Positions 1 to 64,000 of a DNA stretch of 64,000 nt are shown here, in pieces. Location of the stretch: positions 2,930,876 to 2,994,875 of the forward strand of contig OX638380.1 of NCBI GenBank assembly GCA_951813855.1. The letters are read 5' to 3'. The DNA comes from an uncultured Verrucomicrobiae bacterium. GTDB lineage: Bacteria > Verrucomicrobiota > Verrucomicrobiia > Limisphaerales > AAA164-E04. The position numbers and the translations under genes are program-made. Position 1 is the first letter of the stretch. Every line of letters begins with the position of its first letter. The notes below the pieces were generated by a model. That model did not search any database. It was given only the letters and a program-made list of their open reading frames with translations, and was not told the DNA's origin.

Positions 1-935
1 TGAATTTTCTGTTGCATCGTCTTTTTGTTGGGTATCATTATTTTAGCTAATCTTTGCTTTAAATGGTTCCAAACCTGCTCATCGGGATTTAATTCAGGGC
101 TGTATGGAGGAAGATATTTCATTTCAATACTATCGTTTTCGGCTACGAACTCTTGGGTATAATCTGCTGTATGATAGCTGGCGTTATCACAAACAACAAT
201 TATTTTCCGTCCCACATCCTTAGAGAGTTTCGATAAGAACTCACAAAAACGCTGGGCATTCATTTTTCCTTTGAAAATGTTAAATATCATCCGCCCGTCA
301 GCGGATATGGCTGAAACTAGTTTAATCGAATAGCGATCCCCGGCATCTCGAACTACCGGCGTGACACCGATTCGAGACCAAGTGGTTCCTCGATGATAAT
401 CAGCTCGGACTGACGCTTCATCCAAAAAGAGAATTAGGGCATTCTCTTGCTCAGCTCGTTGTTTCAAGCCTGGAAACATCTCCAGATACCGTTTGATTTT
501 CTTCTGGTTTTGTTTGTAAGACTTGTGGATGGGGCGCTGGGGAGTTAATCCCATAGAATGAAGCAATCGACTGATGGTGGAAACGTGAACCGACACCCCG
601 AATTGTTGTTTCAATAACACTTGCATGGTTTTGAGACTCCACAGGCAAAAGTCGAATTGAAATTGCTTGGGATTTCCCATAGTCACCGCGTTGTATAACC
701 ATTGAGCCATTTCTTCTGTAATCTTACGGGGACGTCCTGATTTAGGATTGTCTTTGAGTCCTTCGTAACTCCCAGTCGAAAACCAAACGAGCCAGCGAAA
801 TACTGTGCGTGCAGACATACCCATTACACTGACAACTTCAGCTACGGTTGAGCCATTTTTAACAGCTTCTACCGCAGTTGTTCGTAGTTCATAGGTATAG
901 TGATTACGAGAAGATTGAGTTGGTTTATCGTTCAC
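1..935 (-). CDS. IS630 transposase, 3' end outside the window
   Basis: DDE transposase. It has an N-terminal helix-turn-helix region (SVMGMSARTVFRWL), a catalytic Asp in LFLDEASV and a second in VVCDNASYH. The C-terminal Glu of NPDEQVWNHLK falls just inside the edge. With four C residues at the run near 538-541 the HTH half and the catalytic half are one continuous frame (GLTPQRPIHKSYKQNQKK), unlike the copy at 20338. I chose the GTG at 935 because the upstream ATG at 994 is out of frame in this copy. This copy therefore looks intact as far as it can be seen. Confidence 0.85.
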   Translation of the reverse strand, partial: MNDKPTQSSRNHYTYELRTTAVEAVKNGSTVAEVVSVMGMSARTVFRWLVWFSTGSYEGLKDNPKSGRPRKITEEMAQWLYNAVTMGNPKQFQFDFCLWSLKTMQVLLKQQFGVSVHVSTISRLLHSMGLTPQRPIHKSYKQNQKKIKRYLEMFPGLKQRAEQENALILFLDEASVRADYHRGTTWSRIGVTPVVRDAGDRYSIKLVSAISADGRMIFNIFKGKMNAQRFCEFLSKLSKDVGRKIIVVCDNASYHTADYTQEFVAENDSIEMKYLPPYSPELNPDEQVWNHLKQRLAKIMIPNKKTMQQKI

Positions 936-1049
936 GTCTTTATAGACATTCGCAATACAAAAAACGTTGCAAAAAAAAATAAATATTTTTCATTTTTCGG
1001 ATTAATAAATTCCTGATCAATTATGACATTACTTTTGCAAAGATTGATA
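1..1049 (-). mobile_element. IS630-family element, left copy (cut by window edge)
   Basis: This is the reverse complement of the element at 20225-21381. Its outer end at 1023-1049 matches the 27-bp terminal repeat of that copy, ending in TA, the usual IS630 target. The other end lies beyond position 1, roughly 110 bp away judging from the second copy. The two copies differ mainly in homopolymer lengths: A9 here versus T8 there near the start, and a C4 versus C5 run inside the transposase gene. Confidence 0.9.
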
Positions 1050-1056
1050 TAGTCAG

Positions 1057-1371
1057 TTGCCGAATGCAAACCGTGGCGTTTTATCGTTACATTCTCCTGA
1101 GACTGCCAAGATAACGCACCCGTTCCATCCTTGGCGGGGTCGCACGTTTCGGGTTCATAGTTCCAACATGAACGTGGGCCGTGTTCCGGTGGTGCGTTGC
1201 ATTATAGATGACGAGACTTTGCGCTGTTTCCCTACGGCTTGGACGGACCGGCGCACCGTGGATGATTTCGAACGAACGTCGGCCGGGCGGGCCTGGTTCC
1301 GGATGGATGATCTGGAGGCCTTGCGCACCTTGATCGACGCGCTGGGCGATGATCAAAAATTAATTCGATAA
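1057..1371 (+). CDS. DUF5372-like protein of a recombinase cassette
   Basis: 104 residues starting with TTG only 8 bp from the IS630 end, so the native start may have been lost to that insertion. The segment ITHPFHPWRGRTFRV and the following acidic/aromatic region resemble the DUF5372 family, small proteins of unknown function found beside serine recombinases. No catalytic motif is visible. It is the first gene of a same-strand set with an HTH protein, a small ORF and a large serine recombinase. The family call is from memory of its signature, and the role is unknown. Confidence 0.6.
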   Translation: MPNANRGVLSLHSPETAKITHPFHPWRGRTFRVHSSNMNVGRVPVVRCIIDDETLRCFPTAWTDRRTVDDFERTSAGRAWFRMDDLEALRTLIDALGDDQKLIR

Positions 1372-1391
1372 ATGATCAAAAATTAATACGC
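1350..1391. repeat. 25-bp-spaced direct repeat, AT-rich
   Basis: Two copies of gatcaaaaattaat(t/a)cg lie at 1350-1366 and 1375-1391. The first covers the last codons of the DUF5372-like gene. They could be a short duplication or a binding site for the HTH protein encoded next, but nothing in the sequence decides between these. Confidence 0.55.
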
Positions 1392-1501
1392 TGGCACCTA
1401 AAGTTGGCCATTAGTAACGAAATTATGCCGCATTCATGGGTTAAGTCCTTGACGGACTCGTTTCTTGTCATATTAATAAATGAGCTAACTGAACGACGCC
1501 T

Positions 1502-1954
1502 ATGACCGATAACAAGACCCAGCGCCTTCGCCGGTCCGGAACCCTTAATCCGCACCCGGAAAAGGTGATCGATCCCCTGTTCCTCGACAGCGAGTTTTTC
1601 GATCCGCGCGATCTGCTGCAGGTTCGCTACGAGATGGTGCGCCGCGCCGAGCAAGCGTCATTGCATGAGACCGCCAAAAATTTCGGAGCCTCGGTGCCCA
1701 CCTGCGTTCGCGCCAGGAAGGCTTTCCGCGAGGGCGGCTTGCAGGCGCTGATCTCCCAGCGACGGGGACCACGCGGTCCCCACAAGATTACCGCCGAGAT
1801 TCTCGCCTTCGTTGAGGAGTATCGAACTCATCATGGCCCGGTCGGCAGCCGTCAACTGGTTGCTCTCATCGCGGAACGATTCGACGTCAAGATCCATCCT
1901 CGCGGGCTCGAACGGGCCCGGGCGCAAGCTCAAAAAAAAACGATTCGTCAATGA
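1502..1954 (+). CDS. Helix-turn-helix protein of the recombinase cassette
   Basis: 150 residues. The region after about residue 40 (VRYEMVRRAEQASLHETAKNF) has the layout of the HTH found at the start of IS481/IS3-type transposases and of stand-alone helpers: a helix, then ASVPTCVRARKAFREGG, then a proline/arginine linker RRGPRGPHKI. A second helical segment with HGPVGSRQLVALIAERF follows. There is no DDE domain, so this is probably a DNA-binding accessory protein. Its stop overlaps the next start (ATGA at 1951), which implies coupled translation. Confidence 0.65.
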   Translation: MTDNKTQRLRRSGTLNPHPEKVIDPLFLDSEFFDPRDLLQVRYEMVRRAEQASLHETAKNFGASVPTCVRARKAFREGGLQALISQRRGPRGPHKITAEILAFVEEYRTHHGPVGSRQLVALIAERFDVKIHPRGLERARAQAQKKTIRQ

Positions 1955-2226
1955 GGAACTCGTGTCTGAATGCGGAAGGTCTCGAACGCTATCTCTACTG
2001 GCGTCGTCAGTGGCGAGCGAACGGCGACACTCAAGCGATCGCTATCCATTGCCGTCACGGCCTGACGCGGGCGTTGGAACTCACCGCCAGGGTGCCGGTT
2101 CCGGTGTCGCCCGCAGTGTCGGCAGCTGGCCTCATTCCAGAAATTGATTCGACTCCGATGATTCAGGAAGCCGCCGCCATGGTGAATGACCTCTTAGCTC
2201 ATGAATACCCAGTCACAGAAATCTGA
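1951..2226 (+). CDS. Small unknown protein between HTH protein and recombinase
   Basis: 91 residues, not recognised. It begins with an ATG that overlaps the previous stop by 4 bp and ends 26 bp inside the recombinase gene, so all three are packed as one translational unit. The N-terminal half is basic and aromatic (ERYLYWRRQWRANGD). The rest is hydrophobic with a Val/Pro-rich stretch. The tight overlap supports it being translated, but no function can be assigned. Confidence 0.5.
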   Translation: MRNSCLNAEGLERYLYWRRQWRANGDTQAIAIHCRHGLTRALELTARVPVPVSPAVSAAGLIPEIDSTPMIQEAAAMVNDLLAHEYPVTEI

Positions 2227-4333
2227 CCCGTCTGAGGTTGCCACCTCTTTCAAGGTTGCCGAGCATCACCGGCGGCGCGAGGCCTGTATCTATATCCGCC
2301 AGTCTTCGCAGAAGCAGGTCATTAACCATACCGAGAGCACCCGTCGCCAATACGATCTGCGTGAGCGCGCCAACGCGTTGGGTTGGCCGGACGAACGCAT
2401 CCGCACCATTGATGACGACCAAGGCCTGTCCGGGGAGCATAGCGACAATCGCAGCGGTTTTTGCGATCTCATGGACCGGGTCGTCGCGGGCAAAGTAGGG
2501 ATCGTGCTCAGCCTCGAGGTCTCCCGATTGTGCCGCAACGCGGCCGACTGGCAAAGGCTGATCCAAATGGCCGCCTACAGCGACACGTTGCTCCTTGACG
2601 AGGACGGTCTCTACGATCCGAACGTAGGCAATGACCGACTGCTGCTGGGGTTCAAGGGGGCGCTCTCGGAATACGAAATGCAGAGTATCCGTGCCCGCCT
2701 GCTCGGCGGTCAACGCAGCAAAGCACGGCGCGGCGAACTCAAGTTACGGCTGCCCCTCGGGCTGGTTTATAACGACCGCGACGAGGTCGCGTTTGATCCC
2801 GACGGCGCCATTGTCGAAGCCGTCTCCCAAGTGTTCGCTACGTTTCGCCGAACCGGCTCGGCGATGCAGACTCTGAAATGGTATCGCCAGAACGCCGTGC
2901 GCCTGCCGACCCGGCCTTACGCGATAAAAGGCGAAGTGGTATGGGCCGTGCCTCTTCATAGCCACATCCTGGCCATCATCTGCAATCCTCGCTATGCCGG
3001 CTGTTTTGTTTATGGACGCACGCAGACCAGGAAACCACCCAACGGCAAGGTTAAACACCGAAATCTGTCGATCAAAGACTGGCAAGTCTGCATCCCGGAA
3101 GCTCATCCCGGTTACCTCGATTGGGACGAGTACCGGCGCAATCAGGAGACGCTGAAGAAAAACTACGCCAGCTTCCAACCGGGCGAGGGGCGGCAGCCGA
3201 CCCCGAGATCCGGCCTCGCCCTGCTCCAATCGCGAGTCAGCTGCGGCCATTGCGTGCACCGGATGTCCCGCCACTATTGTCCCGCGCAGCCGAATCGCAA
3301 TCAAAAAGCCCGGTGGTATTATCATTGCAAACAAAACATTGTTCGCCAAGGAACTCGAACCTGCCAGAGCCTGGGGGGCCCGGAAGTCGATGCCGCCGTG
3401 TCGAATTTTATGGTCGCGGCTATGAACGAGAAAAACCTTGCCCTCACCATCGCCGTGCACGAACAGGTCCGTGCCGATTATGCCGCTGCCGACCGCCAGC
3501 ACGCGAACCAAATCGAAGCGCTGCGTACCGAAGCCGATACGGCCCGTCGCCGGTATCTGGCGGTTACGCCGTCGAACTGCCAGGTGGTGGCCACGCTCGA
3601 GGCCGAATGGAATACCCGTCTGGAAACGCTCGCCCGTGCCGTCGCCGAACGCGAGCGGCTTACCAAGCTCCATGAGCAATTTATCTCCGCCGAGCATGAT
3701 CAACGGATCCTGGAATTGACTCACGATTTCAACCGAGTCTGGAACGCACCGACCACGAGCCAAGTCGATCGGAAACGCTTGCTCGCCCTGTTAATCGAAG
3801 ACGTCACCCTGACCCGCGAAAATTACCGGGCAACCGTCGGCTTGCGCTGGCGCGGCGGCAAGACCCACACGCTTCAGATTGACCTGCCCAAACCTTTCTG
3901 TTTCAATCGTCAACACGTGCCCCGCGATGAACCGACGAAGCTGGAGATCAAGGAACTTGTGGACCAAGGCCATGATAACCGCACGATAGCTAAAGAACTT
4001 AACCGCCGCGGACGCAAGGATGCTCAAGGAGATGACTTCTTAGCACGTCGCGTTCAAGATTGCCGATATTACTGGAAGTGGCCTAGCTGCACTCAGATCC
4101 ATCGTGCCAAGCTTCGGGAACAAGGCTATGTCAGTGAACTGGAACTCGCGGCCATCTTGAAGGTCGACCCAACTACGTTGCGTCAACGCGCTCACCGCGG
4201 CCGAGGAATTGAGGTCAACCGCTTTAAAGTCGGCCTCCGAAATATCACCATGTATCGGGAGTTGTCCCAAGAGTCCGACGAAAATCATGATCCGGACTTT
4301 TCTTGCCCTTCCGATCCGGTCATGTCACCATAA
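2201..4333 (+). CDS. Large serine recombinase
   Basis: 710 residues, in the usual range for large serine integrases. The resolvase domain lies at about 27-170, with the YIRQSS motif placing the nucleophilic serine near residue 35 and SRLCRNAADW following. A recombinase domain follows at about 200-310. A zinc ribbon (CGHCVHRM ... YYHCKQ ... TCQSLGG) lies at about 347-395, and a coiled coil rich in Ala, Arg and Glu at about 420-510. The C-terminal extension from about 590 holds two more DNA-binding-like segments (VDQGHDNRTIAKELNRRG, and ELAAILKVDPTTLRQRAHRG). It would cut and rejoin DNA to move or invert the cassette. The reading frame is intact. Confidence 0.92.
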   Translation: MNTQSQKSDPSEVATSFKVAEHHRRREACIYIRQSSQKQVINHTESTRRQYDLRERANALGWPDERIRTIDDDQGLSGEHSDNRSGFCDLMDRVVAGKVGIVLSLEVSRLCRNAADWQRLIQMAAYSDTLLLDEDGLYDPNVGNDRLLLGFKGALSEYEMQSIRARLLGGQRSKARRGELKLRLPLGLVYNDRDEVAFDPDGAIVEAVSQVFATFRRTGSAMQTLKWYRQNAVRLPTRPYAIKGEVVWAVPLHSHILAIICNPRYAGCFVYGRTQTRKPPNGKVKHRNLSIKDWQVCIPEAHPGYLDWDEYRRNQETLKKNYASFQPGEGRQPTPRSGLALLQSRVSCGHCVHRMSRHYCPAQPNRNQKARWYYHCKQNIVRQGTRTCQSLGGPEVDAAVSNFMVAAMNEKNLALTIAVHEQVRADYAAADRQHANQIEALRTEADTARRRYLAVTPSNCQVVATLEAEWNTRLETLARAVAERERLTKLHEQFISAEHDQRILELTHDFNRVWNAPTTSQVDRKRLLALLIEDVTLTRENYRATVGLRWRGGKTHTLQIDLPKPFCFNRQHVPRDEPTKLEIKELVDQGHDNRTIAKELNRRGRKDAQGDDFLARRVQDCRYYWKWPSCTQIHRAKLREQGYVSELELAAILKVDPTTLRQRAHRGRGIEVNRFKVGLRNITMYRELSQESDENHDPDFSCPSDPVMSP

Positions 4334-4357
4334 TACGGAAGGGTTGTTTTATGAAAC

Positions 4358-5155
4358 CTATGACTTCCCCTCGGGTGCCCTCGCGGTAGCGTGGATCACG
4401 TGGAATTTGACGTTGGCCGCCACTTTCATCAATTTCAGGTCTCGATAACAGGCTCCGTTATCGACCTACAGTCGCTCGGGAATGCCGCGCTGTGCTAGCG
4501 CGGTATTGAGCACGGGCAGGAAGTTCACGGTCTTCTCGCCAAACGCAAACTCGGCATAGGGAATGACCCGAGTAGCGTCGTCGAGCAGCGCCAGCAGATA
4601 GGTCTTGCGTTTCCGCTGGCGTCCGTCCGGCACTTTGGGGCCGTGCAACACGTTGCTCATCCACAATTCCTCAGCGTAGCGATAGCTGAACTTGCGGCGA
4701 TCCGGCGGCGTCTGAGGCGCCGGTTTCATGAGTCCTTCGTCGCGGAACAAGCGGTAGACCGTGGTGTGCGGCAACCGTTCGCCCTGGGGCATCCCTTCGG
4801 TTTGCCGGGCCCGGTCGATCGCTTGCCGCACGCTTAGTTTCGGCTGTTGACGTTTGACTCGCAGCAACGTCTCGGTCGCGGCGACCGAAAGCAAACGGCG
4901 TTTCCCGCTGTCTTGGCGGAGTTTCGGGCGCAAGGAATCCAAGCACTCGCCGGTCCGATACCTTCGGAGTCAGTCGCGGATGGTCTGGGGTGCGACGCGG
5001 GTTCGATTCGTTCCGGGAATCTCCCAACTCTTCTCGATCAATCGACGCAGTTCCAGCCGATATTCCGGAGTCCCAGCGGTCTCCGGTAGCAAGGAACTGA
5101 TCACGGTGAAACGAAAAAGTGCGACTTTCTCTGAGTGCTGATCGGTCTTGGTCAT
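4358..5155 (-). pseudogene. Decayed DDE transposase with two nonsense codons
   Basis: One frame can be read through the whole span but contains two stops. A TGA follows GTNRTRVAPQTIRD, where relatives have Trp, and a TAG follows QRGIPERL, where relatives have Tyr before VDNGACYRDL. The remaining sequence has an N-terminal HTH, a LYR-type linker and a DDE core with ALLDDATRVIPYAEFAF. It belongs to the integrase-like group that travels with a zinc-ribbon helper. The C-terminus ends near the recombinase cassette, which may have cut it off. Other genes here use TGA as a stop, so recoding is not a likely explanation. Confidence 0.8.
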
Positions 5156-5245
5156 AATCTTTCGATCCCGGCCTTCCGGGGGCGACGATCCTGACCCTAG
5201 CGGAGGAAGAAAAAAAAAGTAGCGACAGCAAGTGTGGGGCCGCCG

Positions 5246-5812
5246 CTAAGAAATCGGGCGACTCGAGGAGGCGCCACAAAAACCGATCGGGACGGCCAAC
5301 TGCGGCAGGCGACCTTCCAACTGCCGGCGCAAATGAAGCAAGGTCTGTTTCGTGCCCAGAGTTCGTCGCAACTCCCGCAACTGGAGAATGCCGCGAACGA
5401 GGGTTTTCGGAAGGAGCCCGACGAGAGCCGATAAACACCGGTGCACCGCCTTCTTCCGCCGACGCAGCCATTGGCAGGAATCCACATGCGAACTGGCCTC
5501 GCTCGCCCGGAGGTTCTTGGCCGCTTGCCAAGCCCCTTGCGCTTCGGCAGCTACGACCAGATCCTTCAATTGCTGTAAGTTCCCAGGGTACCGGGCGGCA
5601 AAAAACCGAGGCAGAATCGAAAAAGTCTTCCCGTCCCGGCGACAGCGATAACGAGCGATGGGCACCTTTCCCCGACCGTCAGGAGAACTCCGCGTATAGG
5701 TGCCCAGCCGTTCAAAACCACAGCCTCCCTCGGGATGATTCGGGCAAGCAGAAAGTAGTTTCTTCTTCCCAGATTTTTTGGGTAAGGTACTCCTCGCAGG
5801 GGTAATTGTGAT
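5246..5812 (-). pseudogene. Zinc-ribbon helper protein of the adjacent transposase (start unclear)
   Basis: The open frame contains CPNHPEGGCGF, a probable zinc site, then VPIARYRCRRDGKTFSILP, the signature of DUF6431-like proteins found upstream of this transposase type. No ATG, GTG or TTG is in frame between the upstream stop (5813-5815) and the first Cys codon at 5746. Either the start is non-canonical or the gene is broken. A GTG at 5665 would remove the zinc site. It lies 90 bp upstream of the decayed transposase on the same strand. Confidence 0.6.
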
Positions 5813-6327
5813 TCAATGATAGTTGCATTCCTGCCATGGCCCGGCGGTGCTAGCGCGCGGGCCTCTTTTCTTTCGGTTATGATTGTCGCCATGCTTCTCG
5901 ATAATGGAAGCACGGTCGTCTCATTTCGACGGCCAAAGAACACCACTCTGGACCAGCCGACCGCCGGACCGTAGCGTTTATGCCCGAAATAATGCGAAAT
6001 AAAAACGCACGATTTCCCGAAATAACGTGGCGAGTAACACTTGGCGCGCTAAGTGCACTTGCGGCGGTTACAGCTGCTTCTATCGAAATTGGCCCGTTGA
6101 TCTGGCTTGGCCAACACGAGGCGAGTTTCGCGCAGTAGTTTTTTGTCCGGCGATGCCGATGGATTGTTTCGGATTCCATCCTGGCTGGTCTGAAAAAACG
6201 AGTCAGGGCTTGCCGGATTTGGTTTTTTATCCATGCTGGGGAGACTCAATTCGGCAATCGCGCTGCTTATGGCTGAAGTCTCGCGACAGCTGTCGTTTCG
6301 GTCGCATCAATTGACCTGATTCTGCGT
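5813..6327. other. Intergenic stretch, only a doubtful 52-codon ORF
   Basis: No recognisable gene. A plus-strand ORF at 5980-6138 encodes 52 residues with one hydrophobic helix-like segment (TLGALSALAAVTAASIEIG). It has no recognised homology and no convincing ribosome binding site, so it is not called as a gene. Confidence 0.4.
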
Positions 6328-7290
6328 ATGATCGAGTCCCTGCTTCGGCAATTCGACAAATTGAACGTTTGGCAAAGGGGAGACGAACGGGCTCCTCATA
6401 AACCTTTGCTCGCCTTGTGGTCCATTGGAAAATGCCTGCAGGGAGAGCAACGGTTGATAGAATATGACCACGTTCATCGGGAACTCCTTTGTCTCCTGAA
6501 CAAATTCGGTCCGCCAAGAAAACAACATCGACCGCAGTTACCTTTCTGGCGGTTGCAAAACGACCGGGTCTGGGAAGTCACCGAAGCTGATCGAGTCAAA
6601 TTGCAGTCTGGTGGCGATATCGGTCCTTCAATTCTTTGAAAATACAAATGCCTAGGCGGTCTGCTCGCGCCGATCTACGACGCCTTTCGCAACGACCCCT
6701 TTCTGGCCCTGCAGGTCGCTCATAAACTGGCGGACAAATATTTCTCCGGGATCGTGCGCCATCGCGTTCTCGAAGACACCTTGGGCAGCTATGCCAATTT
6801 CGGACTCTTGCCCTTGTTTTCCGATGACGAAGGAAGTCGATCTTCGTTCTTCGATTCCGTTTTGGATCGACAGGATCGTCATTCCAAATTCAGAACCAAG
6901 GTATTGGAAAGCTATGACTTCCGGTGCGCGGTATGCAACTATTCGATCGAGTATCCCGTCGGCCACCGGCCTGCTCTCGAGGCCGCTCATATCAGATGGC
7001 GCAGTTATAGCGGGGCCGATAACCCGGACAATGGGTTGTCTCTGTGCGCATTGCATAACGAATTGTTCGACTGAGGTATTTTTACCGTCCGGCCCGGTTC
7101 CTTCACGATCAAGGTCGCCAAGAGCGTACTCGATCTGAACACCGATAATTCCGTAACCGAACTTCACGACGCGCCGTTACGGTCCTTTCCCGACTGCCGT
7201 TCGGACCGACCCGGGGCCGGGAATCTGGAATGGCACGCGAAGAACGTGTTCCGAGACGGTTATTCGGTCGTGACCGGAACCGATCATTAA
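6328..7290 (+). pseudogene. Type IV (McrA/ScoMcrA-like) HNH restriction endonuclease, two in-frame TGA codons
   Basis: A single frame runs from ATG 6328 to TAA 7288, interrupted by TGA at 6637 and 7072. The N-terminal part (LNVWQRGDERAPHKPLLALW, then KFGPPRKQHRPQLPFWRLQN) matches the DNA-recognition domain of phosphorothioate/methyl-dependent endonucleases. The C-terminal part is an HNH nuclease: CAVCNY, ALEAAHIRWRSYSG, NGLSLCALHNELFD. The second TGA stands where the family has Arg, so CGA to TGA. The frame continues sensibly after it to LEWHAKNVFRDGY. Such enzymes cut modified foreign DNA. This one is almost certainly inactive as a full-length protein. Confidence 0.82.
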
Positions 7291-7633
7291 GGTTCGTTCG
7301 TCGGTCGGCACGTGAGGGTGACTTCGGATCGCGCCTCGAACGGTGATTCGAATTCAGCGCGGTCGTTCGACGGCCTCCCACCGGTTAGCGGTTCGAAGTT
7401 GCGCCCGGATCGAAATTTTGGTTCCCGCCGGCGAGAGCGGTTACCGTAACGCGTCGTCCGGCTTCGATTTCTAATTCGGTTTTGAGTTCGGCAAACTCGA
7501 GCGGGGCGATTCGTTTGGGCGAAAGACCGGTCCGATTTCCGACCCTCTGCCGACCGCCCGGAGGGAGAAAAACTCCTTGAGAATCGACCGTTTCGATGGC
7601 ACAAGGAAAGCGAGCCGTTTCGGAATTCTGATC
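7291..7633. other. Intergenic stretch before the CstA-like gene
   Basis: No gene, terminator or RNA was recognised. The long in-frame upstream extension of the next gene (from 7577) lacks the family N-terminus, so this span is treated as leader. Confidence 0.4.
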
Positions 7634-9517
7634 ATGGATTCATTATTGATCGCGCTGTTAGCCGGAGTAGGTTTTTGGGTAGCTTACCATACCTACGGGC
7701 GTTGGCTGGGGAGCCGCATTTTCGCCCTCTCGGCCAAAGCCGTCTGTCCCTCGAAGCGATTGGAGGACGGAGTCGATTTCGTACCGACCAGCAAGGGAGT
7801 CGTATTCGGTCATCATTTCACTTCGATCGCCGGGACCGGTCCGATCGTGGGGCCGGCCATCGCCATTATGTGGGGGTGGTTGCCCGCTCTGCTTTGGGTC
7901 GTGTTCGGTTCGATTTTTATCGGAGCGGTGCACGATCTGGGGGCGTTGATCGTCAGCTTGCGAAACAATGGGCAAACGATCGGCGATATTGCCGGGCGCG
8001 TACTCAATCGTCGGGTTCGGTGGCTTTTTCTGCTGGTCCTGATGCTGTCGCTGACCATCGTGTTGGCGATCTTCGGATTGGTCATCGCCAGTGTTTTCAA
8101 ATTATATCCGGCGGCCATTTTTCCCTGCCTCATCCAGATTCCCTTGGCGATCGGGATCGGATATTGGCTGCATCAGCGAGGCGTCAATTTGTTGTTCCCC
8201 TCGATCTTGGCCTTGGGCGTGATGTATCTGACCGTGTTTTTCGGCGACCACGGCGCTCTGGGCGAATTCAATCGGGCACTGGCGAGTTGGTCGGCTTGGA
8301 CCTGGGTGGTAGTGCTTTTGGTCTATTCTTACGTGGCCTCGGTGCTGCCGGTCTGGACCCTGTTACAGCCGCGGGACTACATCAATTATCTGCAACTGGT
8401 TTCCGTATTGGGATTGATCGTATTGGGATTGCTGGTGGCCGCTTGGTTCGGCGGAGCGCCTGTCGAATCCGGGGGTGTTCGTCCTCCGTTGGAATTGGCG
8501 GCCCCGGCGATCAATTTGTCTCCGGTGGGAGCGCCGCCCATCTTTCCCTTCATTTTTATCACGATAGCCTGCGGCGCGATCAGCGGTTTTCACTGTCTAG
8601 TTTCCAGCGGCACCAGCAGCAAGCAACTGACCTGCGAACCGGAAGCTCGTTTCGTCGGTTACGGGAGCATGCTCGTCGAAGGTTTCTTGGCCGTGTTGGT
8701 CATTTTAGCTTGCGCCGCGGGGCTGGGATTGGGACTGACGTCGGATCAGGGCACGGTCCTTACGGGAGAGGAAGCCTGGAGTAATCGTTACGCGTCTTGG
8801 AGCGAAGCCGGTTCGCTCGGAGCCAAGGTCGGAGCCTTCGTTCAGGGGGCGGCGAATTTTCTGCAGGCATTGGGTTTTTCCGCGACCGCGGCGGTCGCGT
8901 TGATGGGCGTGTTCGTGGCTTCCTTCGCCGGCACCACCTTGGATACAGCTTGCCGGTTGCAGCGGTATGTCATTCAGGAATTTTCGGGGGCGTTGTTTCG
9001 CCGGCGCGATGGTGCTTCGAGTCGCGGGATAGGTTACTGGCTGAATAATCGCCACGGAGCCACGATTGTGGCGGTTTTCTTAGCCGCCGGCCTGGCGGCG
9101 GCGCCTCAGGGAGGGCAGGAATGGTCGCTGCAAAACGCGGGAACGGGCGGCTTGATTTTGTGGCCGTTGTTCGGGGCGACCAACCAGCTGCTCGCCGGGT
9201 TGGCCTTTTTGGTGATCGCTTTTTATCTCTGGCGGTCCCGGCGCCCGGTTTGGTTTTTGGTTTTGCCGATGGCCTTCATGATGGTCATGCCGTTCTGGGC
9301 GATGTTGCAGCAGGTCTTTTTCGGGTATGCCGGTCAACCTAGCTGGTGGAGCCAAGGCAAGGCGTTGCTTTGCGGCATCGGGCTGGCGACCATGGTTTTG
9401 GAGATTTGGATGATCGTGGAAGCCGTTCGCTTGTTCCCGGGGATTCGCCAAGTGATCGACGAATTGGCCTCGGAGCGAACCGAGGTGCCGGAAACCGGCG
9501 AAGTGGCGGAGTCGTGA
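7634..9517 (+). CDS. cstA: CstA-family carbon starvation / peptide or pyruvate transporter
   Basis: 627 residues from ATG 7634 (MDSLLIALLAGVGFWVAY), chosen over an upstream ATG at 7577 because the family begins directly with the first membrane helix. It is a polytopic inner-membrane protein with about 16 helices. Family motifs are visible: KGVVFGHHFTSIAGTGPIVG near residue 65, GAVHDLGALIVSLR, ISGFHCLVSSGTSSKQL, and ASFAGTTLDTACRLQRY. CstA proteins import pyruvate or peptides during carbon limitation, and the exact substrate cannot be read from sequence. Its TGA overlaps the GTG start of nadD, forming the head of a cstA-nadD-rsfS unit, which is not the usual neighbourhood for cstA. Confidence 0.9.
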   Translation: MDSLLIALLAGVGFWVAYHTYGRWLGSRIFALSAKAVCPSKRLEDGVDFVPTSKGVVFGHHFTSIAGTGPIVGPAIAIMWGWLPALLWVVFGSIFIGAVHDLGALIVSLRNNGQTIGDIAGRVLNRRVRWLFLLVLMLSLTIVLAIFGLVIASVFKLYPAAIFPCLIQIPLAIGIGYWLHQRGVNLLFPSILALGVMYLTVFFGDHGALGEFNRALASWSAWTWVVVLLVYSYVASVLPVWTLLQPRDYINYLQLVSVLGLIVLGLLVAAWFGGAPVESGGVRPPLELAAPAINLSPVGAPPIFPFIFITIACGAISGFHCLVSSGTSSKQLTCEPEARFVGYGSMLVEGFLAVLVILACAAGLGLGLTSDQGTVLTGEEAWSNRYASWSEAGSLGAKVGAFVQGAANFLQALGFSATAAVALMGVFVASFAGTTLDTACRLQRYVIQEFSGALFRRRDGASSRGIGYWLNNRHGATIVAVFLAAGLAAAPQGGQEWSLQNAGTGGLILWPLFGATNQLLAGLAFLVIAFYLWRSRRPVWFLVLPMAFMMVMPFWAMLQQVFFGYAGQPSWWSQGKALLCGIGLATMVLEIWMIVEAVRLFPGIRQVIDELASERTEVPETGEVAES

Positions 9518-10095
9518 AACGGATCGGGATCTACGGCGGTTCGTTCGATCCGATTCATTGGGGACATTTACTGGCCGCTCAGGCCGCTTACGAGGAACTT
9601 TCGTTGGACCGATTGTTTTTCGTCCCGGCTTCGAGATCTCCATTCAAACCGGAACGGCGCCCGTTGGCGGCCGAGCAGCGCTTGCGCCTGATTCGGTTGG
9701 CCTTGGCGGGCAGCGACGGTTTCGAAGTTTGCGAAAGTGAATTGCAAGCGACGGGAGTATCGTTTACGATCAACACGGTTAGGCGTTTCGCCGGCGAGCA
9801 CCCCGACGCGGAATTAATCTGTCTGGTCGGTGCCGATCACGTAGGAACGCTTCCCGAATGGAAAGATGCCGAAGTTCTTTCGCAGGTGGCGAGTTTCGCG
9901 GTGATTCCTCGTCCGGGATTGCCGGGCCGGCGGCCTCCCGATTCGTTCGATTGCCGTTGGTTGCGGGGTTGGCCGATCGAGTTGTCCTCGTCCGAGATCC
10001 GGGAGCGGATTCGTCACGGCAAATCCATTCGCCGGATGGTCGATCCGGCAGTGGCCGACGCCATTCTTAGCGACGGACTTTATCAGGATGGCTGA
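9514..10095 (+). CDS. nadD: Nicotinate-nucleotide adenylyltransferase
   Basis: 193 residues from GTG 9514, overlapping the cstA stop by 4 bp. An ATG at 9558 is out of frame. It joins ATP and nicotinate mononucleotide to make deamido-NAD. The nucleotidyltransferase fingerprint is present: GGSFDPIHWGH at the N-terminus with the HxGH motif, FVPASRSPFK, LVGADHVGTLPEWKD, and ELSSSEIRERI near the C-terminus. The gene overlaps the following rsfS by 8 bp, a common nadD-rsfS pairing in bacteria. Confidence 0.95.
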   Translation: MKRIGIYGGSFDPIHWGHLLAAQAAYEELSLDRLFFVPASRSPFKPERRPLAAEQRLRLIRLALAGSDGFEVCESELQATGVSFTINTVRRFAGEHPDAELICLVGADHVGTLPEWKDAEVLSQVASFAVIPRPGLPGRRPPDSFDCRWLRGWPIELSSSEIRERIRHGKSIRRMVDPAVADAILSDGLYQDG

Positions 10096-10489
10096 ATCTC
10101 GACGGATGGAATCCCACCGGTTGGTCCAATATTGCTACGCTTACGCCGACGACCGCAAGGCAGTCGATCCCGTGATTTTGGAGGTCAAGGAACTCTCCTC
10201 GGTGACCGACTATTTTTTTCTGGTCACGGGTACCAGCGCTCCCCATTTGCGGGCGATCGTCGATACCGTCGTGGAGCGGCTCAAGCGGGATCAAGGGGTC
10301 AGGCCCTTGTCGTTGGACGGGAAAACTTCGGCTTCCTGGGTGGTGATCGATTACAACGACGTGATCGTTCACGTGATGTCCCGCGCTACGAGGGAACGTT
10401 ACGACTTGGAGTCGCTTTGGGGCGACTCGCCTCGCCTGAAGCCGCGCCGTCCCCGCGGGACCGGACGGGCCGCTTTGGCGTTGAAGTAA
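10088..10489 (+). CDS. rsfS: Ribosomal silencing factor RsfS
   Basis: 133 residues. RsfS binds ribosomal protein L14 and blocks subunit joining in starved cells. The core DYFFLVTGTSAPHLRAIVD, DGKTSASWVVIDYNDVIVHV and ERYDLESLWGD is typical of the Iojap/RsfS family. The C-terminus carries an extra basic tail (KPRRPRGTGR). ATG 10088 overlaps nadD by 8 bp. ATG 10106 is a possible alternative start. Confidence 0.94.
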   Translation: MAESRRMESHRLVQYCYAYADDRKAVDPVILEVKELSSVTDYFFLVTGTSAPHLRAIVDTVVERLKRDQGVRPLSLDGKTSASWVVIDYNDVIVHVMSRATRERYDLESLWGDSPRLKPRRPRGTGRAALALK

Positions 10490-10498
10490 ATTTTGGGG

Positions 10499-10786
10499 TT
10501 AGGTGTTGTCGTCCGTAAGTTCGGCTTCTAACTGCAGCATGTCGTCCAGAACCTGCCGGAATTGAGCGATACCCGGGGCGGGCAGGATAATGGTATCGCG
10601 GCGGCCGCCGACGTCTTCGGTGATGCGCAGGAAACGGCCGCGGGGATTTTTCTTTAACGTGAAGATGAAAGTTTTACGTTCGACCTGGATCGTCGCGGAA
10701 TTGATAATGTCTTCGTTGGAGGGATATTTCCCAGGTCGTCCGGGGTAGTGGTGGTCGTCGTAAGCAGAATATTCCCTCGAGGTCAT
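10499..10786 (-). CDS. PUR-domain single-strand nucleic acid binding protein (DUF3276)
   Basis: 95 residues from ATG 10786, preceded by a good ribosome binding site (gggagg). A longer frame to 10825 has none. The sequence SATIQVERKTFIFTLKKNPR followed by GRFLRITEDVGGRRDTI is the bacterial PUR-alpha/beta domain, which binds single-stranded DNA or RNA, as in the Borrelia protein BpuR. It converges on rsfS with a 9-bp gap. A regulatory or nucleoid role is inferred from the family only. Confidence 0.88.
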   Translation of the reverse strand: MTSREYSAYDDHHYPGRPGKYPSNEDIINSATIQVERKTFIFTLKKNPRGRFLRITEDVGGRRDTIILPAPGIAQFRQVLDDMLQLEAELTDDNT

Positions 10787-10975
10787 GGCATCCCTCCCTA
10801 AAGTTAACTGGCCCTGGTCAGACAATCGTGTGGCGGCAGTTTCGAAAATCTGGAATAGTTCGTCAATCCCTCAATGTCGGCGCCCCGCTCCCGGCCAGCC
10901 GTTCTTTCCGGGAATCCGAGATATTCCGGCCGCAACGCTTGACAATCGGCAGGCTTAATCGCTAGCTTCGAGGTT

Positions 10976-11545
10976 ATGAGATGTCTGTTTGTTTCGGTGA
11001 TTTTGGCCCTGTTTGTTTCGGTGATTTTGGCCGTTGCCTCACTGTCGCTGGTGGCTGACGAACCCAAGGGTCTTTACGAGATCGAATTGAAGACCATCGA
11101 GGGTAAAGCGGCGAAACTGAAGGACTACGAGGGCGACGTGTTGCTGATCGTCAATGTCGCTTCCGAGTGCGGTTTGACCCCTCAGTACAGTAAACTTCAG
11201 GAAGTGTTCGCCAAGTACCAGGAAAAGGGATTTAAAGTGCTCGGATTTCCCTGCAACGATTTCGGCAAGCAGGAGCCGGGCACCAACAAGGAGATCAAGC
11301 AATTCTGCACCACCCGTTATCAAGTGACGTTTCCGATGTTCGAGAAGCTGCACGTCAAGGGCGACAACCAGCATCCGCTCTACAAGGCGTTGACCGGCGA
11401 AACGTCGCCGTTCCCCGGAAACGTTATTTGGAACTTCGGCAAGTTTCTCGTCAATCGGGACGGTAAGATCATCCATCGTTTCAAGCCGAAAATCGCGCCG
11501 GATCACGCGACGGTGACCGAAGCGATCGAAAAGGCTCTCGAATAG
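10976..11545 (+). CDS. Glutathione-peroxidase family protein with signal peptide
   Basis: 189 residues. An N-terminal hydrophobic segment is followed by VADEPKG, suggesting export to the periplasm. The thiol peroxidase core is clear: VNVASECGLTPQY with peroxidatic Cys (not Sec), GFPCNDFGKQEPG with Gln and the second Cys, and VIWNFGKFLVNRDG with the Trp and Asn of the tetrad. It should reduce hydroperoxides, probably with thioredoxin-type donors. The signal sequence contains an exact 24-bp tandem duplication (10985-11008 and 11009-11032), giving LFVSVILA twice. Confidence 0.93.
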   Translation: MRCLFVSVILALFVSVILAVASLSLVADEPKGLYEIELKTIEGKAAKLKDYEGDVLLIVNVASECGLTPQYSKLQEVFAKYQEKGFKVLGFPCNDFGKQEPGTNKEIKQFCTTRYQVTFPMFEKLHVKGDNQHPLYKALTGETSPFPGNVIWNFGKFLVNRDGKIIHRFKPKIAPDHATVTEAIEKALE

Positions 11546-11650
11546 TTCGGAACAGTTTTTCCTTCGAAATACCGCCGCTTCGGACGACGTTTCGTTGACC
11601 TCGGCCGGCCGGTTCCGGAGCGACGCCAGGGGAGGATTATCCTCGCTTAA

Positions 11651-13375
11651 ATGGATCAAAATAACTTGCCGGATCCTGATTCCGGACCGGGACGCAAAGA
11701 GTCCCTAGAGCGGGCCCATTCTTCCGTGATGGTCGACGGGCCCGAACGCGCTCCCAGCCGGGCCATGCTTCACGCGGTCGGTTTCGAGAAGGCCGATTTC
11801 CGCAAGGCTCAAGTGGGCATCGCTTCCACTTGGAGCATGGTGACGCCTTGCAACATGCACATCGACCAGTTGGCCGTGCAGGTGAATCAGGGGGTCAATG
11901 CCGTCGGCGGCAAGGGAGTGGTCTTCAACACCATTACGATTTCCGACGGTATTTCCATGGGGACGTCGGGGATGAATTATTCGCTGGTGTCCCGCGAGGT
12001 GATCGCCGATTCCATCGAGACGGTGGCCGGGTGCGAGGGCTTCGACGGAGTCGTGGCGCTGGGAGGTTGCGATAAAAACATGCCGGGATGTTTGATGGCC
12101 CTGGCGCGATTGAACCGGCCGGCCGTATTCGTCTACGGAGGTACGATTTTACCGGGAGTGTATCAGGGCAAGGAGGTCGATATCGTTTCGGTTTTCGAAG
12201 CGGTCGGCAAGCATGCCGACGGCAAGATGGGCGACCAGGAACTGAACCGGCTGGAAGCCTGCGCCATTCCCGGACCGGGTTCGTGCGGAGGGATGTACAC
12301 GGCCAATACCATGGCGTCAGCCATCGAAGCGATGGGCATGAGTCTGCCGAACAGTTCGGCCCAAGCGGCGGTATCCAAGGACAAGCGTTCGGATTGCGAA
12401 CGGGCCGGTCAGGCGGTGATGGATTTGCTGAGGCGGGGTATCAGGCCGAGCGATATTCTTACTCGGGAAGCTTTCGAGAACGCTATCACGGTGGTGACCG
12501 CATTGGGCGGTTCGACCAACGCCGTGTTGCACTTATTGGCGATGGCTCATGACGCCTCCGTCAAGCTGACGCTGGACGACTTTACCCGAATCGGCAAACG
12601 GGTGCCCGTGCTTGCCGACCTTAAACCCAGCGGTCGCTACGTGATGGCCGAATTGGTCAGAATCGGCGGCACGGTTCCTCTGATGAAAAGATTGCTGGAC
12701 CACGGCTTGCTTCACGGGGGATGCTTGACCGTAACCGGCCAGACCTTGGCCAAGAATCTGGAGCAGTCTCCCGACTACCCGCCCGGTCAGGACGTGATTC
12801 GAGGCTTCGACGATCCGATCAAGCCGAACGGTCATCTGGTGGTGATGTACGGCAACCTGGCGACGACGGGAGCGGTGGCCAAGATCAGCGGCAAGGAAGG
12901 CTTGCGGTTCGTCGGCAAGGCGAAGGTTTTCGAATCGGAAGAATCGGCGCTTCAGGCCATCTTGGCCGGAACAATCGTCAAGGGCGACGTTGTGGTGATA
13001 CGTTATGAAGGTCCTCGGGGCGGCCCCGGCATGAGGGAAATGCTGTCGCCAACTTCCGCCATCATGGGGAGGGGACTCGGCAAGGACGTCGCTCTGATTA
13101 CCGACGGTCGTTTTTCGGGCGGCAGTCACGGGTTTGTGGTCGGCCACGTCACTCCGGAAGCCAGCGACGGCGGTCTGCTGGCATTCGTCCAAGACGGCGA
13201 TTCGATCACGATCGACGCGAAGGAACGCACCCTCACTTTAGACCTTCCGGAATCCGAAATCGACAATCGCCGTTTGGGATGGCAGCCCAAACCGAAACCT
13301 TCCCGGGGAGTACTGGCCAAGTACGCCCGCACGGTCAGTTCGGCACATTTGGGGGCGGTCACGGACGGTTTTTGA
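11651..13375 (+). CDS. ilvD: Dihydroxy-acid dehydratase
   Basis: 574 residues, full length for the family. It dehydrates 2,3-dihydroxy acids to 2-keto acids in branched-chain amino acid synthesis using an iron-sulfur cluster. Cluster and active-site motifs are visible: [60 protein letters not shown] and [17 protein letters not shown]. The first ~35 residues are a polar extension. It stands alone, 105 bp after the peroxidase gene, with no other ilv gene in view. Confidence 0.96.
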
Positions 13376-13857
13376 TCGAGTTGTCTTCTTCGAGCTCGGC
13401 GCCCGGGGCGCCGTTTTTCGACAACCGGTTCATGCGGATTGACGGCGGTTCAGAATGTCCTGCCGTAATTGGCGGAACCGAGCGCGTTGCGGCTCTCTCC
13501 CATCTTCGACGTTTTACTTTATGGGATGCTTTGGATCAGGGCTTTTCCAGGTGATGATCCAGTGGATGCCATTGATCGGTAACGGAACGTCGCTTACCGG
13601 CCGATCCGGGTTCGATTTCGTCTCCGATGCGGCGAGTATCGTTACGGGCGATTAGCGTTAGGCGTTAAAACGTAACGGAAGAGGCGTCGCAGGAAAGCCG
13701 GGAACCGCTCCGGTCGGACAGCCGGGTTTTCTAAACGAAACGGTCCTCACGGGAGGCGGTTTCGCCGGGTTCATGGCTTGACTAGTCCAGAGTACCCCGC
13801 ATGTTACCGGTTCGGCGAATCGGTTCGATTCTCCGGTAGGATTACGATAGCGAGATA
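13376..13857. other. Intergenic stretch, nothing recognised
   Basis: About 480 bp between ilvD and the AAA ATPase. Only short unsupported ORFs are present, and no convincing terminator or RNA structure was found. Confidence 0.4.
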
Positions 13858-15581
13858 ATGAAACTGATACGAATAGAGATGGAGAATTTCAAGAGCGTCG
13901 GCAGGCGCCAAGAGGTAGAGATTCGACCCGTCACCTTATTGTTCGGGCATAACAACGCGGGCAAGAGTGCCGTCTTGCAAGCGCTTGCCTACCAGCGCGA
14001 TATCCTGAAACAGGGCAGAGCGGATCTGAAGGTGACTACCGATGGAGGCGTCCTTGATCACGGCAGCTTTTCCAATTTGGTTCACGGGCGAGAACTCGAT
14101 CGAGCGATCATTCTCAAATCCGTTTTTGACGTGCGTCAGTCCCGAACGTCCTTTTTGCCGGTTTATTCGCAACCCGAAGTCATCGGCGGGACCGAGGCGA
14201 AGGAAGTGGATATTCGTTATCTTCGGGGAATCGGAAACGACGAAGTAACCCGGGATCCGCCGCCGGGCGTTGAATCGGTGGCTGTCGAAACGGAAATCAG
14301 TTGGAACTCTGAATGGCATCGCGCCTTCGTTTCGCGGCTCACCTTGGACATGAACGGCAAGCCGATCGTGGAAATTACGGCGTCGAAGAATGGGGCCAGT
14401 CAGTTGTTGAAAATCTATTTCGACCATGAACTCAATCGGCATCCTGACGGCGAGGGCTTGGAATCGCCGTTCGAACGCCGGGTCTGGCAGCTGGCCGAAA
14501 AAGCCGCCTCTCAATTGCCGAAACCCAAGGAGCGATCCTTCGGGCCTGGCGACGGCATCCGGGTTTTTGCGGATTATTTGTGCCTGACCGTCGAGACGAA
14601 GGGCGACGCGATGCCGCCGTTCGAGAGGCGACTCAACGTTCAATTTCGAACCTTGGACGATTTGACCGGCTCGGAACGGAAACCGGCCGGCGAGCCGGTG
14701 TTCGACCGCGTGGTGCACGGACTCTTGACCGAACAGATTTTCGGTCCGTTGCTCGTCGCCAAGGAGAGTCTTTCGGCAATGAAACATTTCGGGGCCGCAC
14801 CCGGGAATCTCCCGAAGGAATTCGGTTTCCGCAAATTCGCCGCTGCGAAGTGTCGGGAAGACGGTCGGGAAGACGGTTGGGAGGCTTGGGATCTTAACTT
14901 TCAGGAAACTGATTGCGCTTTGATAGACGAGGTGAATCGTTGGCTATCGGACAAAGACAAATTGAATGTCGGGTGTCGATTCGATCGCGAAGTGTTCGAA
15001 GAAATTCCCGTATCGAGAGGAGCCGAAAACGTTCGAGAAGAGGTCCCCGGGAACCGGACGGCCTCTGACGCATCCTCTTCTATTTCCGCCGATAATCCGC
15101 TTCGCGTCAGAGTCGGTTTGTACGATTGCGTCCATGATATCCGAGTGCCCCCCGGGAACTCGGTGTTGGCCTGACTCGACTGATACCTCTCGTGATCGGC
15201 GCACTGAGCAATCGTCAGGGTTTATTGACAATCGATAAACCTGAATATAGCTTGCACCCGGTCGTTCAAGTCGCCCTCGGGGATTGGTTCATCTATTTGG
15301 CTCGAACGGAATCGGCTGTTCGGAACGAGTCCAGAACACTGGTCGTGGAAACGCATAGTGAACATCTTATCCTGCGGATATTGCGGCGCATCACAGAAGC
15401 TTTCGAAGGAAAATTGCCGGAGGGATTTGAAGGGATCGATCCGGAAGATTTGTCAGTGACTTACTTTCTGAAAAAAAGCGGTATCACCGGAATCAGACGG
15501 TTGCGGGTTACTCAACAGGGTGGTTTTTTCGACAATTGGCCGGAAGGTTTATTCGAAGAACGTTACGAGGAACTGTTTTAA
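13858..15581 (+). pseudogene. AAA-family ATPase (DUF3696 type), split by a frameshift in a C6 run
   Basis: The N-terminal part has the ABC-like AAA fold found in overcoming-lysogenization-type ATPases: MKLIRIEMENFKSVG, then a P-loop in LFGHNNAGKSAVLQAL. The frame ends at 15174. The second part starts in another frame and carries the D-loop-like TLVVETHSEHLILRILRRI and the DUF3696 end DNWPEGLFEERYEELF. Adding one C to the run at 15148-15153 joins the parts through ELGVGLTRLIPLVIG, the expected signature region. The merged protein would be about 574 residues. The function is unknown. Relatives occur alone or in defence-like loci. Real mutation, phase variation or a sequencing indel are all possible. 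Confidence 0.82.
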
Positions 15582-15681
15582 TTCCTGCGGCGAAGCGATA
15601 GTTGTATTAGGATGTCCGAAACTTTGAATATGTTGTGCTTAGTCAATTTTCGATCGAAGAGCGAGTAGCTTCCCGTTCAGG

Positions 15682-16413
15682 ATGACCGAGCGGTTTTGGT
15701 TATCGAGGGCGAACGCCAGAACCTTCGGGTTGATCTTGTTGGGCCTGGCCGTGATCGGAATAGCTGCCGGGTTTTATTTTTTCGGTGACTTGCTGAGTCT
15801 CGAAAATTTAGCGCTTCGCGAACGAGAGTTGCGTCAATGGCAGGAAAATCATTTGTTTCAGGCGGTCGCTCTGTCGTTCGTTATTTATGTCGTTATCGTC
15901 GGCGTTGCCTTGCCGGGAGCCACCGTAATGACGGTAGTCCTGGCATGGTTGTTCGGGTTCTGGATCGCTTTGCCGTTGGTCAGTTTCGCTTCGACCTTGG
16001 GAGCTTCGATCGCCCTTTTGGGTTGCCGATTTCTTTTCGGAGAACGATTGCGAAGCAACACCGGCCCGAATCTTGAGAAGCATATTCGAGCGTTCGAGGC
16101 CGAGGGCGTTTATTATCTGTTTGCCTTGCGCTTGTTTGCGGGAGTCCCTTTTTTCGTGATCAATCTGGCTATGGGAGTGACCAAGATTCGGTTAAGGACT
16201 TTTTGGTGGGTCAGCCAAGTCGGTATGCTTCCCGGGACTGTGGTTTACGCCTATTTCGGAGCTTCCCTGCCGTCGCTGGAGCGGTTGGCGGAGCGGGGGA
16301 TGGGCGGCATATTGTCATGGCCGTTGCTGCTGTCCTTAACCTTGTTGGGTGTTTTTCCGCTCGCGATCAAACGCCTCGCTTCCCGTTTTGGCAAAACCCG
16401 TCGGCCGACGTGA
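15682..16413 (+). CDS. TVP38/TMEM64 (DedA-like) membrane protein
   Basis: 243 residues with about six membrane segments. The VTT-domain core is visible: GATVMTVVLAWLFGFW, ALLGCRFLFGERL, and the re-entrant region LRLFAGVPFFVINLAMGV followed by LPGTVVYAYFG. Members are thought to move lipids across the membrane, and some are linked to metal or selenite handling. The next gene, a mercuric-reductase-like flavoprotein, begins 12 bp downstream. The two families are often adjacent or fused, so they probably act together. Confidence 0.88.
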   Translation: MTERFWLSRANARTFGLILLGLAVIGIAAGFYFFGDLLSLENLALRERELRQWQENHLFQAVALSFVIYVVIVGVALPGATVMTVVLAWLFGFWIALPLVSFASTLGASIALLGCRFLFGERLRSNTGPNLEKHIRAFEAEGVYYLFALRLFAGVPFFVINLAMGVTKIRLRTFWWVSQVGMLPGTVVYAYFGASLPSLERLAERGMGGILSWPLLLSLTLLGVFPLAIKRLASRFGKTRRPT

Positions 16414-16425
16414 ACGAATTTCTCG

Positions 16426-17985
16426 ATGACTAATTTCGATTCCATGGATCTTCGGGACGAGCATGACCGGAAATTGGTGGCCAGGGTTCGTCCTGAAGCC
16501 TACCGGAATCCCGAACCGGCCGACGTTTATGATTTAGTCGTGATCGGAGCCGGAACGGCGGGATTGGTGGCGGCCGCCGGCGCGGCGGGGTTGAACGCAC
16601 GGGTGGCTTTGATAGAGCGAGACCTGATGGGAGGCGATTGTCTGAACGTGGGGTGCGTGCCTTCCAAATTGATGATCTCCTCGGCTCGAGCGGTAACCGA
16701 AATCAAACAGGCAGCCGGATTAGGGATTAGTATTTCCGGTGAACCGAAAGTCGATTTTTCCGAGGTGATGACCCGGATGCGGCGCTTGCGTAGCGACCTG
16801 AGCTCTCATGATTCGGTCGAGCGGTTTACGGAATTGGGAGTTGACGTCTTTTTGGGACCGGGCCGCTTCGTCGATTGCACTTCCGTCGAGGTCGGCGGCC
16901 GGATTCTTCGATTTGTTAAGGCCGTTATTTGTACCGGTTCGCGGGCTTCGGTTCCGGCGATTCCGGGACTGGATCAAGTTTCGTTCGACACCAATGAAAC
17001 GATATTCTCCTTTACCGAACTGCCCGAACGGCTGGGAATCGTCGGGGCCGGATTTATCGGGTGCGAGATGGCTCAGACTTTTTCTCGGTTGGGTTCGCGT
17101 GTCAGCTTGTTCGCTTCGGAACGGGGAGTGATGCCGATGGAAAGCCGGGATGCGGCCGAGATCGTGATCCGGGGGTTGCACGAAGACGGAGTCCGGATTT
17201 TCACTCATGGTCGTCGGCTCGAATTCGAGGCTGACGGGCAAGGCATCCGGGTTCAAGAACGGAACGGCGACGCCGAACGAAAGGAGACGGTGGACCGGCT
17301 GTTGATCGCTACTGGGCGCACGCCGAATCTGGAAGGTCTGGAACTAGAGAAAGCGGAAGTTCGTTATTCGGACCAAGGGATCGTTATCGATGATTTTTTT
17401 CGCACCTCGAACTCCCGGATTTACGCTTCGGGCGACGTTTGTTCCCGGCATCGGTTCACCCATGCCGTCGATATCATGTCCCGGTCGGTCTTGGCCAACG
17501 CTCTTTTCAAGGGACGCAAGCGCTACAGCCGACTGGTGATTCCTCGGTGTCTTTACACGCACCCCGAATTGGCTCATGTCGGAGTTGAACCGGGGGGATT
17601 AGACGATCAGGGACGAAAGTTCACGGAGTTGACCCTGCCGTTGAGCGACATGGATCGGGCGGTTATCGACGGTCGAACCGATGGTTTCATCCGGGTTTAT
17701 TTGAAACAGAACAGCGATCGGATACTCGGAGCGACGATCGTGTCGGACAATGCTAAAGATCTGATCGGTTTGTTCACTATCGCCATCACGCGACAGATCG
17801 GCTTGGGAGCGTTTTCCCGTATGGTCTTTCCGTATCCCAGTTACGCGGAGGCCATCCGTAAATTGGCGGACAAGTATCAGAAGTCCAGATTGAATCCGAC
17901 GCTGCACCGGTTGATCGGCAAGTGGCACGGACTGAATCGTTACCTGTTCAAGAAACTCAATCGTCTCGGGAAGGGGAGTTCGTAA
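16426..17985 (+). CDS. Mercuric-reductase-like pyridine nucleotide-disulfide oxidoreductase
   Basis: 519 residues. The FAD-binding motif VIGAGTAGLVAAAGAAG is followed by the redox-active GGDCLNVGCVPSKLM (CxxxxC). The NAD(P)H motif GIVGAGFIGCEMAQTFSRLG, the second FAD motif IYASGDVC and the dimerisation domain with HPELAHVGVE complete the fold. There is no N-terminal HMA domain. The C-terminus ends in a basic tail and lacks the vicinal Cys pair of true mercuric reductase, so mercury is probably not the substrate. It follows the TVP38 gene by 12 bp in the same operon. Confidence 0.9.
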   Translation: MTNFDSMDLRDEHDRKLVARVRPEAYRNPEPADVYDLVVIGAGTAGLVAAAGAAGLNARVALIERDLMGGDCLNVGCVPSKLMISSARAVTEIKQAAGLGISISGEPKVDFSEVMTRMRRLRSDLSSHDSVERFTELGVDVFLGPGRFVDCTSVEVGGRILRFVKAVICTGSRASVPAIPGLDQVSFDTNETIFSFTELPERLGIVGAGFIGCEMAQTFSRLGSRVSLFASERGVMPMESRDAAEIVIRGLHEDGVRIFTHGRRLEFEADGQGIRVQERNGDAERKETVDRLLIATGRTPNLEGLELEKAEVRYSDQGIVIDDFFRTSNSRIYASGDVCSRHRFTHAVDIMSRSVLANALFKGRKRYSRLVIPRCLYTHPELAHVGVEPGGLDDQGRKFTELTLPLSDMDRAVIDGRTDGFIRVYLKQNSDRILGATIVSDNAKDLIGLFTIAITRQIGLGAFSRMVFPYPSYAEAIRKLADKYQKSRLNPTLHRLIGKWHGLNRYLFKKLNRLGKGSS

Positions 17986-18040
17986 GTCTAGGACATCGAT
18001 TCGAGAATTGCTCGGGGTTGCCGAAGCGAGAAGCCGGAAT

Positions 18041-18067
18041 GCGGTCGTATGACGACCGCCGGTTTTT
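18041..18067 (+). terminator. Rho-independent terminator after the oxidoreductase gene
   Basis: A perfect 8-bp stem, gcggtcgt and acgaccgc, closes an atg loop and is followed by cggttttt. It lies 55 bp after the stop of the TVP38/oxidoreductase unit, and the next gene converges from the other strand. Confidence 0.75.
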
Positions 18068-18101
18068 CGCTAGGCCGGGAACGGCCAAACCGCCGATTCG
18101 G

Positions 18102-18779
18102 CTAATCCGATTTGTCCTTGTTCTTCTCCTTCGGTTTCTTTTTTTTGCTCTCCATCCAGGATTGGAAAGCCAAGCCGATGACGAAAAAGACCAGAGCGAA
18201 CACCCCTTGCAACCAAAGTTCCACCGGAATGAGGTGACCCAATAAGGCCGCTCCGGAAAGGGCGGAGAGCAGGACCAAGGACCAATCGAAGATTTTGATC
18301 ACCAATAACAACCCCAACAGACAACCCCCGCAAAGGCCGACCAACGGCCACGGCTTTACAAAGAAAGCGTCAATCAGGAGATAGCCGAGCAGACCCCCGA
18401 TGCAGATGCCGGCAATTTGCAAGGCGAGTCGATGGAGGACATAACAGATGAACGCGGCGGTCGCGCCGGTCACCACCGGAATGACGAATTTCAACCAGTC
18501 CGGTTCTTGGGGAATGACTTCGAGCCCGAGCCAAGCTCCGGCGACCAAACTGAGCAAGATCAGGATAATCCAGTACAGTTTTTTGCCGAAAAGCAACAGC
18601 AGGCCGCCGGCCACGGCCAGATAGACGGAGTCGATTTGTTTGAAATCCACGGCTAAATTCGCCAGAAATCCCAAGGCTTGCGGTAAGATTTCTTCCGACC
18701 AATTCATCGGTTTAAACTGATTCGCTGTAGCCGTCGCCGGTGACGGTCGGGGTGCCGATCCGTCTGAGGCGGGAATCAT
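18102..18779 (-). CDS. DUF4203/TMEM198-like integral membrane protein
   Basis: 225 residues. A soluble N-terminus of about 45 residues precedes six or seven hydrophobic segments rich in Gly, Leu and Ile (VYLAVAGGLLLLFGKKLYW, then GGLLGYLLIDAFFVKPWPLV), and a strongly basic tail KKKKPKEKNKDK ends the protein. The arrangement resembles the DUF4203/TMEM198 family, whose bacterial role is unknown. The start could also be the internal ATG at 18707 (MNWSEEIL), which is closer to the first helix. Confidence 0.7.
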   Translation of the reverse strand: MIPASDGSAPRPSPATATANQFKPMNWSEEILPQALGFLANLAVDFKQIDSVYLAVAGGLLLLFGKKLYWIILILLSLVAGAWLGLEVIPQEPDWLKFVIPVVTGATAAFICYVLHRLALQIAGICIGGLLGYLLIDAFFVKPWPLVGLCGGCLLGLLLVIKIFDWSLVLLSALSGAALLGHLIPVELWLQGVFALVFFVIGLAFQSWMESKKKKPKEKNKDKSD

Positions 18780-18855
18780 ATCCGAGCGATGTCGGAAATT
18801 CGAATGTTTTCGTGAATTCGTTGAGGAATGTCCGAGGGGATTTTATGCTCCGGAC

Positions 18856-19755
18856 GTGACCGACGCTCAGACCGCAAAGTTAGTTCGCTTGTTGAGAGAA
18901 CGGACTAAGCCGTTGATTTCGGAGCCTGCCGACGTCGTGGAGCGCTTGCCTGAAGAACCGGTTCCTATCAGGGCAGTGCTGTTTGACGTCTACGGTACTC
19001 TCATCGGTTCCGGAGTCGGCGATATCGGAACGGCTCAGCCGGTTCGGCAAGGTGAAATCATCGATCGGCTGCTTCGCGATACCGGAACGATCACGAAGGA
19101 TCGACTCGGTCCCGAGGAATACGCCGAAGAGTTTCTGAATCAGATTCAATCGGAACACGAGCGATCCCGGGCTCGGGGTATCGTTTATCCCGAAGTGGAT
19201 ATTCTCGAAGTTTGGGAAACTCTGCTTGGCCGCTGGACTGATGGCGATCGGTTCGATTCGTTGGCCTTGAGTCGTTTGGCCCTTGAATTCGAATGCGCGA
19301 TCAATCCGGTTTGGCCCAATCCGGGATGTCGGCAATTGCTCTCGCAATGTCGGCGACTGGGCTTGCCGATGGGGATTATTTCCAACGCGCAATTCTACAC
19401 TCCCTTGTTGATGGAGGCGCTGCTGGAACAGTCGTTAGGAGAATTGGGTTTTGAGCCGGGTTTGCAAATTTGGTCGTACCGGGAGCGCCGGGCGAAACCC
19501 GACCCGGAATTGGGAGAACAAATGGTTCGAAGCTTGCGAAAGGAACACGGAATTGAGCCCGGGGAAACTCTGTTCATCGGCAACGATATGCTCAACGACA
19601 TGCTGTTGGCCGAGCGGGCGGGATTTCGGGGAGTGCTGTATGCCGGGGATTCGCGTTCCTTCAGGCCTCGGTCTGGAGATGATCGCTGCCGTGATTGCCG
19701 GCCCTATGCAGTGGTTACTTCGCTTTCCCGAGTTGGACGATTGCTTCCCTCGTGA
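18856..19755 (+). CDS. HAD-superfamily hydrolase
   Basis: 299 residues from GTG 18856. Haloacid dehalogenase motifs are present: I, LFDVYGTLIG with the nucleophile Asp; II, GIISNAQ; III, the Lys of RRAKPDPELG; IV, FIGNDMLNDM. A helical cap lies between motifs I and II. The DxYGT form of motif I is seen in both dehalogenases and phosphatases. About 40 residues precede the core. The substrate cannot be predicted. Confidence 0.85.
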   Translation: MTDAQTAKLVRLLRERTKPLISEPADVVERLPEEPVPIRAVLFDVYGTLIGSGVGDIGTAQPVRQGEIIDRLLRDTGTITKDRLGPEEYAEEFLNQIQSEHERSRARGIVYPEVDILEVWETLLGRWTDGDRFDSLALSRLALEFECAINPVWPNPGCRQLLSQCRRLGLPMGIISNAQFYTPLLMEALLEQSLGELGFEPGLQIWSYRERRAKPDPELGEQMVRSLRKEHGIEPGETLFIGNDMLNDMLLAERAGFRGVLYAGDSRSFRPRSGDDRCRDCRPYAVVTSLSRVGRLLPS

Positions 19756-19819
19756 AAAAGGTGGATAGAGAGGGGGAGGATTGATGAAGCGACCGTAACG
19801 TTCTGAAGGGTTCCTTGTT

Positions 19820-20245
19820 TTGGCTGACAAGTTCAGTTCCGAGATCCGATCGAGGATCATGGCCGCGGTGGGGCAACGAGATACGGCTCCCGAGCTGGTC
19901 GTTCGCCGGATGCTTCACGGTTTGGGTTACCGGTATCGGTTGCATCGTCGCGATTTGCCGGGGTCTCCCGATTTGGTTTTTCCCGTTCGTCAAAAGGTCA
20001 TTTTCGTCCACGGTTGTTTCTGGCACGGCCATACCTGTCCGAAAGGAGCTTTGCCTAAAACACGGCTCGATTATTGGAAACCAAAGATCGAGAAAAACAA
20101 ACGGCGAGACGTCAAAGTCTTGGCTCAGCTTCGGAAGAACGGTTGGCGAGCCGCTACCGTCTGGGAATGCGAACTGGCGGACGCCCTCAAATTAAAACGG
20201 CGCTTGGTTCGATTTCTCGACAGGTATCAATCTTTGCAAAAGTAA
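19820..20245 (+). CDS. vsr: Very short patch repair endonuclease
   Basis: 141 residues from TTG 19820. Vsr nicks 5' of T in T:G mismatches that arise when 5-methylcytosine deaminates. The family motifs are complete: RSRIMAAVGQRDTAPELVVR, YRLHRRDLPGSPDLVF with the catalytic Asp, VIFVHGCFWHGHTCPKG with the His and Cys residues, and WECEL. The IS630 copy begins at 20225, so about the last six residues and the stop codon come from the insertion sequence. The catalytic domain is unaffected. No cytosine methylase gene lies beside it, although such a partner is usual. Confidence 0.93.
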   Translation: MADKFSSEIRSRIMAAVGQRDTAPELVVRRMLHGLGYRYRLHRRDLPGSPDLVFPVRQKVIFVHGCFWHGHTCPKGALPKTRLDYWKPKIEKNKRRDVKVLAQLRKNGWRAATVWECELADALKLKRRLVRFLDRYQSLQK

Positions 20246-21381
20246 TGTCATAATTGATCAGGAATTTATTAATCCGAAAAATGAAAAATATTTATTTTTT
20301 TTGCAACGTTTTTTGTATTGAGAATGTCTATAAAGACGTGAACGATAAACCAACTCAATCTTCTCGTAATCACTATACCTATGAACTACGAACAACTGCG
20401 GTAGAAGCTGTTAAAAATGGCTCAACCGTAGCTGAAGTTGTCAGTGTAATGGGTATGTCTGCACGCACAGTATTTCGCTGGCTCGTTTGGTTTTCGACTG
20501 GGAGTTACGAAGGACTCAAAGACAATCCTAAATCAGGACGTCCCCGTAAGATTACAGAAGAAATGGCTCAATGGTTATACAACGCGGTGACTATGGGAAA
20601 TCCCAAGCAATTTCAATTCGACTTTTGCCTGTGGAGTCTCAAAACCATGCAAGTGTTATTGAAACAACAATTCGGGGTGTCGGTTCACGTTTCCACCATC
20701 AGTCGATTGCTTCATTCTATGGGATTAACTCCCCCAGCGCCCCATCCACAAGTCTTACAAACAAAACCAGAAGAAAATCAAACGGTATCTTGAGATGTTT
20801 CCGGGCTTGAAACAACGAGCTGAGCAAGAGAATGCCCTAATTCTCTTTTTGGATGAAGCGTCAGTCCGAGCTGATTATCATCGAGGAACCACTTGGTCTC
20901 GAATCGGTGTCACGCCGGTAGTTCGAGATGCCGGGGATCGCTATCCGATTAAACTAGTTTCAGCCATATCCGCTGACGGGCGGGTGATATTTAACATTTT
21001 CAAAGGAAAAATGAATGCCCAGCGTTTTTGTGAGTTCTTATCGAAACTCTCTAAGGATGTGGGACGGAAAATAATTGTTGTTTGTGATAACGCCAGCTAT
21101 CATACAGCAGATTATACCCAAGAGTTCGTAGCCGAAAACGATAGTATTGAAATGAAATATCTTCCTCCATACAGCCCTGAATTAAATCCTGATGAGCAGG
21201 TTTGGAACCATTTAAAGCAAAGATTAGCTAAAATAATGATACCCAACAAAAAGACGATGCAACAGAAAATTCAAAACATTATGCAATCCATCCAAAAGAA
21301 AATGGGAATGGTCCAATCATACTTTAAATTGGATGATACTCGATATATAATTACATGACATTACTTTTGCAATGGTTGATA
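20225..21381 (+). mobile_element. IS630-family element, right copy (complete)
   Basis: The ends form a 27-bp inverted repeat (tatcaatctttgcaaaagta and its partner, three mismatches), each starting with TA, the target duplication of this family. The element entered the 3' end of vsr. It lies in inverted orientation to the copy at 1-1049, with about 19.2 kb between them. Confidence 0.92.
20338..21358 (+). pseudogene. IS630 transposase, frameshifted by one extra C
   Basis: The HTH half runs from GTG 20338 to the stop at 20793, and the DDE half reads in the +1 frame to 21358. The break is a C5 run at 20731-20735 where the other copy has C4. With four C residues the frame is continuous. Catalytic residues remain in LFLDEASV, VVCDNASYH and NPDEQVWNHLK. 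Some IS630 elements use programmed frameshifting, but the intact left copy argues for a simple indel here. Confidence 0.85.
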
Positions 21382-22225
21382 AGTCGGATCACGAGCGTAG
21401 TCAATCTGAAATGTGTTGTTTAAGTCGATCGTCATCAGGAGCTCGATGAACCAAAACATTTAAAAATTCTTTCCATTAATTTCCAACACTATCCAATAGT
21501 CCATTCTATTCGATAGTTGGGATTACTCAGGTGGATAAGAAGTCTGACAGATAATCCTGACAAATTGATGAGAAAGATCTGGGCTACAGACAGGCTTCAG
21601 GGCCTCGCATCTGACATATCTGGGGCGTCAAATCCCCAAGCGACCACGTATCCGTAAGATTTCAAGGCCATTGTGTGCCCGGCTCCCGCCGCAATAGCCG
21701 TCATGTCCTTCAGTCCGTTCGGTACATCCGTTTGACCGTATTCGTTACCCCCCCAAGCGACCACGGAACCGTCCGTTGTCAAGGCCACTGTGTGACGTCT
21801 TCCCGCCGCAATGGCCGACACGTCCTTCAGGCCAAGCGGCACATCCGTTTGACCGTATCTGTTCCTTCCCCAAGCGACCACGGAACCGTCCGTTCTCAAA
21901 GCCACTGTGTGAAAGGCTCCCGCCGCAATGGCCGACACGTCCTTCAGGCCAAGCGGCACATCCGTTTGACCGTGTCCGTTATACCCCCAAGCGATCACGG
22001 AACCGTCCGTTCTCACGGCCACTGTGTGATAGGATCCCGCCGCAATGGTCGACACGTCCTTCAGGCCAAGCGGGACATCCGTTTGACCGTCTTCATTCAT
22101 CCCCCAAGCGACCACGGAACCGTCCGTTCTCAAGGCCACTGTGTGAGCATATCCCGCCGCAATGGCCGACACGTCATTCAGTCCATTCGGCATATCCGTT
22201 AGACCGGATCCTTTCCAGCCCCAAT

Positions 22226-24032
22226 CAGATCCTCCCACTAGCAGAATTTCTAGGGAGGTACAGTAGGTCACACGAGAATATCATCGACGTGAAGTGAGGA
22301 AAATCAAGTTGTTTTTGGTATCAATCGAGGAAAAAAGGCCGAATTTTGCTTTCCTAGTGGTTACAATTAGGAAGTTTTAAGTGAGGAGGATATAGCGGTG
22401 ACGTTTCGACTATTTTTCCAAAAAAAACAGTCGGTTTATCGACGTATTAATTTCGGTTAAGTTCGACGCCAGGTCTCAGCTGGTGTCGGGTATACATACC
22501 GGGGTCGCATTGTTTCCTAAGGCTATGCGATCGTAGAGGGATTGCCAGTTTGGAATGATGTTTTCCGTAAACAGACTGCGGATTCGTATTCGAAGATAGC
22601 TGGGTTTTTTCGCTTGGGCGAGTGCGGCTTGAAATACCTTGCAGCATCTGAGTTCAATTTGATCAATTAAAAAGGCCAAAAACATTACCATCGCTAAAAC
22701 GGTTGTCAAATGCTTGTGACCATGGCCATAATTGTGTTCTAAATGATAACCTTGATTTTTCAACGTGTTAAACGTTTCATTTTCCACTTTCCAGCGAGCC
22801 CGACCCGCACGCATCAAACGCTCTAAGGTGTCTGGGGTAACGGATAAGGCCGTAATCCAACAATTATAATATCTCACCTTCCCCGTCTCATCGACTTCTC
22901 GGTATTCAATGAGATTGACCTTGAGATAGTTCCAGGAGTCGTTAAGGCTCACATCTTCCAAGTAGCGGAACTCATGCCGAATATTCTGCTTGTCGATGAT
23001 CACATGTAGTTTGACTTGGGAACTGGCGTCCAGTTTTTCGAATAATTTCGTGAGCTTTTTGCGCTTGGCTACAATGATATATTCCATATTGTAATCCCGC
23101 AATAGTTCAATCACTGGGCCGGCGGCATAAAGCCCATCCAGCAGCACGATGATCTTCATATGGGGGTGTTCGCGACGTAAATCAGCGATGAGTCTTTTGA
23201 TCGCATTGAGTTCACAGTCGTTTTTGTTCGTGCCGTCTTGTTGCTGGATCGGTTCGGGAGCCAGAGGAATCACTTGTTTTTGCGCCGGATGGACGATGAC
23301 CGCGGCTAATAACTTGTGAGCGAAACTGACCTTGCCATTCCCGTGCTTGCTTTGGCAACAGTTATCGCATTGGACGGATTCCGAATGAAACATTTCCGTG
23401 CCGTCAATGCTAATCAAATACGCCCCATTGATATACCGATAGGCTTCTAAAATCTTTGCTCGTTGCACGAAGGCCAGCAGGGCTTTGAAAACGGGGCGTA
23501 ACTGAGCGGGATCCAGCAAGTCGAGAACCTTCCGCATGGCCGTGTCGCAAGGCACCTTAAGGACCCCGAACAGCTGTTCCATGTTGGCGCGTATCGTGTC
23601 GTTTTGGCGAGTGTCCTGATCGAATTTCAACAGAGACTCATATTTGAGTTTAAACAACGCCAAAGCCGACATCAAATAATTGGTCAGCGTGAATTTGCGG
23701 GGTTGAACTGGCGATTTGATTTTATCGAATCGTGATTTCGCCAGTTTCAGCATGCTTTTGACGTTTAAATGTTTCCGGAAACCAGAGATCCAGGCCATTT
23801 TCGTTCTTCAGGTGACCGACCGAAATCGAAATTCCGGTCTGAGATTGTAGATTGAGGCACTCCACCTGACTCGCCGTCAGATTCCGTAGGCTACGGCTCG
23901 AACTAGGGCACTCCGGACGTTACCATACCACATCTTGGGGCATTATGTTGGATTTTTCAGGGAAAAGTTTACGAAAGGCGATGGCAGAATACCCCTAAAA
24001 CAAAGCCTTTAAGGGGCTAGTGGGAATTGCTG
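22226..24032 (-). mobile_element. IS4-like insertion sequence in the RCC1 gene
   Basis: Boundaries come from a 9-bp direct repeat, agccccaat, at 22217-22225 and 24033-24041, and from imperfect inverted ends sharing cag....tcccactagc. The length is 1807 bp with one transposase gene. The flanking gene frame is restored by its removal, which confirms the ends. A solo copy of the same end lies at 24453-24477. Confidence 0.88.
22476..23798 (-). CDS. IS4-type DDE transposase
   Basis: 440 residues and intact. An N-terminal helical region (KFTLTNYLMSALALFKLKYE) precedes a DDE core: the first Asp in YLISIDGTEMFHSE, the second in IIVLLDGLYAAGPVIELL, and a C-terminal YREK-like block with the Glu in RARWKVENETFNTLKNQGYH followed by LEHNYGHG. 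A Cys pair in QCDNCCQSKHG interrupts the core, as in some ISNCY/IS4 relatives. It is the only gene of the element. Confidence 0.85.
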   Translation of the reverse strand: MAWISGFRKHLNVKSMLKLAKSRFDKIKSPVQPRKFTLTNYLMSALALFKLKYESLLKFDQDTRQNDTIRANMEQLFGVLKVPCDTAMRKVLDLLDPAQLRPVFKALLAFVQRAKILEAYRYINGAYLISIDGTEMFHSESVQCDNCCQSKHGNGKVSFAHKLLAAVIVHPAQKQVIPLAPEPIQQQDGTNKNDCELNAIKRLIADLRREHPHMKIIVLLDGLYAAGPVIELLRDYNMEYIIVAKRKKLTKLFEKLDASSQVKLHVIIDKQNIRHEFRYLEDVSLNDSWNYLKVNLIEYREVDETGKVRYYNCWITALSVTPDTLERLMRAGRARWKVENETFNTLKNQGYHLEHNYGHGHKHLTTVLAMVMFLAFLIDQIELRCCKVFQAALAQAKKPSYLRIRIRSLFTENIIPNWQSLYDRIALGNNATPVCIPDTS

Positions 24033-24452
24033 AGCCCCAATTGACCACGGAACCGTCCGTTCTCAAGGCTACTGTGTGTAAGGTTCTCGCCGTAACGGAC
24101 ATGACCTCAGCATGGGTAGCTTCTGAGTTGCCTTCGTTTTTGTCGGGATCCAACGCCTTGAGATCAAATTCCAGAGCAAGCGTAGCGACTATGATGGCGA
24201 CCGTTCCTAAAACAGCTGTGATGTACCGCGATTTCGTCCTCATGTGGTTCCCTCTCGTTAGCGTCCCAGATAGCGGTGTAACCATCCTTTCGATGGATCA
24301 TTTAAAATCTGGCTCCTCGGTGAATTTCGTATCGCCTTCTTTTATCACCCCGACTCGCGTCGGGATTTCGGGACATTATGACGAAATCTGGATCTTTGAC
24401 AAGGTTTTTTTTGGTGGGCCGTAATACGCATTGGTGGGTTCATGCATGACGG

Positions 24453-24477
24453 CAGAACCTCCCACTAGCAGAATATC
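24453..24477. repeat. Solo end of the IS4-like element
   Basis: The 25 bases match the left terminus of the element at 22226 with only a few differences (shared core cctcccactagcagaat). No transposase of that type follows. Instead an IS66-like relic begins directly at 24478, suggesting that an older IS4 copy was overwritten. Confidence 0.6.
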
Positions 24478-24690
24478 GTAACTGTTCAGGTACCTGGGTT
24501 TCCTGATCTGACGCATTGGATTCGACCGTTAGGGGGCAGACTAACCCCGAATGGCGCAAAAGTCCATCGTGAGGGTTTTCTGATGCGAAAGGCCAGGAAC
24601 ATCCGAAGGCGGAAAATCCTCAATCGCGTGTTCTTTGGTTCCGAAGATGGTTCCGTCAGTGGATCGAGAATCCGATTCAGGATAATGGGT
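24478..24690. mobile_element. Relic of an IS66-type left end
   Basis: It begins with gtaactgttcaggtacc and then parallels the left end of the intact IS66 element at 29242, including the blocks accccgaatggc, ggaacatccgaaggcgg and ggatcgagaatccgatt. The matching right end and transposase are missing. The sequence is clearly diverged from the intact element, so it is an older member of the group. Confidence 0.65.
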
Positions 24691-25106
24691 AACCGCTCAG
24701 CCCAAGTTTGTCAGTCTAGTCTCAGACTTCCTGCCCCGTGCTAAATTTGTTTTGTGTATAAATTTCAAATAGCAAGCTCGTAAATGATTTGAAGACCAGT
24801 GCCGGGATAAGTTGTGGCTGAGGCATTAAACTCGAAGAATAATCCGGTAAGCGCTTGATCTTGCCCGCAAATCTCACCAGCCCCTAAAGTATAACAATTT
24901 AATGTCTTGGTGTCGTCGGAACTACTTTTTTTACGGCTTAGAACTTGTGAGCTGATGTTTGTTGAGATCAAAAGGGGGTTTTTATTCCTAATTTCTCGAA
25001 ATCCAGTCCTTTTTACTGGTTTCGACCTAGTGATCCAAAAAGTGGAACACATCTCTTTCGTTTTCGATGTCGGGCGGCTTGAATCGAAGGGGTTTCGTTC
25101 GTTTAT
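24691..25106. other. Intergenic stretch with no recognised gene
   Basis: AT-rich sequence between the IS66 relic and the IS1380 remains. Small ORFs here show no recognisable motif. Confidence 0.4.
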
Positions 25107-26464
25107 TTAGGACAAAGCACACTGTCGTTCTCTGAGCGAGGCCTTGAGATTTTTGACTATCGTGCAGAAGAGTTTTTGGCGCGGATATATCGATGAAATC
25201 ATCATCCAATATCTGCAAACACTTACTTTGACGACCCCGGCGGATTTGAATAATTGAGTTCGAATGGTGCCACTTGTGGCGGCTTCCAAGGGGGTGCCTG
25301 CCAATCCATCTTTCTTGATGATCCGCATCAAGATGCTAGCGAACACCGAAAAATACAAGCGCAACTGGCTTGACCGCAGGTATATCGTCGACGTGGGATC
25401 GGCAAATAAACCCAGTTGCATTTCTTTGATGCGATTTTCCATGTCGCCTTGGGCGCAATGCACCTCCTCGTACAATTCTTGCGGCGAATATTCCTAAGGA
25501 TTCAGATTGGTTATCACGAAGCGAGGAGCGAGCCCTTCAGGTAATCATTCCGTCTTCCCGATTACCTGACGGCTACCGTTCCATGATCGGAGAGTGAGAT
25601 CGGTGGAGCGCCGGAAAGCCCGAGCTCCTTCACCGGTGGCTTTGAAGTCTTTTTCGCTAGAGTCGGCTGAGATTCAATCTGAGCCAACAAGCGGTTGTTT
25701 TCGCCAAGCCGAAGACATATTTGGGTTGATTCGCTTCACACCAAGACATGATGTCATCCGTGGAAAACTCCCCGTCGCCCCGCACGATAATCGTGGTCTT
25801 CGGCCAACGCTTCCGGATCTGATCCTTGATCCGTTCCAATTCTTCCACCACCCCGCCGGCAGCAGAAAAATGTGACGGGCGCAACCGGCAACACAGCACG
25901 TCTTGACCGCAGGTGATGTAACGCGGCAAATAACAATAAGCCTGATAAGGGCCGTGATAATACTTGCCATCTTGATTGCCGTGCAGCAGATAGTCGGTTG
26001 TGTCCAAATCCAGGATGATAGTTTCAGGATCCGGCTCGAATTGTTCCCAAAACAGAGCGACAATCAGGACATCGATTCGTGCGGTATCCGCCACGATCCT
26101 TTTGTAGTGGTCCTTGCCCTCAGATTCGGAATCTCCCAATTCCACTCGATTAACAGATTGATTGCCAAGCCAGGGCATTGTCTTGGCGCAAATCGTTGTG
26201 ATTGTTCACGTCCTCGTAACCCAAGGTTATCCCGGAAACCCGTTGCGTGAGCAGGGTTTCTGTGGAATGTTTCGTTCGAATCTAATCCCGATGATCGACA
26301 AAACACTGGCCCAGACGGTGGGTGATCTGAAACATATCATTGGCTTCCCGAAGCAACAGAGTTCCATTGTCGGAGGTCATGATGCCGCCCTTGAAATTTG
26401 TTACCACCTCACGATTCCGGAGGCGCCCCAGTTTCATCTGATACTCCCGTTGAGCTGTATTCAT
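25107..26464 (-). pseudogene. IS1380-family transposase remnant
   Basis: Three pieces lie in order. The N-terminus at 26464-26282 has NFKGGIMTSDNGTLLLREAN. The middle at 26178-25657 has IILDLDTTDYLLHGNQDG with the catalytic Asp and IIVRGDGEFSTDDIMSWCE. The C-terminus at 25475-25107 has VHCAQGDMENRIKEMQLGLF, holding the family Glu. An in-frame TAG precedes EYSPQELYEEVHC, and the joins are frameshifted or deleted. The gene is dead. IS1380 elements carry this single gene. Confidence 0.85.
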
Positions 26465-26857
26465 CTACGTTCCCATTCCATGCTTTTCTCTGATTGCCTT
26501 CCAAGTTGAAATTGGTTACCGATCACGAACAAATTTGGCTCTCGGCCCCGTGCCAAGTTCCGTCGAATCCCGTCTTCCCCAAGCTGGGAAATGCCGCCAC
26601 GCACCCCAAACCAATCGTAGCCAAAGTAATGACATGAAAAAAATATCCCAGGATGAATTTATTTTTGGTCTTGTTGGTGTATTTTGTCACCGGGTCGCTG
26701 GGAACTCAACTCCATTGAGAAAAGCTGGCGACCGTTTGTAGAAATATAAACCGAATCCCTGAATTGTAATTCCAGTTAATGGTGCGCTCACGACACTATA
26801 GATACTAACAACACAAAATCGGTTAGTAATATTCGTTGCATTTACCGACTGATTAAT
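26465..26857. other. Intergenic stretch with no recognised gene
   Basis: AT-rich sequence between the IS1380 remnant and the endonuclease remnant. No supported feature was found. Confidence 0.4.
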
Positions 26858-27355
26858 TTACCATTTTTTCATTATATCTATCGCTTGTTCAAGTCGTCTT
26901 CCATACCTTGCAAGCCATGGGGGTGGTTGGGACGAATCGAATTTCAACCAGCGTGTATCTTTGCCGTCATTTCCGGTGTGTTGGAAAACAGATTTATCCA
27001 AAATCACTTCTTTGGGAATTGCCCAGCAATGAATATCATCAGGAGCTTGACCAAGGCAAACAACATGATCGTATTTCTGATCACGCAATTGTTGAAATGT
27101 GATTTGACTGCCAGTTTCCCATAAAAAAGATAATTTAATCTGAACTAATTGACCAGAAATACATTGGCAAGTGCATAAACTTTTTTTTCAATTTTTAATC
27201 CGTTTGATTAGCACCAGTTTGAAATTAAATTCCTTCTGATTTTTCCTTTGGTCGAAGATGCCGGAATTCGACGAAACCAATCGAACGGACTATCTTTTTC
27301 AGTAATTGATTAGCGGGTTAAAATGGGGTTTTTTCAAGGAATTTCGAGGTTCGAC

Positions 27356-27383
27356 TTGACTTTTTTTTAAATGAGGCTATAAT
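27356..27383 (+). promoter_or_regulatory. Sigma70-type promoter of IS66 element A
   Basis: TTGACT, a 16-bp spacer and a perfect TATAAT. The ATG at 27391 begins only 7 bp after the -10 box, so the transcript would be leaderless or nearly so. Confidence 0.65.
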
Positions 27384-27390
27384 AGGCAAC

Positions 27391-28950
27391 ATGCCGGGGA
27401 TTGATCCTCATCGACTGCACGAAGCGGATCCAGCGGAATTGGTTAAGGCTCTTGAGCTTGCGATGCAGCGCGTGGAGACGCTGGAAGCGGAAAATCAGAA
27501 ATTGCAGCAACAGAATCAGAAATTACGGAACGTTATTCGGAAATTGCGGCAATTGATCCGAGATTGGCAATAACAGATCGGCTCCTGTGGTTGCCAAACT
27601 GATCCCGCATCGCTCTCGGCAGATTTCGAGATTGCCGACCAATTGAAACAAGAAAACCAGGATTTGCGGCAACAACTGGAAACGTCAGAGAGAGAAAACC
27701 ATCGTTCGGCTACCCCTTTTTCCAAGGGCAAACGCAAAGAAAACCCCCAAAAGCCCGGTCGCAAACCGGGGCAAGGAAAGTTTCGCCATAAACCAGCGCC
27801 GGAGCCCCAAGAACCGGATGAAATCCAAGAGTTTCAGGCTTCCCTGGATACCGAGGCCTGTCCGAAGTGCGGGGCGAAACTTGAGCGACAAGCCTCGGAA
27901 ACTGCGACGACGATTGATCTGCCCCGACTCATTGGCCGAGTGATCAAATACTTTTCGATTGAGGTCGCGGAGTGCACGGGATGCGGACACAAGGTCCGGG
28001 GCACGCATCCTGAATTAGCGAAGGATCAGTTTGGAGCGACGGCTCATCGGATTGGCTCCCGAGTCTATGCTTTGGCGTTGGCCTTGCATTACGATTCGGG
28101 AATGTCATTGCGCCAGACGGAGAAGGTGCTCAACGATTATCTCCAGATCCCCGTGACCCAAAGTGCGATCACCCAGAAGGCTCTGAAGGCGGCGGAGCAA
28201 GGGAAACTTGGCGAACTGGCTCAGGAAATCAAGGCGGAACTGGCTCAAGCGGATATCATTCACACGGACGATACCGGTTGGAAAGTCGGGGGAACCCCCC
28301 ATTTTTTGATGACGTTTTGCAACGAGAAGGCGATTTATTATCAAATTGAACGGCATCATCGTGCGGCCGAGGTGGCCCAAGTGATCGATCCTTCGTTTCG
28401 GGGAATCGTGGTCGTTGACGGTTTTACGAGTTACCAACATCAGAGCTTTGATTCCGTGCCCCAGCAAAGATGCCTGGCTCACCGGCAACGAAATTTGACC
28501 GATTTGGCCGACCGGAAAGCTGGCAAAGGGAGGTGGTTCGCCAATTATACGAAAGATGTCTTTCGACAAGCCATGGAATTGAGGGAGTTGAATCTCGCAG
28601 GCCATGGGACCGCGAAGGAATTTCAGACGGCAGTGATCGACTTGAAACAAAAGCTCGATCATCATCTGAGACCACGATCCTTGAGTGATCCGGATAATCA
28701 AAAGATGCTGAATAGCTTGTGGCTCCAGAATCAAAAGGGCCAGTTGCTTCGATTTCTGGACCATCCAAAACTTGAACCGACCAACAATCGAGCCGAACGG
28801 GCTCTGCGACCGGGCGTCAAGGCTCGGAAGGTTTCCCAGTGCTCGAAAAATCAGAGAGGGGCTCAGAGTCGGGCGGCCATCACTAGCGTCACGGCTACCT
28901 CTCGCCTGAAAAAGGAGTCGGTTTTGGAGACGTTGGCGTCAGCGCTTTAG
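27391..28950 (+). pseudogene. IS66 transposase with an early in-frame stop
   Basis: One frame from ATG 27391 to 28950 contains a TAA at 27571, after IRKLRQLIRDWQ. The sequence then continues in the same frame as a normal IS66 transposase: a coiled coil, a zinc-binding block ACPKCGAKLE...CTGCGHKVRG, the catalytic region IHTDDTGWKVGG with Asp, IVVVDGFTSYQ with the second Asp, and EPTNNRAERALRPGV with Glu. The stop is a likely CAA to TAA change. Re-initiation at 27643 could still yield the catalytic part. Confidence 0.85.
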
Positions 28951-29550
28951 TTCTCAGTTCGATCACCCTCGGTTGATACCGGCTCGGGTCTTATCGTGCT
29001 TTCAGCACTGGTTTTCCGAAATCATGGAGCTTGGGATTATTCCCGTAATTTTGCTGGAACGGCAATCGAATGCCACTCGAAAGCCAACGTTGTTGGTCGA
29101 GGATATTTGATCTGAAGCCGCAAGACGATCAACCAAGGACGTCGGATGGAATGAGATCACTCATCTCCTGACAAAAGCGAAATATGAAATCCTTGATCAT
29201 GGGAATGCATCCTTTTCGTCAGATCGTTTAGTTCAAAATGGGTAACTATTCAGGTGCCGAAAAGGTAACTGCTCAGGCACCCAAATCGCCTGATCTAGCA
29301 TATCAGATCTGACCGTTGGGATCAGACAAACCCCGAATGGCACCCATCCATTTCCGATCTCGTGGATATGGACGCCCAACCAAAGGTACCTGGTCGGACT
29401 ACTCCCAAATGGCACCCATCCAGTCCTTCAGGAGGTTTTACCGATGCGAAAAGTTAGGAACATCCGAAGGCGGAGAATCCCCAGTCGGGCGTTCCCAGGA
29501 TCCAGCGATGGCTTCGTCAGCGGATCGAGAATCCGATTTCTGAAAATAAT

Positions 29551-29579
29551 TTGACTTTTTCGTGTATTAGAGGTATGAT
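29551..29579 (+). promoter_or_regulatory. Promoter of IS66 element B transposase
   Basis: TTGACT, a 17-bp spacer and TATGAT. The GTG start at 29586 lies 6 bp beyond the -10 box, again predicting a leaderless message, as in element A. Confidence 0.55.
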
Positions 29580-29585
29580 CAAGGC

Positions 29586-31307
29586 GTGGGGGTAAGCCTC
29601 AAAGTCAAATCTGACGATTCTGTTGAGAACACTCAACCGTGCCGTTCTCATTTGTTCGAGTCCGACAAACAGTGGTACGTCTCTCGGTTTGACGACCTGT
29701 GCGATGAATTGACCAAGCTACGTGGGCAATTGGCCGAACGAGATGAGCAGTTGATCAAGCTACGTGGGCAGTTAGCCGAACGGGATGAGCAGTTGGCTGA
29801 ACGGGATGAGCAATTGGCTGAGTTGCGCCACAAGTTGAGTCAGAACGAACGCAGAGATCAGGAGGTCAGTCAGGAGCCGTCTTCGAAGAAATCGAACGAA
29901 TCACAGGGGTGTTCCGAGCCGCAGAAAGATGACGCCACCAATCAGGCGGATGAAGAGATCGCCATGCTTCAGCAAGCACTGGATGAAGCCAACCGCCGCC
30001 TGAAACAGAACAGTAGCAACAGCAGCAAACCTCCCTCATCGGACGGATTGGCTAAAAAGCCTGCCGCCGATCGCAACCGGAGCCTCAGAGAAAAGTCGGG
30101 GAAGAAACCTGGCGGACAGGCCGGCCATCAGGGACATACCTGCCAACCAAGAACGGATCCGGATCAAATCGACGACCACTTCCCGGATACCTGCCGTCAC
30201 TGTGGCTCGAAGCTGGATGGCGATGACGTGACGGGGAATCACAGCAGCCGTCAGATCATTGATCTGAAGGACGGCAAAGTGCATGTGATCGAGCACCGGG
30301 CGTTTGAAAGGCATTGTTCTTGTTGCCAGGAAATAACTCGGGCCCCATATCCGGAATCGGTGAAAGCTCCGGTACCGTATGGGCCAGAGCTCATGGCGAT
30401 GGTCTGCATCTTGCACGCGGAGATTCAGCTGCCCGTCAACAAGATCGTGAGAATCCTGGAGCTCTTCCTCAAGATCAGGATATCCGAGGGCACGGTAACG
30501 GCGATGTGCCGCAAGACGGCTCAACGCCTGGAACCCGTAGTCGAGAAACTCGAGCAAAAGGTCTGCCGGGACAGCAAGGTCAAGAATCTGGACGAGACTG
30601 GTTTTCGGGTGAACGGCAGGCTCCATTGGCTTCACGTGGTCGCCACCCGGCGCCTGACGGTTTATCGGATATCCGAAAAACGCGGAGAAATGTTCCCGAA
30701 ACTTGGGGGTTGCCTGGTGCACGACCACTGGAAACCGTATTACAAGGTCGAGGGAGTGAAGCATGCCTTGTGCAACGCTCATCACCTGAGAGAACTTCAG
30801 CTGGTGTCGGACCTCAATCCGGAAGAAAAATGGGCGGGACGGATGCAACAACTTCTGTGCCGGATGAATCGGTGGAAAAAGAAGAAAAAAGGGGGAGATC
30901 CCGACAATTTCCCGGAACTGCGTGGGATGTCGGAGGAATACGATCGAATTCTGGATCAAGCGATTCAGCACTATGAATCCCTGCCACCGCTAAACCAGAA
31001 AAGCCGAGGCAAGCAGAAGAAACGGAAAGGGCACAATCTAGCGGTGAGGCTGCAAGAGTACAAGGAAGACACCTCGCGATTCCTGACGGATCCGGAGGTA
31101 CCCTTCACAAACAATCAAGCGGAAAACGATTTGCGCATGATGAAAGTTCGTCAGAAAATCTCTGGGTGTTTTCGCACGTATCAAGGGGCCAAGGATTATG
31201 CCGTGTTGCGCAGCATCGTGAACACGGCGAAAAAGCAGAGTTTGGATCTCGTCAAAACGGTCATGTCATCTCCTGATCAGATGCTGGCGAAGTTTGAATT
31301 GAAATAG
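29586..31307 (+). CDS. IS66 transposase (element B)
   Basis: 573 residues from GTG 29586. The N-terminal coiled coil contains near-identical tandem units (LRGQLAERDEQL). A Ser/Asn/Pro linker NSSNSSKPPSSDGLAKKP follows, then a zinc-binding block CRHCGSKLDG...CSCCQEITRAPYP. The DDE core has KNLDETGFRVNGRLHWLH, GCLVHDHWKPYY and PFTNNQAENDLRMMKVRQKI. All catalytic residues are present and the frame is intact, so the element may still be active. Confidence 0.92.
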   Translation: MGVSLKVKSDDSVENTQPCRSHLFESDKQWYVSRFDDLCDELTKLRGQLAERDEQLIKLRGQLAERDEQLAERDEQLAELRHKLSQNERRDQEVSQEPSSKKSNESQGCSEPQKDDATNQADEEIAMLQQALDEANRRLKQNSSNSSKPPSSDGLAKKPAADRNRSLREKSGKKPGGQAGHQGHTCQPRTDPDQIDDHFPDTCRHCGSKLDGDDVTGNHSSRQIIDLKDGKVHVIEHRAFERHCSCCQEITRAPYPESVKAPVPYGPELMAMVCILHAEIQLPVNKIVRILELFLKIRISEGTVTAMCRKTAQRLEPVVEKLEQKVCRDSKVKNLDETGFRVNGRLHWLHVVATRRLTVYRISEKRGEMFPKLGGCLVHDHWKPYYKVEGVKHALCNAHHLRELQLVSDLNPEEKWAGRMQQLLCRMNRWKKKKKGGDPDNFPELRGMSEEYDRILDQAIQHYESLPPLNQKSRGKQKKRKGHNLAVRLQEYKEDTSRFLTDPEVPFTNNQAENDLRMMKVRQKISGCFRTYQGAKDYAVLRSIVNTAKKQSLDLVKTVMSSPDQMLAKFELK

Positions 31308-31645
31308 AATCAGGTCGTTGCGTTCGGATAATTCAACCTTTTTCGGTACCCGACCAGTTACTTTCTTCCATGGTTGGGCGATGATCCCAATCTGCCGAAA
31401 GTCCATGGAGGAGACCGTTCACTCGAAATCTTTCGATTCCAGGAGGCCCCAAATGGGACACAAGCTGATCTGTATTCAGTGGGAATTGCTGACTTTTTTC
31501 GGCACCTGAATAGTTACCAAAATGGCGTTCAAACCCGCTAATCAATTACCTTTTTCATTACTGATCTTTTCCAAGCCTTAATTTATCTTGTTGCAATTAT
31601 CTTCCGATCACGACGAGTAATCCACCTCAGGATCTTTGATCGATT

Positions 31646-32524
31646 TCATAAGGTTGAACATGTGACGTGGTTGAAATGAGAAAAGCGTCTTTGCATTATA
31701 TTGATCGCTTCTCTGTTCGAGTCGATTAAGATCGCATGTCGTCCCATCTCCATAGCGGCAAATCCCGTTGTTCCGCTTCCGGCGAAAAAGTCCAGCACTA
31801 GATCACCTGGATTCGAAGAAGCAGCGACAATACGACGAAGTATTCCGACTGGTTTTTGCGTGGGATAGCCCGTTTTTTCCTTGCTGTTTGTCGGAACGAG
31901 CGTGTGCCACCACGTATCTGTAGGTAGTTTTCCTCGTTTTGCTTTTTCAGCGCCCACGAGTCCAGGCGCCATGTAAGGGATGCGTTCGATGGCGTCTCGG
32001 TTGAAGGTGTATTTTGAACGGTCTTTCACGTAAAACAGGATGTTATCGTGTTTGGCAGGCCAACGGTCTTGGGCACGCCCTCCGTAATCGTAAGCCCAGA
32101 TGATTTCGTTCAACAGGTTGTCAGGGCCAAAAATGGAATCGAGAAGATATCGGCAGCGGTGAACCTCGCGATAGTCAATATGCAGATAGAACGACCCGTG
32201 CGAAGCGAGAACACGGTACGCTTCACGGAGCCGGGGTTCTAGGAATGCCAGGTAGTCTGAGAAGATGTCTGGATATTCACGAGTGCCTATAACGGAGGTC
32301 TGATAGCGACGGCCTTGAAACCCGGTGCGTGACGCTTCGGGGGAATGTACCGCTTTGATCTGTTGTCTGCGTTGAGTTTTGCCGGTGTTGAAAGGGGGAT
32401 CAATGTAAATCAGATCCACTTCAGCCTCAGGGATTTTTTTCAAGGCGACCAAATTGTCCCCGTAGAATATCTGGAGAGACGGTGACCCATTCGACTCTGA
32501 ATTGACTGGGTTACCAAAGCTCAT
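31646..32524 (-). CDS. DNA methyltransferase of a restriction-modification pair
   Basis: 292 residues. The catalytic motif IV, LIYIDPPFNTGKT, comes first (about residue 38) and the AdoMet-binding motif LVLDFFAGSGTTGFAAME last (about 245), the order of beta-class amino-methyltransferases acting on adenine N6 or cytosine N4. TQKPVGILRRIV is the usual block before motif I. The gene is intact. Its stop overlaps the start of the ruined endonuclease gene, and an IS66 element lies 92 bp upstream of its start, possibly separating it from its promoter. The recognition sequence cannot be predicted. Confidence 0.9.
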   Translation of the reverse strand: MSFGNPVNSESNGSPSLQIFYGDNLVALKKIPEAEVDLIYIDPPFNTGKTQRRQQIKAVHSPEASRTGFQGRRYQTSVIGTREYPDIFSDYLAFLEPRLREAYRVLASHGSFYLHIDYREVHRCRYLLDSIFGPDNLLNEIIWAYDYGGRAQDRWPAKHDNILFYVKDRSKYTFNRDAIERIPYMAPGLVGAEKAKRGKLPTDTWWHTLVPTNSKEKTGYPTQKPVGILRRIVAASSNPGDLVLDFFAGSGTTGFAAMEMGRHAILIDSNREAINIMQRRFSHFNHVTCSTL

Positions 32525-32700
32525 GCGAACGGATTATCTCGAATGAGGCATTACCGGTCAATCTTGAATCTGAACAAATGATTTACGATTTTCGAAATGA
32601 AAAGAGAGAATCTGGGGTAACTGCCTAGGTACCTGATCCTCCCATTTTTCCAGTAAAAGCGACAGTTTTAAACTGTGGGGCCCGATCGAAGGCCTCGAAA

Positions 32701-34557
32701 TCAACCGATTAACAGTTTATCGGCCAACTCTTCTGGGGCAAGACGCAAGGTCGAGATGACATCCCATCCCTGCTTTTCGGCAGTGCTGATCACCCCGCGA
32801 AGGACGGCGAAGTCGGCGGCGCCTTGCTGTGAACGAAAGCAACCGGAGATCTTCATGACTAATTTCATCATCCTTGAATCGCGCTCCGCCAGGTTATTCG
32901 TGAAGGGAATGGCCCAGTCGAACACGAACCTGAGCGAGTCTTCTCGATTCCGTTGCAACCGTTCTGCCAGATTATGACCGGTACGTTTTCTTCGGCGGCC
33001 TCGCTTGCCAGACGGCAACGGCGGTAACTCCTGGTGATACTGAATCGCCTCGTTCAAGATGTCGTCATAACGTCGGTAGATCTTTTCCCGCAAGTCTTTC
33101 GCCAGCTCGGGTGACCCGCGATTTTGATGAGTCGAATCACGCCGTTTCGCTCGCCGAACAAATCGCTCCAGAACTAATAAATACCACAACATCTTTCCCG
33201 CCCACTCCTCCTGTTGTTCCTTGGCGGCTTGTAACTCCCGCAGATGATGAGCATGGCAGTATCGGTGGATCAATGTTTCCATTTTGGGATAAGACGCAAA
33301 ACTGTCGTGCACCACCCGCCCGGTCAGATCGTCGAACATTTCACCGCGACCCTCGGCGACGCGTAAGTTCGTCGTCTTTTCGGTGCTCATGACGTGTAAC
33401 CACTGCGTTTTGCCTTCGATTCGTAAACCCGTCTCGTCCAAATGTTTGGGGGCCTCTCCTTGAGCTACTTGACGTTGTAACGCTTGAGCAAGCGGTCGCA
33501 CTTCCTCGGCTTGGCGCCGACAGACGGTCGCGACGGTGGCCAAAGACATGTTGACTCCTGAGAGCACCTTCAGAATCTCCACGATCCGCCGCTCCGGGAT
33601 CAAGTGCTTGATCCGCAGATAAACGACGTGCGCCGACAAGTTCGGCCCGAATTGGACGGGACCGTCGACTCCGGCAGGAAACGTGGCCCGGACCAGCCGG
33701 CCGCAATGGGAGCAAGAACAACGATGCGCCCGATACTCAGTCGTCTTGATTGTGCGACTGGGGACTTCTTGATCCACGAGCTGTCGAACTTGAATTTCCG
33801 GGTGCCACTCGGCAGTTTCATCGATCGCTTCCCCGCAATGGGGACAGACCGTGGGATACAATTCCTGAACGGAGTCCGGCTGGGAAGTTTGCCTCATCGT
33901 TCGCCCCTGATGACCGGGTTGTCCTCCCGAGGACTTTTTCTCGCAGTCACGCCGAGGACGACCGTTGGCGGTCGAGTTCTCTTTCTTGAAACCGTCGCTG
34001 GAAGGCGGTCTGCTGCTATTGCGACTATTCTGTGCTAACTGCCGGCGACATTCCTTGACTTGCTCGGTTAACTCGTTGATGCGACCCCGTAGTTTGGCCA
34101 CTAACTCGCTCTCGCCGACCGCGGCCGCCGTTTCGGCGGCACTTCCCTCCGTAGCGTTTTCCCCCGTCTCCGATTCGATGGCCGGCGGATTTTGGGGGCC
34201 GGATTGACGGGGTAGTTGTTCCTCCAAGATCGGCTCGGCTGGATTGCCTTCGGCCTCGTGAGAGCTTCGCTTTTCGAGTTCGGCCAGCCGGGCTTCAAGT
34301 TGCTGAATCTGTCGCTGATCGGCTTGACGTTCGATTCGTAACTCGGCAATGAGAGCTCGAGAACTCTCCAGCTGCGATTGAGATAGCTGATACTTGGCCT
34401 GGGATTGCTGGAGCTGAGCTCGAGTGGCTTGTAACCCAGAACACAGTTCGTGATCGGTGAAACCGTTGCGGTTTCCCGAAGCTTGGCACGTCTCCAAATT
34501 GCAGGAAGTCAACTTCAAGCGACTTGCAGAATCCTCAGTCTGAACAGACTGTAGCAC
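32701..34557 (-). CDS. IS66 transposase (element C)
   Basis: 618 residues in the longest frame. The N-terminal 130 residues form a Gln-rich coiled coil (RALIAELRIERQADQRQIQQ). Then come the linker NSRNSSRPPSSDGFKKE, the zinc block CPHCGEAIDE...CSCSHCGRLVRA, and the DDE core with KHLDETGLRIEGKTQWLH, GRVVHDSFASYP and PFTNNLAERDSRMMKLVMKI. It is intact. The first GTG (34557) overlaps the -10 region of the likely promoter, so translation may begin at a later codon. Confidence 0.9.
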   Translation of the reverse strand: MLQSVQTEDSASRLKLTSCNLETCQASGNRNGFTDHELCSGLQATRAQLQQSQAKYQLSQSQLESSRALIAELRIERQADQRQIQQLEARLAELEKRSSHEAEGNPAEPILEEQLPRQSGPQNPPAIESETGENATEGSAAETAAAVGESELVAKLRGRINELTEQVKECRRQLAQNSRNSSRPPSSDGFKKENSTANGRPRRDCEKKSSGGQPGHQGRTMRQTSQPDSVQELYPTVCPHCGEAIDETAEWHPEIQVRQLVDQEVPSRTIKTTEYRAHRCSCSHCGRLVRATFPAGVDGPVQFGPNLSAHVVYLRIKHLIPERRIVEILKVLSGVNMSLATVATVCRRQAEEVRPLAQALQRQVAQGEAPKHLDETGLRIEGKTQWLHVMSTEKTTNLRVAEGRGEMFDDLTGRVVHDSFASYPKMETLIHRYCHAHHLRELQAAKEQQEEWAGKMLWYLLVLERFVRRAKRRDSTHQNRGSPELAKDLREKIYRRYDDILNEAIQYHQELPPLPSGKRGRRRKRTGHNLAERLQRNREDSLRFVFDWAIPFTNNLAERDSRMMKLVMKISGCFRSQQGAADFAVLRGVISTAEKQGWDVISTLRLAPEELADKLLIG

Positions 34558-34576
34558 GAAAATAACTCGAAGTCAA
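34548..34576 (-). promoter_or_regulatory. Promoter of IS66 element C
   Basis: On the minus strand, TTGACT (34576-34571), a 17-bp spacer and TACAGT (34553-34548). The -35 box follows a run of T as in the other two IS66 copies. Confidence 0.45.
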
Positions 34577-34617
34577 AAAAAAAGGGGATTCGAGTACCTA
34601 GGCAGTTACAATCTGGG

Positions 34618-35073
34618 ACGGTTTTGAATTTTGGGACGATTTTATGAAGAGAAAGTCTAGCACCGAAAACTCGGCGGTTTTTCGGTGCTGACCGAGCGAG
34701 GTCATCTGACGTTTCGTTTCGCCGAGGCTATCGAGGCGTTTCGAATGGAGAGTTGATCCGACTCTCGGTGGAAAGCGTTGAATCGAGGAGAGATCAGGAT
34801 GAACAGTTCGATGATTTCTGGCGTGGCGGATATCGTTTGATTTTGATTTTGGTTGGGCGACGAAGGACGATTGGTTGCGGCTGCTATGGAATTCGAAGCG
34901 CGATTCCCTAAGAGTGTGGTCCTTACCGATTAGCCGGCTGCATTGCTTTTTTCCGGAGTTGAATGGCTGAGTTTCGAGGAGGATCTGGTCCTTTCTACCT
35001 TGGGGAAGTCTTTTCAAGGCGGTCGATTTATCGCCGTAGCTCACCTGAAAAAATGGTGATCTGTTAGGCTAAA
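34618..35073. other. Intergenic stretch with a strong hairpin
   Basis: No gene was recognised. A perfect 11-bp stem (agcaccgaaaa at 34659-34669, ttttcggtgct at 34679-34689) has a 9-nt loop and no T tract after it. The part at about 34700-34870 is distantly similar to 37100-37260. Confidence 0.5.
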
Positions 35074-36870
35074 TAGTGTCAAGTCCAAAAGTCAAAATCC
35101 ATAGTTGATTTCTTTAAAAACTAAAAAAATAATTTCAAATTAGATCGAAATAAGTGGTTAAATCGACATATTTATCTTAAATTGTATTTTTTTTGATCTT
35201 TTACAGAATTCAAGACGCACCCCTCCCATTCTTGACATTGATTTGGCGATTTAGTTAGGCCGCTTTCGGACGAACCAATGGCTTGGAGAGACGCTGCAGC
35301 TCCTTGTTTCGAACGAGGCTGCCAAGGCGACAACAATTGGCACAGAGAACGGCTAGAGCTACGGTGCGTTTGAATCCGTCTGAGCCGTAGGAGTAGACTC
35401 GATTGAGGCCTCGGTGTTCCAAATGGTTGATGGCTGATTCGACAGCGGGATGTTGCTTCCGGGCGGTTTTGAAAGCCTCGGTAGTCTCGCGTTCTTGCTC
35501 CTTTTTGGTAAGTTTCCCTTTTTTAGGCAAGGTTACTTCCGGAACCATCTCACGGAGTTTCTCCTGATTAAGTGGATTATGAAACCCTTTGTCGAAACTG
35601 CAACTGAACAAGTCTGGAAATAGTTTTTTGGTCTCCTCGAGGATCGGGATGGCCACGTGCACATCCTCTTCTTGCCACATGACCCGATAAGTCAAAACAA
35701 ATTGGTGTTGATCTTCCACGATGCAAACGGGCACCCCGAGTTCTACCGGTTTGCCTGCCTTTCCTTTCTGGATCCACCGCGTATGAGGTTCGAATACGGA
35801 ATAGATCTTTTCGTCCGCCGGAATAGTTTCTCCTTGTAGAATTCGCCGATCCGCTTGTCGCGACAAGAGACGACCGCATTTCAAAAAACCTTGGATTTGC
35901 CGGTGTTTTTTCGCCTTGATCTTCTTTTTCTCCCTCAGCCGATCCCACGACGCACTGGCTCGCTCCAGGATTTGGTCGCAGGCCTTCAGATAAGCCTGGA
36001 CCTGGTCGTGACGGCGGTTCGCCAGCTGAGCGGTGCGAACGGAAAAAAACAATTTCCGAATCTTCTTCAGCCAATGGTGACTTTGCCTCCACCCCTTCAG
36101 GTTCCGTTTTTTGCATTCACGAATCAGAGTTCGAATGCAATCATAGAGCAAATTGAGATCGGTGGGATAATGGACATCCGTTTCCACCACGAACGAATCG
36201 CAACGCGTTTTGAGTTGGTCCCCTTCTTGATGCCCCGCAACCTGCTGACCATGCTTGACGATCAGCAAGTTGATTTCCTCAATCAATTCGGGAGTCAAGA
36301 GATTGACGTTTTGAATCACGGTGGTTCGTTTATATTCTCCCCCCGGTTCGAAATCACCATGGCCTAAGACAAATCGCAACTGCTTATGATAATTAGCGAG
36401 GGTTAGCAAAAGATCGTAATTGCATCTTAAACTGTGTTTGATGAGAGCCAGAACTGGAATCGTCCAAGCACTCATGCCCGGACGACCGAATCCTTGGTCG
36501 CCGAACTGTTGAAAATGATTTTCCAGCAGCTGCTGTATCTGGAGCCATAATGATTCGTTACCATAAACACTCTGTAGCCCAATCAAGATTCGAACGACGC
36601 CATCACGTTGCGTGGGGTCGAACTTAATTTCCTCGAAGGGTACTGGTTGAAATGCGGGTTGAGTGCTTCTGAAGATTCTCATGTTAGGAATCGAAGATCA
36701 GTCTCAAAGATGCTGACAATTGGTCTCAAGGACGCTGAAAGTCCATTTTTCAGGTAAAAATCAAAGTTCCGACTCGAATGTTAGACAAATAAATCGAACA
36801 AAATGTTACAAAAAAAACCGCTTAAAATGCAGGGTTTATTGAAAAATCATCCCTTTTGGACCAGACACTA
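35074..36870 (-). mobile_element. ISNCY-type insertion sequence
   Basis: The inverted ends tagtgtcaagtccaaaag (35074) and the complement of tagtgtctggtccaaaagg (36870) bound a single transposase gene. No clear target duplication is visible. Both flanks are AT-rich. Confidence 0.8.
35255..36682 (-). CDS. ISNCY (IS1202-like) transposase
   Basis: 475 residues and intact. FGRPGMSAWTIPVLALIKH and CNYDLLLTLANYHKQLRFVLG are characteristic of this group. The DDE-like core has DSFVVETDVHYPTDLNLLYD with an Asp pair, a long basic helical insertion (about 210-270), CSFDKGFHNPLNQEKLRE and HPAVESAINHLEHRGLNRV near the end. It is the only gene of the element. Confidence 0.85.
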   Translation of the reverse strand: MRIFRSTQPAFQPVPFEEIKFDPTQRDGVVRILIGLQSVYGNESLWLQIQQLLENHFQQFGDQGFGRPGMSAWTIPVLALIKHSLRCNYDLLLTLANYHKQLRFVLGHGDFEPGGEYKRTTVIQNVNLLTPELIEEINLLIVKHGQQVAGHQEGDQLKTRCDSFVVETDVHYPTDLNLLYDCIRTLIRECKKRNLKGWRQSHHWLKKIRKLFFSVRTAQLANRRHDQVQAYLKACDQILERASASWDRLREKKKIKAKKHRQIQGFLKCGRLLSRQADRRILQGETIPADEKIYSVFEPHTRWIQKGKAGKPVELGVPVCIVEDQHQFVLTYRVMWQEEDVHVAIPILEETKKLFPDLFSCSFDKGFHNPLNQEKLREMVPEVTLPKKGKLTKKEQERETTEAFKTARKQHPAVESAINHLEHRGLNRVYSYGSDGFKRTVALAVLCANCCRLGSLVRNKELQRLSKPLVRPKAA

Positions 36871-37350
36871 AATATCGATTTGATTACCCGAACTCAGGTG
36901 CGAGGATTATTCCGAATCGAGGATTTGCCGGTCGAACTTGGGCAGCAATTGATTGCGGCTGTGGATTCAGAATGGGCAACGGAGCATTCGGCGGTCTCGG
37001 GGTTGGTAAAGAAATCCGACAGCGGGAATCCGGCTCAGGATTACGGCAATTCGTTTCGGGATGATCGGCAGTTTTCCTTTCGCGGATCGATCACGGTTAT
37101 TGAAGTGTTTCGTTTCGCTTGAAGTTTTGGGTCGTTGCGTACGCGATCCGATCTGACTCTCGCAATCGGCGTCGGACCGACGAGAGAGTTGGACGATTTC
37201 CGGCATAGCGGAATATCATTCAGCTCGGTTTTGGATCTGTGGCGGCGAGAGGTCGCGACCGAATCGGAGCCGCTCAGATTCGGGGCGATATCTGATATCG
37301 GAGTAGGGTAACCCCCAACGGCAGAAATATCCCGGGCGACATCGGCAATC
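36871..37350. other. Stretch between the ISNCY element and the ferredoxin array
   Basis: No supported gene. The 88-codon frame starting inside the IS end (36856) has no recognisable motif. The part near 37100-37260 resembles 34700-34870 at low identity. Confidence 0.4.
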
Positions 37351-37474
37351 GAAAGGCGAAGGGTATTTGTGAGGCGTTTCGGAAACGCCGCCAAAGACGG
37401 ACCAGTACGGGGTCGATCGATAAGACCGAGCCCGTTTCGAGAGTTCGCCCCCGGAAAAACCGGCGCGGATTTAG

Positions 37475-37715
37475 CTAACCGTCGGTGCCATCGTTGCCGA
37501 TGGCACCGACCGGACAACCGTCCATGGCTGCGACGCAGAGAGCTTCCTGTTCCTCATCTGTAGGCTGGGCCTTGACGTAGGAATAACCCCCATCGTCGGA
37601 ATGAGTGAAATTATCCGGCGCGGTTCCCCCGGCACAGGTCGCAGTCGATGCATTGATCGTCCACGTAAAATTTTCCGTTGGCGTTTTCCGGATACTTGTT
37701 TTCGAATTCAGCCAT
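37475..37715 (-). pseudogene. Ferredoxin copy A, frameshifted
   Basis: Last copy in the direction of transcription. An extra base in a C5 run (about 37625-37630) shifts the frame just after the CIDCDLC motif, so the second half (EEQEALCVAAMDGCPVGAIG) reads in another frame. It also has a Glu to Gly change after GCPV. It otherwise matches the other copies. Confidence 0.88.
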
Positions 37716-37936
37716 ATCTCGGGAGCTACCATCCCCGATTTTTTCGGGTTTTTCAAGTGTTGATTTCAAAACGCCCCGATTCGGAACCACCTTCGAGTGA
37801 TTGTACGTCGCCCGAAAGGCGAAGGGTATTTGTGAGGCGTTTCGGAAACGCCGCCAAAGACGGACCAGCACGGGGTCGATCGATAAGACCGAGCCCGTTT
37901 CGAGAGTTCGCCCCCGGAAAACCGGCGCGGATTTAG

Positions 37937-38176
37937 CTAACCGTCGGTGCCATCGTTGCCGATGGCTTCGACCGGACAACCGTCCATGGCTGCGACGCAG
38001 AGAGCTTCCTGTTCCTCATCTGTAGGCTGGGCCTTGACGTAGGAATAACCCCCATCGTCGGAACGAGTGAAATTATCCGGCGCGGTTTCCCGGCACAGGT
38101 CGCAGTCGATGCATTGATCGTCCACGTAAAATTTTCCGTTGGCGTTTTCCGGATACTTGTTTTCGAATTCAGCCAT
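37937..38176 (-). CDS. [4Fe-4S] ferredoxin, copy B
   Basis: 79 residues, cytoplasmic one-electron carrier. Cluster ligands are the CIDCDLC motif (Cys 22, 25, 28) and Cys 67 in DGCPVEAIG. Cys 60 is the extra residue that forms a disulfide in single-cluster ferredoxins of the Thermotoga type. The acidic protein starts MAEFENKYPENANGK. Similar single-copy ferredoxins are common in Verrucomicrobia, where the electron partner is not defined. It differs from copy E at only a few positions (RETAPDNF, DGGYSYV). Confidence 0.92.
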   Translation of the reverse strand: MAEFENKYPENANGKFYVDDQCIDCDLCRETAPDNFTRSDDGGYSYVKAQPTDEEQEALCVAAMDGCPVEAIGNDGTDG

Positions 38177-38398
38177 ATCTCGGGAGTTACCATCCCCGAT
38201 TTTTTCGGGTTTTTCAAGTGTTGATTTCAAAACGCCCCGATTCGGAACCACCTTCGAGTGATTGTACGTCGCCCGAAAGGCGAAGGGTATTTGTGAGGCG
38301 TTTCGGAAACGCCGCCAAAGACGGACCAGCACGGGGTCGATCGATAAGACCGGGCCCGTTTCGAGAGTTCGCCCCCGGAAAAACCGGCGCGGATTTAG

Positions 38399-38638
38399 CT
38401 AACCGTCGGTGCCATCGTTGCCGATGGCTTCGACCGCACAAAGGTCCATGACTTCGACGCAGAGAGCTTCCTGTTCCTCATTTGTTGGCTGGGCCTTGAC
38501 GTAGGAATAATGCCCATCGTCGGAACGAGTGAAATTATTCGGCGCGGTTTCCCGGCACAGGTCGCAGTCGATGCATTGATCGTCCACGTAAAATTTTCCG
38601 TTGGCGTTTTCCGGATACTTGTTTTCGAATTCAGCCAT
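38399..38638 (-). CDS. [4Fe-4S] ferredoxin, copy C (variant cluster loop)
   Basis: 79 residues with CIDCDLC intact, but the last ligand region reads CVEVMDLCAVEAIG in place of CVAAMDGCPVEAIG. The Gly before and the Pro after the fourth ligand are thus lost, which may alter redox potential or folding. It also has APNNF and PTNEEQ. The four changes in the loop are shared exactly with copy D, indicating duplication or gene conversion of a variant block. Confidence 0.88.
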   Translation of the reverse strand: MAEFENKYPENANGKFYVDDQCIDCDLCRETAPNNFTRSDDGHYSYVKAQPTNEEQEALCVEVMDLCAVEAIGNDGTDG

Positions 38639-38860
38639 ATCTCGGGAGTTACCATCCCCGATTTTTTCGGGTTTTTCAAGTGTTGATTTCAAAACGCCCC
38701 GATTCGGAACCACCTTCGAGTGATTGTACGTCGCCCGAAAGGCGAAGGGTATTTGTGAGGCGTTTCGGAAACGCCGCCAAAGACGGACCAGCACGGGGTC
38801 GATCGATAAGACCGGGCCCGTTTCGAGAGTTCGCCCCCGGAAAAACCGGCGCGGATTTAG

Positions 38861-39100
38861 CTAACCGTCGGTGCCATCGTTGCCGATGGCTTCGACCGCA
38901 CAAAGGTCCATGACTTCGACGCAGAGAGCTTCCTGTTCCTCATTTGTTGGCTGGGCCTTGACGTAGGAATAATGCCCATCGTCGGAACGAGTGAAATTAT
39001 CCGGCGCGGTGTCCTGGCACAGGCCGCAGTCGATGCATTGATCGTCCACGTAAAATTTTCCGTTGGCGTTTTCCGGATACTTGTTTTCGAATTCAGCCAT
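38861..39100 (-). CDS. [4Fe-4S] ferredoxin, copy D (variant cluster loop)
   Basis: 79 residues. It shares the CVEVMDLCAVEAIG loop with copy C. The first motif differs from all other copies: CIDCGLCQDTAPDNF. Three cluster Cys plus the fourth ligand are present. It lies in the spacer-gene repeat between copies C and E and has the same upstream sequence as the others. Confidence 0.88.
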   Translation of the reverse strand: MAEFENKYPENANGKFYVDDQCIDCGLCQDTAPDNFTRSDDGHYSYVKAQPTNEEQEALCVEVMDLCAVEAIGNDGTDG

Positions 39101-39321
39101 ATCTCGGGAGCTACCATCCCCGATTTTTTCGGGTTTTTCAAGTGTTGATTTCAAAACGCCCCGATTCGGAACCACCTTCGAGTGATTGTACGTCGCCCGA
39201 AAGGCGAAGGGTATTTGTGAGGCGTTTCGGAAACGCCGCCAAAGACGGACCAGCACGGGGTCGATCGATAAGACCGAGCCCGTTTCGAGAGTTCGCCCCC
39301 GGAAAACCGGCGCGGATTTAG

Positions 39322-39561
39322 CTAACCGTCGGTGCCATCGTTGCCGATGGCTTCGACCGGACAACCGTCCATGGCTGCGACGCAGAGAGCTTCCTGTTCC
39401 TCATCTGTAGGCTGGGCCTTGACGTAGGAATAATCCCCATCGTCGGAACGAGTGAAATTATCCGGCGCGGTGTCCCGGCACAGGTCGCAGTCGATGCATT
39501 GATCGTCCACGTAAAATTTTCCGTTGGCGTTTTCCGGATACTTGTTTTCGAATTCAGCCAT
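39322..39561 (-). CDS. [4Fe-4S] ferredoxin, copy E (first in the array)
   Basis: 79 residues, with CIDCDLCRDTAPDNF and the standard loop CVAAMDGCPVEAIG. It is the promoter-proximal copy. Its upstream region differs from the internal copies: taccacc-ttcgag-tggtggta (39631-39651) forms a perfect 7-bp stem, and a second inverted repeat, ggtcagttt/aaactgacc, lies at 39668-39697. These could be the original control sites, with E the ancestral copy. Confidence 0.9.
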   Translation of the reverse strand: MAEFENKYPENANGKFYVDDQCIDCDLCRDTAPDNFTRSDDGDYSYVKAQPTDEEQEALCVAAMDGCPVEAIGNDGTDG

Positions 39562-39630
39562 ATCTCGGGAGCTACCATCCCCGATTTTTTCGGGTTTTTC
39601 AAGTGTTGATTTCAAAACGCCCCGATTCGG

Positions 39631-39697
39631 TACCACCTTCGAGTGGTGGTACGTCGCCCGAAATTGGGGTCAGTTTCGGGAAGATCGCAAACTGACC
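39631..39697 (-). promoter_or_regulatory. Two palindromes upstream of the ferredoxin array
   Basis: Stem 1 is taccacc/ggtggta (39631-39651). Stem 2 is ggtcagttt/aaactgacc (39668-39676 and 39689-39697, 12-nt loop). They lie 70-136 bp before the start of copy E. Stem 1 is degenerate upstream of the four internal copies, and stem 2 is absent there. An operator role is inferred from position only. Confidence 0.45.
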
Positions 39698-40290
39698 GGG
39701 GGGCGATACTTTCGATTATCGCCTTTGATAATTAGCTGCCGTCGTGAGCGGCCTGGATGTCTTGACCGTCCTGGGAACGGGGGGATTTTTCGATCACGCT
39801 TTCGAGGCGGTCCGTTTTTCGTTTGCCGGGTGCACGCCCTGTTCGGTTTTCAAAATACAAATCTCTCGATTGCATCGCCCGGCGACCGAAGCGGTTTGTT
39901 TTCCCGAGAAGCATCGGACATCGAACGATCCGGGAGCGACGAGGCACCCGAGTTTGACGGAAGACGGCGGCAACCGTTTGGAGAAACAGGGAACGTTTCA
40001 CGATCCCGACGACAGGAGTTCGGGACGGCTTCTCCGTCGATGAGTGCCGGCCTTCGTAAGCGTCGGCCGAATGAGTCGTAATCCGCAGTTGGCAATAAAT
40101 TCGACGAGAAAACAAGAGCGTCCGGAGTGGTTTGATTGACCGGAGTGACGGCGGCCGGCGATTCGCCGAGCAGTGCGGAATTCTTGGAACCGGGGGGCGT
40201 CGAACCATCGCGGAAAGGCCTGGAGAAGCGCGTCGGCAATCAAGGTGACACTTGCCATTCTAGCCGTCGGATTTAGTTTGGTTCGGTCAG
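39698..40290. other. Intergenic stretch before metF
   Basis: About 590 bp with no supported gene. I looked for SAM or SAH riboswitch signatures upstream of metF and saw none. Confidence 0.4.
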
Positions 40291-41187
40291 ATGGAGTACA
40301 TTCGAGACATACATCAACAGGCCGCACAACAAGGGAAGCCGGTCGTTTCGATCGAGTTTTTTCCTCCCAAGACTCCGGGCGGGGAGAAGGCTCTTTTCGA
40401 GCGTACGATTCCCGAGTCGATGAAACTGGCGCCCGATTACTGTTCGGTAACTTACGGTGCCGGCGGCAGCACGCGCGATCAGACCTTGCGCATCGTTCGG
40501 GAAATTCAGGACCGGCACCGGTTGACCTGCATGTCGCATCTGACTTGCGTCAACGCCACTCGGGAACAATTGCGGGCGTACCTGAATGAAGCCGACCAGG
40601 CCGGCGTCCGAAACATTCTCGCGCTTCGGGGCGACCCGCCGGCGGGTACTTCCGAATTCCAGGCGGTGCAAGGCGGTTTCGAATACTCCTATCAATTGGT
40701 GGAACTGGTGCGTTCGTTCGACCGCTTTTCCATCGGAGTGGCCGGTTTTCCCGAAGGGCATATCGCTTGCCGCGCCGGCAAACAGGCGGACTGGGATCAC
40801 CTGAAATCGAAAGTGGATGCCGGAGCGGAGTTCGTGCTTACCCAGCTTTTTTTTGATAACCGGGACTTCTTGGATTTTCGGGATTACATCCGTGATCGAG
40901 CGCAATTGGACATTCCTGTTTTTCCTGGGGTGCTGCCCATTCTTTCAGGACGGCAGATCAAACGGTTTACCGAGTTGTGCGGCGCTTCCATTCCTCCCTC
41001 CATGGCCCGGCGTCTGGACGAGTTGGGAGATGACGATGCCGCAGTGTCCGAGTACGGGATCGAATTTGCGACCCGGCAATGCCGGGAACTGTTGGACGAG
41101 GAAGTGCCGGGTTTGCATTTCTATTGTTTGAACAAGATTCGTTCGACGTCACGGGTAATCGAGGCGCTCGGGTTGAAGCCTCGTTGA
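40291..41187 (+). CDS. metF: Methylenetetrahydrofolate reductase
   Basis: 298 residues, single-domain bacterial size. It reduces 5,10-methylene-THF to 5-methyl-THF with FAD, supplying methyl groups for methionine synthesis. SIEFFPPKTPGG holds the catalytic Glu, and SVTYGAGGSTRDQTLRIV, LALRGDPP, GVAGFPEGH and FVLTQLFFDN are typical FAD- and folate-binding blocks of the TIM barrel. The next gene follows after 13 bp on the same strand but is not functionally related in an obvious way. Confidence 0.95.
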   Translation: MEYIRDIHQQAAQQGKPVVSIEFFPPKTPGGEKALFERTIPESMKLAPDYCSVTYGAGGSTRDQTLRIVREIQDRHRLTCMSHLTCVNATREQLRAYLNEADQAGVRNILALRGDPPAGTSEFQAVQGGFEYSYQLVELVRSFDRFSIGVAGFPEGHIACRAGKQADWDHLKSKVDAGAEFVLTQLFFDNRDFLDFRDYIRDRAQLDIPVFPGVLPILSGRQIKRFTELCGASIPPSMARRLDELGDDDAAVSEYGIEFATRQCRELLDEEVPGLHFYCLNKIRSTSRVIEALGLKPR

Positions 41188-41200
41188 CGGCTAAGTCATC

Positions 41201-42133
41201 ATGGTGGCAGACGTTATTCGAAAGATTCTGATCAGCGGAGCCGGGGGATTGATTGGCCGGAGTTTGAGCGAGTGGTTCGCCTCTCGCCAGGCGCAGGTCG
41301 TGCCGATTCGACGAGTGCCCGCCGACTGTCCTTGCGCTCCGGCAGTGGCCTGGAATCCTGCAACCGGCTGGTTCGATCCGGAGCCGATGGAGGACGCCGA
41401 TTTGGTGATCCATCTGGCCGGGGAAAGCGTGTCGGCCGGGCGTTGGACGGCGGCCCGAAAGCGACGGATCCGCGATAGTCGAATCCAAGGCACCCGACAA
41501 TTGGTGGAGGCGATGACTCGCTTGCGGCGACCGCCCCAAAAATTCTTTTGCGCTTCGGCGGTCGGATTATACGGATTGTCACCGGAGCGGGAATACGTCG
41601 AAACCGATCCGGCCGGAGAGGGTTTTTTGCCGACGGTAGCCGTTGAGTGGGAAGCGGCGGCGATGGCTGCCGCTCAGGCGGATATTCCGACCACGCTCTT
41701 GCGTTTTGGAGTGGTGCTGGATCCGGCGGGTGGAGCGTTGGGCAAGATGTTGCCTCCTTTCCGCTGGGGATTGGGCGGTCGTATCGGGGACGGTCGTCAA
41801 TACTTCCCTTGGATCGCCGGTCCGGAAGTGCCGCCGATCGTCGAGTTTTTGAGCGATCGATCCGAATCCGTTTCCGGCCCGATCAATTTGGTAGCGCCCC
41901 AACCGGTCACCAACGCCGAGTTTGTCCGGACCCTCGCTCGATGTCTCAATCGACCGGCCTGGTTACCCTTGCCGGCTTCGGTAGTCCGCCTCTTGTTCGG
42001 CGAAATGGGGCAGGAAATGTTGCTTTCTGGTTGTCGGGCGAAGCCCCAGGTTTTGCAGGACGAGGGTTATCGGTTTCGCTATCCGTCGCTCGATTCCTGT
42101 TTGCGGGCCGTTTTGGAGAATGTCGGAACGTAA
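41201..42133 (+). CDS. TIGR01777-family NAD-dependent epimerase (YfcH-like)
   Basis: 310 residues. The short-chain dehydrogenase nucleotide motif ISGAGGLIGRSLSEW is followed by VIHLAGESVSAGRWTAARKR, the family signature. Next come SRIQGTRQLVEAM, FFCASAVGLYG and TTLLRFGVVLDPAGGALGKM. The C-terminal DUF1731-like region includes LSGCRAKPQVLQDEGYRFRY. Members bind NADP. The substrate is not known. YfcH homologues have been linked to cell division in some bacteria, but this is not evidence for a role here. Confidence 0.9.
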   Translation: MVADVIRKILISGAGGLIGRSLSEWFASRQAQVVPIRRVPADCPCAPAVAWNPATGWFDPEPMEDADLVIHLAGESVSAGRWTAARKRRIRDSRIQGTRQLVEAMTRLRRPPQKFFCASAVGLYGLSPEREYVETDPAGEGFLPTVAVEWEAAAMAAAQADIPTTLLRFGVVLDPAGGALGKMLPPFRWGLGGRIGDGRQYFPWIAGPEVPPIVEFLSDRSESVSGPINLVAPQPVTNAEFVRTLARCLNRPAWLPLPASVVRLLFGEMGQEMLLSGCRAKPQVLQDEGYRFRYPSLDSCLRAVLENVGT

Positions 42134-42247
42134 CTATCGCGACGATCGGCTAGTCTGTTAACCGAAAGGACAATTTCGGCCAGGATAAACTGGGATAATC
42201 GGTTTCTGGATTCGTTTCCTGGTCCGGCAGTTTTGCTGAGGTTTGGT

Positions 42248-43009
42248 ATGGGAACGATAAATCGCAGAGTCGCCTTCCGAAGGGACTGGTCGGCCTTTAC
42301 TTTAATCGAATTGCTGGTGGTGATAGCGATTATCGCCATATTGGCCGGACTGTTGTTGCCGGCCCTCTCCAAGGTCAAGTCCCTGGCTCACGGGATCAAG
42401 TGCACGAACAACGTGCGGCAAATGCAGTTGGGCTGGAGGATGTATGCCGACGACAACGGGTCAAGGATCGTGGCCAGCGGCGGGTGGTGTCCCGGTTTTT
42501 TCACCCAGCCTCCGACGGAGGACAACACCAATATCCATCTGCTGAAACGGGGACGGCTCTTCGATTATATTGGCGACGTGGGCGTCTACAAGTGCCCGTC
42601 GGACCGGAGCGTCAACGTGCGCAGTTACGCGATCAATAATCACATGGGAGGCCGGAATTTCGATTTGCGGGGCATGGTGTTTATCCGTGAATCCCAGATC
42701 GATCAGCCGTCGAAGTATTTCGTGTTTATCGACGAGGATAACAAAAACATCAACGACAGCCTGTTCCGGGTGGACATGGCTCCGGAACGCACGGTCAGAG
42801 ACACGCCCGCTACTTACCATAACGGAGGAAGCCGAATGAGTTTCGCCGACGGTCATATCGCGGCTCATGTGGTAGCGGGCAAGCCGTCGCCGGCCCGTCA
42901 CACGGCCGACTCGAGCCGCTCGCTGATGGTTAGTAAGGTTTGGACGCGGGCGAAGCGCTTGTCGTTGCCCGCGATCAGTTTCCAAGGCGCCGTGGGCGAG
43001 TGGGTGTAG
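42248..43009 (+). CDS. Type II-secretion-like prepilin (Verrucomicrobia/Lentisphaerae type)
   Basis: 253 residues from ATG 42248, preceded by gagg. The prepilin peptidase site and hydrophobic helix are clear: [20 protein letters not shown], where Glu is residue +5 of the mature protein. A pseudopilin head of the type abundant in Verrucomicrobia and Lentisphaerae follows, with [27 protein letters not shown] and the closing [11 protein letters not shown]. The 3' end overlaps the convergent ppk2 gene by about 112 bp. The reading frame after FADGH may be unneeded extension. Confidence 0.85.
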
Positions 43010-44472
43010 GCGACCATGTCGTTGACCGCCTGTTCGTATTTCGTCCACCGGTCCCGGTTGCGCCAGTCTTCCTTGGTGATTTTGTGCTTTTTGTGGGGCG
43101 TCTGTTCCCGGTTTTGAAATCGGGCCAGTTGTTTTTCTTTGCTGATGTGGATCCAGAACTTCAACAGCACTGTGCCGTTGCGGGTGATCTCTCGTTCGAA
43201 CTCGTTGATTTCTTCGTAGGCGCGTTGCCATTCGGAACGGGTGGCGAAATCTTCGATGCGTTCGACCAGTACGCGGCCGTACCAGGAACGGTCGAAGATG
43301 GTGATTTGGCCGTCGCGGGGCAAGTCGCGCCAGAACCGCCAGAGATAATGGTAAGCGTGTTCTTCGATGGTTGGGGGCCCGATTTGTAAAATCCGGAACA
43401 GGCGCGGATCGATGGCGGCGGTCAAGCGGCGAATGGCTCCGCCTTTTCCTGCGGCGTCCCACCCTTCGAAGACCAGGACCGTGGATATTTTTTTCTTGTA
43501 GGCCGACCAGAATAGATGATGTAACCGGGATTGAGCTTGGATCAGTTGGCTTTCGTACTCCTTCGAGGAAAGCGCTTGCGAGAGATCAACGTTGTCCAAC
43601 GCGCGTTTCGTGGTCGGCCGGTAGGGAGAAGCGGAGGGATTTTTTTCCGGAAGGCGAACGTCGTTGGACGACTGGGCCGCCCGGTTCAGCATTTTCCCCA
43701 GTTGAGACGCCAATATCAGATTGCGGGCTTGGCGATCGGCCGAAGGGACGATGAGCCAAGGACGATTGTCGCCGTGGGTTTGATTGAGAACGCTGGTGGC
43801 GATGGATTGGAAGCGTTCGTATAGGCTGTGCCGTTTCCAGTCGTCGTTCATTGCCCGCCAGTGCATTTGCGGCCGGCGATACAAGGAGTGCAAGCGTTCC
43901 TCCTGCTCGCTCTTGCTCAAATGAAACCAGAATTTGAGGATGACGGCGCCGTCCTGGACCAAGGTCGTTTCTTGGCGGCAGATATCTTTCAGTTGCTGAT
44001 TCAGTTCGGGGGCGGGATGCCGTTCGCGAAGGTTGTTGAGCAGCGGGGCTTCGTACCAGCCGTTGAACCAAATGGCGATTTTTCCCCGGCGCGGCAAAGC
44101 CGTCCAGTACCGCCAGAAGTGAGGCCGCCGCAACGCTTCGTTGGGGAGATTCCAGAAGCTGTGCGTGCTCAGGTTGCGCGCGTCGAGCCATTCGTTAAGC
44201 AACGCGATCGCTTCGCCTTTGCCGGCGCCTACCACTCCGGCGATAATGATGACGACGGGGCTGGTGGCTTGTTGCAGAGCGAGCTGGGCCTTCATCAGTT
44301 CGGCGCGCAGCTTGTTGAGTTTCTTTTCGTATTTTTTCTCCGAAAGGCCTTCGTAGTTTTCCTTGGTAGCCAAGGAGGCGGAAAATTTGGAAACGTGCGA
44401 GTCGACGTCAGTGAGCACGCAGGGCGCCTCGGGCGTTCGTCCGTTCGTCCGGGTTGGAGAATCTCCTTTCAT
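42898..44472 (-). CDS. Two-domain polyphosphate kinase 2 (polyphosphate:AMP phosphotransferase type)
   Basis: 524 residues from ATG 44472, which overlaps the stop of the upstream gene (ATGA). A longer frame to 44778 lies within that gene and is rejected. Two PPK2 domains are present. Domain 1 (about 60-250) has [17 protein letters not shown] but a weakened lid, [11 protein letters not shown]. Domain 2 (about 300-510) is complete with [33 protein letters not shown] and a C-terminal [17 protein letters not shown]. Class II PPK2 enzymes phosphorylate AMP with polyphosphate, catalysed by the second domain. Confidence 0.92.
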
Positions 44473-46487
44473 TTCGCGGGGGGATCGATTTGAAGGAAAG
44501 CGCGGATTTGCGCCGGATCGCTGGTGGTCGCCCGGCAAGCTTGATCGTCGCACAGGCTGGCGAATACTTCGTCGCCCGGTTCTTCGGCCCGGAGCAAAAC
44601 CTTGTCGGGCCGATAGACGGAATGAGCGGCTCGAATCAGGGATTCGCCCTCGGGAGAATCGGCCGGGCCGTGGATGACGATTCGCAACGGTTCGTGCAAC
44701 GAATAGTCGAGCGCCTGCAACATCAGGGGGACGGCTTGGGGATACTGATCGAGTTTCTCGGCGAAGGCCTTGAGGCAAAGTTGCACAATGTCCGCGTATT
44801 CTTTCCGGCCGCTAATGAACGCGAGTTTTTGCAGGGCCAACATGGCCAGCGAATTACCGGAAGGCTCGGCGCCGTCGTAATCTTCTTTCAGGCGCAAAAT
44901 CAAATTCGGGCAGTCGGTGCCGTTTTGCCAGAATCCGCCCTGTTTGCGATCCAGAAAACGTTCGATCGTGGATTCGGCTACCTCCAGGGCGGCTTGCAGA
45001 TAGCGGGGAGCGAGAGTCGCTTCATAGAGTTCGACCGTGCCGTAGAGGAAACAGGCGTAACCCTGAAACAGTTGAACGGTGTCCCGTTCGCCATCCCGCC
45101 ACCGATGGCACAGGCTCCGGGATTCGGGGTCCCAGAACGTGTTCCAGAGGAAATCGAAATTCTTCTGAGCCATCGCCAGATAATCGGCGTCGCCCAAGAC
45201 GGCGTAGGCTCGGGCCACCGCTCCGAGCGTCAGGCCGTTCCAGGAAACCAGGATCTTGTCGTCCCGATGCGGCCGCACCCGCTCCGAGCGGGCGGCGGAG
45301 ACCCGGGGCAGGGCTTGGGACAACAAAGTTTTTTCCGCTTCGGTCAGCCGGTCGTCGACGACGCTCAGCACGTTTTGATTCTTCAGGGGATCGGGATCGC
45401 TGTGGTCGAGGAAATTGCCCCGTTCGGTCACGCCGAAACGTCGCACGAACACGTCGCATTCGTCCGCCGGCAACAGCTCCCGGAGTTCCTTCAGGGTCCA
45501 GCAATAGAACTTGCCTTCCTTGCCTTCGCTGTCGGCGTCTTCGGCCGAATAGAATCCTCCGTCGGGGTGGGTCAGGTCCCGGGCGAGATAGGCGAGCGTT
45601 TCCCGGACGATGCGTTCGAACGATTCCCGGTCGGAAACCAGCAGGGCGTCGAGGTAGAGGTGAATCAGTTGCGCATTGTCGTAGAGCATCTTTTCGAAAT
45701 GGGGAACCAGCCAGCGGGAATCGACCGAATAGCGGGCGAACCCGCCGCCGATCTGATCGTAGATGCCGCCGCGACTCATGCGGTCGCAGGTGTGGACCAC
45801 CATTTGGATCGTTTCTTCGTTGCCGTGCCGGACTCCGTGCTGCAGCAGAAAAGCCGGCTGGCTGGGGCGGGGGAATTTCGGCGCTCTTCCGAATCCGCCG
45901 TCGACCGGGTCGTAGTCGCGACGGAGTACGAGGGCCGCTCGATCGAGCGTTCCGGCGTTCAACGGAGTACCGTCTTGGGGCGGGGGGGAGATGTGTTCCC
46001 GGAGACGCCGGTAAAAATCTTCGGCATAGTCGACCAGTTTGGCGCGTTGATGATGCCAGTTATCGATAATTTGGGGCAGCAGCGTTAACAAACCGGGGCG
46101 CCCCTGGATGCCGGTGGGCGGGAAGTAGGTTCCGCCGAAGAACACTTTCAGATCGGTCGTCAACAACGCGGTCAAGGGCCATCCTCCCTGAGCCGTCAGG
46201 TTCTGCACGGCCGTCATGTAGATTTTATCGACGTCGGGACGTTCCTCGCGGTCGACCTTTACGCTGACGAAATGCTGATTGAGCAGCCGCGCCACTTCGG
46301 GATTTTCGAAGGATTCCCGTTCCATGACATGGCACCAGTGGCAGGTGGAGTAACCGATGCTCAGGAAGATCGGTTTGTCTTCGGTGCGGGCTTTTTCGAA
46401 GGCCTCTTCGCCCCAAGGATACCAGTCGACCGGATTACGGCGGTGCTGTAACAGATAAGGCGATTGTTCCCTGGCCAGTCGGTTCAT
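44469..46487 (-). CDS. DUF255 thioredoxin-fold / six-hairpin glycosidase-like protein (YyaL family)
   Basis: 672 residues. The N-terminal thioredoxin-like domain has [40 protein letters not shown] with the CxxC motif, and [20 protein letters not shown]. The long C-terminal part is an (alpha/alpha)6 barrel similar to N-acylglucosamine epimerases, with [17 protein letters not shown] and [20 protein letters not shown]. This is the conserved YyaL/spermatogenesis-associated protein 20 architecture. The function remains unknown. It is coupled to ppk2 downstream and lies 58 bp after bioB. Confidence 0.93.
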
Positions 46488-46545
46488 AAAAGTTCCTGAG
46501 TGGCGGCCTTTCGCGGTTTGGGAGATCGTTCGGTCGAACGGGCGG

Positions 46546-47643
46546 TCAGGTCGGAGCCGCGGCGAGATCCGGTTCGCGAGCGGGAAGGGAAGCGGAACGA
46601 TCCGATTCGGTCTGGTCGGCGAAGCCGTGCCGGTCCCAATCCGGATCGAGTCCCAGATCGGTCAGCATTTGTAAATCCTTTTCGACGGGTTGGTTCAGGG
46701 TCGTTAGATAGTTGCCGACCATCAGGGCGCTGGCGCCGGCCATGAAAACCATGCTTTGCAGATCGCGCAAGTTCACCGTCCGGCCGCCGGCGATCATGAT
46801 TTCCTTGCGGGGATTGACGAGTCGAAAGCAGGCGATGGTTTTGAGGATTTCGAACGGGGGCAAAGGTTCGTTGTTTTCGTAGGGCGTGCCCGGGATCGGA
46901 TTGAGAATATTGATCGGCACCACGTGGGCGCCGATGTCGCGTACGGACAAGGCCAGGTCGCAACGATCTTCCCGGGTTTCGCCCATGCCGATGATGCCGC
47001 CCGAGCAAATTTTGATGCCGGCGTTTTTGAGGTAAGCGATGGTTTGCAGCCGATCTTCGTAGGAGTGGGTAGTGCAGTGGTTCGGGAAAAAATTGCGGGA
47101 GCTTTCCAGATTATGACCGTAACATTCGAGGCCGGCGTCCTTGAGTTGTTGGGCTACTTCCTGGCTGTCGATCAGTCCGAGCGAAGCGTCGGGCCGGGCC
47201 TTGCCGTCCGCCGCCATTTCGCGGATACGGTCGCAGATTTCGTCGAGCTTCGGTCCTTTTTTCAGCCCTTTCCAGGCGGCGACTAGTCCGACCGCGGTGA
47301 CGCCGTTGCGTTCGGCTTCGGCGGTCGCTTCTTCCACCGGTTCCCGGTCGACGAATCCGTATTGGGGCGAGGCGGCTTGCCAAGCGCCCGATTGGGCGCA
47401 GAATTTGCAATTTTCGCTACAACCCCCCGCCTTGGCGTTAACGATGGAGCACAGGTGGATTTTATTTCCCTTGAAGTGCTCGCGCACGCGGTTGGCGACC
47501 GACAGCAAGTCCATGATGTCCGCCGAACTTTCCAGCCGAAACAGCCAGAGGGCTTCTTCGCGATCAAGAAGTTTTCCGGCAATGACCTCGCGGCCGGTTC
47601 GTCTGATACGTTCAGAATTTGATTCCTTATTGGGACGGGACAT
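46546..47643 (-). CDS. bioB: Biotin synthase
   Basis: 365 residues. A radical SAM enzyme that inserts sulfur into dethiobiotin. The cluster motif is [12 protein letters not shown] (CxxxCxxC). [24 protein letters not shown] and [11 protein letters not shown] correspond to the SAM, substrate and second-cluster regions. The C-terminus holds [20 protein letters not shown], typical of BioB. No other bio gene is in the window. Confidence 0.95.
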
Positions 47644-48058
47644 CGGGTGCGGAGAAATTAAGTTCGACTCTCGCTGGGCGCAAGTCTGTTCGTTTGCCGC
47701 TTGGGAGACAAGCGTTTTCCGGGGAAACGAGGGGCCGGCGGTACCGGTCGGCAGGGCGAGGATGTGTCGAGATTGGCCGGGATTCGGGCACCGGCGGTTG
47801 GGGTTCTGGTTCGGGCGCCGGACTGGTCGACCGGACTCTCGGCTCGGGTTCCGGTTTGATACCTGACCGAAGATATCAAGAGCGGTCGTTCGGGATATTT
47901 CTTCGTGACCTGAGCGTGATATCGGTTACCGGCCGAACGATGAGACGCTAGTCGAACCCGGAATATCCCGATCGGAACGTCTGATTCGACAGCTTGTTGC
48001 CGGAACGTTTTTTGCTGCGAAGCGACGAAATCGGAGCTATCCTCCGGCACTCTATCCT
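47644..48058. other. Divergent intergenic region between bioB and the M24 peptidase gene
   Basis: 415 bp containing the promoters of two divergent genes. No clear operator or riboswitch was found. Confidence 0.4.
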
Positions 48059-49204
48059 ATGTCATCTCCAGTATACGTTTTTGCCGGAATTCCGGCCGTG
48101 AACCGGGTGCTCTATCATCGTCTCAAATTCAGCGTCGGCGATCCGGTGGCGTTGATCGAGTCCGAAGGGGAATCGACGTTGATCGTGCGGGATATCGAAA
48201 TGGAGCGGGCTAAACGGCACGCCCGAGTCGACCAGGTTTTTTGTCCCGCGGATTTTGCTCCGAAAGAAGGACTTTCCGGCGATCGGGAAATCGCTACCGG
48301 TCAGGCGTTAGCGTTATTTCTGAAACGCAAGGGACATGAACAGGTCGAAAGCGACCGCACCTTGCCCTTCAGTTTCGCGAACGAAATACTCAGCCGGGGG
48401 ATTGGGTTGAAATTCAACCCGGACCTCGGCGTCAAGGAACGCCGGGCCAAGAGCGAAGAAGAGCTCGATTGGCTGCGAAAGGCGCAAAAGATCACGACCG
48501 AGATCGTGGAACGCGCCTGCCGTTTGATCGCCCGGTCCTCGGCCGACGCCGAGGGTATTTTGAATTATGCCGGAATGACGGTGACCTCGGAACGGATGCG
48601 GTCGCAGATCGATCGGTGGTTGCTCGAAGAAGGTTATCGCAATCCGGAGAGTATCGTCGCGGGAGGGCCTCAAGCGGCCGATTGCCATCACCTCGGATCC
48701 GGAGCGTTACGCACGGGACAGCCGATTCTGGTCGATATTTTTCCCTGCGATAAACAAACCGGTTACAACGGCGATTGTACCCGTACCGTGGTGCACGGCG
48801 AAATATCTGATGAAGTCGCCGCCATGCATCGGGCCGTTCATGCCGCCCACTCGGCAGCGACGCACGCCGTCGCCGAGGGAGTGACCGGCGAAACCGTCCA
48901 TCAAGCCGCCATTGACGTGATTCGGGAAGCGGGTTATCGAGCGGAGCGACCTGACGGTACGTCCGTCGGAGACGTTCCGACCATGACGCACGGGACCGGT
49001 CACGGAATTGGGTTGGAAGTTCACGAGCCGCCGTTGCTGGATTTTAGTGGGCCGGAATTGGTGGCGGGCGATGTTCTGACCATCGAACCCGGATTGTACT
49101 CGCCGGCGATCGGCGGCGTGCGGATCGAGGATCTGGTTTTCGTGACCGAAACAGGTTGCGAGTCGATTACTTGCGACCTTCCTACCGGATTGGATTGGCG
49201 CTAA
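48059..49204 (+). CDS. M24-family Xaa-Pro aminopeptidase
   Basis: 381 residues. A creatinase-like N-terminal domain is followed by the pita-bread metallopeptidase fold. The five metal ligands are visible: ILVDIFP (Asp), GYNGDCTRTVV (Asp), GTGHGIGLEVHEPP (His), TIEPGLY (Glu) and VRIEDLVFV (Glu). It removes N-terminal residues before proline or acts as a related dipeptidase, presumably in the cytoplasm as no signal peptide is seen. It converges on xthA, 14 bp away. Confidence 0.93.
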   Translation: MSSPVYVFAGIPAVNRVLYHRLKFSVGDPVALIESEGESTLIVRDIEMERAKRHARVDQVFCPADFAPKEGLSGDREIATGQALALFLKRKGHEQVESDRTLPFSFANEILSRGIGLKFNPDLGVKERRAKSEEELDWLRKAQKITTEIVERACRLIARSSADAEGILNYAGMTVTSERMRSQIDRWLLEEGYRNPESIVAGGPQAADCHHLGSGALRTGQPILVDIFPCDKQTGYNGDCTRTVVHGEISDEVAAMHRAVHAAHSAATHAVAEGVTGETVHQAAIDVIREAGYRAERPDGTSVGDVPTMTHGTGHGIGLEVHEPPLLDFSGPELVAGDVLTIEPGLYSPAIGGVRIEDLVFVTETGCESITCDLPTGLDWR

Positions 49205-49218
49205 TTCGCCCTTGCGGA

Positions 49219-49977
49219 TCAACGCAACTCCAGGGTTACCGGGCAGTGATCGGAGCCCAAGATTTCCGAGAGGATGCCGACTTGGGCCAACCGGGACCGG
49301 AGGGATTCGGAGACGCAGAAATAATCGATCCGCCAACCGAGGTTCTTTTGCCGGGCGAGCGCCCGATAACTCCACCAGGTATAGTGGCCGCCCTGCGATT
49401 CGAATTCCCGGAAAGTATCCACGAATCCGGCTGCTAATAATTGCGTGAACGACTCGCGTTCTTCGGGAGTGAATCCGGCGTTTCGAACGTTCTCTCGAGG
49501 TCGCGCCAAGTCAATTTCGCGGTGGGCTACGTTCAGGTCGCCGGCGAAGATTACCGGTTTGGTTTTTTCCTTGGCTTTGACGTGTCGGCGGAAGGCGACG
49601 TCCCATTCTCGGGTGCGGTAATCCAGTCTTCTGAGCTCGTCTTGCGAGTTGGGAGTGTAGACGTTGATCAGGTGGAAATCGGGAAATTCCAGGTTGAGGA
49701 TTCGACCTTCGGCGTCGTGTTTCCGCACCCCCATGCCGCAAGTGACGTCGAGAGGTTTTTCCCGAGTAAAGACCGCCGTTCCCGAGTACCCTTTTTTCTC
49801 GGCCGCATTCCAGTAACGGTGCCAATCGTCCGGCCAAGAGACTTTTTGGACTTGGTCCGGATGGGCCTTGGTTTCCTGAAGGCAAACGATATCGGCCGAG
49901 AATTCGTCGAGCAAATCCAGAAAGCCTTTCTTGAGGATGGCTCGTATCCCGTTGACGTTCCAGGAAACCAATTTCAT
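49219..49977 (-). CDS. xthA: Exodeoxyribonuclease III
   Basis: 252 residues from ATG 49977, which overlaps the tatD stop (ATGA). The much longer frame to 50319 lies inside tatD and is rejected. It is an AP endonuclease and 3' exonuclease in base excision repair. Family motifs are complete: MKLVSWNVNGIRA with the metal-binding Asn, CLQETKAH with Glu, NVYTPNSQ with Tyr, FAGDLNVAHREIDL with Asp and Asn, GWRIDYF and GSDHCPVTLEL with the Asp-His pair. Confidence 0.96.
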   Translation of the reverse strand: MKLVSWNVNGIRAILKKGFLDLLDEFSADIVCLQETKAHPDQVQKVSWPDDWHRYWNAAEKKGYSGTAVFTREKPLDVTCGMGVRKHDAEGRILNLEFPDFHLINVYTPNSQDELRRLDYRTREWDVAFRRHVKAKEKTKPVIFAGDLNVAHREIDLARPRENVRNAGFTPEERESFTQLLAAGFVDTFREFESQGGHYTWWSYRALARQKNLGWRIDYFCVSESLRSRLAQVGILSEILGSDHCPVTLELR

Positions 49978-50801
49978 GAAGTGGTATTTTCCGGTTTGGG
50001 CAGTTCGAAAAAGCGTTCGGTGTTCCGGGTCGTCAATTCGGCCAATCGTTCGTAGGACTGGTTTCTGAGCGAAGCGATTTCGCGGCCGATATGAGGGAGG
50101 TGGCAGGGTTCGTTCCGGCGCGATTTCGGCGACTGGGGCAGATCGCGGGGCATCAGATAAGGGGCGTCGGTTTCGATCATCAGGCGATCGTCGGGTATGA
50201 GAGGGACCGACTGACGCAAGGCTTCTCCTCGACGTTCGTCGCAAACCCAGCCCGTGATGCCGAGATAACATCCTAGGTTGAGGTAAGCTTGCATGACGGC
50301 CGGACTGTCGGTGAAGCAATGAACGACCGCTCCCTTCAGATCAGGCATGGCCGGTTCCAGCAGGGAGAGAAAATCGTCGTGAGCGTCACGTTCATGGAGG
50401 AAGACCGGCAGTTGCAGTTCCTGGGCCAAATCCAGGTGTCGCCGGAAACAGGAGCGTTGCGCCTCGCGAGGAGAAAAATCGCGAAAGTAGTCCAAGCCGC
50501 ATTCGCCGATGGCTACCACCAGCTTTTCTTGGGCCAGTTGCCTTAGTATGGTCAGGGAGTCCGTTTGGCAATCGGCGGCGTGATGAGGATGGATGCCGGC
50601 CGTGGAAAACATCGTGCCGGAATATCGCCGGGCTAAGTTCAGCGCATCCTGGCTGCCCTCGACGGACGATCCGGTTAGAATCATGCGGTCGACGTCGGCC
50701 TGTTTGGCCCGCTCCACGACTTCGAGCAAGTCCTCCTGGAAGGATTTGTGGGTTAGGTTCAGGCCGATATCGATGACGGAAGGAACGTTAGCGCTCATCA
50801 C
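49974..50801 (-). CDS. tatD: TatD-type metal-dependent DNase
   Basis: 275 residues. It is closest to TatD itself rather than YcfH: IDIGLNLTHKSFQED at the N-terminus in place of the HxH motif, STAGIHPHHA, VAIGECGLDYFRDFSPREAQ, VFLHERDAHDDF, VVHCFTDS, GITGWVCDERRG and IETDAPYLMPRDL. TatD has 3'-5' exonuclease activity on DNA and RNA with oxidative damage. It is translationally coupled to xthA, forming a DNA-repair pair. Confidence 0.94.
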   Translation of the reverse strand: MMSANVPSVIDIGLNLTHKSFQEDLLEVVERAKQADVDRMILTGSSVEGSQDALNLARRYSGTMFSTAGIHPHHAADCQTDSLTILRQLAQEKLVVAIGECGLDYFRDFSPREAQRSCFRRHLDLAQELQLPVFLHERDAHDDFLSLLEPAMPDLKGAVVHCFTDSPAVMQAYLNLGCYLGITGWVCDERRGEALRQSVPLIPDDRLMIETDAPYLMPRDLPQSPKSRRNEPCHLPHIGREIASLRNQSYERLAELTTRNTERFFELPKPENTTS

Positions 50802-51341
50802 TTTCCGGAAGACGATTGGCGGCAGGTGCTGACGAACAGGTCATCGAGGGAGATCATCGTCGGTGGATTCGTGTTGAGGAGCGGAGATATTCATGATGAG
50901 CCAATGCCCGCCCTTGCCGGGGCGACGCGGCTGATTTTTCCGGCATCCCGTAGTTTATTCAAGAGGCATTGGATTTTTGATTCGATAGAGATTAGAAGAG
51001 CAGCGATTTTGTGACGTCCGGCGTTTGGCTTTTGCTGGATTACGGAAAGTATCCTGCCGGATATCGAACTAGATTCGGTATCCGACTTTGCTTATTCTGG
51101 TTGTTTTCCGGTTGGGGAAGCCAGTTTTCGTTTGTTCACTGACAGTTTGAAGATTGTTTTCCTCGTTATCATTGGAATTGTTGCGAATAGAGTTTATTTG
51201 CTCGCTCGTCAATTATTGCAAATTTTCAAAACCTCTCTTTGAAGCGTTGGATCGCCAGATCTTAACTACGAAATTAGGGGCAAGGTCGAATTCAGGTTCT
51301 CGCAGATCAGCCATGTTGCAGTGACGGATCAGGTCTACCGT
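50802..51341. other. Intergenic stretch, nothing recognised
   Basis: 540 bp between tatD and the SMP-30 gene. A 62-codon ORF at 50826 shows no motif and is not called. Confidence 0.4.
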
Positions 51342-52220
51342 TCAACCCTTTCGAAATCGGATACTCGCAGTGCCTTCGATACCTGGGCGGGCCACAAAGA
51401 GACCGCCGGCGTTCGGTTGCTTTTGTCGATCGGCTTCGGTCAGATCGCGGCTGGCGGTGGTGATGTAAAGGTCCGTCAAATTCGATCCTCCGAAACAACA
51501 GGAAGTAACTCTCGAGACCGGAACGTCGATTTTCGCTAGTTGTTCGCCGGTTTTCGAATTCAAGCACACGACTCCCCAACCTTCCCAGAGGGCAACCCAG
51601 AGATGTCCTTCGGCATCGATGGTCATCCCGTCGGGAAAACCGGATTCTTCAATGACGGCCAGGGTTCGTCGATTGGTGATTCGACCGTGCTCGGGATCGA
51701 AATCGAAGACATCGATTCGTCGGGTTGGCGAGTCGATATAGTACATGCGTTGCGAATCGGCCGACCAAGCGAGGCCATTGGAAATTTGGACGGGATTCAG
51801 TTGCCGGTCGACTGTTCCGTCAGGGTCGATACGGTAGAGGCTTCCCTCGATTTTCGATTCGTCCAAACACATGGTTCCGGCCCAAAGACGCCCTTGGAGG
51901 TCGCATTTGCCGTCGTTGAATCGGTTATCGGGTAGTTCGGCTTCGGGATCGATCCATGGAGTCGTTTTGCCGGTTGTGCGTGAAAAACGGATTAATCCTC
52001 GACGGGTGCCGGCCAGCACATTTCCTTCATCGGTGTTGACGGCGAAACCCACTTGTTCGGCTATCACCCATTCTTGATTGACGCCGGTAACGGGGTTGAA
52101 TCGGCAAATCTTGCCGCGTTCGATATCGATCCAGTCGAGTGAACCCGTTCTTTCGTCCCAGACCGGCCCCTCACCTAGTATGGCTCCTCCATCGAAAATG
52201 CATTCCGCGTTCAAGTTCAT
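51342..52220 (-). CDS. SMP-30/gluconolactonase family hydrolase
   Basis: 292 residues, six-bladed beta-propeller. Family signatures: ILGEGPVWDERTGSLDWIDI with the metal-binding Glu, NRFNDGKCDLQGRLWAGTM, ISNGLAWSADSQRMYYIDS with Asn, and GFPDGMTIDAEGHLWVALWEG with Asp. Members are calcium- or zinc-dependent lactonases of sugar oxidation pathways. No transporter or dehydrogenase partner is next to it, so the substrate is open. Confidence 0.93.
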   Translation of the reverse strand: MNLNAECIFDGGAILGEGPVWDERTGSLDWIDIERGKICRFNPVTGVNQEWVIAEQVGFAVNTDEGNVLAGTRRGLIRFSRTTGKTTPWIDPEAELPDNRFNDGKCDLQGRLWAGTMCLDESKIEGSLYRIDPDGTVDRQLNPVQISNGLAWSADSQRMYYIDSPTRRIDVFDFDPEHGRITNRRTLAVIEESGFPDGMTIDAEGHLWVALWEGWGVVCLNSKTGEQLAKIDVPVSRVTSCCFGGSNLTDLYITTASRDLTEADRQKQPNAGGLFVARPGIEGTASIRFRKG

Positions 52221-52605
52221 GCGCCCGGATTATTAATGGTTTGGCCGCCGGGCGGCAATCGAAAGATTTTCGAGCCGAGGGGACGGCCCTGATTCAGAAC
52301 ACCGAAGAGACTGGCCGAAAGGCAGTATCGTAGCGGTCGTTACGGAAAGTTCGAGTGATCCGATTGGTATGCAGGTGTTCGATCGGGGGCAAATGGGAAA
52401 GAGGCGTGTTTTCCAATTCGAGGATGATTTTCAGGATGTCGTTTCGGACCTTGCTTACTCGAAGTCAGCAGTTGCTGACGATGAGAGCCGTAGTGTAACG
52501 GTAAAACTCTACCGTAATCCGTAAGATCATGTATTCAGACAGTAAATGGAGATTGGTTGAGAATCGTCAAGAAACAGGATGATTACAGTTCTTTTCGTTG
52601 TTATC
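52221..52605. other. Intergenic stretch before the satellite array
   Basis: About 385 bp without a gene. It contains no copy of the repeat that begins at about 52606. Confidence 0.4.
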
Positions 52606-54320
52606 GAATCACGAAAACATGTAAAGAAAACCGAAATTTTCGAACAGAAACGTCAAACATGTTATCGAAACGAACATTTCAGCAAAACAGGTAAGCGAAC
52701 GGGAGAATTATAGTCAGCTGGATCACTTTTTCGCTGGAATTGCAGGAAACTTATGTATTTTCAGGAAAACAGGTAAAGAAAACCGAAATTTTCAAACCTA
52801 ACCAGTCAAACATGTTATCGGAACGAACATTTCAGGAAAACAGGTAAGCAAACGGGAAAATAATAGCCAGATGGATCACTTTATCGCTGGAATCGCAGGA
52901 ACCTTTCGTATTTTCAGAGAAACAGGTAAAGAAAACCGAAATTTTCAAACCTAACCAGTCAAACATGTTATCGGAACGAACATTTCAGGAAAACAGGTAA
53001 GCGAATGGGAAAGATTTAGCCAGATGGATAACTTTTTCGTTGGAATCGAATGACGAAAACTGGATAAATCAGGAAAACAGGTAAAGAAAACTGAAATTTT
53101 CAAACAGGAACGGTCAAACATGTTATCACAACGAACATTTCAGGAAAACAGGTAAGCGAACGGGAACAATTTAGCCAGATGGATCATTTTTCCGCTGGAA
53201 TCGCAGGAAACTTTGGTATTTTCGGGAAAACAGGTAAAGAAAACCGGAATTTTCAAATAGAAACGTCAAACATGTTATCACAACGAACATTTCAGGAAAA
53301 CAGGTAAGCAAACGGGAAAATAATAGCCAGATGGATAACTTTTGCGCTGGGATCGCAGGAAACTACTGTATTTTCAGGTAAACAGGTAAAGAAAACCGAC
53401 TTTTTCAATCAGAACCAGTCAAATATGTTATCTCAACGAACATATCAGGAAAAAAGGTAAGCAAACGGGAAAATAATAGCCAGATGGATAACTTTATCGC
53501 TGGAATCGCAAGAAACTTTTGTATTTTCAGGTAAACAGGTAAAGAAAACCGGAATTTTCAAACAGAAACGTCAAACATGTTATCGAAACGAACATTTCAG
53601 GAAAACAGGTAAGCGAACGGGAACATTTTAGCCAGATGGATCACTTTATCGCTGGAATCGCAGGAAACCATTGTGTTTTCAGGTAAACAGGTAAAGAAAA
53701 CCGGAATTTTCAAACCTAACCAGTCAAACATGTTATTGAAACGAACATTTCAGGAAAACAGGTAAGCGAACAGGAACATTTTAGCCAGATGGATCACTTT
53801 TTCGTTGGAATTGCAGGAAACCACTGTATTTTCAGGAAAACAGGTAAAGAAAACCGAAATTTTCAAACCTAACCAGTCAAACGTGTTATCGAAACGAACA
53901 TTTCAGGAAAACAGGTAAGCGAACAGGAACATTTTAGCCAGATGGATCACTTTTTCGTTGGAATTGCAGGAAACCACTGTATTTTCAGGAAAACAGGTAA
54001 AGAAAACCGGAATTTTCAAACCTAACCAGTCAAACGTGTTATCGAAACGAACATTTCAGGAAAACAGGTAAGCAAACGGGAACATTTTAGCCAGATGGAT
54101 AACTTTATCGCTGGAATCGCAGGAAACTTTGGTGTTTTCAGGAAAAGAAGTAAAGAAAACCGGAATTTTCAAACAGAAACGTCAAACGTGTTATCGAAAC
54201 GAACATTTCAGGAAAACAGGTAAGCAAACGGGAAAACCCAGACATTGGTCGATTACTCATTGAATTGGGAGCGATATTTCATGTTTTGGGAAAAACAGGT
54301 AAAGAAAAATGAATTTTATC
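52606..54320. repeat. Satellite array, 11 units of ~153 bp, upstream of fic
   Basis: The core tttcaggaaaacaggtaagc recurs near 52681, 52831, 52987, 53141, 53293, 53447, 53599, 53751, 53903, 54057 and 54209. A sister motif, aggaaaacaggtaaagaaaa, recurs between them (about 12 copies, from 52615 to 54290), so the ggaaaacaggtaa core appears roughly every 70-80 bp. Between the motifs are conserved blocks: tagccagatggatcactttt, ctggaatcgcaggaaac and gtcaaacatgttatc. Units differ by scattered substitutions. No ORF runs through the array. It ends about 37 bp before the fic start. Confidence 0.95.
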
Positions 54321-54356
54321 GCTAAAAAAGGCTTGACGAGTAAACAAAGCTAACCC

Positions 54357-55508
54357 ATGATGGATTTTGTGATAGCGAAAACCGAGAATCGTGAACAAGG
54401 ACTAGCTCAGGAACTGACTCCGTCCCGTAAATTGCCAGATTTGCCGCCCTCAGCCACCCTCGAGACCAAGGAAATTTTTAAGGCCCTGATCGAAACTCAC
54501 CGATCGTTGGCGGAACTGAAAACGCTTTCTACCATGATCCCCAATGCTGAGATTCTCCTCGATACCTTGGTTCTTCAGGAAGCCAAGGCGTCGTCGGAAA
54601 TCGAAGGAATTATCACTACCAACGACGAACTTTTTCAGGCAGATTCGTTTTTCGAAAAAGCTCAAAAGGCTGAAACCAAGGAAGTGATGAGATACCGTGA
54701 AATATTGAAATACGGTCATACCCAGATGTCGAAGATGCATAACATCATTTCCGGAAAAACGCTTGTCGAAATGTTTCGGATATTATTGAAGAGGGATGAT
54801 GGATTCAGAAAAACACCCAGAACGGTGATTAAAGACATGGCTGACGGAGAGATAGTTTATGTGCCGCCTCAGGAACCAGAAGAAATCGTGAGACTGATGG
54901 GAGCGTTGGAACGTTTCGTCAATCGGGACGACGAATGCTCTCTTGACCCCTTGGTCAAGATGGCCCTTATTCATCATCAGTTTGAGAGCATTCACCCGTT
55001 TCCAGACGGAAATGGCCGCATCGGAAGGATTCTGAATATTCTCTATTTGGTCCACACCGGATTATTGACCGTTCCGATCCTCTATCTCAGTCGTTATCTG
55101 ATCCGGACCAGGAGTACTTATTATCGGCTGCTCCGGGAGGTAAACGATACGAACGGAATTTCCGAAGTTTGGGAAAAATGGGTGCTGTATATGCTAACCG
55201 CCGTGAGAGAGACTTCGGTCACTACCATTGAACTGGCAACCGGTATCCGTGATCAAATGACAAAAATCAAGCGTGACCTTCGTTCAAAAAAGTCCAAAAT
55301 CTATAACCAAGGTCTGCTGGATACGATATTTCGGCATCCTTATACGAGTATTTACCAAGTGGAAAACGACTTGAACGTGACTCGTCAGACAGCGGGCAAG
55401 TATCTCGATGAATTGGCAAATTACGGCATCTTGGAAAAGCGTCGGTCCGGTCGGAGAAGTTACTACATTAACTTGGAGCTTGTTGAGTTATTGACGAATA
55501 TCAATTGA
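54357..55508 (+). CDS. Fic-domain protein (probable AMP-transferase) with winged helix
   Basis: 383 residues. The N-terminal Fic_N region contains SSEIEG, which fits the inhibitory motif (S/T)xxxE(G/N), so this is a class II self-inhibited Fic protein. The catalytic loop HPFPDGNGRIGR is complete, and the flap region has GEIVYVPPQEPEEI. The C-terminal 70 residues form a winged helix (SIYQVENDLNVTRQTAGKYL, then GILEKRRSGRRSYYI), suggesting DNA binding. The enzyme would attach AMP to Thr, Ser or Tyr of a target. It begins right after the satellite array, whose repeats might be its operators. No separate antitoxin gene is seen. Confidence 0.92.
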   Translation: MMDFVIAKTENREQGLAQELTPSRKLPDLPPSATLETKEIFKALIETHRSLAELKTLSTMIPNAEILLDTLVLQEAKASSEIEGIITTNDELFQADSFFEKAQKAETKEVMRYREILKYGHTQMSKMHNIISGKTLVEMFRILLKRDDGFRKTPRTVIKDMADGEIVYVPPQEPEEIVRLMGALERFVNRDDECSLDPLVKMALIHHQFESIHPFPDGNGRIGRILNILYLVHTGLLTVPILYLSRYLIRTRSTYYRLLREVNDTNGISEVWEKWVLYMLTAVRETSVTTIELATGIRDQMTKIKRDLRSKKSKIYNQGLLDTIFRHPYTSIYQVENDLNVTRQTAGKYLDELANYGILEKRRSGRRSYYINLELVELLTNIN

Positions 55509-55576
55509 TTTCCAATGGCCAACGGGTGATGATTGGTCCGGGACAGAGTGACGACCGAGTTCGCGGAGGCTGACCA

Positions 55577-56728
55577 TTGCATTATTTCGATCATAACGCG
55601 ACGACTCCCATAGCCGAGGAAGTTTTCGAGGCTATGGAGCCATTTCTTCGGGACCGCTGGGGCAATCCCTCCAGTATCTACGACTTCGGGCGTCGGGAAA
55701 GAAAGGCTATCGATCGAGCCCGCCATTCGGTGGCCGGGTTGCTGAACGCGGCCCCGAAGGAAATCGTGTTTACCGGAGGGGGCACCGAGAGCAGCAATAC
55801 CGCATTCAACTGCGCTTTGAACGTCGGCGACCGGCGGCCGCATCTGATTCTAACCTCCGTCGAACATTCCTGCGGTTTGCGGGCGGCGGAATACTACGAA
55901 AGACGGGGGCATCGGGTTTCCCAATTGAGCGTGGGGTCGGACGGATCTCTCGACTTGGACGAATTGGAAAGTTTGCTGGCCGAGGATACCGGTCTGGTTT
56001 CTGTGATGTGGGCCAACAACGAGACGGGCATCCTTTTTCCGGTGGAGCCAATCGCCCGGTCGTGTCGGCAGCGAGGCATACCGTGTCATTCCGACGCCGT
56101 TCAGGCTGCGGGGAAAATACCGATAGATGTTTGTTCGGCGGGATTAGATTATCTGTCCCTGTCGGGCCACAAGTTGTACGCGCCCAAGGGAGTGGGAGCG
56201 CTGTATGTCCGAACCGGAGCGCCATGGCAGTCGTTCATTTTGGGCGGCACGCAGGAAAACGGGCGACGGGGTGGAACCTGCAACGTGGCTTCCATCGTAG
56301 CGTTGGGAGCGGCGGCCGATCTGGCCCAAAAGCGCATGGTTGAATCGGAGGCCAAGGACCGCCGGCTTCGCGATCGCTTGGAGGAAGGGTTGCTTAGTCT
56401 ACCGTCGGTCTACCGCAACGGCATGGCTGATAACCGGTTATTCAATACTGCGTACCTAGCCTTCGAAGGGGTCGAATCGGAAGCTCTGGTGTTGCTGTTG
56501 GAGAAGGAAGGTATTTGCGTCTCCAGCGGTTCGGCCTGCATGGCCGGTTCTACCGAACCCTCGCATGTGCTGACGGCGATGAACGTTCCCCGCTCTCGGG
56601 CTTTGGGTAGCGTGCGTTTCAGTCTCGGGCGGACGAGTACCGATCGCGACGTGGCCCGGGTGTTGGAAGTATTGCCCCAGCAACTTGAGCGTCTTCGAAA
56701 TTCCGTGGCGAGCCGGAATCCTCGTTGA
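55577..56728 (+). CDS. Cysteine desulfurase (NifS/IscS type)
   Basis: 383 residues from TTG 55577, with a ggagg ribosome binding site just upstream. A PLP enzyme that releases sulfur from cysteine for cluster or thio-cofactor synthesis. YFDHNATTPIAEEVF, EIVFTGGGTESSN, ANNETGILFPVEPI, HSDAVQAAGKIPID, LSLSGHKLYAPKGVGALYV with the PLP Lys, and GICVSSGSACMAGSTEPSHV with the active Cys are all present. No scaffold protein gene follows. Confidence 0.94.
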   Translation: MHYFDHNATTPIAEEVFEAMEPFLRDRWGNPSSIYDFGRRERKAIDRARHSVAGLLNAAPKEIVFTGGGTESSNTAFNCALNVGDRRPHLILTSVEHSCGLRAAEYYERRGHRVSQLSVGSDGSLDLDELESLLAEDTGLVSVMWANNETGILFPVEPIARSCRQRGIPCHSDAVQAAGKIPIDVCSAGLDYLSLSGHKLYAPKGVGALYVRTGAPWQSFILGGTQENGRRGGTCNVASIVALGAAADLAQKRMVESEAKDRRLRDRLEEGLLSLPSVYRNGMADNRLFNTAYLAFEGVESEALVLLLEKEGICVSSGSACMAGSTEPSHVLTAMNVPRSRALGSVRFSLGRTSTDRDVARVLEVLPQQLERLRNSVASRNPR

Positions 56729-56772
56729 GGGATTGATTCTTACGGTCAGTTCCTAGACAATTCGCCGGGACG

Positions 56773-57252
56773 ATGGACCCGTTATTGAAAAGTCTGCGCG
56801 AGAACGCTTCGCTGACTCCAGCCGAGTTGTCTCGTCGGTTGGGCAAGCCCGAAGAGGAGATCGTCGAGGCGATCAAGAAATACGAAAACCAAAAGGTGAT
56901 CCTCGGATATCGGACGTTGATCGACGAGGAATTGCTGGGAGTGGACCGGGTGCGGGCCGTCATCGAGGTGCGGACGACGCCGGAACGTTCGGGAGGCTTC
57001 AATCGGGTGGCTACGCGCATCGCTCGCTATCACGAGGTCCGAACCTGTTATCTGGTGTCGGGCGGCTACGATTTGCTGGTAGTGGTTGAGGGAGGCAGCC
57101 TTCATGACGTGGCGACTTTCGTGGCCGAAAAACTGGCTGCTCTGGAAGGGGTGGTGTCCACGTGCACTCATTTCATGCTCAAGCCCTACAAGGAGCACGG
57201 CGTATTAATGTTTCCCGACGATGATCCGGAGCGGTTGAAAGTGAGTCCTTGA
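56773..57252 (+). CDS. Lrp/AsnC-family transcriptional regulator
   Basis: 159 residues. An N-terminal HTH (LTPAELSRRLGKPEEEIVEAI) and a C-terminal RAM/AsnC ligand-binding domain (RTCYLVSGGYDLLVVVEGG, then STCTHFMLKPYKEHG). Such proteins sense amino acids and form oligomers. It lies 44 bp after the cysteine desulfurase gene on the same strand. Confidence 0.9.
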   Translation: MDPLLKSLRENASLTPAELSRRLGKPEEEIVEAIKKYENQKVILGYRTLIDEELLGVDRVRAVIEVRTTPERSGGFNRVATRIARYHEVRTCYLVSGGYDLLVVVEGGSLHDVATFVAEKLAALEGVVSTCTHFMLKPYKEHGVLMFPDDDPERLKVSP

Positions 57253-57316
57253 CCCGCTGCCCGATTTCCGCCTGATCGTTAACCCAACCGGAAGTATCTT
57301 TCGTCGCCGGATCGAT

Positions 57317-58708
57317 ATGGCTATCAAGATCAATCAGCAGTTGCAGGCGAGGGATTTTCTGCCTCTGGTCGATCGGTTGATGGAGTTGTCGGCCACCAAG
57401 ATAGCGGCGATCGAGCGCACTTGGGAGCCGTCTAACGGCACCCCGGTTTTTACCGTCGAGGGACGATACGCCACCCGGGGTTGGACCGAATGGACCCAAG
57501 GCTTTCGTTACGGGTCGGCGGTGTTGCAATACGAGATTACCGGAGAAAAACGATTCCTCGAGTTGGGTCGTGAAGAGACCGTTCGCCGGATGTCCGCTCA
57601 TGTTACCCATGTCGGCGTTCACGATCATGGTTTCAACAACGTATCAACCTACGGCAATCTCTTGCGGCTGATGCGTGAAGGAACGTTGGCGGAGAACGCC
57701 TCCGAACGGGATTTTTACGAATTAGCCTTGAAGGCGTCAGGAGCCGTTCAGGCGGCTCGCTGGACTGACACCGCCGATGGCGGGGGGTTCGTTTATTCGT
57801 TTAACGGACCGCATTCGTTGTTCGTCGATACCGTGCGTTCGTTGCGTTCTCTGGCGCTGGCTCATGGTCTGGGACAACGGCTTTGGGCGGAGGGTGATCG
57901 GGAGATTTCGTTGCTGGATCGGTTAGCCCAGCACGCTCGGGAGACGGCCCGTTATAGCGTCTACTACGGAGAGGGCAGAGACGTTTGGGATGTTCGAGGC
58001 CGAACGGCTCACGAAAGCGTATTCAATGTTAGGGACGGCAATTTTCGTTGTCCGAATTCGCAGCAGGGTTATTCGCCGTATTCGACATGGACCCGGGGGT
58101 TGGCTTGGGCGATTTGCGGCTTCGCCGAACAATTGGAATTTCTGGATTCGCTCTCGACGGAAGAACGGGCGTCCTGCGACGGGAACGAATTGGGAGCGAC
58201 GATGCGGCGAGCGGCGGAAGCGACCGCCGATTTTTACTTGAAGAATTCCTGTGCCGACGGGATTCCGATATGGGATACCGGGGCTCCGGGGACGGCGCGA
58301 ATGGGCGATTATCTCGCTCGTGATTCGGAACCGTTCAACGAGTGGGAACCGATGGACAGTTCGGCGGCCGCGATTGCGGCGCAAGGACTCTTGAGATTAG
58401 GGAACTGGTTGGAGCGAAACGACGGCAGGAACGAGTCGTTCACCCGTTACCGGCAGGCCGGACTGACGGTAGCGCGCTCGCTTTTTTCCGAGCCTTATCT
58501 TTCGACCGATCCGGAACATCAGGGTTTGATTCTTCATTCGGTTTATCATCGACCGAACGGTTGGGATTATATTCCGGCCGGACGACGCGTCCCTTGCGGA
58601 GAGAGTTCCATGTGGGGAGATTACCACGCTCGCGAATTGGCGTTGATGATTTGGCGGGAAGCCAGGGGACGAAGTCCCTATCGGTTTTTTGATAGTCTGG
58701 GGTCATGA
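57317..58708 (+). CDS. GH88-like unsaturated glucuronyl hydrolase
   Basis: 463 residues, (alpha/alpha)6 barrel. TEGHW-like elements of GH88 are seen as RGWTEWTQGFRYGSAVL, the Asp-containing VGVHDHGFNN (family HDLGF), PNSQQGYSPYSTWTRGLAWA and EPMDSSAAAIAAQGLLRLG. These enzymes hydrate unsaturated uronic residues released by polysaccharide lyases. No signal peptide is visible, so it would act in the cytoplasm. Its stop overlaps the start of the next gene (ATGA), but no lyase is nearby. Confidence 0.85.
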   Translation: MAIKINQQLQARDFLPLVDRLMELSATKIAAIERTWEPSNGTPVFTVEGRYATRGWTEWTQGFRYGSAVLQYEITGEKRFLELGREETVRRMSAHVTHVGVHDHGFNNVSTYGNLLRLMREGTLAENASERDFYELALKASGAVQAARWTDTADGGGFVYSFNGPHSLFVDTVRSLRSLALAHGLGQRLWAEGDREISLLDRLAQHARETARYSVYYGEGRDVWDVRGRTAHESVFNVRDGNFRCPNSQQGYSPYSTWTRGLAWAICGFAEQLEFLDSLSTEERASCDGNELGATMRRAAEATADFYLKNSCADGIPIWDTGAPGTARMGDYLARDSEPFNEWEPMDSSAAAIAAQGLLRLGNWLERNDGRNESFTRYRQAGLTVARSLFSEPYLSTDPEHQGLILHSVYHRPNGWDYIPAGRRVPCGESSMWGDYHARELALMIWREARGRSPYRFFDSLGS

Positions 58709-60195
58709 GTTTCTGGCCGACCAAACCGATCAAATTGGCTTCCCTGCGAACCGCCGAAGCTTTTCGTCGTCGCCTGACGGAATTAGGAGTGTGGCTCCCT
58801 TGCGACGACGAGATTCAACCGAAGAGCGACTCGCCGTTAATCCGGCCTTTGGACCAAGTGCGGGTGAACGGCAAATTGATCGGCAATCGCTGGGCGGTGC
58901 AACCGATGGAAGGTTGGGACGGGACGACCGACGGCCGACCCACCGAGGCAGTTCGCCGGCGCTGGGAACGGTTCGGTCTCAGCGGAGCGAAACTGATTTA
59001 CGGCGGCGAAGCCATGGCCGTTCGTCCGGACGGTCGGGCCAATCCGAATCAGTTGATTATCGACTCCGATCGCCGGGTGGATTTGGAACGGTTGCGTTCG
59101 CATTTGGAGGAAACCCATCAAAGTCGTCATGGAAGTTCGGAGGATTTGGTTATCGGTTTTCAACTGACTCATTCCGGCAGGTTTTGCCGTCCGAACGCCC
59201 AAGGTGATTCGGAACCGAGAGTTGTTTATCGCCATCCGGTATTGGAAAAAAAATACCCTTTGAAAAGCGACGAAGCGGTTTTGACCGACGACGAGATCAA
59301 AGTCTTGATCGAAGCGTATGTCGCCGCGGCCCGAGTAGCTCGCGATGCCGGAGCGGATTTCGTCGACATCAAACATTGCCACGGGTATCTGCTGCACGAG
59401 TTTTTGAGCGCTCGCGTTCGTCCCGGAAAATACGGCGGTTCTTTTGAAAACCGGACCCGGATGCTGCGCGAAATCGTTCAGGGTATCCGGGACTCGGGCA
59501 ACGCCATCGATTTGGGAGTCCGACTGAGCGCCTTTGATTTCGTTCCGTTTCAGGAGGATTCGGCCAAAGCGTCGTCGCGCGCTCCCGGACCGGGAATCCC
59601 GATGGACTTCAGCGAACGGCTTCCCTACGAATACGGATTTGCGACCCGGCAAGATAATCCGGTGGAATACGACTTGGAGGAAACCTTCGCATTCGTAGAA
59701 TTGTGCCACGAATTGGGGATCAAACTGATCAACGTGAGCGCCGGGTCCCCGTACTATAATCCCCATATCCAGCGCCCGGCGGCCTATCCTCCTTCCGACG
59801 GATACCTGCCGGCTTACGATCCCTTGATCGACGTGGCCAGGCTGTTGTGGGTTACCCGCCAAATCAGGCAACGGGCTCCCGAAAACCTGATCGTCGTCGG
59901 CACCGGGTATAGTTATCTGCAGGAGTTTTTGCCGCTGGTGGCTCAGGCAGCCCTGCGTGACGGTTGGACCGACAGCGTCGGGTTAGGGCGGATCGTGCTG
60001 AGTTATCCCGAGATCATGGTCGACGCCTTGGAACAGGGAAAATTAGTGGCCAAGAAAATTTGCCGCACGTTCAGCGACTGTACGACCGCGCCCCGCAACG
60101 GTTTGGCCAGTGGATGTTTTCCGCTGGATCCCTATTACACCAAGTCGCCGGATTTCGAACGACTGAAGGCGATCAAAAGAGGCTCGAAACCTTAG
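58705..60195 (+). CDS. NADH:flavin oxidoreductase (Old Yellow Enzyme family)
   Basis: 496 residues. The FMN TIM barrel is recognisable: NRWAVQPMEGWDG, FQLTHSGRF, AARVARDAGADFVDIKHCHG, GYLLHEFLSARVRPGKYGGS with the His/Tyr region, IKLINVSAGSPYYNP and VGLGRIVLSYPEIM. The C-terminus has Cys residues (CRTFSDCTTAPRNGLASGC) resembling the cluster-binding region of 2,4-dienoyl-CoA-reductase-like members, but no second flavin domain follows. The gene is coupled to the GH88 gene. The substrate is unknown. Confidence 0.88.
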   Translation: MSFWPTKPIKLASLRTAEAFRRRLTELGVWLPCDDEIQPKSDSPLIRPLDQVRVNGKLIGNRWAVQPMEGWDGTTDGRPTEAVRRRWERFGLSGAKLIYGGEAMAVRPDGRANPNQLIIDSDRRVDLERLRSHLEETHQSRHGSSEDLVIGFQLTHSGRFCRPNAQGDSEPRVVYRHPVLEKKYPLKSDEAVLTDDEIKVLIEAYVAAARVARDAGADFVDIKHCHGYLLHEFLSARVRPGKYGGSFENRTRMLREIVQGIRDSGNAIDLGVRLSAFDFVPFQEDSAKASSRAPGPGIPMDFSERLPYEYGFATRQDNPVEYDLEETFAFVELCHELGIKLINVSAGSPYYNPHIQRPAAYPPSDGYLPAYDPLIDVARLLWVTRQIRQRAPENLIVVGTGYSYLQEFLPLVAQAALRDGWTDSVGLGRIVLSYPEIMVDALEQGKLVAKKICRTFSDCTTAPRNGLASGCFPLDPYYTKSPDFERLKAIKRGSKP

Positions 60196-60428
60196 GTTGG
60201 GTGTTCAAATCCGAACCTCGGATCGACCTGATTCCAAGTCGTTCGTTTTGGGGGATTCGATACGGCTTGGAAGGGGAGCGTTCCCGTCGGCACGGCAGGC
60301 TACGGAACGAGAAAAGATCGGCGGGCAAATAGGGATTTTGTTTCGGGTGCCGTCGCCCGATCGCCGGGCGGCATCGGCGGTTAGGAACTGAGGCGAGAAC
60401 TTCGCAACGGTATCGGAAAAGACAATCG

Positions 60429-61844
60429 GTGAAGGAGGAAAGCGATCAACCGAAAGACGACGATTCCCAGGGACTGCCGACGTTAGTCGCGTTGGGCGTC
60501 GCTGGTCTGGCCGGAGCGATTTATTGGGTCGCCTCCCAAGTCGTTATCGGGCCGGCCTTGGCTTGGTGCTATTGCCTTTGCCTAATGGCGTTGACCTATG
60601 TTCGACCGACTAGAACGGCGTTTTACGTAGGATTGTCGGCTGGACTGGCGACTTTCGTTCCGCAAACCGGATTCCTTTGGATCATTTTCGGTTGGCCCGC
60701 CTTGTGCCTGTGGTTGGTGCTGGCGTTTTGGATCGGTTCGTTCGTTGCGCTCGCTTCCTACGTCCGGCGGTCGACCGGAAGCCATTCGGGCTGGTGGTTG
60801 ATTCCGTTAATGTGGATGGGCCTCGAATTCTTTCGGAGCGAACTCTATTACCTTCGGTTTTCCTGGGTAAGCGTGGGCAGTCTGTTGGCCGAAACGAACC
60901 TGTCGTTCCTGTTACCCTTGGCCGGCGTTTTCGGCGTTGGGTTTTTGTTGATGGCGGGTTCGGGATGGCTGTTTGGTTTAACTCTGAAGTGGCGTTGGAT
61001 TTTCGGGACAGTGGTGTTCGCCGGGTTGATAGCAGTCTCGTTGCGGCCGGTTTCCGAAGCCGATATCGCCGGGGAGTCGCCCGTTCGGGTGGGGGGATTT
61101 CAATTGGAGCATCCGTCGTTCTCCGAGTTGATGAACGAGCTAGACGAATTCTCGGCGGCCGAACCGGAAGTCGACCTGATCGTGCTCAGCGAATATTCGC
61201 TGGAAAATCTGCCGCCGGCCGCGTTGCTCGAATGGGTCCGGGATCAGGGAAAGCATTTGATCATCGGCGGGCGGTTACCGATCGGCGACGGAGAATTCTA
61301 TAATACCGCGTTCGTGATCGGGCCGGAAGGGAAGATCGTTTTCGAGCAACCCAAAGCGGTCCCGGTGCAGTTTCTTAACGACGGAACACCTGCCGAGGAA
61401 CAGCGGGTTTGGCAATCGCCTTGGGGCCGGATAGGCCTGTGTATCTGTTATGATCTCAGTTACACCAGAGTGACGGACGAATTGATCCGGCAGGGCGCCG
61501 AATGGTTGATCGTGCCGACCATGGACGACGTTCATTGGGGAGCCGCGCAACATGAGTTGCATGCGAAGATAGCGCCGATCCGGGCTGCGGAATACGGCGT
61601 GCCCGTGTTCCGGTTGGCCAGTTCCGGGATCACCCAATTGGTTTCCGAAACCGGGAAGGTGATGGCTTCGTTGCCGTATCCCGGGAAGGGCGAGCGGTTA
61701 GCGGCGGCGCTGCCGCCTGGCGGAACCGGGAGTTTGCCTCCGGACCGTTATGGAGTTTGGGTAGGAGTGTTCTCGGCGTTGGGGGTCGTTTTGTTCGGGG
61801 CGGTCGCCCGGTTGAAGTCCCGATTCCTTACGGGGAAGAGTTGA
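60429..61844 (+). CDS. Apolipoprotein N-acyltransferase-like carbon-nitrogen hydrolase
   Basis: 471 residues from GTG 60429. Six or so membrane segments in the first 210 residues precede a nitrilase domain. The Glu-Lys-Cys triad is visible as IVLSEYSLE, VFEQPKAVPVQF and IGLCICYDLSY. One further helix ends the protein. The layout is that of Lnt, which adds the third acyl chain to lipoproteins in the inner membrane. It is shorter and more diverged than typical Lnt, so a related acyl- or amidotransferase is possible. Confidence 0.82.
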   Translation: MKEESDQPKDDDSQGLPTLVALGVAGLAGAIYWVASQVVIGPALAWCYCLCLMALTYVRPTRTAFYVGLSAGLATFVPQTGFLWIIFGWPALCLWLVLAFWIGSFVALASYVRRSTGSHSGWWLIPLMWMGLEFFRSELYYLRFSWVSVGSLLAETNLSFLLPLAGVFGVGFLLMAGSGWLFGLTLKWRWIFGTVVFAGLIAVSLRPVSEADIAGESPVRVGGFQLEHPSFSELMNELDEFSAAEPEVDLIVLSEYSLENLPPAALLEWVRDQGKHLIIGGRLPIGDGEFYNTAFVIGPEGKIVFEQPKAVPVQFLNDGTPAEEQRVWQSPWGRIGLCICYDLSYTRVTDELIRQGAEWLIVPTMDDVHWGAAQHELHAKIAPIRAAEYGVPVFRLASSGITQLVSETGKVMASLPYPGKGERLAAALPPGGTGSLPPDRYGVWVGVFSALGVVLFGAVARLKSRFLTGKS

Positions 61845-62145
61845 ACGGGCCCCGACCATTCGATCCCGTGATGGGGAACAAGTGGGAAGAGGCCGCTTCC
61901 GCTCAATCCGCTTCGTTTTTTTCAGCGAGACGAACGAAAGTTTCGGACGTTTCGAGGCAGGGGGGAGACGGGGACTAATCCGGACGGCCAATTTGAAAAA
62001 AAACGGTGAAACGCCGGAAGAGAAAACGGGTAATGGCGTTACCCGTTTCCGGTCGGGGCCAAGAGCGGATTCCGCGGTCGTTGCGACCGCTTCGGACAAG
62101 GGGCCGGCGCAGTTGAATTCCGGCTCCGTCGTTGGGCAGGGGCGT
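61845..62145. terminator. Convergent intergenic region with a bidirectional terminator-like hairpin
   Basis: A perfect 10-bp stem, aaacgggtaa (62024-62033) and ttacccgttt (62039-62048), with loop tggcg, lies between the convergent Lnt-like and efp genes. A long T tract is absent, so efficiency is uncertain. Nothing else is recognised in this 300-bp gap. Confidence 0.5.
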
Positions 62146-62703
62146 TCAGGCTCGCTCCAGATATTTCCCGCTGCGAGTGTCGACGCGAATCTTCTCGCCC
62201 GTCTTGATAAACAGGGGGGCTTGGATATCGATTCCCGTTTCCAAGGTGATGGTTTTCTGTACGTTGCTCGTCGAATCGCCTTTGATTCCTTCAGGAGCTT
62301 CCTTGACGGTGAGGATAACGCTGGGGGGTAATTCGAAGGCTATGGCGCGGTCGTCGACAAAGGTGATCGTGCAGGTTTCGTTTTCGATCAAATAATCCTT
62401 GAGATTGCCTACCAGGGACCGGTTGAGCGTCACTGTTTCGTAGGTGTCGGGATCCGAAAAAACGTAATCGTCGCCGTCCTGGTAACTGTACTCCATCTTT
62501 TTGGAATGCAAGGGGATCACTTCGATGCGTTCGGTGGAACTGAAGCGGACGTCGGACGAATTACCGGTTCGAAGATTGCGCAGACTCATCTGAACGAAGG
62601 CCCGCTTGTTCCCCGGGGTCCGATGCTGAGTCTCCAATACCAGGCAAAGTTCGCCCTGATAATTGATGGCCATGCCCTTGCGAATATCGTTGCCGGTCGC
62701 CAT
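62146..62703 (-). CDS. efp: Elongation factor P
   Basis: 185 residues. EF-P relieves ribosome stalling at polyproline. Domains I-III are complete, from IRKGMAINYQGELCLVLE to the C-terminal GIDIQAPLFIKTGEKIRVDT and RSGKYLERA. The tip loop reads TPGNKRAF: Asn-32 stands where E. coli has the modified Lys-34 (PGKGQAF) and other groups have Arg. No epmA/epmB or earP gene is seen here. It converges on the Lnt-like gene. Confidence 0.95.
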   Translation of the reverse strand: MATGNDIRKGMAINYQGELCLVLETQHRTPGNKRAFVQMSLRNLRTGNSSDVRFSSTERIEVIPLHSKKMEYSYQDGDDYVFSDPDTYETVTLNRSLVGNLKDYLIENETCTITFVDDRAIAFELPPSVILTVKEAPEGIKGDSTSNVQKTITLETGIDIQAPLFIKTGEKIRVDTRSGKYLERA

Positions 62704-62798
62704 AGAACTTTCGATTAGTCCGTGAAGTGAATTGCGGCGATAGCTTGGGTTATCGACGGGCCGAATTCAAGTCCGGAGCGTTCACTGCAACTGGCGAA

Positions 62799-64000
62799 TC
62801 AAGTTGCGTCGGAGGCGGCCGGCGACCGGTCCGTAGAAGTTTTTTCCAGCTGGAGTTGGCGATACCGGAACTGGGCGCTATCGAATACTTCTCTCACCGT
62901 GACCTGATGTTGCCGGGCCAATTGACGACAGGTTTCGTATTCGGGTTGGGCCTTGATCGCCTTGCCGTCCAGTATGCCAATTTTGACGGGTACCGGTCCG
63001 TAGGGCGTCGCGACCGACTCGACGGTTCGTTGCAGTTTGGATCTTTCGGCCCGATAAGTTCTGACGCCGAAGGCGCTGGTTTCGGTAAGTATCAAACGAA
63101 CGAACCGGTCGATGTCACGGGGCCGGCAGAGTAGGGAAAAGAGCACTCCCGGTCGTTGCTTTTTCATCTGGATCGGCGAATGAAAGGCGTCCAAGGCGCC
63201 TGCCTCCAAGGTTTGATCTAAAACGTAGCCGAGCAGTTCGGGAGTCGTATCGTCGAGGTTGCACTCGACGATTACGATCGTGTCCGTTTCCTCGAGCTCG
63301 GGTTCCGACGACTGGGTCGAAACCGGATTGGATTCCGGGAGTTCGCTGAGGACGGCTCGCAAGACGTTGGGTCGGCTTTGGAGCTCCCGAGTCCCTAATC
63401 CGTAACCGATTTTCGTCGCCACCAGTTCCTGCATGGGTTCGAAGGATTCGGCGAATTGCGCCAGCAGGGCCGCTCCGGTGGGAGTGACCAATTCATGGGT
63501 TTCGTCCGTTTGGCTGACCGCGATGCCTCGTTCGCCTAAAATAGCCAGCGTGGCCATGGTCGGTACGGGAAAACGTCCGTGAGCGCACTTAACCCAACCG
63601 CTGCCTTCGATCACCTTCGAAGCGCGAACCCGAGGCCGGTCCATCAGTTCCAGCGCAACGGCCGCCCCGACGATATCGACAATGGAATCCACGGCACCCA
63701 CTTCATGGAAATGAACTTCTTCGGGAGGAACGCCGTGAACCTTGCCTTCGGCTCGCGCGATGCGGGCGAAGGTTTCGACGGAGTTTTGTTTGATCCAATC
63801 CGAAAGCTCGCTCTGTTTCAGCAACGCTCTGATCTGGGTGAAATTTCGACCATGCTCGGGTTCGTGATCCGGTTGCTGGTCGGCCGGACCGGGCCCGTGG
63901 TGGTGATGCCCGTGATGATGGTGATGGGCAGTCTCGGTCTCGTGGAGAATGACGTCGAATTTGACTCCTTCGACTTGGGAGCGGCTTTGACGTTCGAACT
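62799..64000 (-). CDS. larC: Nickel-pincer cofactor biosynthesis protein LarC, 5' end outside the window
   Basis: About 400 visible codons. LarC inserts nickel into the pyridinium-dithiocarboxylate cofactor of lactate racemase and related enzymes. Visible motifs: PPEEVHFHEVGAVDSIVDIV, GSGWVKCAHGRFPVPTMAT, ELVTPTGAALLAQFA, NLDDTTPELLGYVLD and FSLLCRPRDIDRFV. Before these lies a His-rich stretch (five His, Gly, four His, at about 63895-63930), a nickel-binding region usual in LarC. The frame continues to the window edge, so the ATG at 63824 is internal. The larB and larE partners may lie beyond the edge. Confidence 0.93.
   Translation of the reverse strand, partial: FERQSRSQVEGVKFDVILHETETAHHHHHGHHHHGPGPADQQPDHEPEHGRNFTQIRALLKQSELSDWIKQNSVETFARIARAEGKVHGVPPEEVHFHEVGAVDSIVDIVGAAVALELMDRPRVRASKVIEGSGWVKCAHGRFPVPTMATLAILGERGIAVSQTDETHELVTPTGAALLAQFAESFEPMQELVATKIGYGLGTRELQSRPNVLRAVLSELPESNPVSTQSSEPELEETDTIVIVECNLDDTTPELLGYVLDQTLEAGALDAFHSPIQMKKQRPGVLFSLLCRPRDIDRFVRLILTETSAFGVRTYRAERSKLQRTVESVATPYGPVPVKIGILDGKAIKAQPEYETCRQLARQHQVTVREVFDSAQFRYRQLQLEKTSTDRSPAASDAT

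What the first reader, a model, noticed from the sequence alone, without database searches (positions are those of the whole stretch)
52606..54320. A 153-bp satellite with two alternating motifs ends directly before a Fic gene
Eleven units each contain two versions of the ggaaaacaggtaa core, so about 23 evenly spaced motifs point towards fic. There is no ORF, no variable spacer and no flanking nuclease genes, so it is not CRISPR. The Fic protein has a C-terminal winged helix. The array could be a multi-operator, a DNA decoy or centromere-like site, or a non-coding RNA source linked to the Fic enzyme.
Basis: partly seen in the sequence, partly recalled or inferred. Interest (0 to 1): 0.68.

Follow-up and report, generated by a model that had tools for sequence, protein, structure and literature searches.

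The report
Amplified operator array before Fic toxin
The 153-bp satellite is eleven tandem copies of a DNA-binding site that lies, in two to five half-sites, before this kind of Fic toxin gene in many bacteria, so the toxin's likely self-control switch has here been multiplied about tenfold.

Summary
The array is real: 153 bp x 10.7 copies, 88% match, 37% GC. It ends 36 bp before a complete class II SoFic-type Fic gene, and occurs nowhere else in its 4.9-Mb genome or 387 genomes of the phylum. It is non-coding, shows no RNA structure above chance, and holds no promoter-like sites. What it is became clear from other genomes. Promoters of SoFic homologues share an inverted-repeat operator (half-site ~AACATGTTAAGAAAA; arms 12 bp apart by profile; successive operators 40-42 bp apart). 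A profile built without the window finds 29 strong sites (p<2e-5) in the array. They have the same geometry: a palindrome (O1) plus a second site (O2) 40-41 bp on, in nearly every unit. Column-permuted profiles find at most 5. Each of 132 other SoFic loci has 0-5 sites. The same-genus SoFic, at another locus, carries the normal operator. Best explanation: the SoFic autoregulatory operator pair has been amplified 11-fold, and Fic (by analogy with the autorepressor CccR) probably binds it to repress its own gene and titrate itself. Binding, repression and benefit of the amplification are inferred; sequence evidence for constraint is modest. CRISPR, ncRNA and centromere readings are not supported.

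The parts
52606..54320 (+). 153-bp tandem array, 11 units plus a terminal half-unit; amplified SoFic operator array
54357..55508 (+). fic: class II SoFic-type protein adenylyltransferase, 383 aa; Fic_N, Fic, SoFic-like_C (C-terminal winged helix); inhibitory motif SSEIEG at residue 79, Fic motif HPFPDGNGRIGR at 213
52616..52650 (.). O1 of unit 1, palindrome, + arm AACATGTAAAGAAAACCG (22.1 bits, the best match to the family profile), - arm 16.1 bits
52656..52678 (+). O2 of unit 1, AACATGTTATCGAAACGAACATT, 17.8 bits
52768..52802 (.). O1 of unit 2 (16.6 / 14.0 bits)
52809..52831 (+). O2 of unit 2 (14.5 bits)
52921..52955 (.). O1 of unit 3 (16.6 / 14.0 bits)
52962..52984 (+). O2 of unit 3 (14.5 bits)
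53076..53110 (.). O1 of unit 4 (15.4 / 12.8 bits)
53117..53139 (+). O2 of unit 4 (15.3 bits)
53229..53263 (.). O1 of unit 5 (17.8 / 8.8 bits)
53269..53291 (+). O2 of unit 5 (15.3 bits)
53381..53415 (.). O1 of unit 6 (16.3 / 7.3 bits)
53422..53444 (+). O2 of unit 6 (8.1 bits, weakest)
53534..53568 (.). O1 of unit 7 (17.8 / 14.3 bits)
53574..53596 (+). O2 of unit 7 (17.8 bits)
53686..53720 (.). O1 of unit 8 (17.8 / 15.2 bits)
53727..53749 (+). O2 of unit 8 (15.5 bits)
53839..53873 (.). O1 of unit 9 (16.6 / 14.0 bits)
53880..53902 (+). O2 of unit 9 (16.3 bits)
53992..54026 (.). O1 of unit 10 (17.8 / 15.2 bits)
54033..54055 (+). O2 of unit 10 (16.3 bits)
54145..54179 (.). O1 of unit 11 (12.1 / 14.3 bits)
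54185..54207 (+). O2 of unit 11 (16.3 bits)
54294..54316 (+). terminal promoter-proximal half-site AACAGGTAAAGAAAAATGAATTT (16.5 bits), 63 bp before the fic ATG, no - partner

Best explanation
The satellite is an 11-fold tandem amplification of the autoregulatory operator of the adjacent SoFic-type fic gene. Each 153-bp unit carries the operator pair usual for the family: a palindrome O1 and a second site O2 40-41 bp downstream, in the same orientation towards fic, plus about 80 bp of spacer. Shown: the conserved operator in front of SoFic genes, its presence and geometry in the array, its near-absence elsewhere in the genome, and the unusual copy number. Inferred: the Fic dimer binds these sites through its C-terminal winged helix, represses its own promoter, and the 11 copies (about 22 operators) strengthen repression and hold Fic on DNA as a sink that buffers a toxic AMPylating enzyme. 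The unit probably multiplied by slippage or unequal crossing-over.
For: Unseeded k-mer counts upstream of 79 SoFic homologues: TGTTAA in 77 (3.3 expected), CATGTTAA in 68 (1.9 expected). A 23-bp profile from 62 non-redundant upstream regions, window excluded, has about 3.4 sites per promoter. In the array it finds 29 sites at p<2e-5 and 31 at p<1e-4; typical array hits score 14-18 bits (p 2e-6 to 1e-5 on 3.2 million own-genome positions), and the three best sites of the consensus unit together beat 2000/2000 shuffles. Column-permuted profiles: at most 5 hits, 0/120 reach 15. Geometry matches: +/- offset 12 (129 pairs in homologues, 9 in array); +/+ spacing 40-42 (89 in homologues), 40-41 in array (10). 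Held-out loci from the same class: 19/24 have the operator, 44 sites in 6.5 kb before fic and 0 in 87.8 kb elsewhere. The same-genus genome has a 55% identical SoFic at another locus with the normal operator. 132 other SoFic loci: 0-5 sites each, 114 with at least one. In the own genome 13 of 14 matches to ACAKGTWAWSRAAA lie in the array. Fic carries SoFic-like_C. Precedent: the class II HTH Fic protein CccR represses its own gene through promoter palindromes (PMC9755527).
Against: No binding or expression data. The motif might be read by another regulator. Sequence constraint within the array is modest: variants inside the sites cost less profile score than random ones (p=0.011), and the O1/O2 left arms vary less than the rest (p=0.018), but the full footprints do not (p=0.14). 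In most units the O1 arm reads CAGG where the family has mostly CATG, O2 lacks a clean second arm, and core B is weak. The promoter of this fic was not identified. SoFic homologues lacking the operator are mostly at the lower identities (about 40-46%).
Confidence: 0.82

Rival explanations
1. The array descends from the SoFic operator but its copy number is a neutral accident: slippage multiplied the operator unit, and only the promoter-proximal copies matter. (Overlaps with the best explanation: it agrees on what the sequence is and differs on whether the amplification does anything.)
For: Unique to one genome; units 72-97% identical with no clear gradient; constraint signals are weak; 132 other SoFic genes manage with 0-5 sites.
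Against: O1 left arm and O2 remain strong in nearly all units despite 10-15% divergence between units, and variants in the sites cost less profile score than random ones (p=0.011).
Confidence: 0.35
2. The sites are bound by another regulator, not by Fic, and fic is simply its target.
For: No binding experiment exists; SoFic DNA binding had not been shown as of 2023 (PMC10628234).
Against: The operator accompanies SoFic in alpha- and gammaproteobacteria, Bacteroidota and this phylum, on chromosomes and plasmids with different neighbours; in the own genome nearly all matches are at this array; SoFic has its own winged helix and a distant relative, CccR, is an autorepressor.
Confidence: 0.1
3. 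A satellite unrelated to fic: CRISPR, non-coding RNA source, centromere-like site or decayed coding repeat.
For: Tandem, non-coding, AT-rich, directional.
Against: No ORF, no RNA structure or family, no promoter-like sites in the array, no CRISPR-type repeat/spacer pattern (whole 153-bp units repeat), and operator content far above any control.
Confidence: 0.03

Closest known systems
SoFic (single-gene anti-phage class II Fic; PADLOC PDLC03963; Pfam SoFic-like_C)
   Same: Domain order, Fic motif, inhibitory motif, winged-helix C-terminus; best PADLOC hit E=5e-111; an operator in front of most relatives.
   Different: Scores 359 against the NCBIfam equivalog cut-off of 550, so it is family-like rather than an equivalog; 29 operator half-sites instead of 0-5.
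CccR of Yersinia pseudotuberculosis (class II Fic-HTH toxin that represses its own gene; PMC9755527)
   Same: Fic toxin with a C-terminal HTH; promoter palindromes with widely separated arms (10-bp arms, 26-bp gap).
   Different: Different operator sequence (AGATAATCAT), one inverted repeat and no array; secreted T6SS effector.
CbFic2 of Coxiella burnetii (PMC10628234)
   Same: Class II Fic with a winged helix whose DNA binding drives dimerisation and switches activity towards deAMPylation.
   Different: Specific site unknown (random DNA used); no operator array described.
Titrating binding-site arrays: plasmid P1 incA iterons, E. coli datA (from general knowledge, not tested here)
   Same: Clusters of extra sites for a protein that lower its free concentration.
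   Different: Those act on replication initiators; here the sites belong to a toxin/defence enzyme and lie upstream of its own gene.
41-bp tandem array upstream of the SoFic of genome G657 (L293)
   Same: At least 4.1 copies before a 42%-identical SoFic, ending about 135 bp before the region matching Fic; period equals the family's operator spacing.
   Different: Diverged sequence without profile matches; truncated by the contig end, so a suggestive second case only.

Membership tests
SoFic family (class II Fic) | Fic motif HxFx(D/E)GNGRxxR | tested here: met
   HPFPDGNGRIGR at residue 213
SoFic family (class II Fic) | N-terminal inhibitory motif [S/T]xxxE[G/N] | tested here: met
   SSEIEG at residue 79
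SoFic family (class II Fic) | Fic_N, Fic and SoFic-like_C domains | tested here: met
   All above Pfam gathering scores
SoFic family (class II Fic) | NCBIfam equivalog cut-off for SoFic (NF046030, 550 bits) | tested here: not met
   359 bits, E=1.9e-107, full-length match: same family, not called an equivalog
SoFic family (class II Fic) | AMPylation and anti-phage activity | not testable with these tools
   Sequence only
SoFic operator (defined here by footprinting) | Half-site matching a profile made without the window | tested here: met
   29 sites p<2e-5 in the array; permuted profiles at most 5
SoFic operator (defined here by footprinting) | Inverted arms at profile offset 12 | tested here: met
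   9 pairs in the array, 129 in homologues; O2 lacks a clean second arm
SoFic operator (defined here by footprinting) | Next operator 40-42 bp away in the same orientation | tested here: met
   10 pairs at 40-41 in the array, 89 at 40-42 in homologues
Fic autorepressor (CccR type) | Protein binds its own promoter and represses it | not testable with these tools
   Inferred from CccR
CRISPR array | Short repeats with unique spacers, nearby cas genes | tested here: not met
   Whole 153-bp units repeat at 72-97% pairwise identity with no unique spacers; neighbours are SGL, fic and an aminotransferase
Structured non-coding RNA | Rfam match or fold better than shuffles | tested here: not met

The most novel reading that the evidence does not exclude
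The array is a chromosomal reservoir: about 22 operators hold the Fic toxin as DNA-bound, deAMPylating or silent dimers (as DNA does for CbFic2), so that destruction of host DNA by a phage frees the enzyme at once and triggers abortive infection. Copy number of the array would set the trigger threshold.
Probability: 0.1. Interest if true: 0.85.

Novelty: new variant of a known kind. Interest (0 to 1): 0.62.

Why it matters
It turns an unexplained bacterial satellite into a readable object and gives a concrete, testable operator for the widespread SoFic defence family, for which specific DNA binding had not been shown as of 2023 (PMC10628234). It also offers a natural experiment: the same toxin family with the usual 2-5 sites and with about 29. 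That makes it possible to ask what extra operator copies do for a toxic enzyme, whether tighter repression, titration, noise control or DNA-dependent switching.

Tried and rejected
Coding repeat: 153 is a multiple of 3, but spacings vary by 1-2 bp and no frame stays open. RNA gene: no fold, no family. Tandem promoters: no sigma-70-like sites in the array. Dimer of a duplicated monomer: half-units not alignable beyond chance outside the core. Regulon of the core motif: 1-mismatch cores elsewhere in the genome are few and near chance. Mobile or phage origin: no match in phages or plasmids; the exact core in viral contigs occurs only as singletons. Helical phasing: AA/TT power at 10.2 bp is forced by the 153-bp period, and a single unit is only borderline (16/300), so not used as evidence. 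The 212-bp array upstream of an Asticcacaulis SoFic (L067) lacks SoFic sites.

Full report
OBSERVATION. The array is as described. TRF gives 52609-54236, 153 bp, 10.7 copies, 88% match. Reading cores directly gives 23 + strand copies, 82/71 bp apart, 11 of type A, 11 of type B and a terminal A. The array is 37% GC in a 55% GC genome, has no open frame longer than 70 codons, no RNA structure above chance, no Rfam hit and no promoter-like match inside it. All genome matches to the unit are at this locus. No relative, phylum genome, phage or plasmid searched has it. In 80 sampled stretches plus the window (1.66 Mb, 34% of the genome) the other high-copy arrays are mostly coding repeats, a CRISPR array and a few long near-perfect duplications; this is the only AT-rich, high-copy, non-coding one.

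THE GENE. fic (54357-55508) is a complete class II SoFic-type adenylyltransferase with Fic_N, Fic and SoFic-like_C domains, inhibitory motif SSEIEG and Fic motif HPFPDGNGRIGR. At 46% GC it lies between 55-59% GC neighbours. Two of the three same-genus genomes and all but one of the other family members searched have no SoFic-like match; the remaining same-genus genome has a 55% identical SoFic on another contig, and many proteobacterial homologues are equally similar. This suggests horizontal acquisition.

THE KEY STEP. Most promoters of 79 homologues share a motif: TGTTAA is in 77 of 79 upstream regions against 3.3 expected, CATGTTAA in 68 against 1.9. An EM profile from 62 non-redundant upstream regions (AACATGTTAAGAAAATCCGATTT-like, window not used) has about 3.4 sites per promoter. 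These form inverted pairs at profile offset 12, with successive operators 40-42 bp apart. In the alphaproteobacterial loci the sites are 535 times denser within 250 bp of fic than elsewhere; that number is partly circular because of training. In held-out loci of the window's own class, 19 of 24 have the site: 44 sites in 6.5 kb before fic and none in 87.8 kb elsewhere. Relatives from Bacteroidota and gammaproteobacteria give clear examples too (L297, L298), though more distant ones are weaker.

THE ARRAY IS THIS OPERATOR. Scanned with that profile, nearly every unit shows O1 (AACAGGTAAAGAAAACCGaAATT, 12-22 bits) with its inverted arm at +12, and O2 (AACATGTTATCGAAACGAACATT, mostly 14.5-17.8 bits) at +40/41: 29 sites at p<2e-5. 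The first unit still has the family form ACATGTAAAGAAAA; most others read ACAGGT. Column-permuted profiles give at most 5 hits. A consensus search of the whole genome puts 13 of 14 matches in this array. The SoFic of the same genus, elsewhere in its genome, has the ordinary operator in the same geometry. Of 132 other SoFic loci none exceeds 5 sites.

MECHANISM. Shown by sequence: conserved operator, amplification, orientation, geometry and near-exclusivity in the genome. Inferred: binding by the Fic winged helix and autorepression, as shown experimentally for CccR, a class II Fic-HTH toxin that represses itself through promoter palindromes (PMC9755527). In several relatives the promoter-proximal arm contains the fic start codon (ACATG, seen in the sequences), consistent with blocking initiation. 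Inferred further: about 22 operators can titrate a low-abundance toxin, and DNA may keep it in a dimeric, deAMPylating state as for CbFic2 (PMC10628234). Selection on the array is suggested but not proven: variants within sites cost less profile score than random ones (p=0.011) and the left arms vary less than the rest (p=0.018), while the full footprints do not (p=0.14). A neutral expansion of a functional operator remains a serious rival for the copy number, though not for the identity of the sequence.

A POSSIBLE SECOND CASE. Genome G657 has a 41-bp array of at least 4.1 copies ending about 135 bp before the region of a 42% identical SoFic that matches the window's Fic (L293). The period equals the family's operator spacing, but the sequence is diverged and the contig ends inside the array. 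L041 has a 2.2-copy 41-bp repeat that is simply its operator pair.

NOVELTY. Fic autorepression and titrating site arrays are both known kinds; an 11-fold operator array before a defence toxin, and the SoFic family operator itself, were not found in the papers searched. PMC10628234 states that SoFic DNA binding had not been demonstrated.

Noticed in passing
L030, L067, L278, L282, L284, L297 upstream of fic: SoFic genes of several phyla share a dual operator with 40-42 bp spacing; in several loci the promoter-proximal arm includes the fic ATG start codon.
   Followed up: partly
L293:1-168: 41-bp tandem array, at least 4.1 copies, a short way upstream of a distant SoFic gene, cut by the contig end.
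   Followed up: partly
window 37350-39663: 462-bp tandem array, 5 copies, 97% identical, without a long ORF.
   Followed up: no
window 21634-22211; L159, L166, L180: 117-bp (39-aa) repeats, mostly in open frames, recur at several places in the genome, up to about 21 copies; they look like a family of repeat proteins.
   Followed up: no
L179 (G000:C1:1220001-1240000): Long CRISPR array with 61-bp period, repeat GCGTTCCCCGCCTGTGCGGGGATGGCCCG.
   Followed up: no
L067:4293-5699: A 212-bp x 6.6 array lies about 300 bp upstream of an Asticcacaulis SoFic gene but holds no SoFic operator sites.
   Followed up: yes
window 52369-52524: Short ORF (51 aa) between the SGL gene and the array that looks like a gene remnant; no DNA relative in 15 kin genomes.
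   Followed up: partly
L299:2258-3417: A Vibrio plasmid SoFic gene is followed directly by an N-6 DNA methylase gene, so SoFic can sit beside restriction-modification genes.
   Followed up: no
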